Source: a virus. From it: a stretch of DNA of 34,733 nucleotides. The notes under the pieces were generated by a model that was given only the letters and a program-made list of their open reading frames with translations, was not told the origin of the DNA and did no database searches. Below are positions 1-34,733 of the stretch, one piece after another. A program made the translations under genes and the position numbers. Within the stretch, counting starts at the first letter, position 1. Every line of letters starts with the position of its first letter. The stretch spans positions 1 to 34,733 of IMG/VR virus record IMGVR_UViG_3300037189_003543; one strand, written 5' to 3'.

Positions 1-117
1 GAACTCCGCGATGGCGGTATTCTTGACTTCGGTCGTGAGCATGCACTTGCTTGGTACTCAATCTTCGGTCTTGGTCTTATCACTGACCAGTCTGTCATCA
101 TTGCAGAAACCAACTAA
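1..117 (+). CDS. C-terminal end of probable major capsid protein (5' truncated)
   Basis: An open frame enters from the left edge and gives 38 residues ending in AETN before TAA at 115-117. The visible part has a GGILDFGREHALAWYSIFG-type segment and a hydrophobic end. That is compatible with the last strand and helix of an HK97-fold capsid protein. Placement also fits: it precedes a hairpin, a small capsid-adjacent gene and then connector, fibre and tail genes. The assignment rests on context and a short tail only, so another head protein cannot be excluded. Confidence 0.5.
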   Translation, partial: ELRDGGILDFGREHALAWYSIFGLGLITDQSVIIAETN

Positions 118-137
118 TCACAACTGAATAGCTTAAC

Positions 138-157
138 GGGGGGCCGAAAGGCCCCCC
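138..157 (+). terminator. GC-rich hairpin after the capsid-side gene
   Basis: A perfect 8-bp stem, GGGGGGCC at 138-145 pairing with GGCCCCCC at 150-157, is closed by a GAAA tetraloop. It lies 20 bases after the stop of the first gene. No T-run follows (TACTCAAACC), so it may be a weak or partial terminator, or an RNA-stabilising 3' hairpin for an abundant capsid message, rather than a full stop signal. Confidence 0.65.
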
Positions 158-192
158 TACTCAAACCGAGTCATTAAAATGGAGGATATACC

Positions 193-558
193 GTGGCTAC
201 AAAAAAGCCTACAGATGTAACTGGTCGTATACGCGAGCAGCAATTAGAAGCTAACGCAGAGGCCGTGCAAGCACGTGCCGCTGAGATGTCTATGGCATCA
301 GCTACAGCCCAAGTAAAGCTTGAGACTGAAGTCATTGATGCTACAAAGCCTGACGTTCAGACAGTCATTGTCGATGAGGCAATCACTCTAGGGGACTCAG
401 CTGAGGACACCGTTGAAATCCGTGTCATTGAGACAATTGAAAACATGACCCTTGGAGCTGGCAACAACTACAACTTCAAGGCTGGTCAGAAGTATCGCGT
501 TACCAAGCACGTAGCTCAGCACCTTAAGGAAAAGGGCTACCTAGCTGGCGTCATCTAA
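193..558 (+). CDS. Small capsid-adjacent protein of unknown function
   Basis: This encodes a 121-residue protein starting at GTG 193, chosen because GGAGG at 181-185 sits at good spacing and the frame opens there. Residues 1-50 are charged, Ala-rich and probably helical. The C-terminal 45 residues form a compact segment, FKAGQKYRVTKHVAQHLKEK followed by GYLAGVI. Short proteins with this kind of ending are common just after capsid genes in tailed phages, where they are thought to act in head completion or decoration. It stands alone between two hairpins, so it may be expressed as a separate read-through cistron. The head-related role is inferred from position. Confidence 0.7.
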   Translation: MATKKPTDVTGRIREQQLEANAEAVQARAAEMSMASATAQVKLETEVIDATKPDVQTVIVDEAITLGDSAEDTVEIRVIETIENMTLGAGNNYNFKAGQKYRVTKHVAQHLKEKGYLAGVI

Positions 559-576
559 TCCAGTTAAGTATGGGGC

Positions 577-607
577 AGCGGGCATTTTATAGTGCCCGCT
601 TCTTCGT
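577..607 (+). terminator. Probable intrinsic terminator
   Basis: An 8-bp perfect stem, AGCGGGCA at 577-584 with TGCCCGCT at 593-600, encloses the loop TTTTATAG and is followed by the pyrimidine-rich TCTTCGTTTG. It sits 18 bases after the stop of the capsid-adjacent gene and closes the head transcription block before the fibre module. The remaining bases to 669 hold no recognisable promoter beyond a generally AT-rich stretch. Confidence 0.75.
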
Positions 608-669
608 TTGTAGAGACTTTTTCCGTTTAATCCGTCATCATTATTACTACCGTAGTGTAGGGAGTTCAT

Positions 670-1728
670 GTGGCTGTATTGTCTGACCTGCTCTCTAGGG
701 TTCGTACTGAGCTTGGAGACCAGCAACAGCAGTTCACCTTTACTGCTACTGGCGACGGCTCCACTAAGACCTACTATTTAAACGCTAAGCCTGTCGAGCT
801 GACCAACCTTCTTGTGGTTGTAGATGGCACCCCTCTTACATACCCTGCTGGCTATAGCCTTGAGCAGAACATTGGCATGCTCCATCTAACAACCGCCTTG
901 AGCCTTAACTCAACCCTGACAGTTACAGGTACCAAGGACAGATACTTTTTAGACTCTGAGCTAACAACCTTTATCAACACTGCTGTCACACAGCACACCA
1001 ATAACCGCACAGACGCTTATGGAAGCACAGTAACCCTAGCGATGATTCCTGCGGTTGAAGAGTACCCACTAGCCATTCTGGCAGCCATTGAGGGACTATG
1101 GGCTCTGGCTACAGACGCCGCCTTTGACATTAATATCAGCGCACCAGATGGTGTTGTAATCCCACGAGGTCAGCGCTATACCCAACTTACCGCCATCATC
1201 CAACAGCGTTGGGACCAATACAAGCAGCTCTGTTCTGCGCTTAACATTGGTTTGTGGCGGCTTGAGATGGGCACCCTACGCCGTACCTCACGCACAACCA
1301 ACAAGCTCGTACCTATCTACATGCCTCAAGAAATTGATGACTCACGTAAGCCAGAGCGCGTCTACATTCAAAATGACCTGCTTGGTCGCCAAGTAATGCC
1401 TGAGTATGCGGGTATCTACGACATCTCAATCTACCAAGGAGATTCTTGGTCAGGTGAGTTCGACTTCCCATTTGACGTCACTAACCTTACCTTTAAGGCT
1501 CAGATTAGAACCTACCCTAACTCGCCGTCTGTTTACGCTACCTTTACTATTGAGGCCATCGACGCTGTAAACGGAAGAATACGTTTGACTCTCCCTCCAA
1601 CAGCTACAGCCTACCTTCCTGTTAGAGCGTTTTGGGACCTACAAGCTACAAGCGCCTCAGATTCAACCTTTGAACAGACCTATGTTAAGGGTCAAGTCTT
1701 CGTAACCCAACAGGTGACATTGGATTAA
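670..1728 (+). CDS. Virion structural protein: connector-like N-terminus with beta-sandwich C-terminus
   Basis: This 352-residue protein starts at GTG 670; the ATG two bases upstream is out of frame, and GTAGGGAG precedes it. Residues 1-230 are mixed alpha/beta, with VEEYPLAILAAIEGLWALAT and RTTNKLVPIYMPQEIDD segments. They recall phage proteins annotated as head-tail connector or structural. Residues about 245-352 form a separate beta domain with the pattern IYQGDSWSG, then VTNLTFKAQIR, then GRIRLTLPP, then FWDLQAT, ending GQVFVTQQVTLD. This is the layout of the widespread phage domain seen at the N-terminus of BppU-type baseplate proteins. The protein therefore looks like two domains joined. 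It is first in the fibre module and two bases upstream of the next start. Confidence 0.55.
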   Translation: MAVLSDLLSRVRTELGDQQQQFTFTATGDGSTKTYYLNAKPVELTNLLVVVDGTPLTYPAGYSLEQNIGMLHLTTALSLNSTLTVTGTKDRYFLDSELTTFINTAVTQHTNNRTDAYGSTVTLAMIPAVEEYPLAILAAIEGLWALATDAAFDINISAPDGVVIPRGQRYTQLTAIIQQRWDQYKQLCSALNIGLWRLEMGTLRRTSRTTNKLVPIYMPQEIDDSRKPERVYIQNDLLGRQVMPEYAGIYDISIYQGDSWSGEFDFPFDVTNLTFKAQIRTYPNSPSVYATFTIEAIDAVNGRIRLTLPPTATAYLPVRAFWDLQATSASDSTFEQTYVKGQVFVTQQVTLD

Positions 1729-1729
1729 T

Positions 1730-2032
1730 ATGGCAACCTCAATCCCAGTAAATAGCCCAATCGTTGTCACAGTCACCCCGCCTTCTGCGGTAGCAGTTCC
1801 AGTAAATACGATTACCGTTGGGGCTATAAACCAGCCCGTATTGGCGTATCATCATACACAGAACACTTCTAGCAATACTTGGACCATTACTCATAACCTA
1901 GGCTTTTACCCTAACGTGACCGTTGCAGACTCTGGCGGCAGTCTAGTCGAAGGTGAAATCACCTATTCCAGCGTCAATGCCTTAACCATTCGCTTCACCT
2001 CAGCGTTCAGCGGACAAGCGTACTTGTCATAA
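1730..2032 (+). CDS. Small fibre/adhesin-type protein with HNLG domain
   Basis: This encodes 100 residues. Residues 1-40 are a Val/Pro-rich low-complexity leader. Residues about 42-100 hold a domain beginning WTITHNLGFYPNVTV, followed by DSGG, VEGEITY and a terminal FSGQAYLS. The HNLG...V.V.D..G..V.G.I.Y pattern is common at the ends of phage tail and fibre proteins. The gene starts one base after the preceding stop, so the two are probably translationally coupled. The role is likely a small beta-rich virion appendage or capping domain; partner and receptor cannot be told from the sequence. Confidence 0.6.
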   Translation: MATSIPVNSPIVVTVTPPSAVAVPVNTITVGAINQPVLAYHHTQNTSSNTWTITHNLGFYPNVTVADSGGSLVEGEITYSSVNALTIRFTSAFSGQAYLS

Positions 2033-2045
2033 GGAGACATGAGTA

Positions 2046-3695
2046 ATGGCACGTAAATTTTTAACACCGATAGATTTAAACAAGAATGAGCTGCAGAATG
2101 CCGTCATTCAGAATCTCGGTACTGCGCCATCTTCTCCTGTCAAGGGTCAGATTTACTTTGACACTGTAGAGAACGAACTCTTTACCTGGAACGGTGTGGC
2201 TTGGAACCAAGCTACTGGAACCTCTATTGGTCTTCTTTCAGCACGTCCAGCGGCAGCCTCTTCTAACACAGGTACCTTCTACTACGCTACAGACAACTAC
2301 CTTGTCTACTACTCAAACGGTAGCACCTGGCAGCAGACTCATGCCTTTGGCTCAGGCTCATCCTCTTCCCTCTCAATTACAGGAACAGCCTCTGACGGCT
2401 CTCTAACTACCTATGCCCGTGCAGACCATGTTCACGCTGGTCCAGGGTTTGGCACTCCAACCTCAACTACTACTTACGGTCAGTCTGCAGCAACAGGTTC
2501 TGCAGCAACCGTCTCACGCTCAGACCACACCCACGGTACTGTCTCTCTTTCTGCTAATGCTGCAACTAACATCAGCACCACAACCGCAGCTAACGGTTCT
2601 GGAACTGCCCCAGCTAAAGACGACCACGTTCACGGCTTTGCTCCTAGCGGTTTTGCACTCTCTGCTTTCGGTGTTCCAACCTCTGCCGTAGCATTTAACT
2701 CCCAAAAGATTACAGGTCTTGCAGACCCTACAGCTGCTCAAGATGCTGCAACTAAGAACTACGTTGATACAACAGCTCAAGGCTTAAACATCCACGCGTC
2801 TGCAGACGTGGCTACTACAGCTTCTCTTACAACTAACTGGACCTACAACGCTGGCTCTGCTGGCGCAGATGGCGGAACAGGTATTGGCGCAACTCTTGTC
2901 TACTCAGCTGCTGGAACTCTTGTTATTGACACAGTTACCCTTGTTCAGGGAATGCGTGTTCTTGTTAAGAACCAAGCAACAGCGTTACAAAACGGTATGT
3001 ATACCGTAGGTGTTGTTGGTGGTTCTACTCTTACACTTACACGCGCAACAGACTACGACAATGGAACACTTTCTTCTGAAGTTGTAGCTGGTGATTATCT
3101 TTATGTAGCTGGCGGAGGACAGGCTGGAACTGGTTGGGTTCAAAGCGCTCAAGGCACTTCAACTAACCCAGTAAAGGGTATTAAAGTTGGAACAGACGCG
3201 ATTACCTTTACTCAGTTCTCTGGTGCTGGAACTATCCTTGGTGGTAACGGTATTACCGTTTCTGGTCTTACAGTTAACTTTGCCCCAAGCACAACTGGTG
3301 GTTTGCAGGCTACCTCTACAGGAGCCACTGCTGCTATCAAGCTAGCTTCTACCTCTGGTTTAACTACAGACTCAACTGGTCTTTATGTAACTTCTGGCCT
3401 TGGTATTACCATCGCTGGTGCTGGTGCGGCTGGAGCTGCAACGACTAACCAGGTAGCTATTAACACCGACGTTGTAGTTCGCAAGTATGCAACTGCAGTC
3501 GGTGATGGAACTTCGACCTCAATAACCGTCACACACAACCTGAACACACGCGACGTAACAGTTGGTGTATACTCGTCTACTTCTACTTATGATGAGGTTA
3601 ACTGCGATGTACAACACACTACAGCTAATACAGTCACATTGCTGTTTTCAACAGCCCCAACTTCAGGTCAGTATCGCGTAGTAGTCCACGGATAA
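2046..3695 (+). CDS. Tail fibre protein with HxH motifs
   Basis: This is a 549-residue Ser/Thr/Gly/Ala-rich fibre. Residues 1-100 hold two copies of a short beta unit ending in YF-T--N-L--WNG--W, a unit also found at the start of the next gene. Three HxH motifs follow at His128/130, His161/163 and His194/196, in DHVH, DHTH and DHVH contexts. T4 gp37 uses such pairs to bind iron along its axis. A DAATKNYVD segment and a module at about residues 245-395 are shared with the neighbouring fibre. The C-terminus has a VTHNLNTRDVTV...YRVVVHG domain typical of cyanophage fibres. AAGGAG at 2031-2036 serves ATG 2046. Confidence 0.8.
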   Translation: MARKFLTPIDLNKNELQNAVIQNLGTAPSSPVKGQIYFDTVENELFTWNGVAWNQATGTSIGLLSARPAAASSNTGTFYYATDNYLVYYSNGSTWQQTHAFGSGSSSSLSITGTASDGSLTTYARADHVHAGPGFGTPTSTTTYGQSAATGSAATVSRSDHTHGTVSLSANAATNISTTTAANGSGTAPAKDDHVHGFAPSGFALSAFGVPTSAVAFNSQKITGLADPTAAQDAATKNYVDTTAQGLNIHASADVATTASLTTNWTYNAGSAGADGGTGIGATLVYSAAGTLVIDTVTLVQGMRVLVKNQATALQNGMYTVGVVGGSTLTLTRATDYDNGTLSSEVVAGDYLYVAGGGQAGTGWVQSAQGTSTNPVKGIKVGTDAITFTQFSGAGTILGGNGITVSGLTVNFAPSTTGGLQATSTGATAAIKLASTSGLTTDSTGLYVTSGLGITIAGAGAAGAATTNQVAINTDVVVRKYATAVGDGTSTSITVTHNLNTRDVTVGVYSSTSTYDEVNCDVQHTTANTVTLLFSTAPTSGQYRVVVHG

Positions 3696-3698
3696 CGC

Positions 3699-6560
3699 AT
3701 GAGCAAACAAAGTCTCGTTCCGTTAAACGTACTGGCGTCAGCAACTGCGCCTACAACACCAACCCTTAAAGCGGGTGACCTGTACTTCAATACAGTAAAT
3801 AACACTCTTTATAGCTATAGCGGTAGCAGCTGGGTTTCTTCTGGCGGTTCAGCATCTATACAGTACGGAACTGAGGCAAGCAAGCCAACTGCTGGTATTG
3901 CTGGTCGCACCTATATCTCTACAGACACCTATAGCCTTATCGGCAACGTTGGGTTTATGTGGCTTGATAACGGCACTGCTTGGGAGAAAGTAGGACTTCT
4001 TCCTCAAGATATCTACGACTCCATCAACGGTGCTGTTGGGTATGCACTTGGCGTAGATGCACAACATCAAACAGAAGCTTTAGCGTATACAGATTCTCAG
4101 ATTGCTAGCGAAGTTACTAACCGCAACATCAACATAGCTAACGCTAAGAACGATGCGATAGGTACCTCTGAAACGTATGCCGATACCATTATGGCAACTG
4201 AGGTTACTAACAGAAACTCTGCTATAGCCACGCACAACTCAGCGACTACTAGTGTCCATGGAATAGCTAACACGGCTAACTTAGCTACTAAATCCTATGC
4301 GGATGCTTCTGCCTCTAGCGCGTTAACGACTGCGGAGAGTTACACAGACACAGCTATCTCTACTGAGGTAACAAATAGAAACTCAGCTATTAGCACGTCT
4401 GTAAACTCAGCTATATCTACGGAAGTAACCAACCGCAACACAGCTATTGCAGCTGAAGCCGCTCTTCGTATTACAGGTGATTCAACCACTCTATCTAGTG
4501 CAAACTCATATACAGATGGTAAGTTTACTGCTCTAACTACTACGGCTGTGCCTGAGGGAACTAATCTTTACTTCACAACTGGTCGTGTATCCACACAGAT
4601 GAACGCCGCTACTGCGGTGGGTAGTGGTCTTACAAAGTCTTACAACTCTGGAACGGGTGTGCTAACCCTAGATGTTAGCTCTGCTGTAGCTACTCTTACT
4701 GGCACCCAGACCCTGACCAACAAGACTTTAACTAATCCTTATATCAATGACACCGTAGTGATTACGGCTACGTCTACTGAAATTAATAAGCTTGCTGGCG
4801 CTACAGCTACTACAGCTGAAATCAACAAGCTTCATGGCCTTACCGCTAGTACCACAGAGCTTAACTATGTAACAGGCGTAACCTCAGCACTTCAAACTCA
4901 AATTGATGGTAAGTCTGGTACAGGCCACAGCCACACTGGTTACCAGCCAGTAAGCGCAGACCTTACCGCAATTGCGGCCCTTAACTCGGGTATCGGTAAC
5001 CTAAAGCGCACAGGCTCAGGAACATGGGCTATCGATACTACTGCCTATCTTCCAGCTACCTCTGGAACTATAAATACCTCGCTCATTGCTGGAACTACCA
5101 GCTTTAACCTTCTTAACACCCTAGCTACTACCATCAACTTTGCTGGGGCAGCTACTACCCTGGCTATCGGCTCTAACGACGCCACCTCAGTTACCACGCT
5201 AAATGCACCAACCTTGGTTGGTAACTTAAACTACGTAAACCTCTTTAACACCGTAGCAACCACAGTTAACTTTGCGGGAGCAGCTACAAGCCTAACCATT
5301 GGTGGAACGCCTTCAGGCGCTATCACCCATAACTACTCCACTAACCCTACCGCTAGCGGAGTTACCAAGACTGTAAACCTTGCTACTGGTAACGCCTCAG
5401 GCGGAATAACCGCAGTCAATATCGGCTCTACCACAGACGGCTCCACTAGTTCTTATAACGTTAATATCCCAGCAAACTATAACAAAACAGTCACTGTTCC
5501 CTACCCAACCTCATCTGGGCATGCTGCCAATAAGCAGTATGTGGATAACGTAGCCGCAGGTATCATCATCAAGAACCAAGTAACCCTTGGTACTACTGGC
5601 TCTAACCTTAGCTCTGTATACGCCGCTGGAACCTCTGACTCCTCTGGAGGCCTAGGCATAGGAGCTACCCTTACGGCTTCAGTAAATGGCGCGCTTACCC
5701 TTGATGGCATCTTGGCTACCATCAACAGCCGTGTCCTTATTAAAGACCAGACTGACGCAAAGCAGAACGGTGTCTACGTTGTTACCAACCCTGGCGCTGG
5801 CGATGCCAAGTGGGTACTTACCCGTGCTACAGATTTCAACGGTGACGGTAATACTGGCGTTATCAAGCCAGGTGCCTATGTATTCGTAACTGGCGGAACC
5901 TATTACGCCAACGCTTCCTATGTGGTCTCTACCGCTGGAACCTCTACCAGCCCTAGCGGTGCCATCAAGGTGGGAACAGACGTAATCACCTTTGCCCAGT
6001 ACTCAGGTGTGCCTCTTAACATCGCTACCCTAGGTAACGTAACAATCGGTACTTGGCAGGCCACCCCAATCGCTGAGCCTTATATCTCTACCGCTATTGC
6101 CCGTACAGCCAACCCAACCTTTACAGGCCACGTAACAGTCCCTGTCGTACCTACAGCTACCACAGATGCAACAAGCAAGAAGTACGTAGATGATTTAATT
6201 CTTGCCAGCTTGCCTTACCTGCCAGACATCATTCCTTTGGATGACCTGCGTTATGTATTTGATGGGCGCACCAGCCGCTTTGCTCCTAAGTTCCAGGGCG
6301 TCCAACAAATGCTTTACAACCCACTTAGACTGATGATTACCTTAAACGGCATTATGCAGACACCAAGTTACCCAGATTATGTGTGGCAATCTCTGCTACC
6401 ATTAGATGGATTTGTGCTAGATAACGATGGATACATCGCATTTAGCCAGGTGCCTCCAGCTGGTTCTACGTTTGATGGTCGGGTCATGTTAGGCCCAAAC
6501 ATCAACACCATCCACAAGAGCTACCCATTCAAGGCAGTAGACGTACTGCTAGGAATCTAG
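3699..6560 (+). CDS. Long tail fibre protein
   Basis: This encodes 953 residues starting three bases after the previous stop. It opens with the same short attachment-type unit as the preceding fibre (GDLYFNTVNNTLYSYSGSSW). Residues about 125-280 contain four EVTNRN repeats in a heptad-like Ala/Ser/Thr region, probably a trimeric shaft. Then come TGTQTLTNKTLTNP, an HSH motif at His410/412, and two copies of a unit containing INFAGAATTLAIG or VNFAGAATSLTIG. Residues about 620-770 repeat the module found in the upstream fibre. After SKKYVDD, the last about 120 residues form a distinct globular end with LRYVFDGRTSRFAPKFQG, resembling the ends of T4-type cyanophage structural proteins. The receptor is unknown. 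Confidence 0.8.
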   Translation: MSKQSLVPLNVLASATAPTTPTLKAGDLYFNTVNNTLYSYSGSSWVSSGGSASIQYGTEASKPTAGIAGRTYISTDTYSLIGNVGFMWLDNGTAWEKVGLLPQDIYDSINGAVGYALGVDAQHQTEALAYTDSQIASEVTNRNINIANAKNDAIGTSETYADTIMATEVTNRNSAIATHNSATTSVHGIANTANLATKSYADASASSALTTAESYTDTAISTEVTNRNSAISTSVNSAISTEVTNRNTAIAAEAALRITGDSTTLSSANSYTDGKFTALTTTAVPEGTNLYFTTGRVSTQMNAATAVGSGLTKSYNSGTGVLTLDVSSAVATLTGTQTLTNKTLTNPYINDTVVITATSTEINKLAGATATTAEINKLHGLTASTTELNYVTGVTSALQTQIDGKSGTGHSHTGYQPVSADLTAIAALNSGIGNLKRTGSGTWAIDTTAYLPATSGTINTSLIAGTTSFNLLNTLATTINFAGAATTLAIGSNDATSVTTLNAPTLVGNLNYVNLFNTVATTVNFAGAATSLTIGGTPSGAITHNYSTNPTASGVTKTVNLATGNASGGITAVNIGSTTDGSTSSYNVNIPANYNKTVTVPYPTSSGHAANKQYVDNVAAGIIIKNQVTLGTTGSNLSSVYAAGTSDSSGGLGIGATLTASVNGALTLDGILATINSRVLIKDQTDAKQNGVYVVTNPGAGDAKWVLTRATDFNGDGNTGVIKPGAYVFVTGGTYYANASYVVSTAGTSTSPSGAIKVGTDVITFAQYSGVPLNIATLGNVTIGTWQATPIAEPYISTAIARTANPTFTGHVTVPVVPTATTDATSKKYVDDLILASLPYLPDIIPLDDLRYVFDGRTSRFAPKFQGVQQMLYNPLRLMITLNGIMQTPSYPDYVWQSLLPLDGFVLDNDGYIAFSQVPPAGSTFDGRVMLGPNINTIHKSYPFKAVDVLLGI
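4110..4439 (+). repeat. Four degenerate copies encoding EVTNRN in the fibre shaft
   Basis: The 18-base unit coding EVTNRN occurs at 4110-4127, 4200-4217, 4365-4382 and 4422-4439. Surrounding codons give (I/M)A-S/T-EVTNRN-(S/T/I)-(A/N)-I. Third positions differ between copies (GAAGTTACTAACCGCAAC against GAGGTAACAAATAGAAAC), so the protein pattern is kept while the DNA has diverged. This points to selected shaft repeats rather than a recent duplication. Confidence 0.8.
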
Positions 6561-6576
6561 AGAAGGAAGAACAACA

Positions 6577-9510
6577 ATGGCAAGAAAAGTACTATTTGAA
6601 AACGGGTATACCTTTACCCCTTCTACCCGTACTATCACCCTCCCAAAGTACATTGCCAGAGAGCGCATGGTTCTCATCACCAACGTCTCAACCAACCAGG
6701 TCATCTACAACTTCTCTGACCCTAGCCTTATTGCGACCTCGTACACCGCAACCATCGACTCAAGCAACAATGAGTTGACCACAATTGTTTTGAACTACAA
6801 TACTGTAGCGATGAGCGTGGGCGACAAGCTCCAGTTCATCATTGACGAGTACAACGAGAAGTTCTACCCAGAAGAGTCAATGCTTGACCCAGTTCAGAAG
6901 CTTCGTGTCTCTGAACCACAGGCTTTGATGGACACCGACTTTGAATATGGAACCCAGCCTACTAAGTGGGAAGTTCTCTCTCTTGTCAACAACAAGCCTA
7001 CCCAGTACTACGATATTCAGGCCCCTGTTGCTCAGCCTGCAGGCGGAGCTAACCCAATTGTCTCTGTATCAGGTACGGGTTCTTCTCGCCTAGTCACAGT
7101 CGTAACCACAGCTGCGCACGGACTTGCAGCTGGTGCTAAGTTCTTCATTCAGGATACTTTGGACCCATACGCTAACGGTTGGTTCATGGTCAAGGCAGTT
7201 TCTACAACTACAGTATCCAATGATACCTTTACTTACTACGCCCGTTCAACCATCGTTACTAACGGCTCAATCCTAGACGCCACCAAGACCTTTATCTACT
7301 CAGCAGCTGACTACTCATCTTCACCAATTCCAGTCTCAGCTACAGCTGGTGCGGCCTTCACTAACACAGGAACCACTGTAACAGCCACTACGACTAACGC
7401 TCACGGACTTGTTTGTGGTGACCTAATCTATGTATCAGGAACTACAGCTTCTACCAATCCACCTAACGGTGCTTGGGAAGTAGCAACCACCCCTACAACA
7501 ACTACCTTTACCTTTACTGTAGTTGATACCCCAACAGGAACAATTACAGCTACAGCAACATCACTTACACCACGTGCTGGAACTCAGTCTATCCACCGCC
7601 CATTTGACGGTGGCGTAAAGTTCACAACTGGTGTCTCTGCTCCAGGTTCACGCGTTATTCGTCAGACACGTAAGTACTTCCGTTACCAGTCTGGTAAGGG
7701 TGTTCAGTTCTCTACGGGTTCTATGATGAAGCCAGTATTTACTGTGGACTCAGTAACTGCTTCTTCTAACGTTGTAACGGTAACCACTCACTACGAGCAC
7801 TTCCTTGGAATTGGAGCACAGGTTGTAGTATCTGGCGCTTCAGACACAGCGTACAACGGCACTTGGACAGTCACATCTGTTCCTACCCCGCTATCGTTCA
7901 CATACGTAGCAACTTCAGTTCCAGCCATTACTCCTGCACCAGGTTGGCCTATCAACATTGCGCCAAGCTCTTGGTACGGTGCTCAGGTTCGTTTGGGTAT
8001 GTTTGATGACCAAAACGGCTTCTTCTTTGAGTACGATGGTCAGAACTTCAACGCAGTACGCCGTAACTCCATTGACCAAATCTCAGGTAACATCTCAACC
8101 ACTAACGGTTCACAGACAGTTACAGGAACTGGTACAGCCTTCTCTAGCCAGCTAACTCCTGGCGATAAGATTGTTATTCGTGGTGTCACCTACTCTGTAG
8201 AATCCATTGTTAGCGATACCTCACTTTACATCTTCCCAGAATACCGTGGTCCATCTATTGCTTCTGGTGGAATCATTAGTAAGGTAGTTGAACTACGTGT
8301 ACCAAGCAGCCAGTTCAACATCGATAAGCTTGACGGCACAGGCCCTTCTGGCGTAACCATCAACCTTTCTAAGATGCAGATGTTCTACATCGACTACGCT
8401 TGGTACGGTGCTGGAGCTATCCGCTTTGGTGTTAAGGACGAACGTGGACAGGTTATCTATGTCCACCGTATGACCCACGCTAACGTAAACACTGCTGCCT
8501 ATATGCGTTCAGGTAACCTACCTGCTCGCTACGAAGCGTCTAACGACACCCCTCGTACAATTATCACAGCAACAGTTAACTCTGGTGATACTTCTATGGC
8601 TGTTAAAGATACTTCTGCGTTCCCATCATCAGGAACCCTTTTTCTTGCACAGTCAGGTGTATCTAACAAGGCTATTGAGTACATCTCGTACACAGGTAAG
8701 ACAGCTACAACCTTTACAGGACTAACTCGTGGTCTTACTAACGTAGTTATCAACCCAAATACTGGTGCAACTGGTGGAGGTTCTGCAGCAACCACCTTCA
8801 CATACGCTGCTACTGCTCCTATCTCAGTCCGCTTGTACTCACGTCAAGTAGCTACTGGAACCAGCCACTGGGGCTCATCTGTAATAATGGATGGTCGTTT
8901 TGATGATGATAAGTCTTACATCTTCCAGACTCAGCAGAACACTGGTATTAATATCCCACGAAGTACTACAAATCGTTACGCAGCTCTCAGCTTGCGTGTA
9001 GCACCTTCTGTAGATAATGGTGTAGTTGGTACTCTTGGTCAGCGTGAGTTGATTAACCGTATGCAACTTGCCCTATTCCAGATGGACGTACTTGCTAACG
9101 TAGCTTCCACTGCTGGTAACCCAGGACTCTTTATGATTGAAGTTATCTTGAACGGTAAGCTAAGCACAGCAACAGGAAATACTTGGACTAACGTTGGTGG
9201 CTCTAGCCTTTCACAGGTTATGTACCACGCAGCTAACACCACTATCACTGGTGGTGAGTCCATCTTCTCATACTTCCTCAACGTACCTGCTAACGATGCA
9301 AACGTAGCTTCTAACTCCTTGACTCAGGTTAAGACTCTTGGTAACTCTATCTTTGCTGGCGGTAGCACTACTGCTGGTTCTACAGATGGAAGCAATATCT
9401 TCCCTGATGGTCCAGACGTAGTAACCATCTGTATCCGTAACCTATCGGGTTCAGGCGTAACATCTAACTCAATCAACGCACGTCTATCCTGGCAAGAGGC
9501 TCAAGCTTAA
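6577..9510 (+). CDS. Large virion structural protein, T4-type cyanophage family-like
   Basis: This 977-residue protein starts at ATG 6577 after AAGGAAG. The N-terminus (MARKVLFENGYTFTPSTRTI; EPQALMDTDFEYGTQPTKWE near residue 110-130) and internal segments RQTRKYFRYQSGKGVQFS (about 361) and MFYIDYAWYGAGAIRFG (about 601-618) are hallmarks of a large structural protein of T4-type cyanophages. Three beta modules of one type lie at about 158-224, 261-330 and 387-452, each with a TV-TT--HG---G--- start and a V--V----FTY end. Another small module, GSQTVTGTGTAFSSQLTPGD, follows at about 507. The protein is secretion-independent and probably sits in the baseplate or fibre network; its exact location is unknown. 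Confidence 0.75.
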   Translation: MARKVLFENGYTFTPSTRTITLPKYIARERMVLITNVSTNQVIYNFSDPSLIATSYTATIDSSNNELTTIVLNYNTVAMSVGDKLQFIIDEYNEKFYPEESMLDPVQKLRVSEPQALMDTDFEYGTQPTKWEVLSLVNNKPTQYYDIQAPVAQPAGGANPIVSVSGTGSSRLVTVVTTAAHGLAAGAKFFIQDTLDPYANGWFMVKAVSTTTVSNDTFTYYARSTIVTNGSILDATKTFIYSAADYSSSPIPVSATAGAAFTNTGTTVTATTTNAHGLVCGDLIYVSGTTASTNPPNGAWEVATTPTTTTFTFTVVDTPTGTITATATSLTPRAGTQSIHRPFDGGVKFTTGVSAPGSRVIRQTRKYFRYQSGKGVQFSTGSMMKPVFTVDSVTASSNVVTVTTHYEHFLGIGAQVVVSGASDTAYNGTWTVTSVPTPLSFTYVATSVPAITPAPGWPINIAPSSWYGAQVRLGMFDDQNGFFFEYDGQNFNAVRRNSIDQISGNISTTNGSQTVTGTGTAFSSQLTPGDKIVIRGVTYSVESIVSDTSLYIFPEYRGPSIASGGIISKVVELRVPSSQFNIDKLDGTGPSGVTINLSKMQMFYIDYAWYGAGAIRFGVKDERGQVIYVHRMTHANVNTAAYMRSGNLPARYEASNDTPRTIITATVNSGDTSMAVKDTSAFPSSGTLFLAQSGVSNKAIEYISYTGKTATTFTGLTRGLTNVVINPNTGATGGGSAATTFTYAATAPISVRLYSRQVATGTSHWGSSVIMDGRFDDDKSYIFQTQQNTGINIPRSTTNRYAALSLRVAPSVDNGVVGTLGQRELINRMQLALFQMDVLANVASTAGNPGLFMIEVILNGKLSTATGNTWTNVGGSSLSQVMYHAANTTITGGESIFSYFLNVPANDANVASNSLTQVKTLGNSIFAGGSTTAGSTDGSNIFPDGPDVVTICIRNLSGSGVTSNSINARLSWQEAQA

Positions 9511-9522
9511 GGAGGATTTACC

Positions 9523-11118
9523 GTGGCGCTAAACACGCTCAATCACAATTACGGTCAACCCCTTGTAGTTAGCTCACTAAATGTAACGGGTAACGAGGTC
9601 ATTGACGGTAACACTACCGTCCTTGGCTCCGCTACCCTTGCATCAGCATCTATTGGAGCGGTAAGCGCTGTTCAGATTCAGTACCTCAGTACTACTACCA
9701 GCGATATCCAAACACAGTTAAACAACCGTTTAACCCAATCTCAGCTTACCACTGCCTTAACTGCTTATGCTCCTTTGGCTGGTGCTACCTTTACTGGCGC
9801 TATTTCCGCCACCTCATTAACCTTATCCACGACCCCATTGGCTGTGGGCTCAGGTGGTTCTGGATTAAGCGCAACCACTAAGGGCGGGCTCTTTGTAGGC
9901 ACCTCAACTTCAGCCTTTACAAACTTACCTGTAGGAACAGACACCTATCTATTAACCGCCGACAGCTCACAGACTTCAGGTGTTAAGTGGGCAGCCGCTC
10001 CAGTTAGCTTGCCGTCACAGACAGGTCAATCTGGAAACTACCTAACTACCAATGGAACTACTGCTTCTTGGGCAACTATTCAAGCGCTTCCAACTCAAAC
10101 AGGTAACAACGGAAACTTCTTAACAACCAACGGAACCTCCGCCTCTTGGGCGACTCTTACCGCCTCTAACCTATCTGGTGGAACTCTATCCTCAACCATC
10201 TTAGGTAACTCTACCGTCTATATTGGTAGCACAGCGGTAGCCCTTAACCGCTCTTCAGCCAACCTTGCGCTTACGGGTATTACAAGCGTGGCATTCCCAG
10301 GCTCTACGTCTGGAACTATCACAGTACAAGCCGCAGCAACCGCGGGTACTAATACAATTACTCTTCCCGCTGCTACTGGAACAGTTGACCTACAAGGTAA
10401 TACTTTCTATGTGGGCACCACCCAGATTGCTAATAACCGTGCCTCAGCTTCCCAAACCCTTACTGGCGTTAGTATTGACGGTAACGCTGCTACAGCTACC
10501 TCAGCTACTACAGCTGGCTCTGTAACCAACGGGCTTACCACCTCTAACTACAGCTCCTATGCTTTGCCACTTTCTGGTGGAACTCTTACTGGTCTACTTA
10601 TTGGTAAAACCAATACGGGTGGTACTCTTTTTAATAGCTTAGATACTGGAAGCTTCTCTGTGCGTGGAGATAACTCCAACGCATGTGCTATATCGTTCCA
10701 TCGACCAGGTAACTATGCAATCCAAATGGGTCTTGATACGGATAACGTATTTAAAATTGGCGGTTGGTCAGCTAGCCAAAACATCTTTAACCTAAGCGGT
10801 GGTGGTAACTTAACGCTTGGTGGAACTCTTACCATTAACTCGGATAGGCGCCTTAAGAGCAACATCACCAAGATTGAAAACGCCTTGGATAAGGTTAACG
10901 CTATCTCTGGCTACACCTTTGACCACAACGGTGAGCGTGAAGCTGGAGTTATTGCTCAGGAAGTTCTTGAGGTTCTTCCAGAGGTAGTTCGTACTAACCC
11001 AGAAGGCATGCACACAGTTGCTTACCAGAACATGATTGGGCTACTCATCGAGGCAGTTAAAGAGCAGTCTGCTAAGATTGCTTCTCTTGAGGAGCAAGTA
11101 AAAGAATTAAAGGATTAA
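9523..11118 (+). CDS. Tail fibre/spike with C-terminal S74 intramolecular chaperone
   Basis: This encodes 531 residues from GTG 9523, with a strong site AAGGAGG at 9510-9516. A repetitive Thr/Ser/Gly shaft includes two tandem LP-QTG--GN-LTTNGT--SWAT units near residues 165-210. A domain with AIQMGLDTDNVFKIGGWSAS precedes the chaperone. Residues 440-531 are a Peptidase S74 domain: SDRRLKSNI, then GVIAQEVLEVLPEVV, then a terminal amphipathic helix KIASLEEQVKELKD. In known members the domain trimerises the fibre and cuts itself off before the Ser of SDxRLK, here Ser440 (codon 10840-10842). The mature fibre would thus be about 439 residues. It is followed within three bases by three small tip-like genes. 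Confidence 0.85.
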   Translation: MALNTLNHNYGQPLVVSSLNVTGNEVIDGNTTVLGSATLASASIGAVSAVQIQYLSTTTSDIQTQLNNRLTQSQLTTALTAYAPLAGATFTGAISATSLTLSTTPLAVGSGGSGLSATTKGGLFVGTSTSAFTNLPVGTDTYLLTADSSQTSGVKWAAAPVSLPSQTGQSGNYLTTNGTTASWATIQALPTQTGNNGNFLTTNGTSASWATLTASNLSGGTLSSTILGNSTVYIGSTAVALNRSSANLALTGITSVAFPGSTSGTITVQAAATAGTNTITLPAATGTVDLQGNTFYVGTTQIANNRASASQTLTGVSIDGNAATATSATTAGSVTNGLTTSNYSSYALPLSGGTLTGLLIGKTNTGGTLFNSLDTGSFSVRGDNSNACAISFHRPGNYAIQMGLDTDNVFKIGGWSASQNIFNLSGGGNLTLGGTLTINSDRRLKSNITKIENALDKVNAISGYTFDHNGEREAGVIAQEVLEVLPEVVRTNPEGMHTVAYQNMIGLLIEAVKEQSAKIASLEEQVKELKD

Positions 11119-11121
11119 CAC

Positions 11122-11544
11122 ATGACTACTACTATCGACGGTACAAACGTATACTTCTTTGATGGCACCTCTTTTAATGGAAACTACCCAAGCGGAGTTA
11201 TTACGGTAGACACCAACACGTCAGAATTTACTGGAAGTTATGCAATAGGTGCTTTGCTGTTTGCTGTTAACTTTTTTTATGCTGGAAACTTTCCAGGAGG
11301 ACCTAGTGCGTCTCCATTAAGTCAATGGCAATTGAATACTACAAGCCCTTCATACACATATAATGGGCTTGTGGCAGCAAGCCAATACTATGGCGGAAGT
11401 ACCCAGTACCTAGACCCTAAAATGGTATTTACAAATGGCGGGTCTGGGGTAGGTTTATCTGGAACTTGGAAAGCTAGGGGAAACCCAGTTAATAAGGGAG
11501 CACAGTATCTTTTGAATATTACTATGATTGAGAGGGTTGCATAA
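11122..11544 (+). CDS. Small tip-like protein, tandem copy 1
   Basis: A 140-residue protein, first of three related neighbours. It begins TTTIDGTNVYFFDGTSFNGN, a pattern (I-G--I-F-DGT) seen at starts of phage fibre domains, and ends with LSGTWKARG...LLNITMIERVA. A GTW-(A/C)-G plus final RVA/RIA ending is typical of phage fibre tips. The middle is aromatic and Gly/Ser-rich (YYGGSTQYLDP). No signal peptide or membrane span is seen. Its stop TAA shares bases with the next ATG (TAATG), so translation is probably coupled. Function as a receptor-binding or fibre-tip subunit is inferred from the ending and the position after the S74 fibre. Confidence 0.65.
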   Translation: MTTTIDGTNVYFFDGTSFNGNYPSGVITVDTNTSEFTGSYAIGALLFAVNFFYAGNFPGGPSASPLSQWQLNTTSPSYTYNGLVAASQYYGGSTQYLDPKMVFTNGGSGVGLSGTWKARGNPVNKGAQYLLNITMIERVA

Positions 11545-11984
11545 TGACTACCACCTTATCTGGAACAACACTTACTTTTTCAAGCGGAACAACTTGGACA
11601 ACCAAACCATCATACTCAAACGTAGGTGGTACCTACTGGAGTAGCTATGGTCTAGGTTCTTACGTTATGGTGAACCAACTAAACCCAAAAGTTACCCTGT
11701 CGTATCTAAACAACACACCCCTTGTTAATGGCGTTGGTGCTTACATTATCCCTTGGCCTTCCAATTACTACCCATATGCTGCAAACTATGGGCCTTACAC
11801 AGGAGCGTCTAACTACAACACGGTTAGCGGTTTTATTACATCCACTTCTAGCGCAGTAAACTTTCCAACAACTAACACCAATTACTATGCTTTAGCTGGT
11901 ACGTGGAGAGCAGCTGGCTGGGCTGGTGATGGAGCGGATACAGACTTCCAGTACTTCTACCTATTATTTAGGAGAGTGGCATGA
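11544..11984 (+). CDS. Small tip-like protein, tandem copy 2
   Basis: A 146-residue relative of its two neighbours. The N-terminus TTTLSGTTLTFSSGTTWTT aligns with copy 1, and the C-terminus LAGTWRAAGWAG...YLLFRRVA aligns with both. The central part is rich in Tyr, Asn and Pro (IIPWPSNYYPYAANYGPYTG) and differs almost completely from copies 1 and 3. Such a pattern, with conserved ends and a variable aromatic middle, is what receptor-binding surfaces often show. It overlaps copy 1 at TAATG and copy 3 at ATGA. Confidence 0.65.
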   Translation: MTTTLSGTTLTFSSGTTWTTKPSYSNVGGTYWSSYGLGSYVMVNQLNPKVTLSYLNNTPLVNGVGAYIIPWPSNYYPYAANYGPYTGASNYNTVSGFITSTSSAVNFPTTNTNYYALAGTWRAAGWAGDGADTDFQYFYLLFRRVA

Positions 11985-12331
11985 CCCTAACAGTCGACTC
12001 AGTAAACATATACTTTCCTGATGGAAGCTACCAAAACAATGGGCAGTTTCGCTCCCTTGACGGAAATACCTACGCATTGGCTACATCCTATAACATAGGA
12101 ACCTACATGTTAATGGACATGCAATATCACTTTAACCCGACAAACCCAATACCATTGGATAGCTGGTCAAATACAGGAACTGGATTAAACCCAGCTGCCC
12201 CGTACTATACTGGTAGTAACTATCCTCAAGTATGGAGGCCTGCTTCCAGCAACCCTGGTAACATTCTTAGTGGTACGTGGGTATCAAGAGGCTCAAGTCT
12301 TTTTCAAGCTTTAATCGTAAGAACAGCATAG
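11981..12331 (+). CDS. Small tip-like protein, tandem copy 3
   Basis: The shortest copy, 116 residues, starts at ATG 11981 inside the end of copy 2 (ATGA overlap). It begins LTVDSVNIYFPDGSYQNNGQ and ends LSGTWVSRGSSLFQALIVRTA, matching the ends of its neighbours. The middle has MLMDMQYHFNPTNPIPLDSW, resembling the FPGG..PLSQWQ region of copy 1, so copies 1 and 3 may be closer to each other than to copy 2. It is followed nine bases later by the assembly chaperone gene. Confidence 0.65.
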   Translation: MTLTVDSVNIYFPDGSYQNNGQFRSLDGNTYALATSYNIGTYMLMDMQYHFNPTNPIPLDSWSNTGTGLNPAAPYYTGSNYPQVWRPASSNPGNILSGTWVSRGSSLFQALIVRTA

Positions 12332-12340
12332 GAGAATAAA

Positions 12341-12796
12341 ATGGAAACAATCGGCGGCATCTCTATCGGCAATGTTAGAGAACCTAAGCGTCTAATCCCT
12401 GGTTCAGACCAGGCTTTTCAATGTGTGGTAGACCTTCAGCTACCTGGTGGTCAACTAGAAACTCACCCTTATGTGGCGAACAAAGACGACCATGTGCCAA
12501 CAGGGCAGTATGTTTACCAGCAAATCATTAGTGGGGAGGCTGGCGAAATCGTAGATTACGTGATGCCTGTACCTAGTGAAGAGGATTTAGCAGCTGGGGT
12601 ACGTCAGCACAGAAAGATAGTATTAGCGCAGTTAGACGCCGTAGTCACTAACCCCCTTCGTTGGGCAGAGGTAACGGAAGAGCAGAAGGCTGAGGTCGCA
12701 GCATTTCGCAAGGCTCTGCTAGATGTGCCTCAACAAGAGGGCTTTCCTACTGATATAGTATGGCCTGAAGCACCTGCCTACTTAGGTATACAATAA
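12341..12796 (+). CDS. Probable tail fibre assembly chaperone
   Basis: This 151-residue protein starts at ATG 12341 after TAGGAGAATAAA. The N-terminal half has a short beta-type region with HPYVANKDDHVPTGQYVYQQ. The C-terminal half carries the tail-assembly-chaperone pattern: LDAVVTNPLRWAEVTEEQKAE, then FRKALLDVPQQEGFP and VWPEAPAYLG (residues about 98-151). Proteins with this ending are small helpers encoded next to fibre genes and aid folding or attachment of fibres. Position directly after the three tip-like genes supports a client relationship with them or with the S74 fibre. Confidence 0.7.
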   Translation: METIGGISIGNVREPKRLIPGSDQAFQCVVDLQLPGGQLETHPYVANKDDHVPTGQYVYQQIISGEAGEIVDYVMPVPSEEDLAAGVRQHRKIVLAQLDAVVTNPLRWAEVTEEQKAEVAAFRKALLDVPQQEGFPTDIVWPEAPAYLGIQ

Positions 12797-12815
12797 TCAG
12801 TCTAAGGAGAACTAA

Positions 12816-13112
12816 ATGTCAGACGATACAATCCCACACGTCCATGAAGATGGCGTAGAGCACACCCACGATGAAGCGCCTAAGCCTCTCTCAGGCTTTG
12901 CGGTACTTATCTCCCCAGACGGCGGAGTATTTATCGAGCGTAACCCATCTATTCTCAGCGTTGAAGTACAGCGTGAAGCATCTCTAGTAGAGGTCCGACG
13001 CGCTTGCTCAGACATCGTTATGGACCTTCAGGCCCAGACAGCAGCTGAGTACACAGTACTTCGCCTTAACGCGCTAAACACGCCAAGAGAAGAAGTAGCC
13101 CCACAAGCTTAG
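12816..13112 (+). CDS. Small protein of unknown function with His-rich start
   Basis: This encodes 98 residues with a good site CTAAGGAG upstream of ATG 12816. Residues 7-19 are His/Asp/Glu-rich (IPHVHEDGVEHTHDE), giving two HxH pairs that could bind a metal ion. The rest has a beta segment, FAVLISPDGGVFIERNP, and an amphipathic helix region around VEVRRACSDIVMDLQAQTAA. The family was not recognised. It lies between the fibre chaperone and connector-type genes, so a minor virion or assembly role is plausible but unproven. Confidence 0.55.
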   Translation: MSDDTIPHVHEDGVEHTHDEAPKPLSGFAVLISPDGGVFIERNPSILSVEVQREASLVEVRRACSDIVMDLQAQTAAEYTVLRLNALNTPREEVAPQA

Positions 13113-13127
13113 TAAGGAAGGTCTGGC

Positions 13128-13649
13128 ATGAAGTCCTATGGTCCTGGTGGCAGGTTTGATGCCGACTTTGAAACAAATGAAATCCTAAGTGGCATGAACG
13201 CCGACTTGAGAAATCCAGTCGGTACTCATGCCCTTTGGTATATCTTTGATAAAAACGACACGGTAGTAGACCCTATCTATGACGTAGCCTTTGCCCCTAG
13301 CCGCCATGCAGGTGGGCGCGAGTGGGCTGGCCCATACACGATTCAGGTTGTCAGGGCTGTCATCAAGCAAGGCGACTCTGGAATCTCCCAGGCTGGTTTC
13401 TACAACTCAGATACCCTGCATCTCACCCTTAACTCAGACGACATCGAAGCCATCTCCCCAGGTACCATGGCTAACCCAGACTTCCAGGATAGAAGCCGTA
13501 TTATCTGGAAGGGCGAAGTTTGGCGCCCATACAACGCTCAGCAACTAGGAATCATAGGCGAGCGCTATACTTTATTATCAGTTGACTGCAAGCAGGTTAT
13601 GCCTGACGAGATGGTTAACGACCCACAGTTTGAACAATACGCCAACTAA
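13128..13649 (+). CDS. Putative head-tail connector/stopper protein
   Basis: This encodes 173 residues, ATG 13128 preceded by AAGGAAGG. It is soluble, mixed beta, with IWKGEVWRPYNAQQLGIIGE and TLLSVDCKQVMPDEMV near the end. A beta-barrel that ends in a W-P-----G-----Y-LL pattern recalls head-closure (stopper) proteins, which often carry a 'W-V------G-----' strand. Position upstream of the terminator/sheath/tube block agrees. No signature residue settles it, and a generic structural protein is the alternative. Confidence 0.45.
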   Translation: MKSYGPGGRFDADFETNEILSGMNADLRNPVGTHALWYIFDKNDTVVDPIYDVAFAPSRHAGGREWAGPYTIQVVRAVIKQGDSGISQAGFYNSDTLHLTLNSDDIEAISPGTMANPDFQDRSRIIWKGEVWRPYNAQQLGIIGERYTLLSVDCKQVMPDEMVNDPQFEQYAN

Positions 13650-13658
13650 GGAGACCTC

Positions 13659-13955
13659 ATGGCAATTGTACACGATAGCTTTGCATTAGCGGCTGCCACA
13701 CCTACCATTATTGCAACAATCCCAGCGGGAAACCCTACAACCGTTGTGACGGTCACTAACGTAAACGCTGGCTCAGTGTTCATTGGTGACTCCTCTGTGG
13801 CTACGGGTAATACTGTTGACCGCGGCCTTAGAATTGCGACTAACGCAACTCAGCAGGTGTCGTTAAACGCTGGGGATGTGCTTTATGCCATTTCTCTTGC
13901 TGGAACCTCATCTTCCTATGACGTAACCGTTCTTTACTCTAAGGTAGTCGCGTAG
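13659..13955 (+). CDS. Small beta-rich virion-type protein
   Basis: This encodes 98 residues starting after TAAGGAGACCTC. The sequence is nearly all beta: TVVTVTNVNAGSVFIGDSSV, then VSLNAGDVLYAISLAG, then YDVTVLYSK. Short proteins with V-VTN----VFIG-S-V and GD-LYAI are frequent in phage structural regions and form one small sandwich domain, perhaps a decoration or cap. It ends TAG, whose G begins the GTG of the next microgene. Confidence 0.5.
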   Translation: MAIVHDSFALAAATPTIIATIPAGNPTTVVTVTNVNAGSVFIGDSSVATGNTVDRGLRIATNATQQVSLNAGDVLYAISLAGTSSSYDVTVLYSKVVA

Positions 13956-14098
13956 TGCCTTTCAAGTCACAGTCTCAGCGTAAGTTTATGTACTCGCAGC
14001 ACCCAGAGATGGCTAAGGAGTGGGAAGACAAAACCCCTAAAGGGAAGAAGCTTCCTAACAAAGTAAAGAAAACCACCAAGAAGAAGGCAGGTAAGTAA
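13955..14098 (+). CDS. Lys-rich microprotein (47 aa), MPFKSQSQRKFMY family
   Basis: A 47-residue frame from GTG 13955, overlapping the TAG of the previous gene by one base. The protein begins MPFKSQSQRKFMYSQHPEMA, then KEWEDKTP-GKKLP, and ends in a Lys-rich tail. MPFKS-AQ--FM---HP--AK-W is a recurrent microprotein in many tailed phages, usually near head or tail genes, with no settled function. The strong basic charge suggests binding to nucleic acid or an acidic protein. Confidence 0.65.
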   Translation: MPFKSQSQRKFMYSQHPEMAKEWEDKTPKGKKLPNKVKKTTKKKAGK

Positions 14099-14099
14099 T

Positions 14100-14246
14100 A
14101 TGTGCGCTACGTGCGGATGTATGGGCAAGAAGTCTAAGAAGAAGATGTCCCCAAAGCAACAGAAACTTGCTGGTGCAGCTTCTCCTAAAGGTAAGATAAC
14201 TGGAGCCGACTTCAAGGCCCTTAAGAAGAAAGCAGGTAAGAAGTAA
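14100..14246 (+). CDS. Cys/Lys microprotein (48 aa), first of a pair
   Basis: A 48-residue frame from ATG 14100, one base after the previous stop. It begins MCATCGCMGKKSKKKMSPKQ, with Cys2, Cys5 and Cys7, and ends GADFKALKKKAGKK. Its stop TAA shares its last A with the ATG of the next gene (TAATG). The N-terminal Cys cluster plus basic tail is shared with the downstream gene, suggesting duplication. Metal binding is possible but three Cys alone would need a partner or dimer. Confidence 0.6.
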   Translation: MCATCGCMGKKSKKKMSPKQQKLAGAASPKGKITGADFKALKKKAGKK

Positions 14247-14464
14247 TGTGTAAGTCATGTGGATGTGGCTGCTCAAAGCCAAACTGTAACGGCGCTTGCA
14301 AGAAGGCCGATAAAAAGCAGGATAAAAAGCTTGAAAAGGGCATGACCCCAGCTCAGAAGAAGAAGTTTGAAGCTGCGGACAAGAAGATGGATAAGAAGAA
14401 GCCATCTCGTGCCGAAGATAAGAAGATGGACAAGGCCTTAGCCAAGAAGGTCAAAAAGAAGTAA
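14246..14464 (+). CDS. Cys-cluster Lys-rich small protein (72 aa), second of a pair
   Basis: This encodes 72 residues. Six Cys lie in the first 18 residues (2, 5, 7, 9, 14, 18; MCKSCGCGCSKPNCNGAC), a metallothionein-like spacing. The rest is extremely rich in Lys with alternating Asp/Glu (KKADKKQDKKLEKG, KKMDKKKPSRAEDKKMDKA). It is likely an unstructured or single-helix basic tail. It overlaps the preceding Cys/Lys gene and is closed by a terminator 8 bases downstream. The function is unknown; metal storage, DNA condensation or a packaged basic protein are conceivable. Confidence 0.65.
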   Translation: MCKSCGCGCSKPNCNGACKKADKKQDKKLEKGMTPAQKKKFEAADKKMDKKKPSRAEDKKMDKALAKKVKKK

Positions 14465-14472
14465 CCATTAAG

Positions 14473-14492
14473 CCCCCGCAAGGGGGTTTTTT
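14473..14492 (+). terminator. Strong intrinsic terminator
   Basis: Stem CCCCC (14473-14477) pairs with GGGGG (14482-14486) around a GCAA tetraloop, with further A-T/G-T pairs possible at the base. A run of six T follows at 14487-14492. This is the clearest intrinsic terminator in the window and closes the small-gene cassette. The 77 bases from here to the next start hold an inverted repeat and a TATGAT hexamer but no convincing -35 box. Confidence 0.9.
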
Positions 14493-14507
14493 GCTTTATG
14501 ATTTAAT

Positions 14508-14526
14508 TAGTTCCATGCGGGAACTA
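14508..14526. promoter_or_regulatory. Perfect 7-bp inverted repeat in a leader region
   Basis: TAGTTCC (14508-14514) and GGAACTA (14520-14526) flank ATGCG. The repeat lies between the strong terminator and the start at 14570, in one of the few intergenic gaps of the window. TATGAT at 14497-14502 could be a -10 element; the bases about 17 upstream fall in the terminator stem and look nothing like a -35. An operator, a small RNA hairpin, or chance are all possible. Confidence 0.35.
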
Positions 14527-14569
14527 CAGCTACACCCCTTGCGAAGTACACTGCCTTAGGAGATTTGCC

Positions 14570-14719
14570 ATGTCTGATAATGTAGATAGACCCACAGAGG
14601 CTGACTTCGCTAAAGAGATTGCGAAGCATCTTAGTACGCAAGACAAAGATAAGCTTGTAGATATCGTGGGCGCGGCATACCTAGCGGGTAAAGTGTATAA
14701 GAATGTCCTCAAGCGCTAA
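14570..14719 (+). CDS. Small helical protein of unknown function (49 aa)
   Basis: A 49-residue frame from ATG 14570 with TTAGGAG upstream at good spacing. It begins MSDNVDRPTEADFAKEIAKH and ends LAGKVYKNVLKR. It is acidic at the start, basic at the end and probably all helical. The stop lies 17 bases inside the next gene, whose ATG is at 14703, a strong overlap that suggests coupled translation. It is first after the terminator, so it leads the neck/tail transcript. No family was recognised. Confidence 0.6.
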   Translation: MSDNVDRPTEADFAKEIAKHLSTQDKDKLVDIVGAAYLAGKVYKNVLKR

Positions 14720-15041
14720 CGTAGAGGATAACCTCCTGTCGGCAGACGCCGCATATTACTTACTCCCTAAGCTGGAGATAATGTTAAAAAACGCAGCGGC
14801 TACAGCAGGCTGGCCTGCCCAGATATCAGCTCAGCTCAAGGTTGAGTACATAGACGGCTCTATCGCAGCCACTTGGCCTAACGCTATCTCTGAGCAAGTT
14901 CTTGATTTAGAGCACGGCGGTATCGCCTCACCTCCTCGCTCCATCCTTCAAACCTTTGATGATTACATTGAGCCTTTGATTAAAAAGGTACTGGATGGCG
15001 AAACCATAGACCAGCTTATGTCAATGGAAGGTGTGTTCTAA
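14703..15041 (+). CDS. Putative neck/tail-completion protein
   Basis: This encodes 112 residues, mostly helical: ADAAYYLLPKLEIMLKNAAA, KVEYIDGSIAATWPNAISEQ, then a final helix FDDYIEPLIKKVLDGETIDQ. It has no membrane span. It overlaps the previous gene by 17 bases and the next by one base (TAATG). Its place just before the probable tail terminator and sheath is where phages put neck or HK97 gp10-type completion proteins. The assignment is by position and size only. Confidence 0.4.
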   Translation: MSSSANVEDNLLSADAAYYLLPKLEIMLKNAAATAGWPAQISAQLKVEYIDGSIAATWPNAISEQVLDLEHGGIASPPRSILQTFDDYIEPLIKKVLDGETIDQLMSMEGVF

Positions 15042-15667
15042 TGGGTAACCCGTTTATCATCGCTGAAGACCAAGCACTAAAGACTTACCTATCTGGTATC
15101 ACCGTATCCGATGACACTAACCCTAGCCGCCCAGTCAAGGTGTGGTTCGGCTATCCAGATATTGAAGTCAGAGACCAGGCATTTCCATTCATCACCATTG
15201 ACTTGATTGACATACTTCCAGCCAACAACCGTCAACATGGCGGAGTTATCTATGACCAAGACTATAACGGCACAGTGACCCCAGTCTCAGGTATGTACCA
15301 TAAATACGATATGCCTGTCGCTTATGACATTGTCTATCAAGTTACTACCTATGCGCGTCACCCACGCCATGACAGAGCCATCATCTATGCGCTCTTAAAC
15401 AAGTTTCCATCGAAGTACGGAAAGCTAGCCGTCCCTAACCAATTAGGTACAGAGACTGGTTATCGCTCCATGTTCCTTGATGGATTTACAAAAAGAGATA
15501 CCGTAGAGAGCGAAACGGGTAACCGTCGTCTCCTTCGCAATGTCTACTCAGTTCGAGTAGTCAGTGAGATGAGCCCATCTGTAGCAGATACTGCTATCAA
15601 GGCGGCTACTACTGTATCAATTAACTACAAGACGAAAACCCCTTCTGGTTACTACACGGTGCTCTAA
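15041..15667 (+). CDS. Putative tail terminator protein
   Basis: This encodes 208 residues. Segments KVWFGYPDIEVRDQAFPFIT, IDLIDILP and the central MPVAYDIVYQVTTYARHPRH with IIYALLNKFPSKYG describe an alpha/beta fold with the paired strands and helix expected of tail terminators (gp15/gpU-like). In myoviruses this protein caps the tube and sheath and joins the tail to the head. It sits directly upstream of the sheath gene, which is the usual order. No decisive motif is known to me, so confidence is moderate. Confidence 0.55.
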   Translation: MGNPFIIAEDQALKTYLSGITVSDDTNPSRPVKVWFGYPDIEVRDQAFPFITIDLIDILPANNRQHGGVIYDQDYNGTVTPVSGMYHKYDMPVAYDIVYQVTTYARHPRHDRAIIYALLNKFPSKYGKLAVPNQLGTETGYRSMFLDGFTKRDTVESETGNRRLLRNVYSVRVVSEMSPSVADTAIKAATTVSINYKTKTPSGYYTVL

Positions 15668-15702
15668 ATGTTACTTACGTCAAAAGTTAAGGAGATAATC
15701 TA

Positions 15703-17274
15703 ATGGCATTTTCCCGTCCTGGGGTGTACGTTCAAGAGACGCTGACCCCAACACAGCAAACGCCTGGACCAGCTTCCGACTCAGTAGCAGCCTTCATCGG
15801 CGCTAATGACAAGGGCCCAGTTGTTCCTACGCTTGTTACTTCTTGGAGCCAGTATGTAAATCTATTTGGTTCTTGGAACACATCTGCTCCTAACGACCTT
15901 CCAATTGCCCTATGGCAGTTCTTCACCAACGGTGGTCGTCAGGCTTATGTACTTCGTGTTGTTACTACAGGTGACTCAACACCTTCTAACAATGCAACTG
16001 CTGCTGCCCGTATCCTGCAGGACCGCGCAGGAACACCAGTCAACACCCTTTCTCTAACAGCTATTAACCCAGGTACTTGGGGCAACCAGATTAACGTAAC
16101 TGTTACTGATGCGCCAACAACTGGTTACTTTAACCTCACCGTTTACAACGGTGGGACAACAGACGCTTACATTGTAGAGCGCTTCACAGACATCTCAATG
16201 GTGACTACTGATGCCCGTTACTCTGTAAACGTTATCAACGCTAGCTCTTCTTATCTTATTGCGGCTGATGGTGGCTCTTCATCTTCAGGCGCAACAAAGA
16301 ACCCAGCTTTGACAGTAGTTAACTTCTACTTATCAGGTGGGCTCAACGGATACGCTATCGGTACTGCAGCAATCCAGGCAAAGCTAAGCACATCTGGTAC
16401 TTCCCCATTTGATGTCATTAGCCAGTCTCTTATCCTCAACATCCCTAACTACACAGATACCAACACTGTTAATGCAGCTTTAGCTTATGCTGCTAACCGT
16501 CAAGACGTCTTTGTTGTTATTGACCCAGTTGCAGGAGCCGCAGTAGGCCCAGTTGGTACCTCTGGAACTGAGCTTTACACAGCTGCTACATACGGAACTA
16601 GCACAACTGGTTCATATGGAGCTGTCTACTACCCACAAGTTACCATTGCTGACCCAACCCTTGGTCTAGGTTCTGCATCTGGAGCTACTAAGACTGTTGC
16701 TCCTGGAGGAGCTATCATCGGTCTTTACGCTTCTACAGACGCATCTCGTGGAGTCTTCAAGGCCCCAGCTGGTATCCAAACACGTCTTGCTGGTGTTGTC
16801 TCAGTTACACCACTGTCAAGCACAGACCTTGATTCTCTAAATACATCGTCTGTACCTGTAAACGCTATTAAGTACGTTCCAGGTTCAGGCATTGTAGTTA
16901 TGGGCGCTCGCACACTTAAGTCAGGTTATATCGACCGTTATGTACCAGTGCGTCGTACCCTTATCTACTTGGAGAAGTCACTTAAGGACCTAAGCCAGTT
17001 TGCAATCTTTGAGCCAAACGATGCTGCTCTATGGCGCCGTTTGAACTCAACTTTGTCAAGCTTCCTTACTAACTTCTGGTCTCAAGGTGGGTTAAATGGA
17101 GCTACACCTGCACAGGCATTCTATGTAAAGGTTGACTCAACTAATAACCCACAGGCTTCCATTGACAATGGAGAAGTGCACATTGAAGTTGGCGTTGCTC
17201 TACAGCGTCCAGCCGAATATGTAGTCATCAAAATCGGTCAGTTTAACGGTAGCACGACCGTTACTGTAGCGTAA
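15703..17274 (+). CDS. Contractile tail sheath protein
   Basis: This encodes 523 residues from ATG 15703 after TTAAGGAGATAA. The N-terminus FSRPGVYVQETL is the standard sheath opening; VAAFIGANDKGP and GGRQAYVLRVV follow. The C-terminal domain has YVPVRRTLIYLEKSLKDLSQ, FAIFEPND, LWRRLNSTLSSFL and AEYVVIKIGQF, the conserved region that forms the sheath inner layer and handshake strands. It polymerises around the tube and contracts at infection. The length is usual for compact sheaths (T4 gp18 is about 659). It is co-transcribed with the tube gene 15 bases downstream. Confidence 0.95.
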   Translation: MAFSRPGVYVQETLTPTQQTPGPASDSVAAFIGANDKGPVVPTLVTSWSQYVNLFGSWNTSAPNDLPIALWQFFTNGGRQAYVLRVVTTGDSTPSNNATAAARILQDRAGTPVNTLSLTAINPGTWGNQINVTVTDAPTTGYFNLTVYNGGTTDAYIVERFTDISMVTTDARYSVNVINASSSYLIAADGGSSSSGATKNPALTVVNFYLSGGLNGYAIGTAAIQAKLSTSGTSPFDVISQSLILNIPNYTDTNTVNAALAYAANRQDVFVVIDPVAGAAVGPVGTSGTELYTAATYGTSTTGSYGAVYYPQVTIADPTLGLGSASGATKTVAPGGAIIGLYASTDASRGVFKAPAGIQTRLAGVVSVTPLSSTDLDSLNTSSVPVNAIKYVPGSGIVVMGARTLKSGYIDRYVPVRRTLIYLEKSLKDLSQFAIFEPNDAALWRRLNSTLSSFLTNFWSQGGLNGATPAQAFYVKVDSTNNPQASIDNGEVHIEVGVALQRPAEYVVIKIGQFNGSTTVTVA

Positions 17275-17289
17275 AGGAGATAAACACAA

Positions 17290-17919
17290 ATGGCAGATAC
17301 ATCGCTTAATCGGTTCTCTACTCTAGCGACCGACCCGTTACGCTCGTTTCGGTTCATCGTGGAGTTTACAGCCGCATCTGACGGAGTCTTCTCAAACAAG
17401 CTAACCACAGGTACAGGTGCTCCAAGCACCTCAGCTATGTCGGCTGGCTTTGTAGGCGGCTTCGTAAACGTCAGCGGGTTGAACATCACAACCCAAAGTA
17501 TCCAATACCGTGAGGGTGGATACAACACTACTGTGCACCAGGTACCAGGTATGACAACGTTCACACCTATTACCCTGCAGCGTGGTGTTCTATACGGAAA
17601 CGACCAAGCTATTGCCTGGATGCGTGGAATGTTTGCAGCTGTTGCTGGAGACGGACTCACAGCTGGCGTGGCTAACGGTAAGGGCTTCCGCGTTAACATG
17701 AAAATCTACGTAATGGACCATCCAAACTCTGCTGCGAGCAATACTCCTCGCATGGGCTTTGATATCCGTAACGCCTGGATTACACAGCTCAGCTACACAG
17801 ACTTGAACGCAAACGACGGAGCAATCCTGTTTGAGTCTATGAACTTGGTACATGAAGGCCTCTCAGTGTTCTTCACTGATAGCAGCTTCAACCCAACAGA
17901 TAGCCGTTCACTAGCTTAA
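17290..17919 (+). CDS. Tail tube protein
   Basis: This encodes 209 residues with AAGGAGATAAACACAA before ATG 17290. It opens DPLRSFRFIVEF, followed by VSGLNITTQSIQYREGGYNT and FTPITLQRGVL, then RNAWITQLSYTDLNAN and FESMNLVHEGL. This strand order (F-V-----, V-GL------YREGG, L-RG------W, A-------D----------L-HEG) is that of T4 gp19-type tube subunits. It forms the inner channel within the sheath. Its place directly after the sheath is canonical. Confidence 0.92.
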   Translation: MADTSLNRFSTLATDPLRSFRFIVEFTAASDGVFSNKLTTGTGAPSTSAMSAGFVGGFVNVSGLNITTQSIQYREGGYNTTVHQVPGMTTFTPITLQRGVLYGNDQAIAWMRGMFAAVAGDGLTAGVANGKGFRVNMKIYVMDHPNSAASNTPRMGFDIRNAWITQLSYTDLNANDGAILFESMNLVHEGLSVFFTDSSFNPTDSRSLA

Positions 17920-17942
17920 CCAATACTAAAGGAGAATAACAC

Positions 17943-18737
17943 GTGTCAAACATCATCACTGATGCTGAACTAGTATCACAATACGCTAAAAAGGCTATGG
18001 AAGAGCCCGAGGTGGTAATAACATCTCGGGCCCCTTCCGATACCGAAGTTGATTTGCCTGGCGGCTTTATTGGAGCTGACGGGAAACTAGTAAAAACCGC
18101 AGAGGTTCGAGAGCTTAACGGAGCTGACGAAGAGGCTGTCTCAAAAGCAACCTATAGAGCAAAAGCCCTTAACGTTCTTCTTGAACGCGGTTTGGTAAAG
18201 ATTGGCGGAAAGGCAGTAGCCAGAGAAGACCTTGACAGTCTTCTTACGGGAGACCGAGACGCCATCCTTATCGGTATCCGACGAGTTACGTTTGGAGATG
18301 AGATTAATATGCGCGTTAAGTGCTTTGGTTGTCAGACTGAAGACGACGCTACGATTAACCTCTCTACTGATGTGCCTGTTAGAACCCTATCAGATGCTAT
18401 CAATGACCGCGCTTGGATTACGGAGTCTAAGCTAGGTCCAGTAGCAGTTGTCCTTCCTACAGGCTTAGTACAGAAGAAGCTGATGGACAATGCGGATAAG
18501 ACGTCCTCAGAAATTAACACACTACTCCTTTCAGGGTGCGTTCTTTCTGTCAACGGCAATCCATCTTTGGGAGCTTCAACCGCTCTATCACTAAGCATGG
18601 TAGACCGCGCAAAGATTGTAGACGAGATTTTGACACGCAACCCAGGCCCACGCCTTGGGGAGGTGACAAAGCCATGCAAGGCATGTGGTGAGGCAATGCC
18701 TTTACCGCTGAGCTTGCTTGATTTGTTTCAACTCTGA
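17943..18737 (+). CDS. Tail assembly chaperone / T4 gp26-like, zero-frame product
   Basis: This encodes 264 residues from GTG 17943 after AAAGGAGAATAACAC. The core runs from VDLPGGFI (about residue 36) through VREL-GADEEAVSK, VLLERGLVKIGG and LLTGDRDAILIGIRRVTFGD, the layout of T4 gp26-type baseplate/hub assembly proteins. Two CxxC pairs, Cys127/130 and Cys245/248, look like a zinc ribbon. Position between tube and tape measure is the classical slot of tail assembly chaperones. The stop is TGA followed by C, a weak termination context, and a second frame opens across it (see the frameshift entry). Confidence 0.8.
   Translation: MSNIITDAELVSQYAKKAMEEPEVVITSRAPSDTEVDLPGGFIGADGKLVKTAEVRELNGADEEAVSKATYRAKALNVLLERGLVKIGGKAVAREDLDSLLTGDRDAILIGIRRVTFGDEINMRVKCFGCQTEDDATINLSTDVPVRTLSDAINDRAWITESKLGPVAVVLPTGLVQKKLMDNADKTSSEINTLLLSGCVLSVNGNPSLGASTALSLSMVDRAKIVDEILTRNPGPRLGEVTKPCKACGEAMPLPLSLLDLFQL
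18726..18729 (+). other. Candidate +1 ribosomal frameshift site (TTT C)
   Basis: In the zero frame the last codons are GAT TTG TTT CAA CTC TGA (18720-18737). The +1 frame has TGA at 18709-18711 and is then open to TAG at 18883-18885, so the shift must happen within 18712-18737. TTT C at 18726-18729 lets tRNA-Phe move from TTT to TTC, a known +1-prone site type. CTC TGA C at 18732-18738 recalls the RF2 site but its re-pairing would be poor. Confidence 0.65.
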
Positions 18738-18885
18738 CCTTGTAGCTTACAACGATTTGTTGAATCAGTATGAGCTTTTAACTCGTACTTTCAATGGCTG
18801 GACTTTAACAGAGATACGTAACCTATCTGTTAGAGAAAGAGTAAATTGGTTAGACCGAGCACAGCGATACAGTAAGAGGAGGTAG
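18727..18885 (+). CDS. Frameshifted C-terminal extension of the tail assembly chaperone
   Basis: This frame, +1 relative to the chaperone, encodes 51 residues after the proposed slip, beginning NSDLVAYNDLLNQYELLTRT and continuing FNGWTLTEIRNLSVRERVNW to YSKRR. It has no ATG or GTG start and no ribosome site at its opening; TTG 18718 is the only near-start. The content is protein-like: helical, with a W-L-EI--L-VRER--WL pattern like the T part of G/GT chaperones. Joined product: 262 zero-frame residues plus 51, about 313. It leaves only two bases before the tape-measure start. The alternative, a non-coding remnant, fits poorly. Confidence 0.65.
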   Translation, partial: FNSDLVAYNDLLNQYELLTRTFNGWTLTEIRNLSVRERVNWLDRAQRYSKRR

Positions 18886-18887
18886 TT

Positions 18888-21227
18888 ATGGCAAATGACC
18901 CAAAGAGTGATTTAAACTTAGGCGGCTCACGCACTAGCTATGTTATTACCGACTTAAAGAGCGGTATCGCTGCCATGCGCCAAGAGACTGCTCTTCTTAA
19001 GCAAGAGTGGTCTAGCGTAGTTCAAACAATGGGAACAGGCGTCGCACGAATGAGCGGCGGAGGGTTTGGTGGGCAATCTAGTAATCAGGTTGCCCCTAAC
19101 CCAGTGTTCCACATACCTGGTCAAGATAATAACGGCGGCGGTAGCGGCGGAAACAACCAACTCTTTGCTCTTCCAGGTGGCAGTGGTGGCGGTGGCGGAG
19201 GCAACGGCCCAACTGTTATTGCTGGTGGAGGAAGTTACTGGGAGCGTCATGGAGCTGCTGGTAGCAATCTAAGTAACGCTGCTGTTCCTGGTGGTGGAGT
19301 TCTTTACGGGGCTGGATTAGCCCTAGGCTCAGCTAACTCTACATCTGACATGGTTCAGACTCAGCTTCTTCTTACACGCGCTTATGCAAACATGCCTATT
19401 ACAGGTAGCACTCTCTTTAACTCTGGACAGATGACCGCTACTGGAGTAAGCAACCCATTACTTGAGACCGCCATGGCCCGTATCAACGGCAATAAAGCAA
19501 ATCAAAACTTAGTTGCTGGGTATAACTACGCAAACGACACAATGATGCGTTTTGCCGCAGCTGGTGCCATGAACGACAAGATGGACGCCATTAATGCTTT
19601 GACAGCGGCTCAAAGCTATGGAATTACCAGCCCTAACTTCTTAATGGGTGCTGGCGGTGACTTTAACGGAAGCGTAGCTCAAGGCGTAGCTAATGTCTCC
19701 AACCTTGCTCCAGGTATTGGTGGAACAGGTGCTATGCGAGCATACGGAGTTATGCAGCAGGGCAAGAACGTTAACATGCTTAAGGGCGTTGGCATTCAAA
19801 TTCGAGACGCTAACGGTAACTTAAAACCGCCTGACCAGATTATTGATGACCTTTGGAAGAAGATTTGCCGAGACTACTCTGGTGCCTATGGAGGTAACAA
19901 GTCTCCTTCTGAAAGAGAACTTCTTATTGCGTTCCAGCCTGGTAACTCCATGGACGCCATGATTGGTAACCTATTTGGCGATGACGCTATGGTCTACACC
20001 TTGGTAAAGAACGGTCTTATCTTTAAAGCCCGTCAAACAGCATCTGGTGGAAGCACAGCTATAAACGCGGCTAATGCTTTGGAAGCTAATATGACTACAT
20101 CGGCTGTGCAGTCGTTTAACTATGGTAACTCTATTGCTACTCAAGGTCTAGGAATGACCGCTAGCACTGGAGCTGCTGGGTTTTATGCTACAAAGATGAC
20201 GCTTACTGATATGGGTAATGCGGCTAACCAGAACCCTGTTTCTGCAGCAGCTATCAAAATGATGAATGGCTTGGCTGCAGTTCTTCAAACATTAGGCTCT
20301 GCTGGTAATGGTATTGGCGGAAAGTTCATGGGGCTGCTCGCTAACTTAGCTGGAGCTAAAGCTGAGGGCGGTCCAACCAACGCAGCTAATACGTACCTTG
20401 TAGGTGAAAAGGGCCCAGAGCTCTTTGTCCCTAACGTCAATGGAACTATCATTCCTAACAACGCTTTACCTTTAAACTACAAAGGTGCTCGCGCTGGCGG
20501 CGGTCAGGTAAGCATTAATGACTTCTCTACAGACATTCTTAATAAGCTTGGTGCACCTGTAACCTCAGAAAACCTAGCTGGTCTTGCGGATTGGGCTAAC
20601 TGGGAAGGTGGGGTTATTAATGGCATAGCAAACGCTAAGCAAAAGAACCCTGCTTCATATAACCCGTGGGATACCACTTGGAATATGCCTGGCGCTACTT
20701 CTATTAACTCTGTTGGAGTAAGAGCCTACGCTAACCTTTCAGATGGAGAGACTGCAACTCTTAACACTCTTAGACAGGCTAACATGAAGCCTATTAGAGA
20801 CGTGTTAATGAGCGGTAACGCCACTATCGATGAGATTGAAGCGGCTATTGCTAGTACTCCTTGGGGAACAAAGTTTGGTCTGACTTCTAGCGGAGCTTCA
20901 TCTAATGATACTGCTGGTTCCACCCTAGCTGATTTGTCTTCACAGATTAGTGACGCTTTAACTCAACAGTTTGGTGGACAGTATGCTCAGGCCTTCTTAA
21001 ACTACTTAGGACAGGATGCGTTTGGTGCAGGGGCTCTCCTCGCAACTCCTTCTGGAAGCACCACTACAAGTGGAACTTCTACAAGCGGCGGAACAGGAAC
21101 TACCAATAACTATGGTGGAGTCACCTTTAACTTAAACATCCCTGGCGCTGACCCTCAACAGATTAAGGGCATTATTGATGATTACCTATCTCAACTTAAG
21201 TCAGGAAGCGTGGTGGCTACACAATGA
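18888..21227 (+). CDS. Tape measure protein
   Basis: This encodes 779 residues with AGAGGAGG before ATG 18888. Residues about 55-130 are very Gly-rich and low in complexity. The C-terminal half holds the tape-measure hallmark at about 492-525: AEGGPTNAANTYLVGEKGPE followed by LFVPNVNGTIIPN. Helical Ala-rich stretches and MKMMNGLAAVLQTLGSAG-type hydrophobic segments lie before it. Tape measures set tail length at roughly 0.15 nm per residue, which would give a tail of the order of 110-120 nm if most residues count. Its position after the frameshifted chaperone is canonical. It overlaps the next gene by ATGA. Confidence 0.88.
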   Translation: MANDPKSDLNLGGSRTSYVITDLKSGIAAMRQETALLKQEWSSVVQTMGTGVARMSGGGFGGQSSNQVAPNPVFHIPGQDNNGGGSGGNNQLFALPGGSGGGGGGNGPTVIAGGGSYWERHGAAGSNLSNAAVPGGGVLYGAGLALGSANSTSDMVQTQLLLTRAYANMPITGSTLFNSGQMTATGVSNPLLETAMARINGNKANQNLVAGYNYANDTMMRFAAAGAMNDKMDAINALTAAQSYGITSPNFLMGAGGDFNGSVAQGVANVSNLAPGIGGTGAMRAYGVMQQGKNVNMLKGVGIQIRDANGNLKPPDQIIDDLWKKICRDYSGAYGGNKSPSERELLIAFQPGNSMDAMIGNLFGDDAMVYTLVKNGLIFKARQTASGGSTAINAANALEANMTTSAVQSFNYGNSIATQGLGMTASTGAAGFYATKMTLTDMGNAANQNPVSAAAIKMMNGLAAVLQTLGSAGNGIGGKFMGLLANLAGAKAEGGPTNAANTYLVGEKGPELFVPNVNGTIIPNNALPLNYKGARAGGGQVSINDFSTDILNKLGAPVTSENLAGLADWANWEGGVINGIANAKQKNPASYNPWDTTWNMPGATSINSVGVRAYANLSDGETATLNTLRQANMKPIRDVLMSGNATIDEIEAAIASTPWGTKFGLTSSGASSNDTAGSTLADLSSQISDALTQQFGGQYAQAFLNYLGQDAFGAGALLATPSGSTTTSGTSTSGGTGTTNNYGGVTFNLNIPGADPQQIKGIIDDYLSQLKSGSVVATQ

Positions 21228-22396
21228 CAACCGTAACAGCTGCAGATAGTGCATTAGCGGGTAACACAGCAGCCACAGACGTAACTGATGTAAACAGTGC
21301 TCGTCTTGTTGCCACTGGTGTCAACCTGTCGTCTCCTACAAGCGTTCTTGCTACTACACAAGCTCAAGTAAACGCGGGGCTAGTACAGGCAACGACCCTT
21401 GCTGATATCCCTGTTGTTAATATCAATACCACAGCTGGAGCTGTCCCAAATGGCGTAGGTATTACCCAGCCTACTGGTGACTACAAGTGGAACTTACCGC
21501 CGCATGACTGGAGTCTTCCAGTACGACCTGTGAAGATGGACTCTGAGCTAGTGGGTTCTAATGAGTACGCCTCATTCCACGGTCTCCGTCGTGGACGTCT
21601 ATGGTTCTGGGCTGGCGCAGCTGACTTAGCACTTAGCTCCTCTGTAGCCTCAGCGTTTTCAACAGTAAATAGTGTTACCTCTTCTATTACAGGCTCAACC
21701 GCGGCTACCGACGCTGGCACTAGCTTAAAGACCGCTGACAACTGGTACGGCTTCCAATTCCTCTGGAACCCAACAAGTATCTCTACAAGCGTTGTAAGAA
21801 ACATGGACATTACTCCTAGCCCAGCAGACACGCTAAAGGTTGTAGCTGGAGCGTTCCCAGGGCAAGAGACAGTAAGCCTATCCATTATGCTAGATAGGGT
21901 AAATGACTTTGCTTGTATTAAAGCCTACGGTAGTACGGGCATTGATGTTACTAATCAAGCCAATGCTGCTACTTCTACCACACAGGCGTTTAACCAAATC
22001 AAAGCAGTAAACCAGGTAAACAACGACTACTCAAAGTTCTCTAAGTACTACACCAACGCGTATCCGCTTCAGTCAAATACGCCAACTACATCTGAGAAGA
22101 TTCAGAAGCTTATGAACCAAGGCACGATGGCTGACCTTGAGTATTTGTTCAAGGCTGTTAACGGTGGGTATGCTTGGCAGAACCTTCTAGGAAAAGAGAC
22201 AGCTAACATCGGTTTCTTGATGCCTACCCTTTTGGGCATTCAGCTCGGGCCTACTTTAGATAGCCTAAGCTATGTAGGTTGGATTACTAACATTGGTATC
22301 CAGCACACAGACTTCACAGAGAACATGATTCCTGTAAGAACTGTTGTCTCTATCAGCATTGATTGCTTCGCTGGCTCAGGAATTAAGGCGGTGTAA
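21224..22396 (+). CDS. Baseplate/tail-tube-associated structural protein
   Basis: This encodes 390 residues, ATG 21224 overlapping the tape-measure stop. Residues 1-85 are Ala/Thr/Val-rich and probably flexible. The folded part includes WYGFQFLWNPTSISTSVV, then GAFPGQETVSLSIMLDRVND and a C-terminal SYVGWITNIGIQHTDF with RTVVSISIDC. The F-FLWNP and final D-F--NMIP-R--VSI patterns resemble tube-like baseplate proteins that lie between tape measure and LysM/hub genes in many myoviruses (tube initiator role, T4 gp48/gp54 position). Placement here is by synteny and fold impression. Confidence 0.55.
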   Translation: MTTVTAADSALAGNTAATDVTDVNSARLVATGVNLSSPTSVLATTQAQVNAGLVQATTLADIPVVNINTTAGAVPNGVGITQPTGDYKWNLPPHDWSLPVRPVKMDSELVGSNEYASFHGLRRGRLWFWAGAADLALSSSVASAFSTVNSVTSSITGSTAATDAGTSLKTADNWYGFQFLWNPTSISTSVVRNMDITPSPADTLKVVAGAFPGQETVSLSIMLDRVNDFACIKAYGSTGIDVTNQANAATSTTQAFNQIKAVNQVNNDYSKFSKYYTNAYPLQSNTPTTSEKIQKLMNQGTMADLEYLFKAVNGGYAWQNLLGKETANIGFLMPTLLGIQLGPTLDSLSYVGWITNIGIQHTDFTENMIPVRTVVSISIDCFAGSGIKAV

Positions 22397-22397
22397 G

Positions 22398-22679
22398 GTG
22401 ACTATCTTCAGAGGTTCTAGATACGAACACTCCACGATTGACTACGTGGCTACTAACCAGAAGCTTATCGAGAAGGCTGTAGTTCTATATACCTTCTCTA
22501 ACCTAGGTTTAGTTAAGTACTGGGAGCATACCTATGTACAGGGCGAGCGCCTTGACCAGATTGCTTATAGGTACTACAAGCGCCCCGAATACTGGTGGCT
22601 TATCCCTGAGTTCAACCCAGCCATCTCAGATATCAACAACATCACTCCAGGAACGGTGTTAAAGATACCTAATGTTTAA
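22398..22679 (+). CDS. LysM-type baseplate wedge protein (gp53/gpX-like)
   Basis: This encodes 93 residues. GTG 22398, two bases after the previous stop, is preferred over ATG 22344, which would overlap the upstream gene by 53 bases and add a sequence unlike the family. The C-terminal half is a LysM/gpX-type domain: YVQGERLDQIAYRYYKRPEY, then WWLIPEFNPAISD and ITPGTVLKIP. In T4 gp53 and P2 gpX such domains fasten baseplate wedges to the hub. It overlaps the hub gene by eight bases. Confidence 0.78.
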   Translation: MTIFRGSRYEHSTIDYVATNQKLIEKAVVLYTFSNLGLVKYWEHTYVQGERLDQIAYRYYKRPEYWWLIPEFNPAISDINNITPGTVLKIPNV

Positions 22680-24018
22680 ATACGTAACCGTTGACTTTCC
22701 TGAAACCACATTGCCGCCTCAGACGGTTTATAGCCTTACCCTAAAGCAGGCTAGATATGCCCATGAGATTGTGACTGTACGGTTTAAGGACTGGGGTGCA
22801 GACTTTGACGTTGTAAGCCCAGGGTCGCCTGTGCATATTCGTCTTGCCAGTACTACAGATACCAGAGAGTTCTACGGCTACGTACATGACATCAAGGTAG
22901 ATAGAACCCCAGGTAAGTTCTTCAACGAGGTTACCTTTATAAGCGCATCCTTTGCTATGAAGCAGCAACGACAGACTTACTACACGGATGTGACTGCGGA
23001 TATTGTGGTTAAGAACATCGCTGATAGCTACAAGTTTGCCTCATATATTGTGCCTCACCCAAGAGTCTATCCACAGATAGCTCAGGCTGGTCACTCTGAC
23101 TGGGAGATGATGGTTCGTCTAGCTAAGCAATGTGGTTATACCCTGCGCACCCAGAACACAGAGTTGTACTTCCAACCTGTGCTGGATGACTATACAAACT
23201 ATAGAGCTTCAGCCCCTAAGTTCACAATGAGGGACGCTAACCATCCAGATGGCTCTAACCTATACTCATTCAACCCACAGATTAGTGAGTCCATGCCTTA
23301 TGAGGATGCTCAAAAGGCAGCTGTTGCTGTAAGTGGCGTTGATACAGCTTCTGGGGTAGCGATGTCAGTTGCCCAGCAACTACGTAATAAAAAGATTAGG
23401 TCTAAACAGCAGCTTGAGTTCTTTGACAAGTTTGACACTCACACTGTTGCCCCTACTACGCAGGTAGCTCAGTATGAAGCAGAAGCAGCGGAGAACAGAA
23501 ACTACTTCCCTTACCGCGCTAGTGCTGAAGTCTTAGGTACACCTAACCTACGACCAGACATGCCTGTCTTTATTGACGGTGTAGGCAACCCTTACGCTGG
23601 CTATTGGATTGTTCTAGAGGCTGAGCACATGGTAGTTGAGAAGCAAAGAAACGTATACGTCTACACCACCAAGCTAAAGCTAGGCTCCGACTCTTTGGGT
23701 AACGCAGAGACTTGGACTGATACGTTTAACATTCAAGCGCCAGAAGACCTACCTAGAAGAACTATCGTTCCTGGGTTAAAGCAGACTAACATTAAGCCTG
23801 AGACTAAGTTAGATAGCAAGTTTCAAGTTATAACACCGTCTAACAAGGGAAGCTTTGGAACGATTGAAAACCGAGCCAAGGATTCAGATGTAAAAGTTCG
23901 TATGATTGAACCAAGCACTTGGCGAACAACTACCCCTGTCCTAAATCAAGTCTATGAGACAGGTAAGACTAACCCTGCCATCACAGACCGACTAGTAGCA
24001 AAGTATGGATTACTATGA
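22672..24018 (+). CDS. Baseplate hub protein (gp27/gpD-like)
   Basis: This encodes 448 residues. The N-terminus has VYSLTLKQARYAHEIVTVRF and a barrel-type REFYGYVHDIKVDR. Residues about 135-175 carry the hub signature SDWEMMVRLAKQCGYTLRTQ with ELYFQP. A second barrel follows with RASAEVLGTPNLRPDMPVFI and YAGYWIVLEAEHMV. This two-barrel arrangement is that of gp27/gpD/VgrG N-terminal hubs, which form the trimeric ring holding the spike. The LysM gene before it and the OB-fold spike gene after it (ATGA overlap) support the call. Confidence 0.8.
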   Translation: MFKYVTVDFPETTLPPQTVYSLTLKQARYAHEIVTVRFKDWGADFDVVSPGSPVHIRLASTTDTREFYGYVHDIKVDRTPGKFFNEVTFISASFAMKQQRQTYYTDVTADIVVKNIADSYKFASYIVPHPRVYPQIAQAGHSDWEMMVRLAKQCGYTLRTQNTELYFQPVLDDYTNYRASAPKFTMRDANHPDGSNLYSFNPQISESMPYEDAQKAAVAVSGVDTASGVAMSVAQQLRNKKIRSKQQLEFFDKFDTHTVAPTTQVAQYEAEAAENRNYFPYRASAEVLGTPNLRPDMPVFIDGVGNPYAGYWIVLEAEHMVVEKQRNVYVYTTKLKLGSDSLGNAETWTDTFNIQAPEDLPRRTIVPGLKQTNIKPETKLDSKFQVITPSNKGSFGTIENRAKDSDVKVRMIEPSTWRTTTPVLNQVYETGKTNPAITDRLVAKYGLL

Positions 24019-24767
24019 CCGACAAAAGATACTATGGCCTTTATCGGGCCGTCATCGTAGATAACAACGACCCATTAGGCCTTGGTCGCATTACCGTACA
24101 AGTTCCGCAAGTCACGGGGCTTGGGGTAAGCAACTGGATTGAGTCGTGTAGTAATGGCGGTGGGGTTTTTGCAAAGCAAACTCCTTATGGCTCTTTTACT
24201 AGCTACACAACTCAGTATGGTGGCGGAGCTTTAACAGCTGGGTCTGGTAACTCTAACGTTGCTGCCTCCTTGCATCTAGAAGGAGCTTCGGTAGCTTCAG
24301 ATGTATACGTAGCCCCAGACGCAAACGGAGACCCAGCAAGGGTAACGGTAAAATATGCTGGGGTCTACAAGATAGCGTTTGCTGTCCAGATATCTTCAAA
24401 CTCAAATGCCGATGAGACTGTTTCTATATGGTTTAGAAAAAACGGTACCAACGTTATCGGCAGCAACAGCGAAGTCAACATGGTTCCGCGTAAGTCCGCT
24501 AATATTCCGTTTAACATTATTCAAGGTTGGACTACCGTGGTCCCTCTTGCCGCTAATGACTATTACGAGCTTATGTGGTCTACAAGCAATGCTGCTGATG
24601 TAGTTATACAGACATTTCCTACTCAATCAGTTCCTACGCGCCCAACCACAGCCTCTGTATTTTTAACAGTAACTGCTGTAGGAAACGTAGTACCTGCGGT
24701 AGGAGATAATGCGTGGGTTATGTATATGGACGGGGACCCTAACTTCCCAGTCTGGATGGGAGTCTAG
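24015..24767 (+). CDS. OB-fold baseplate spike protein with inserted jelly-roll-like domain
   Basis: This encodes 250 residues. Residues 5-35 (YYGLYRAVIVDNNDPLGLGR, ITVQVPQVTG) are the first half of a gp5/gpV-type OB fold, and residues 225-250 (VPAVGDNAWVMYMDGDPNFP, VWMGV) are the last strands. In usual family members these parts are about 40-60 residues apart; here about 180 residues intervene. The insert has a GVYKIAFAVQ...VSIWFRKNGTNV...LAANDYYELMWST pattern, that of C1q/TNF-like jelly-roll domains seen in phage receptor-binding proteins. The chain ends right at the OB fold, with no lysozyme or needle segment. It probably caps the hub trimer. Confidence 0.7.
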   Translation: MTDKRYYGLYRAVIVDNNDPLGLGRITVQVPQVTGLGVSNWIESCSNGGGVFAKQTPYGSFTSYTTQYGGGALTAGSGNSNVAASLHLEGASVASDVYVAPDANGDPARVTVKYAGVYKIAFAVQISSNSNADETVSIWFRKNGTNVIGSNSEVNMVPRKSANIPFNIIQGWTTVVPLAANDYYELMWSTSNAADVVIQTFPTQSVPTRPTTASVFLTVTAVGNVVPAVGDNAWVMYMDGDPNFPVWMGV

Positions 24768-24768
24768 A

Positions 24769-25176
24769 ATGAGTAAAGCAATATCTATGCCCTTCTCTAT
24801 TAATGAGAGCGGAGGCATTGGGTTCACCGAAGACATGTCAAAGATGTGGCAAGACCGTGTTCTTCTTACAGTTATGACTAACTTGGGTGAGCGCGTAATG
24901 AACCCTGCCTTTGGCAGCAACGTAGGCCTTGCTACTCTTCAAAACGTTAATGATGCTATGACCATCATCCGCCAAGCGGTGACTGTTGCGTTTAGTCGTT
25001 GGTTAATACCGTTGAGCTTGATGTCAGTTAGCGGATATATAGACCCTGTAGACGGATATCTAACCCTAGAGATTATTTATAAGGTAAAAGATACTGACAA
25101 TGGGCAGAGTGTAACGATAAAAACTGCTATCCTAAGCAGAGCTGGAGAAACCCTAGTGGAGGTTGCAAATGGCTGA
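24769..25176 (+). CDS. Baseplate wedge protein, gp25-like
   Basis: This encodes 135 residues. ATG 24769, just after the previous stop, is chosen over an in-frame ATG at 24709 that would overlap the spike gene. The core GGIGFTEDMSKMWQDRVLLT, VMTNLGERVMNPAFGSNV matches the gp25/gpW family, in which the G-R-M-P-FG segment is conserved. The C-terminal half is YLTLEIIYKVKDT-type beta. In T4 and P2 this protein joins the sheath start to the wedge. It overlaps the gp6/J-like gene by eight bases, as is common. Confidence 0.8.
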   Translation: MSKAISMPFSINESGGIGFTEDMSKMWQDRVLLTVMTNLGERVMNPAFGSNVGLATLQNVNDAMTIIRQAVTVAFSRWLIPLSLMSVSGYIDPVDGYLTLEIIYKVKDTDNGQSVTIKTAILSRAGETLVEVANG

Positions 25177-26866
25177 TATTAACTACGTCCCGCAGGTGGA
25201 TTACACCTCTAAGGACTATACCGCCATCAAGGCTGACATGCTAGCTCTTATCCCTAGCTTCCTTCCTGAATGGACAAACCGCGACAGCGCGGACTTTGTC
25301 ATTGGCTTAATTGAGCTCTTCTCTTACATGGGAGATATCCTCAATTACTACATTGACCGCTCGGCTAACGAGGCTTTCATTGGCACAGCCAGCCAACGCG
25401 ACAGCGTCCTTCAGATTGCACGTTTGCTTGGGTATAACCCAACAACCTCTACGGCGTCAACCGTAACATTAACTTTCTATAACTCCTCGGCCTCAGCTAT
25501 CACTGTCCCAGCTAATACTCAGGTAGGCACAACTGCCTCAACGACAACTGGCGCTCAGATAGTCTTTGAGACCAATAGCTCGGTAGTCGTACCAGCCAAG
25601 TCTGGAACTGTTAACGGGCAGAGCACTGTAGTAGCTACTCAAGGTAAGACTGTATCAGGTGAGTCCTTGGGTACCTCTAATGGAGACATTAGCCAGGTCA
25701 AAAAGCTCAACCAGTACCCACTAATCAATGGCTCATTGTCCCTGACTGTTGGCGCTACGCCTTATACACAGGTTCCGTACCTCATTGACTACAACAACTT
25801 TGACCCTGTGTACTCCGTGTACACCAACTCATCAAACTACTCCTATGTTGTCTTTGGTGATGGCATCAGCGGTCGAGTCCCTAACACAGGTGACGCTATT
25901 ACAGCAACCTACCGAATTGGCGGGGGCATAGTAGGAAACGTTGCTATCGGAGCAATCAACACCATTCTTAATAACGTATATAACGGTCTAAGCGTAAAGA
26001 ACTTAGTCGCAGGTACTGGAGGAGCTGACCAAGAAAGCACAGACTCTATCCGTATCAATGCTCCACTAAGCCTTAAGTCTCTTAACCGTGCGGTGTCTCT
26101 TGCGGACTACGCTGCTCTTTGCAAAGCTGCAGGTGTGGCTAAGGCTAGCGCCATCGCAGATGTCTATACAAGTGTGACAGTCTACTTTGCTCCTTACGGA
26201 GACTCTGGAGTTCAGACAGACGGCGTTACTCCATCTACTGTCTTTACAAACACTATCCCTGTGCTTACTAAGTACTTGACAGGTAAAGTGCCAGCTAATA
26301 CAACAGTTACTTTCCAGCCACCGTCATACGTGCCTGTTAACGTAGTAGCTTCTATTACTGTACTTCCTCAGTTTAGAACCAGCTTGGTTACTACAGCGGT
26401 AACAGATGCGCTAGCGCAGTTGTTTGCCTTTGACAACGTAAGCTTCCAAGACAAGATTACTCTTAACGATGTAATGTCAACTATTACAGCTGTAGATGGC
26501 GTAGCCTATGTTCAAGTCTCTAAGCTTGCCCGAAACGACTCTGACCTAACATACACAGTCACCAATAAGGCAGCTAGCGGAACCGTGGCTACCTTAACCG
26601 TAGGAACCCATTCGCTTACTGTAGGTTCAACAGTGCAGGTATCTGGGGTAGACAGCACCTTCAACGGCACCTTTGTTGTAACAGCTGTGGCGTCTACTAC
26701 CTTCTCTTACTCTTTAATTTCAGCCGTAGTGTCATCTACATCCGCAACAGGAACAGCAACACGGCTCACAGTAAATGACGTTGTCTGCGGTGTCAATGAG
26801 ATTCCTCAGCTTAATACTACCTCCCCATTCCCTTCATTAACCTTTACTGGAGGAATTAATAACTAA
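25169..26866 (+). CDS. Baseplate wedge protein, gp6/gpJ-like
   Basis: This encodes 565 residues from ATG 25169; GGAGG at 25158-25162 lies six bases upstream, and the TTG two codons earlier is not needed. The N-terminus (VDYTSKDYTAIKADMLALIP, RDSADFVIGLIELFSYMGDI, LNYYIDRSANEAF) is that of the Baseplate_J family. Middle segments YVVFGDGISGRVPNTGDAIT and SLNRAVSLADYAALCKAAGV are also diagnostic. Near the C-terminus, residues about 470-532 are an added beta module (TVATLTVGTHSLTVGSTVQV ... FSYSL) of the type found in two other proteins of this window. It forms the iris of the wedge ring. The stop shares a base with the next ATG. Confidence 0.88.
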   Translation: MADINYVPQVDYTSKDYTAIKADMLALIPSFLPEWTNRDSADFVIGLIELFSYMGDILNYYIDRSANEAFIGTASQRDSVLQIARLLGYNPTTSTASTVTLTFYNSSASAITVPANTQVGTTASTTTGAQIVFETNSSVVVPAKSGTVNGQSTVVATQGKTVSGESLGTSNGDISQVKKLNQYPLINGSLSLTVGATPYTQVPYLIDYNNFDPVYSVYTNSSNYSYVVFGDGISGRVPNTGDAITATYRIGGGIVGNVAIGAINTILNNVYNGLSVKNLVAGTGGADQESTDSIRINAPLSLKSLNRAVSLADYAALCKAAGVAKASAIADVYTSVTVYFAPYGDSGVQTDGVTPSTVFTNTIPVLTKYLTGKVPANTTVTFQPPSYVPVNVVASITVLPQFRTSLVTTAVTDALAQLFAFDNVSFQDKITLNDVMSTITAVDGVAYVQVSKLARNDSDLTYTVTNKAASGTVATLTVGTHSLTVGSTVQVSGVDSTFNGTFVVTAVASTTFSYSLISAVVSSTSATGTATRLTVNDVVCGVNEIPQLNTTSPFPSLTFTGGINN

Positions 26867-29469
26867 TGGCACGGTATGGGGTTAACTACTACGGCTTAGC
26901 TAAGTACGGTTCTGAAACAACCGTTAGCTACGCCGCTACTGGCTTTTCTGCAACCTCTACTGACTATGGCACTATTAAGCTAAAGTGGAATAGCCCAGTT
27001 GGCAAGTGGTCCAAAATTAAATTGGTCCGTAACAGCTATGGGTTTCCTGTTGACTACCTAGACGGTGAACAACTGGACATCAAGGCTGACGGCAACTTTT
27101 TTGCTTACCAAGAGACTGACCCCACTACTTTTATTGACTCGGGCTTAGCCACTAACGCTTTTTACTACTACTCGCTCTTTGTGTTTGAGCGCGTTAACTT
27201 TACCTGGAAACGCGTAGGAGACATTCTAGGATTAGCTGTAAAGGATTACGGCTATACAGACACTCTTTACAACTACCTACCTGAGGTATACAAGATATCT
27301 ACCACTAATGAGGTTGTAGGTTCTTCTGGTAACGATACTCTCTACAACTTCTTGTCTTTGTTTGGATTCCAACTAAGCCAGTACCACACGTACACCAACT
27401 TATTAGTCAATCGTTATGACACCTCTAAGCTTAATGGGAAGCTGCTTCCCTCTCTTTTGCAGGAGTTGGCTATTGCCTACGAGCCAGAAATCGGTTACCA
27501 ACAATCCCGTATCCTTGCCCGTGATGCTGGCGAGTTGTATAAGGCAAAAGGTAGCTCCGATGGACTTAGAGAGTTCTTAAAGGCATTTACTGGCTGGGCT
27601 ATCCCATCTGCTACAACCACAACCCCACTATCTCCTGTTGAGGGCATCCAAGTTGGGCACAACTTAATGCTTGACTATAACGACTCCTCGTTTGAAGAGT
27701 CTGTGGGCCATTGGCTTAGCGACGGCACATCTGTGCTCTCTTGCCTAAAGCAGAAGAAAATTACTAACTACTCAATGGGTAGCAACATCATCGTTCTTAC
27801 TCTTGGCACGGGCCACGGCTACAAGGTAGGCAATAAGATAACCATTAGCGGTAGCGACTTACCGATTCTTAATACAAACACTGGCGTATCTATTACTGCA
27901 GTTACCTCAACCACCATCACCTTTGCTTACTCAGGCGCTCCTACTATTGCTACTACTAGAGCCTGGAACTACAACACCAATGCTTACCCAACAGTTATGC
28001 CATACCCAGCGCCTTACAATGAGCCAACTGCGTTATCCACTTACCCTAATAGACAAAAAGGAATCTTAGCCGTAACTAACTCCAGCGTTACTGCTGGAAC
28101 TATCAAGGCACTCTGCGGTAATACAGGACTAGCAGTTACAAAGGGAATCCCAGTTACTGCTGGCCTCTCATATGTATTCAGCATCTACACAACTAACTCA
28201 ACCACTAGCCGCAACGTTAGTGCTGGTATCAAGTGGTGCGACCGCTTTGGAGCCGCTATTGGCTCAGACGCGTTTGGAACAGCATTAGCTAGTGGAACAG
28301 CTACCTCATTCACTGTTCGTCCTTATGTAGTATCAACTGCTCCAACAGGCGCTTACTACGCCGTACCTATTATTTCTATTGCAGCAGCTGCTGGTTCAGC
28401 AAGCAATGAGTTCCAGTACTTTGACTGTGCACAGTTTGAGCAGGCTGCGGCTATGACTTCATTTGATGATGCTCGTCAGCTGCACGTCACGTTCAGAGCT
28501 AACCGCATCAATGAGCTCAAGAACCCAAGCTTTGCGCTTATCAGTGGCACTAACGCATCTCCTGTGATTACTCCTTGGTCTGTAACTAATGCAGCAAAAA
28601 CAATTGACCCAGCGCAAGTAATCCCTGGTAACAGCATCTGGTTTACTGCTTATAAGACTCTAACTGGTACCACAGCACGTGTAGAGACTGTATACACTCA
28701 CGACTTTAAGGTTGGAGACGTTGTAAACATTCAATACTTGGGGTCACCGTTTGATGGTGTTCAAACAATTACAGCTGTAGGTGAGAAGTCAACCTCTAAC
28801 AATGCTTACTTTGAGTTCACTACTACCACAGGCACTCTTACTAGAACTGCGGATGTAGATGGCGAAGTATGGCGCTCAGGTAACGCTCTAAAGCTGGTTG
28901 CCTCATCAACAGGTACTGTAAACGTTAAGTCGTGGGATGGCTCAACTACTGCCCAGCAGATGCCTATTTACTACCCAGGTACTTCCTATACCTTTAGCGT
29001 TTATGCGGATAGAGACCAGTACGCTGGGTTTGGAAATGAAGCTAGCGTTACTGCTTACATCACTTGGTACGATATTAGCCATAACGTACTCAGCACATCT
29101 ACTGGAACTACAACATCGGTTAATGGCTATGAAGAGAACTGGACACGCGTATCAGTCACATCTGCTGCACCTTCTACAGCAGCTTACGCAATCGTAGGCA
29201 TCAACTGGGTTACAACGATTAACCACATTCTTTACTTAGACTACGCGCTCTTTGAGCAAGCACCGCTTGTCTATGATTACTTTGACGGTAGCAGTGGGTT
29301 TGGCGATACCACTAACTACACATGGGAAGGCTCAGCTCCTAACGCATCAAGAAGCCACTACTACAAGAACCGTTACGCAATCACCAATAGAGCGGGTAAC
29401 TCCACCTTTATTGACCAGCTACCGCTTGGGTCAACCGTCGCTCTATACCTTGCACAGCCCCAGACTTGA
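26866..29469 (+). CDS. Baseplate/tail protein, gpI-like with carbohydrate-binding-like modules
   Basis: This encodes 867 residues. Residues about 25-125 resemble a fibronectin III domain (IKLKWNSPVGKWSKIKLVRN ... FYYYSLFVFE). Residues about 130-245 are the gpI-like core: DTLYNYLPEVYKIS, LLPSLLQELAIAYEPEIGYQ, and AKGSSDGLREFLKAFTGW. Two beta modules of the HG---G type lie at about 302-362 and 600-655. Two larger modules with NPSF starts, SYVFSIYTTN or SYTFSVYADR strands and DCAQFEQ or DYALFEQ ends resemble CBM4/9-like folds of actinophage minor tail proteins. It probably links wedge and fibres and touches host glycans. Confidence 0.72.
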   Translation: MARYGVNYYGLAKYGSETTVSYAATGFSATSTDYGTIKLKWNSPVGKWSKIKLVRNSYGFPVDYLDGEQLDIKADGNFFAYQETDPTTFIDSGLATNAFYYYSLFVFERVNFTWKRVGDILGLAVKDYGYTDTLYNYLPEVYKISTTNEVVGSSGNDTLYNFLSLFGFQLSQYHTYTNLLVNRYDTSKLNGKLLPSLLQELAIAYEPEIGYQQSRILARDAGELYKAKGSSDGLREFLKAFTGWAIPSATTTTPLSPVEGIQVGHNLMLDYNDSSFEESVGHWLSDGTSVLSCLKQKKITNYSMGSNIIVLTLGTGHGYKVGNKITISGSDLPILNTNTGVSITAVTSTTITFAYSGAPTIATTRAWNYNTNAYPTVMPYPAPYNEPTALSTYPNRQKGILAVTNSSVTAGTIKALCGNTGLAVTKGIPVTAGLSYVFSIYTTNSTTSRNVSAGIKWCDRFGAAIGSDAFGTALASGTATSFTVRPYVVSTAPTGAYYAVPIISIAAAAGSASNEFQYFDCAQFEQAAAMTSFDDARQLHVTFRANRINELKNPSFALISGTNASPVITPWSVTNAAKTIDPAQVIPGNSIWFTAYKTLTGTTARVETVYTHDFKVGDVVNIQYLGSPFDGVQTITAVGEKSTSNNAYFEFTTTTGTLTRTADVDGEVWRSGNALKLVASSTGTVNVKSWDGSTTAQQMPIYYPGTSYTFSVYADRDQYAGFGNEASVTAYITWYDISHNVLSTSTGTTTSVNGYEENWTRVSVTSAAPSTAAYAIVGINWVTTINHILYLDYALFEQAPLVYDYFDGSSGFGDTTNYTWEGSAPNASRSHYYKNRYAITNRAGNSTFIDQLPLGSTVALYLAQPQT

Positions 29470-29480
29470 TGTGCTAGCCT

Positions 29481-29505
29481 AGGCCTCCCCTAACAAGGAG
29501 GTCCT
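29481..29505 (+). promoter_or_regulatory. Hairpin that would sequester the ribosome site of the next gene
   Basis: AGGCCTCC (29481-29488) can pair with GGAGG (29497-29501) and CCT (29503-29505) with a single bulged T, around the loop CCTAACAA. The 3' arm is the whole strong ribosome site AAGGAGGT of the gene starting at 29506. The hairpin could keep translation low on tail transcripts or act as a weak terminator, though no T-run follows. Folding has not been computed. Confidence 0.5.
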
Positions 29506-30222
29506 ATGGACAACAAGTACTATGTGATAGTTGCTGGTAACGGAACCACCAGCCGCGCTAACCTAGAGGCGCTACTCGAAGACCATTTCTACGCTAATGG
29601 AGCAAATGGCATTCTGGTTCTACCTTATAAAGACAAACCAAGCCAGGGCCAGATATTCGCAGCCCAGTTGGCTAAAGACAAAAACAAGGACATCGTTATC
29701 TACACGAAGTCAGATAACTTCTCCAACCTTCCAACAGCCACAGTCATTGATACTCCTATCAGTGCTGATGACTTCTTCAAGACCCTAACAACGGAAAAGG
29801 CTTGCGCCCTTCTGCTGTGGGATGACGAGGACGTTGAGGGTCATAACTACTTTGTAGCCCTTACTGAGGCTGGCATCCCTTGCTTCGACCTAACCGACGG
29901 GCTTAACAAAATCACAAGCAGCGTGGGAGACGTGGTCATTGAGGAACCGTCTGTCCCTGCCCAAGAGCAGATTACGCCTAAAGAGGAGGAAGAGGACGAT
30001 GGGGAAGATGAGGAGGAAGAAGACGACTTCGAGGACGACGGCGAAGAAGAAGACGACGAAGAAGGCGAAGTCTTGGAAGATATCTATTTCGGAATCCAAG
30101 CCATCGCGAAAATCTTCGCGAAAGCCCTAATTGAGGAGATGGGCAATATCAGGCCTCTAGAGGTGCCAGAGGTTACCCCTGAAGATGCCCCTAAAAAGCC
30201 TTCCAAGGGGTCTAAGGCGTGA
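29506..30222 (+). CDS. Protein of unknown function with Rossmann-like start and highly acidic segment
   Basis: This encodes 238 residues. Residues 1-135 alternate strands and helices (YYVIVAGNGTTSRANLEALL, GILVLPYKD, DIVIYTKSDN, ACALLLWDDEDVEGHNYFVA, GIPCFDLTDGL), like a small Rossmann-type nucleotide-binding fold. I recall similar proteins in actinobacteriophages, where function is unknown. Residues about 159-193 are almost all Glu/Asp. A helix IYFGIQAIAKIFAKALIEEM follows, then a Lys/Pro end. It is the first gene after the tail operon and leads the replication block. The acidic part could mimic DNA or bind a basic protein; both are guesses. Confidence 0.65.
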   Translation: MDNKYYVIVAGNGTTSRANLEALLEDHFYANGANGILVLPYKDKPSQGQIFAAQLAKDKNKDIVIYTKSDNFSNLPTATVIDTPISADDFFKTLTTEKACALLLWDDEDVEGHNYFVALTEAGIPCFDLTDGLNKITSSVGDVVIEEPSVPAQEQITPKEEEEDDGEDEEEEDDFEDDGEEEDDEEGEVLEDIYFGIQAIAKIFAKALIEEMGNIRPLEVPEVTPEDAPKKPSKGSKA

Positions 30223-31019
30223 TTACAGCCCGAGCCCTAGGGGTATACGTGTATCTCAAGGCCTCAGGGGCCCATATAAGCTCTGAGAACCTTTCTTCCA
30301 TTTTTCCTGAGGGTCGGAAGGCTATGATGACTGCCCTCAGAGAGCTTAGGGAAGCTGGCCTGATAGTCACCTCCCGACAGCTGGTAAACGGCAAGTTTGT
30401 AACCCAGTCTTATCTAAATGGGAGTCCCGAAAAGGAACTCCTGTTACAGCAGAATATGCAGAATAGCAATAAATCCTTATTAGCTTATTCATTTAATAGT
30501 AAACCGAATAGCGAACGGAGTTCGCGGGAGGGTATCTTGGAATACTACGAGACAGAAGAAGAGCGGCTTGAGGCCAAGCGGAAACACGACCAGCGTAAGC
30601 ATGAAGAGAAGATGGAAGCCTATGAGGCTAGACGTCAGGACCGTATGGTTAAGCGCGATAGGGCTAACGCAGCGGGCTGGTCGTCTACAGACTCGGCGTT
30701 TGAGTTCGCTGAGCAGATGCACAACCTGTGGCATATCCAGCCTTGGGAGGTTACTCGCTCTCGGTTCCGTTACGCGTTAGACGCTAAACGTAAGGAGTAC
30801 AACACCGACGGTACTGTTGAGGCTGTAATGATGGAGCTTTACTTCTCTAAGCTTAAGCACGACACCAAGATATCCGACCCTGAAAAGGTTTGGAAGATGT
30901 TCATTGTCCAGTTCAGTAACTTACTAACTGAGGCGCAACGTGTTATGGTCACACCTGAAGACGTCATTGCCGAGAAGGATAAAGGCAAGCACACCTTAGA
31001 TTGGATGGATGATGTTTAA
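30219..31019 (+). CDS. Winged-helix replication-associated protein
   Basis: This encodes 266 residues from GTG 30219, overlapping the preceding stop (GTGA). Residues 1-60 form a winged helix-turn-helix: TARALGVYVYLKASGAHISS, then IFPEGRKAMMTALRELREAG and LIVTSRQLV as the wing. Residues about 108-150 are a highly charged helix or coiled coil (EEERLEAKRKHDQRKHEEKM). The C-terminal third is helical, with WHIQPWEVTRSRFRYALDAK. Its place right before a DnaC-like loader suggests an origin-binding or DnaD/DnaT-like role. A transcription regulator is the alternative. Confidence 0.6.
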   Translation: MITARALGVYVYLKASGAHISSENLSSIFPEGRKAMMTALRELREAGLIVTSRQLVNGKFVTQSYLNGSPEKELLLQQNMQNSNKSLLAYSFNSKPNSERSSREGILEYYETEEERLEAKRKHDQRKHEEKMEAYEARRQDRMVKRDRANAAGWSSTDSAFEFAEQMHNLWHIQPWEVTRSRFRYALDAKRKEYNTDGTVEAVMMELYFSKLKHDTKISDPEKVWKMFIVQFSNLLTEAQRVMVTPEDVIAEKDKGKHTLDWMDDV

Positions 31020-31701
31020 GCTAGACGAGTTAAAGATTCGCAGACGCTCATGGGTTCAGATGGCAAACATTCCAACAGCACGTGTTGGTTGGACTCTAGA
31101 TGACTGCACTGACATTGAGGATTCTGACTTAGCGCTCATCCGTAAATGGATGGACGCTGTCAAGTCTGAGAAGGTCATTCGTGCTATCGGCTCCCGTGGT
31201 TGCGGTAAAGGTTTGATGTTCTACGGAACACCAGGTCATGGCAAAACGACTTTGTCTGTTGCAATCATTCAAGAGATGATGCGCGACTTCCCACTTGCAG
31301 CGTTCAACGTTCCAGATGGTAAGCCTTTGATTCGTCCGTGCTACTTTGCAACCTTCAACGATGTTCTTGACTTAAAGGGCGCACTGATGGACGGACCTAC
31401 GGATGACCAAGAGGTTATCTATCAAGGCATGCTTGGTGAATGCAGGAATGACGCATACAACATCCGTGTGCTCATTATAGATGATGTGGGTAGGGAGCAT
31501 GCTGGCTTAACTGGTTGGCAAAAGAACATGCTTCATCATGTGTTGAGGACACGCTTCAACAACGGATTGCCTACCATTGTTACTACTAACATCAAGTTAG
31601 AGGACTGGGCTGGCCTTTACGGCGATGCTACAGAGAGCTTTGCAAACGAAGCCTTTGGGTATCTACCAATTAGCGCTAAAGGCGGGGACCTTAGAAAGTG
31701 A
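31009..31701 (+). CDS. DnaC-like AAA+ helicase loader ATPase
   Basis: This encodes 230 residues, starting at ATG 31009 or the adjacent ATG 31012, inside the end of the winged-helix gene. Walker A is GTPGHGKT at 73-80, Walker B is VLIIDDVG at about 154-161, and sensor 1 is TIVTTN near 190. A GSRGCGKG just before Walker A looks like a decoy P-loop without the Ser/Thr. The layout matches DnaC/IstB-type ATPases, which load the replicative helicase on DNA. The DnaB-like helicase three genes on is the probable partner. Confidence 0.8.
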   Translation: MMFKLDELKIRRRSWVQMANIPTARVGWTLDDCTDIEDSDLALIRKWMDAVKSEKVIRAIGSRGCGKGLMFYGTPGHGKTTLSVAIIQEMMRDFPLAAFNVPDGKPLIRPCYFATFNDVLDLKGALMDGPTDDQEVIYQGMLGECRNDAYNIRVLIIDDVGREHAGLTGWQKNMLHHVLRTRFNNGLPTIVTTNIKLEDWAGLYGDATESFANEAFGYLPISAKGGDLRK

Positions 31702-31712
31702 AAGGGAACGAC

Positions 31713-32015
31713 ATGAGCGTGTCACGTCGGTTAGTACAAGTGTTCTTAAGCCCTGCTCAAACACCAGGGCCTGGAATCTTTGAGGTATCTACGGATGTAG
31801 ACTCTGGCAACTTAAGTTGCACCTGTCCAGGGTTTAAGGGTCGAAGCATCTGTAAGCACACAAAGTTTGTACAAGCGCGTCTAGATAGCAACGGCGGTAC
31901 TTACCCACTAGAGATATCTAGTAGGGCTACCAAAGAAGATGCAGCCAAAGCAAAGCAGTCCAATGAACAGTTCAGAGAGTTTGTTATCCGCTTCGGAAGG
32001 ATAGAGGTTTACTAA
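31713..32015 (+). CDS. Small SWIM-type zinc-finger protein
   Basis: This encodes 100 residues from ATG 31713, preferred because AAAGGGA lies at proper spacing; GTG 31698 (five residues longer, GTGA overlap with the loader gene) is the alternative. Cys36, Cys38, Cys47 and His49 in SCTCPGFKGRSICKHTKFVQ match the SWIM pattern CxC...CxH. A beta start (RRLVQVFLSP, IFEVSTDVDSG) and a helical end follow. SWIM domains bind DNA or proteins, for instance in recombination mediators. Similar small proteins occur in actinophages as I recall. Its place among replication genes fits a DNA-metabolism role. Confidence 0.65.
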   Translation: MSVSRRLVQVFLSPAQTPGPGIFEVSTDVDSGNLSCTCPGFKGRSICKHTKFVQARLDSNGGTYPLEISSRATKEDAAKAKQSNEQFREFVIRFGRIEVY

Positions 32016-32423
32016 ATGCGCTACGGGGACATCAGTAACGAGCTCCCCAGAAGAATAATCGTAGTAATAGACGTATTCTTAGATGTTGAGCTTAAGGTTA
32101 AGAAGAAGCTTAAATTTATACCTGTTGTTGAGAAGGAAGAGAGACTAAGACGCGACATTCTTAGTTACCTTTACCTGCTTACTAATAGGCGAGAGGTCAC
32201 TCTTGAGTTGGTGTCATTCAGCATGGCTGAAGAGGACTTGTCAAACATTATGGACACACTTGACAACATGGGAACTAACCCGTTTAGATACTTTACTGTG
32301 TACGATTCGGCAAACGACTTGGTAAAAGAGTTACCGTACCGTCCAGAAGTCTTTGGCGTTTTAGATAGACCCGAGAACTTATTACGATACGGACACTGGG
32401 GATTGGACTTCAATAGCTTATGA
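32016..32423 (+). CDS. Protein of unknown function, possible HAD/Rossmann-like fold
   Basis: This encodes 135 residues and starts immediately after the SWIM gene's stop (TAAATG). It has an opening strand IIVVIDVFLDVELKV, then helices and strands ending in VFGVLDRPENLLRYGHWGLDF. The IIVVID start and alternating pattern suggest a Rossmann or HAD-like fold, but the DxD catalytic pair of HAD enzymes is replaced (D-V-F), so phosphatase activity is unlikely. Similar genes with an RYG--GLDF ending are remembered from actinophages. It overlaps the helicase start by ATGA. Confidence 0.5.
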   Translation: MRYGDISNELPRRIIVVIDVFLDVELKVKKKLKFIPVVEKEERLRRDILSYLYLLTNRREVTLELVSFSMAEEDLSNIMDTLDNMGTNPFRYFTVYDSANDLVKELPYRPEVFGVLDRPENLLRYGHWGLDFNSL

Positions 32424-33646
32424 ACAACGACGCACGGTTAATAAGTAAAATCATTACTGATAGAAACATCGGTATCGCGTTAGAGCACAACGTTAGTGAC
32501 AGTTGGTTTGCCGACGTATCAGATAAGAAGATATTTAGGTTCTTAGCTGACCACTACTCTAACTACCAAGAGTGCCCAAGCCTTGAGGTTATCAACAGCA
32601 ACTTCCCTACCTACCAAGTCCTTCCTGTTACTGACAGCATCAACTACTTGATTGATGAGTTAGTAAAGAGCCGTAGGCGAGTAGAGATTATTAACACCAT
32701 TGGCGAAGCGCTTACTTCTATTGAGAAGCAGCAAGACCACGAAGGCGCTTTGACTGCTATCGAACGCGGTCTTATCCGTTTAGAGGAAGCGGGCTTGACA
32801 AAAGCTAACGACCTTGAAATCACAGACGCTGCCAAGAGTGCAAAGCAGGAGTACGAGTTCAGAAAGGCAAACCCTGGATTACTAGGACTAGCAACTGGCT
32901 TCCCTACTATGGACGCCGCCACATCTGGTCTACAGCCAGGGCAGTTGATTGTGATTGTTGCACCGCCTAAGACTGGTAAGTCAACCCTCGCATTGCAGAT
33001 TGCTTTGAACGCGCACCTTGACCACAAGGTTCCTATGTTCATGTCCTTTGAGATGAGCAACGCTGAGCAGAAGAGCCGTTACTACTCTATGCGCGCCCGT
33101 ATCTCTCACCGCCGTTTGATGACAGGTACATTGACACCTGATGAAGAGTCTCGCTACTTCAAGCTTGTTAACAGCATTGAGTCCATGGGCGAGAAGTTCT
33201 GGTTTGTTGACTCCTCAGGAGGTCAGACGGTAGGAGCGGTTGCTAGCAAGATTCAGAGCAAAAACCCTGACATTGTCTTCATTGACGGTACCTACCTGAT
33301 GATTGACGAGCAGACAGGCGAGTCCAATACCCCACAAGCGATTACCAACATTACCCGTAGCCTCAAGCGTTTAGCGCAGAAGATTAATAAGCCTATCGTT
33401 ATCTCTACACAGGCTTTGACTTGGAAGATGAAGAAGGGGCAAGTCACCGCTGACTCCATCGGTTACTCCTCATCCTTCCACCAAGATGCAGACGTAATCT
33501 TTGGTCTTCAGAGAGAAGACGAGAACGTAGACGACACTCGTTTGCTACGTGTTGTGGCTAGCCGTAACGGCGGTCTAAGCGAAGTGTCGCTTATGTGGGA
33601 TTGGGATACAGGCTACTTCCGAGAGATTAGTGATGAGGACTTATGA
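32420..33646 (+). CDS. DnaB-like replicative DNA helicase
   Basis: This encodes 408 residues. Residues 1-105 are a helical N-terminal domain (SDKKIFRFLADHYSNYQECP), and about 158 onward is the RecA-like core: TGFPTMDAATSGLQPGQLIV, Walker A PPKTGKST at 182-189, FMSFEMS, Walker B DIVFIDGTYLM near 283-293, then IVISTQ and DADVIFGLQRE. This is the DnaB/Twinkle-type ring helicase that unwinds DNA at the phage fork. A DnaC-like loader upstream and a DnaG-like primase downstream complete the replication set. The length is slightly short of cellular DnaB (about 470). Confidence 0.88.
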   Translation: MNNDARLISKIITDRNIGIALEHNVSDSWFADVSDKKIFRFLADHYSNYQECPSLEVINSNFPTYQVLPVTDSINYLIDELVKSRRRVEIINTIGEALTSIEKQQDHEGALTAIERGLIRLEEAGLTKANDLEITDAAKSAKQEYEFRKANPGLLGLATGFPTMDAATSGLQPGQLIVIVAPPKTGKSTLALQIALNAHLDHKVPMFMSFEMSNAEQKSRYYSMRARISHRRLMTGTLTPDEESRYFKLVNSIESMGEKFWFVDSSGGQTVGAVASKIQSKNPDIVFIDGTYLMIDEQTGESNTPQAITNITRSLKRLAQKINKPIVISTQALTWKMKKGQVTADSIGYSSSFHQDADVIFGLQREDENVDDTRLLRVVASRNGGLSEVSLMWDWDTGYFREISDEDL

Positions 33647-33861
33647 CCCACGATGAATTGCTGGCAAAGATAGATGAAGAAGGTGAATTCCTTGTTCAGT
33701 ATTTTGATTCAAAGCCGATAGTTCATTCTGCCCTTCGTGCAGTAGTGGAATTGCATAGACCCGATGAGGATAATGAGTACTGTGTCTATGACAGCCCTGA
33801 GTGGGACATAGTGCCATACCCTTGCGCTACCATCCAAGCCATTGAGAAGGAGTTGGAATGA
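33643..33861 (+). CDS. Small conserved phage protein of unknown function
   Basis: This encodes 72 residues overlapping both neighbours by ATGA. It is acidic, with VHSALRAVVELHRPDE in the middle and VPYPCATIQAIEKEL at the end. The ALRAVVELH...YPC-TI-AIE-EL pattern recalls a small protein frequent in actinobacteriophages; in several of those a Cys pair lies between the two halves, whereas here only Cys at EYCVYD and YPC remain. It has no known role. Its tight place between helicase and primase suggests co-expression. Confidence 0.6.
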   Translation: MTHDELLAKIDEEGEFLVQYFDSKPIVHSALRAVVELHRPDEDNEYCVYDSPEWDIVPYPCATIQAIEKELE

Positions 33862-34733
33862 CAGTAGAGGAGATGACTGACACGTTATCTCGTCTAGGCA
33901 TTGAGACTGTAGATAGCCGTGGGTATGAGATTAACGGATACTGCTCTGCGCATGAGGAGAGGACTGGTCATATAGACCGCAATCCCTCTTGGTGGATTAA
34001 TGCTGACTCTGGCGCCTTCATCTGTTTCTCCTGTGGCTGGAAGGGTAACCTCTACTCACTCATCAGCTACATGCAGGACATTGAGATTGGTAAAGTACAA
34101 GACTGGTTAGGCTCAGCCACAAGTCTTGTGACTCGCTTTGAGCGTCTAAAGGTTCCTGTGCGTCCTCCTATTGAAGAGGTCACTAGGGTTACCGAATCTA
34201 TGCTTAGCGCGTTTACTGCAGTTCCTACAGAGGCGTTAGAGGTAAGAGGTTTAAGCGCTTCCTCCAGTGAGGAGTATGGGCTTAGGTGGGACGCTCGTAA
34301 TAAGAACTGGATTATCCCTATCAGAGAGCCCATCACTAACAAGTTGTTAGGCTGGCAAGAGAAGGGTTTTGACCGACGCTACTTTAAGAACGTTCCTGCT
34401 GGTATCAAAAAGAGCAACGCCTTGTTTGGCTACGACCAGTATCAAGGTGGAACTATGATTGTCGTTGAGTCTCCGCTTGACGTCATTCGTTTAGCTTCCA
34501 TCGGTGTCAAAGGAGCTGTCGCTGTATTTGGCGCAATGGTCTCAACTGCTCAGGTTAACCTTATCCGAGGCGCTGACAAGATAATCTTTGCTATGGATAA
34601 CGATGATGCTGGCAAGTCCTCTTCAGCCTCGTTACTTGAAACCTGCAAGGAGATGGGTATAGAGTGCTGGTTCTTCAATTACGGAGACATAGATGTAAAA
34701 GACGTTGGCGCTATGAGCAGAGCTGAGGTACTC
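33858..34733 (+). CDS. DnaG-like DNA primase (3' truncated by window end)
   Basis: The frame from ATG 33858 (ATGA overlap) stays open for 292 codons to the window end. Residues 29-59 are a CHC2-type zinc finger with Cys29, His32, Cys56 and Cys59 (FICFSCGWKGN). A TOPRIM core follows: MIVVESPLDVIRLASIGVKG, AVAVFGAMVS, then IIFAMDNDDAGKSS with the D-x-D metal site. The usual EG of TOPRIM reads ES here; the acidic residue is kept. It makes RNA primers with the DnaB-like helicase just upstream. The rest of the gene lies outside the window. Confidence 0.88.
   Translation, partial: MTVEEMTDTLSRLGIETVDSRGYEINGYCSAHEERTGHIDRNPSWWINADSGAFICFSCGWKGNLYSLISYMQDIEIGKVQDWLGSATSLVTRFERLKVPVRPPIEEVTRVTESMLSAFTAVPTEALEVRGLSASSSEEYGLRWDARNKNWIIPIREPITNKLLGWQEKGFDRRYFKNVPAGIKKSNALFGYDQYQGGTMIVVESPLDVIRLASIGVKGAVAVFGAMVSTAQVNLIRGADKIIFAMDNDDAGKSSSASLLETCKEMGIECWFFNYGDIDVKDVGAMSRAEVL

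Follow-up and report, generated by a model that had tools for sequence, protein, structure and literature searches.

Why should one phage tail fibre be followed by three different tip-like genes and a single chaperone? The question is raised at positions 11122–12331 of the window, which spans an entire IMG/VR virus record (34,733 bases) and may be incomplete. The window belongs to a contractile-tailed phage: the protein encoded at 15703–17274 shares about 40% identity with the tail sheaths of BRock and other Streptomyces phages. Phage fibre tips are usually described as homotrimers. The first-pass annotation of this DNA had read the three genes as a set of interchangeable or co-assembled receptor-binding subunits, and possibly as a host-range cassette.

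Three overlapping paralogues between a fibre and a chaperone

The gene upstream of the trio (9523–11118, plus strand) encodes a tail fibre of 531 residues, with a C-terminal S74 intramolecular chaperone/protease domain (PF13884 Peptidase_S74, E = 5e-16) and PHROGs matches to the long tail fibre distal subunit. S74 domains, marked by an SDxxxK motif, act as chaperones for trimeric fibres and cleave themselves (PMC10769870). In the window SDRRLK, following LTLGGTLTIN, is the predicted self-cleavage site, and an SD..LK motif is present in all 16 S74 fibres checked among the cassette loci. Downstream, at 12341–12796 on the plus strand, lies a tail fibre assembly chaperone of the Phage_tail_APC type (151 aa; PF16778, E = 1e-11), one per triplet, which matches PHROG tail fibre assembly families and found no convincing match among solved structures.

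Between these two, all on the plus strand, are gene A (11122–11544, 140 aa), gene B (11544–11984, 146 aa) and gene C (11981–12331, 116 aa). A and B overlap by 1 nt (TAATG) and B and C by 4 nt (ATGA), and a conserved Shine-Dalgarno sequence of gene C, AGGAG, sits within the 3′ end of B. A further ORF of 72 residues, at 14246–14464 (plus strand), is rich in Cys at its start (MCKSCGCGCSKPNC) and in Lys and Asp thereafter; it is kept beside the triplet in one relative (L099, 4906–5124).

A and C recognize each other in BLASTP (E = 9e-10), while B is barely detectable by BLAST against either. Shuffling gave Z-scores of 10.6 (A–C), 5.0 (A–B) and 4.0 (B–C), and a profile of B aligned with the A+C profile over almost its full length (hhalign probability 97.5%, E = 5.5e-12). 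Similarity is above chance, and A, B and C are true paralogues. The three share a short, conserved segment at the N-terminus (MTxTxxGTxxxFxxG) and a conserved C-terminal end ('GTW..RG ... RVA'), and all 36 aligned members end in GTW/GSW/GVW..(R/A)(A/S)G...R(V/I/T)A. The family also shows the end pattern of the tip domain described below (GTW-x(2,3)-G, then 8–40 residues on a terminal R-[IVT]-[SAG]). All three proteins are rich in aromatic residues (FWY 14–18.5%; five other large window proteins have 7.5%). The first-pass description of three adjacent, overlapping, aromatic-rich paralogues with shared ends, flanked by an S74 fibre and a chaperone, was thus confirmed, coordinates and overlaps included.

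The proteins have few relatives in reference collections. A, B and C were without any Pfam match at E up to 1, and PF07484 (phage tail collar) was also absent from a search with a 24-member alignment. Pfam, PHROGs and NCBIfam yielded no credible match to the family; the best PHROG, at E = 0.0067, has no function. A tblastn search of cultured phages with A of the window, one C-type and one A-type member gave no match, two of the position profiles, run over contigs from bacterial and archaeal genomes, gave no relatives, and sequence and fold searches of the PDB found nothing for the family.

Relatives were recovered from viral contigs, which were scanned with the neighbouring 977-residue structural protein and whose loci were then searched with an HMM of the trio; a second scan of viral contigs used profiles of each position. 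The resulting sample consists of 15 IMG/VR contigs, the window among them; about 12 are distinct, and the relatives are metagenomic. Exactly three copies in the order A-B-C were found in 15 of 15 contigs, with the PF16778 chaperone directly after C in every case. The genes overlap by 1 or 4 nt in 12 of 12 loci checked, and the S74 fibre lies directly upstream of A in every cassette contig that extends far enough. S74 fibre, A, B, C and tail-fibre chaperone form an invariant cassette in these contigs. When the chaperone profile was scanned separately, its 14 closest matches were the same 14 contigs, and the contig scans showed no relatives with a close chaperone and another copy number. Two contigs with the same fibre type (L007 and L010) stop within the fibre or some 100 bp past it and are uninformative on the triplet.

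The junction between fibre and A varies. The gap is 3 bp after the window's fibre vs. about 112 bp after that of its closest relative (L006, fibre at 12947–14679), and the two also differ in the neighbourhood of the S74 cleavage site, which suggests that the end of the fibre was exchanged recently.

A C-terminal domain in other phage fibre tips

Direct searches with A, B and C having failed, we used the PF16778-type chaperone as bait in cultured phages. Proteins encoded directly upstream of it share a C-terminal 'GxYxL ... GTWRxMG ... RIS'. This was true for the fibres of Aquamicrobium phage P14 ('AIGQYAF...LPGTWRVLG...LVIRIS') and Roseobacter phage SIO1 ('AVGTYTV...LTGTWRNVG...LWVRIS'), for gp53 of Lentibacter phage ICBM2 (132 aa; 'AVGTYAF...PSGTWRLMG...LWLRIS') and for gp41 of Roseobacter phage CRP-227 (112 aa; 'AVGTYLI...LSGTWRRM...LHVRIS'). 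No Pfam model was found for this domain. An AlphaFold2 model of A, moderate in quality (pLDDT 62, pTM 0.59), matched the tail fibre of Sinorhizobium phage phiM9 (Foldseek probability 1.00, E = 0.013) and A0A6J5SK39 (E = 5e-5); the model of B was unusable (pLDDT 35). The phiM9 fibre, a tail collar domain protein found independently through this fold comparison, ends 'CTGTWRARG...LFQRVG'. An S74 protein is encoded two genes before it, and immediately after it come two small proteins that, in our reading, resemble tail-fibre assembly chaperones. Pa193 gp47 (PDB 9B45) was considered as a tip structure and set aside, as its tip domain by sequence spans residues 880–961 and the paper built only about the first 350.

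We then built an HMM from 57 other tip domains, leaving the triplet proteins out. Among the 4,406 ORFs in the neighbour loci it matched 49, every one a triplet member, so that 49 of the 51 triplet ORFs were recovered. Single-sequence E-values to the tip domain are modest (best 3e-5), profile-profile probabilities of 43–90% come mainly from the last 30 columns, and the homology as a whole rests mainly on the C-terminal 30–50 residues. Given these modest values and short coverage, the argument therefore rests on the exclusivity of the HMM together with gene context. The fibre-tip-like identity first proposed is supported, in that the C-terminal domain resembles tips that cultured phages encode just before a chaperone of this family. 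Very probably, A, B and C are the tip proteins of the S74 fibre.

In other phages the tip domain is either fused to the fibre or has a single gene of its own, which immediately precedes one chaperone. In 50 of 64 other chaperone loci, a simple gene call placed one tip-domain gene immediately before the chaperone, and ORF recall added some of the rest; none of the other chaperone loci surveyed had two adjacent tip genes. In loci with two tips, a separate chaperone follows each of them; the exception is L189, in which the second chaperone was not found. Stand-alone tips of about 94–163 aa are common among the surveyed loci, and two loci (L174 and L171), and probably a third (L172), consist of an S74 fibre, one stand-alone tip and a chaperone. 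A, B and C thus resemble the tips of CRP-227, ICBM2, P14, SIO1 and phiM9 in the C-terminal signature and in their place directly upstream of a chaperone, and the stand-alone tips in their small size (about 100–140 aa). They differ in number, with three diverged paralogues per chaperone in the window in contrast to one copy elsewhere. By these comparisons the triplet is a derived, three-paralogue version of the known tip-plus-chaperone arrangement, in which the tip gene was triplicated and diverged. Units of tip or fibre plus chaperone are repeated side by side in L147 (3633–5130), L156 (3654–5193) and ICBM2 (L120, 2477–4912), so these phages multiply whole units, whereas the window multiplies only the tip.

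A proposed arrangement of three tips on one fibre

How might three tips and one fibre fit together? The trimeric S74 fibre would cleave itself and lose the S74 domain, exposing the end of a trimeric shaft on which a stand-alone tip could dock; a single tip gene would give a homotrimer. With three genes, the single chaperone would aid the folding and 1:1:1 assembly of A, B and C. Their N-terminal segments would dock on the shaft, their conserved ends would form a shared trimer core, and their three different centres would make an asymmetric receptor-binding head. We put the chances that A, B and C form such an A:B:C heterotrimer at about even. A 1:1:1 complex is the simplest reading because three paralogues are co-inherited with one chaperone, and it gains support from the fact that tips pair one to one with chaperones elsewhere, while here three share one. 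That the trio always occurs with an S74 fibre and one chaperone makes plausible the co-assembly that the first-pass annotation had offered as one of two options.

The closest parallel is the virophage DSLV2, whose three collar-domain tail proteins, encoded consecutively, purify together in a complex with the mass of a heterotrimer and are orthologous by position (PMC12724248). The tripartite tail of DSLV2 shares with A, B and C the three consecutive paralogous tip genes, fixed order, positional orthology and sequence divergence. It differs in having the collar domain PF07484, which A, B and C lack, and in belonging to a virophage capsid with no S74 fibre. The DSLV2 trio is reported to be a 1:1:1 heterotrimer. 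A second parallel comes from sister phages. In L019 (11235–13636), L024 (5650–8051) and L049 (13520–15750), three tandem collar-type (PF07484) genes of about 240–285 aa lie directly after the fibre, and of the nine proteins seven have a collar-domain match at E < 0.001, an eighth has a weak match and the ninth has none. Like the window, these phages have three genes in a row at the same site after the fibre and the 977-residue neighbour protein; unlike it, they have larger, collar-domain proteins, and an S74 domain and a PF16778 chaperone were not found in them. The DSLV2 report and the three collar-type genes at this site count in favour of the heterotrimer reading.

Other tailed phages offer partial likenesses. 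In T2/S16/PP01-type phages, gp38 is a separately encoded adhesin at the end of the trimeric gp37 fibre (PMC12892980), as A, B and C would be on theirs, but it is a single gene with glycine-rich motifs around hypervariable segments, whereas the sequences of A, B and C have no poly-glycine blocks. In myocyanophage Pam3, the gp24 fibre and gp25 chaperone form a 3:3 complex (PMC9608196); there, as is proposed here, a phage-encoded chaperone folds the distal part of the fibre, although one fibre gene gives a homotrimer. Anabaena phage A-1(L) was rejected as a precedent, since its 'heterotrimeric' part belongs to the baseplate, as a wedge, and each of its fibres is a trimer of a single protein. Among open-licence papers, none that we found describes a heterotrimer of three paralogues at the fibre tip of a tailed phage.

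The main alternative, which we consider less likely, is that the genes make three separate homotrimeric tips (A3, B3 and C3) on some fibres or at alternative tail positions, giving one virion three receptor specificities. Single-copy tips elsewhere are presumably homotrimeric, some phages such as ICBM2 have several fibre-chaperone units side by side, and tandem arrays of fibre-like paralogues occur in twos, fours and fives in other surveyed phages, so that a count of three alone is no proof of a trimer. Nevertheless, one S74 fibre gene and one chaperone serve all three proteins here, multi-tip phages generally give each tip its own chaperone, and copy number is constant across the 15 contigs even though separate tips should be individually dispensable.

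Tandem arrays of other families were seen in the same survey. Three paralogues of about 400–430 aa directly follow an S74-domain gene in L074 (3204–6959) and L076 (15081–18885). Four overlapping paralogues of 124–128 aa lie directly upstream of the 977-residue homologue in L071 (5056–6582), and about five or six diverged paralogous genes (about 200–290 aa) lie downstream of that homologue in L064, L065, L069, L080 and L085.

Divergence of the three positions

In a tree of 36 proteins, B and C each formed one group (support 100/100 and 100/99), and A was one group in 56% of bootstrap trees, with at most two changes needed. Distances at the three positions co-vary (Mantel r 0.83–0.88, p = 0.0002). 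By these measures each position is a fixed orthologous group, A being near enough one clade, and the three diverge in step, which leaves the idea of interchangeable copies unsupported.

The positions differ in how fast they change. Mean pairwise identity among 12 loci is 52% for A, the most variable, 73% for B, the most conserved, and 63% for C. The centre of A evolves fast (pN/pS 0.22–0.64) and that of B is constrained (0.05–0.21). Among six locus pairs, with three regions per gene, pN/pS was never above 1, and this test found no positive selection on the centres of A, B or C. The conserved ends and variable centre noted at the outset hold between the paralogues and among orthologues of A and of C; the centre of B is strongly conserved among its orthologues, so a variable centre is a property of A and C and not of the whole set. 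The comparison of relatives that had been proposed returned always three copies, with middles variable only in A and C.

Such uneven rates could fit a division of labour, an improbable reading in which one or two of the proteins bind the receptor, most likely A because it is the most variable, B connects them to the shaft, and the three are stacked serially rather than joined in a heterotrimer. B is slow in both its centre and its C-terminus, A and part of C are variable, and the A-B-C gene order could reflect the order of stacking. However, all three carry the same N- and C-terminal signatures, as expected for side-by-side partners, and B has no visible extra attachment domain.

Least probable is that the copies are alternatives recombined or swapped to change host range: conserved ends could aid recombination, the centre of A evolves fastest, and N-terminal similarity is slightly higher within than between loci for A–C only (p = 0.02 over 18 residues, 0.004 over 10; shared ancestry could be its source, and a test for gene conversion between N-termini indicated at most a weak effect), but position swaps and copy-number changes are absent from the 15 contigs, the positions co-diverge, the B centre is conserved and no region suggests positive selection, so that the fixed orthology largely refutes interchangeability and the host-range cassette is not upheld.

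Returning to the heterotrimer, we tentatively propose, at somewhat less than even confidence, an obligate A:B:C tip on the fibre of a contractile-tailed phage that arose by triplication of a tip usually encoded by one gene, the collar-domain tips of sister phages and virophages having converged separately. If this is true, one threefold tip would present three different surfaces, as reported for the virophage (PMC12724248), and the transition from a symmetric fibre to an asymmetric one would become testable. The trio and its chaperone also make a small, convenient system in which to study how tips assemble with a chaperone's help, and the signature GTWRxMG ... RIS beside PF16778 may be used to find the tip domain in other phages.

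Follow-up and report, generated by a model that had tools for sequence, protein, structure and literature searches.

A probable programmed +1 frameshift at an invariant TTT-C in a T4 gp26-like tail assembly chaperone gene of bacterial phages

How could a single phage gene supply both a short and a long tail assembly chaperone? The question is raised by a viral sequence of 34,733 nucleotides (IMG/VR record IMGVR_UViG_3300037189_003543, positions 1 to 34,733; hereafter the window), in which a gene lying between a gp19-like tube gene, itself preceded by the sheath gene, and the tape measure gene is continued past its stop codon by a second open frame. We consider it very likely that a programmed +1 frameshift at TTT-C yields the short and the long chaperone from this one gene. 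The locus is laid out as follows:

15703-17274, + strand: tail sheath (PF17482, E 3.4e-10; phrog_23, E 7.3e-53)
17290-17919, + strand: tail tube, T4 gp19 family (PF06841, E 6.1e-25)
17943-18737, + strand: putative short tail assembly chaperone (TAC-N; T4 gp26-like, PF12322), 264 aa
18712-18885, + strand: +1 reading frame, open from 18712 to the TAG at 18883-18885
18726-18729, + strand: proposed shift site TTT C, the P-site Phe codon plus the first base of the A-site CAA
18735-18737, + strand: zero-frame stop TGA, two codons past the slip codon
18730-18882, + strand: C-terminal extension (TAC-C), P2 GpE-like, 51 codons, joined after Phe262
18888-21227, + strand: tape measure protein (phrog_5062 tape measure, E 5e-4)

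The frame-0 gene ends in TTG TTT CAA CTC TGA, and a TGA at 18709-18711 directly precedes the opening of the +1 frame, the two frames overlapping by 26 bases (18712-18737). When TTTC is read as a single Phe, an uninterrupted fusion of 313 aa results, with the junction LLDLF-NSDLVAYNDLL; the extension therefore comprises 51 residues. Its TAG ends two bases ahead of the tape-measure ATG at 18888. The original prediction had given the opening position, the overlap and this gap, all of which are borne out by the sequence. The tape-measure SD, AGGAGG at 18877-18882, sits inside the extension's last codons, and translation of the extension would therefore run over the tape-measure ribosome site. Elsewhere in the window, positions 13955-14464 hold three adjacent short ORFs rich in Lys and Cys, of 47, 48 and 72 aa, one of which starts MCKSCGCGCSKPNC; no tRNA genes were found in the window.

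What does the frame-0 gene encode? Its 264-aa product, which contains two CxxC pairs, matches PF12322 (the T4 gp26/gp51 family, T4_baseplate) with E 2.3e-7 and 31.1 bits, above the curated cut-off of 24.5 bits, and phrog_150 with E 2.1e-7; relatives score 33.4 (BRock), 100.4 (SP-15) and 85.6 bits (LIS04) against PF12322. An AlphaFold model of this short form (mean pLDDT 85.6) matches T4-type hub chaperones with E 3.4e-21 in a viral library of predicted structures, the only library to return strong matches, while the sole credible fold match in the PDB is the HK97 tail assembly chaperone 2OB9 (probability 0.72, with a weak E of 0.89). A PDB sequence search gave no match, nor did a DNA-level search among phages. 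The order of tube, chaperone and tape measure genes is common to Streptomyces phages and SP-15. From genome place, family and two-form logic we infer that the product of 17943-18737 acts as a tail assembly chaperone.

Is the +1 frame genuinely coding? A scan of IMG/VR returned 80 relatives, 78 of them readable across the junction; together with four Streptomyces phage loci and the window, these make 83 readable loci, which, grouped at 85% DNA identity, give 42 clusters. Protein-level conservation of the +1 frame is seen in all 42 non-redundant clusters, with six invariant residues in the alignment of 42 extensions, and the frame's differences distribute over codon positions 1/2/3 as 5948/3121/10255 in 565 pairwise comparisons. 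As judged from sequence, the frame thus evolves under protein constraint. Both other frames contain stops over the extension in 42/42 clusters, and a -1 reading is closed after a few codons; the extension lies in +1. Stop codons scattered through the +1 frame of relatives, an outcome that would have told against the original prediction, occur in none of them. The P2 GpE family PF06528 is weakly matched by 21 of the 42 extensions (best E 2.3e-4). Each of 11 records, among them three complete Streptomyces phage genomes, contains one copy of the extension, and the upstream gene is single-copy, too; unlike in T4, no second, in-frame long-form gene was found, and each domain occurs once per record searched.

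Might the extension nevertheless be a small gene of its own that needs no frameshift, being translated from its own start or through termination and reinitiation close to the stop of the upstream gene? Overlapping stops and starts are frequent in phages, the GenBank entries of the Streptomyces phages annotate the extension as a separate hypothetical ORF, and a TTG occurs at 18718 in the +1 frame of the window. However, 17 of the 42 clusters lack any ATG, GTG or TTG before the conserved core, 35 lack ATG and GTG, and a four-base SD-like match accompanies just two of the candidate starts. A separate gene would also leave unexplained why TTT-C is invariant and why the +1 frame opens as late as 14 nt before the frame-0 stop. 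We therefore regard this explanation as very improbable. The expectation that the 51-residue frame has no start of its own holds in the sense that none is conserved among the 42 clusters, but not literally: besides the TTG at 18718, the window frame contains two more TTG codons downstream, none of the three with an SD-like sequence.

The evidence for a frameshift is concentrated at the putative slip codon. TTT-C is present in 83 of 83 window-type and Streptomyces phage loci (42/42 clusters) and is kept down to 35-38% protein identity, so that the comparison of relatives, finding both frames and TTT C conserved and the +1 frame maintained as protein throughout, supports a +1 shift at this very position. 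The Phe column of the site is TTT in every cluster, whereas the gene's two other Phe columns include TTC; even the Streptomyces phages, which favour TTC for Phe (TTC:TTT 32:5, 30:11, 34:8 and 31:8), use TTT here. On the 5′ side, the E-site codon varies (TTG, CTG, CTC, ATG, TTA), with TTG in 35/42 clusters as compared to ~16% of Leu codons overall. On the 3′ side, the A-site codon is CGC in 22 clusters, CGT in 8, CGA in 6, CAA in 5 and CAG in 1, that is, CGN in 36 and CAR in 6, the window having CAA. A search of genome contigs returned distant MAG loci only, including a proteobacterial one of 61% GC that reads TTG TTT CGC CCC TGA and is followed by a similar +1 extension.

This breadth also bears on whether the two frames are merely a sequencing error, a decayed fusion gene or the product of transcriptional slippage. 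A single-base difference would indeed join the frames, but the identical arrangement recurs in 83 loci, among them dozens of independent contigs and isolated Streptomyces phages, which excludes the sequencing error envisaged as a possible refutation, and a run of three T is too short for transcriptional slippage. As a group, these explanations strike us as vanishingly unlikely. Nothing above chance was found for a terminator or promoter at the shift site.

Does the stop codon itself take part? The distance from TTT to the stop is 9 nt in almost every window-type locus and 12 nt in one of them (L069) and the Streptomyces phages, corresponding to two and three codons after the slip, respectively. 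Its identity varies (TAG in 18, TAA in 17 and TGA in 7 of the 42 clusters), and so does the codon before it (CTC, ATA, TTT, CTA, TTA, GTA, ATT). The weak TGA-C context, which the original prediction had pointed out, hence probably lies outside the signal. The same observations weigh on a shift at the stop codon (NNN_stop) in place of one at TTT-C. The window's UGA-C is a weak context, and prfB, SPP1 17.1* and the Listeria tsh genes are precedents for shifting beside a stop; yet the stop and the preceding codon vary freely, which makes such a shift unlikely, few of these codons could re-pair at +1, and there is no SD 3 nt upstream. We consider a stop-codon shift highly improbable.

How, then, would slippage at TTT-C proceed? 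Most ribosomes would read through to the TGA at 18735 and release the 264-aa short form. A minority would stall when the P site is occupied by UUU (Phe262) and the A site by CAA, or by CGN in most relatives. The tRNA-Phe anticodon GAA pairs better with UUC than with UUU. The peptidyl-tRNA-Phe could thus re-pair one base forward, from UUU to UUC, with full pairing, and decoding would resume at AAC 18730 to give the 313-aa long form with its GpE-like end domain of 51 aa. If lambda gpG/gpGT is a guide, coating of the tape measure may fall to the short form and recruitment of tube subunits to the long form. Slippage, its +1 direction and its P-site mechanism are what we infer from this arrangement. 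The same frame could be entered by a -2 slip, as is known for phage Mu gpGT (PMC5009743). In UUGUUUC, however, a -2 slip would place tRNA-Phe on UGU, a poor match, whereas +1 leads to UUC, a perfect one, and a -2 slip fits badly with an E-site codon that varies next to a TTT-C that does not; we judge a -2 event very improbable indeed. A +1 slip from UUU accords with published behaviour of this codon: UUU_Ynn has been reported as +1-prone in bacteria (PMC5009743), and peptide sequencing has established a +1 shift at UUU_CGU in influenza PA-X (PMC3498833).

What might stimulate the shift? No 3′ stimulatory RNA structure was detected, folding energies being near those of shuffled sequences (mean z -0.14 and 0.22), and no SD lies directly 5′ of the shift site. 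Shift efficiency could consequently be low. Further upstream, two features stand out in the window-type loci, the set in which both were examined:

18641-18666, + strand: SD-like conserved nucleotide element CCCAGGCCCACGCCTTGGGGAGGTGA (also CCCAGGCCCACGCCTTGGGGAGGTG), ~60 nt before the shift site
18679-18715, + strand: candidate 5′ hairpin, a possible stimulator, ending 10 nt before TTT

The element, whose SD-like core is GGGGAGGTG, shows the gene's strongest synonymous-codon conservation, and an exact 18-mer from it occurs once, and in the same place, in most window-type loci; the Streptomyces phages lack it. A hairpin of the element itself showed no covariation. Its use as the start of an overlapping small gene was rejected, the +2-frame ORFs after it being short and not conserved. 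The 5′ hairpin (A2 columns 53-89) is 91.8% paired and has 26 double-change cells as against 14.1 +/- 2.5 in shuffles, a control that ignores relatedness, and the hairpin is therefore a candidate only.

More distant members of the PF12322 family place the window in a broader setting. A +1 shift is predicted at the equivalent Phe in SP-15, LIS04, SagM-GXN1, LR756508 and immuto, as well as in 9/9 non-redundant loci of the BRock type (TTT followed by CGN or CAG) and at TTT-Y in 39/39 loci of the Flavobacterium-phage type (TTT CTT/CTA TGG or TTT TTT TGG). In Listeria phage LIS04 (locus L085, 3600-3666), TTT TTT AGT replaces TTT C, and a +1 slip at the first Phe codon would have to lead from TTT onto TTT. 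At the equivalent Phe of the cyanophage type, the arrangement is that of a -1 shift at T_TTT_TTN (42/42 loci), and -1 is also the direction in XacN1, Aeh1, phiN3, Yut2, Ag3 and Vibrio D531. Existing annotation makes the gp51 of Kyanoviridae (cyanophage type; L095 2717-2899, L093 3202-3399 and L200-L279) a small ORF of its own, but it is the -1 continuation of gp26 across T_TTT_TTN, and the annotation should be merged. Lysobacter MAG loci of 64-67% GC (L282-L284, near 2199) contain a PF12322-like relative with GCT TTT TTT TTG, in which the T run is kept and the -1 extension resembles GpE/DUF6760; these loci possibly represent a prophage or a tail-like particle.

T4 itself has gp26 and gp51 on opposite strands, both matching PF12322 (E 8.8e-64 and 3.9e-52), and the in-frame C-terminal extension of its gp51 (...YSLNSISKMIPAERG...) resembles the cyanophage one (profile probability 62). 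A profile comparison links the extensions of the +1 group to those of the -1 group only weakly (score 22.8 as compared to a decoy maximum of 15.4; probability 40.7) and suggests that they may be homologous. A bolder reading would have an ancestral recoding site that repeatedly switched direction at one Phe, giving +1 UUU_Y in actinobacterial, Firmicute and Flavobacterium phages, -1 U_UUU_UUN in T4-like phages and a duplication in T4, and would at the same time have the slip of the window clade driven by the 5′ SD-like element and hairpin. We offer this combination tentatively and, with both parts taken together, think it rather doubtful.

In bacteria, it is rare for a programmed +1 shift to do without both a stop codon and a strong RNA structure, and such shifts are difficult to recognise. 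Here, a large family with a fixed UUU_C includes tractable isolates, the Streptomyces phages BRock, GiJojo and LuckySocke, and UUU_C slippage should therefore be measurable on bacterial ribosomes. For phage annotation, small ORFs falsely separated from the gp26-like genes they follow can be merged.

How does the proposed shift compare with known recoding systems? It differs from the prfB type, in which an SD is combined with CUU_UGA: the window's stop is two codons downstream and its SD-like GGGGAGGTG is ~60 nt upstream. Nor does it resemble the -1 tandem slippery type (X_XXY_YYZ), the extension being in +1. With lambda G/GT, P2 E/E′, Mu and SPP1 17.5/17.5* it shares the genome place and the two-form logic (PMC5009743; Xu, Hendrix, Duda 2004), but in these the ribosome moves by -1 (-2 in Mu) on a tandem slippery site, and the first domain is from a different family. 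Closer in mechanism are the UUU_CGN sites of PA-X and amalgaviruses, which slip at UUU_C with UUU in the P site, have CGN as their usual A-site codon and lack a 3′ structure (PMC3498833). Here the differences are the eukaryotic ribosomes, the PA-X E-site codon UCC as against UUG in the window, and a product that is a structural-assembly isoform, unlike PA-X; CGN is favoured at PA-X-like sites, and with CAA in its A site the window is alike but not strictly UUU_CGN.

The nearest parallel in layout comes from haloviruses HF1, HF2 and HSTV-2, for which a +1 shift at TTT-CGC in the tail chaperone has been proposed as a prediction only (PMC7230728). As in the window, two ORFs lie between tube and tape measure, the step is +1 and the slip motif, TTT-CGC in the haloviruses, is next to the first stop; the host, in contrast, is archaeal. 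In HF2 (L280 31028-31811, - strand) we see GAG AAG TTT CGC AGA TAG and a +1 extension. The HF2 chaperone was tried as a PF12322 member and gave no match, for which reason the two shift sites probably arose independently, as far as their sequences tell. In T4-like phages, gp26 and gp51 have been identified as short and long chaperones (Vladimirov, Gautam, Davidson 2022, Virology 566:9, as described in PMC10885494 and PMC12846349). With the halovirus proposal and these gp26-type chaperones already on record, a +1 event at TTT C on a gp26-like protein, called less usual beforehand, is less isolated than was thought.

In the open-access literature, we came across no account of a +1 shift in a PF12322 chaperone from bacterial phages, and what appears to be new is the use of +1 across gp26-type bacterial phages, together with a switch of direction at one homologous site. 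The T4-like chaperones belong to the same PF12322 family as that of the window, but T4 makes its two forms from two genes and its cyanophage relatives use -1 at U_UUU_UUN, whereas the window would use one gene and +1 at UUU_C. Related chaperones thus offer a natural experiment, in which the same two products would be reached via a +1 shift, a -1 shift or gene duplication.
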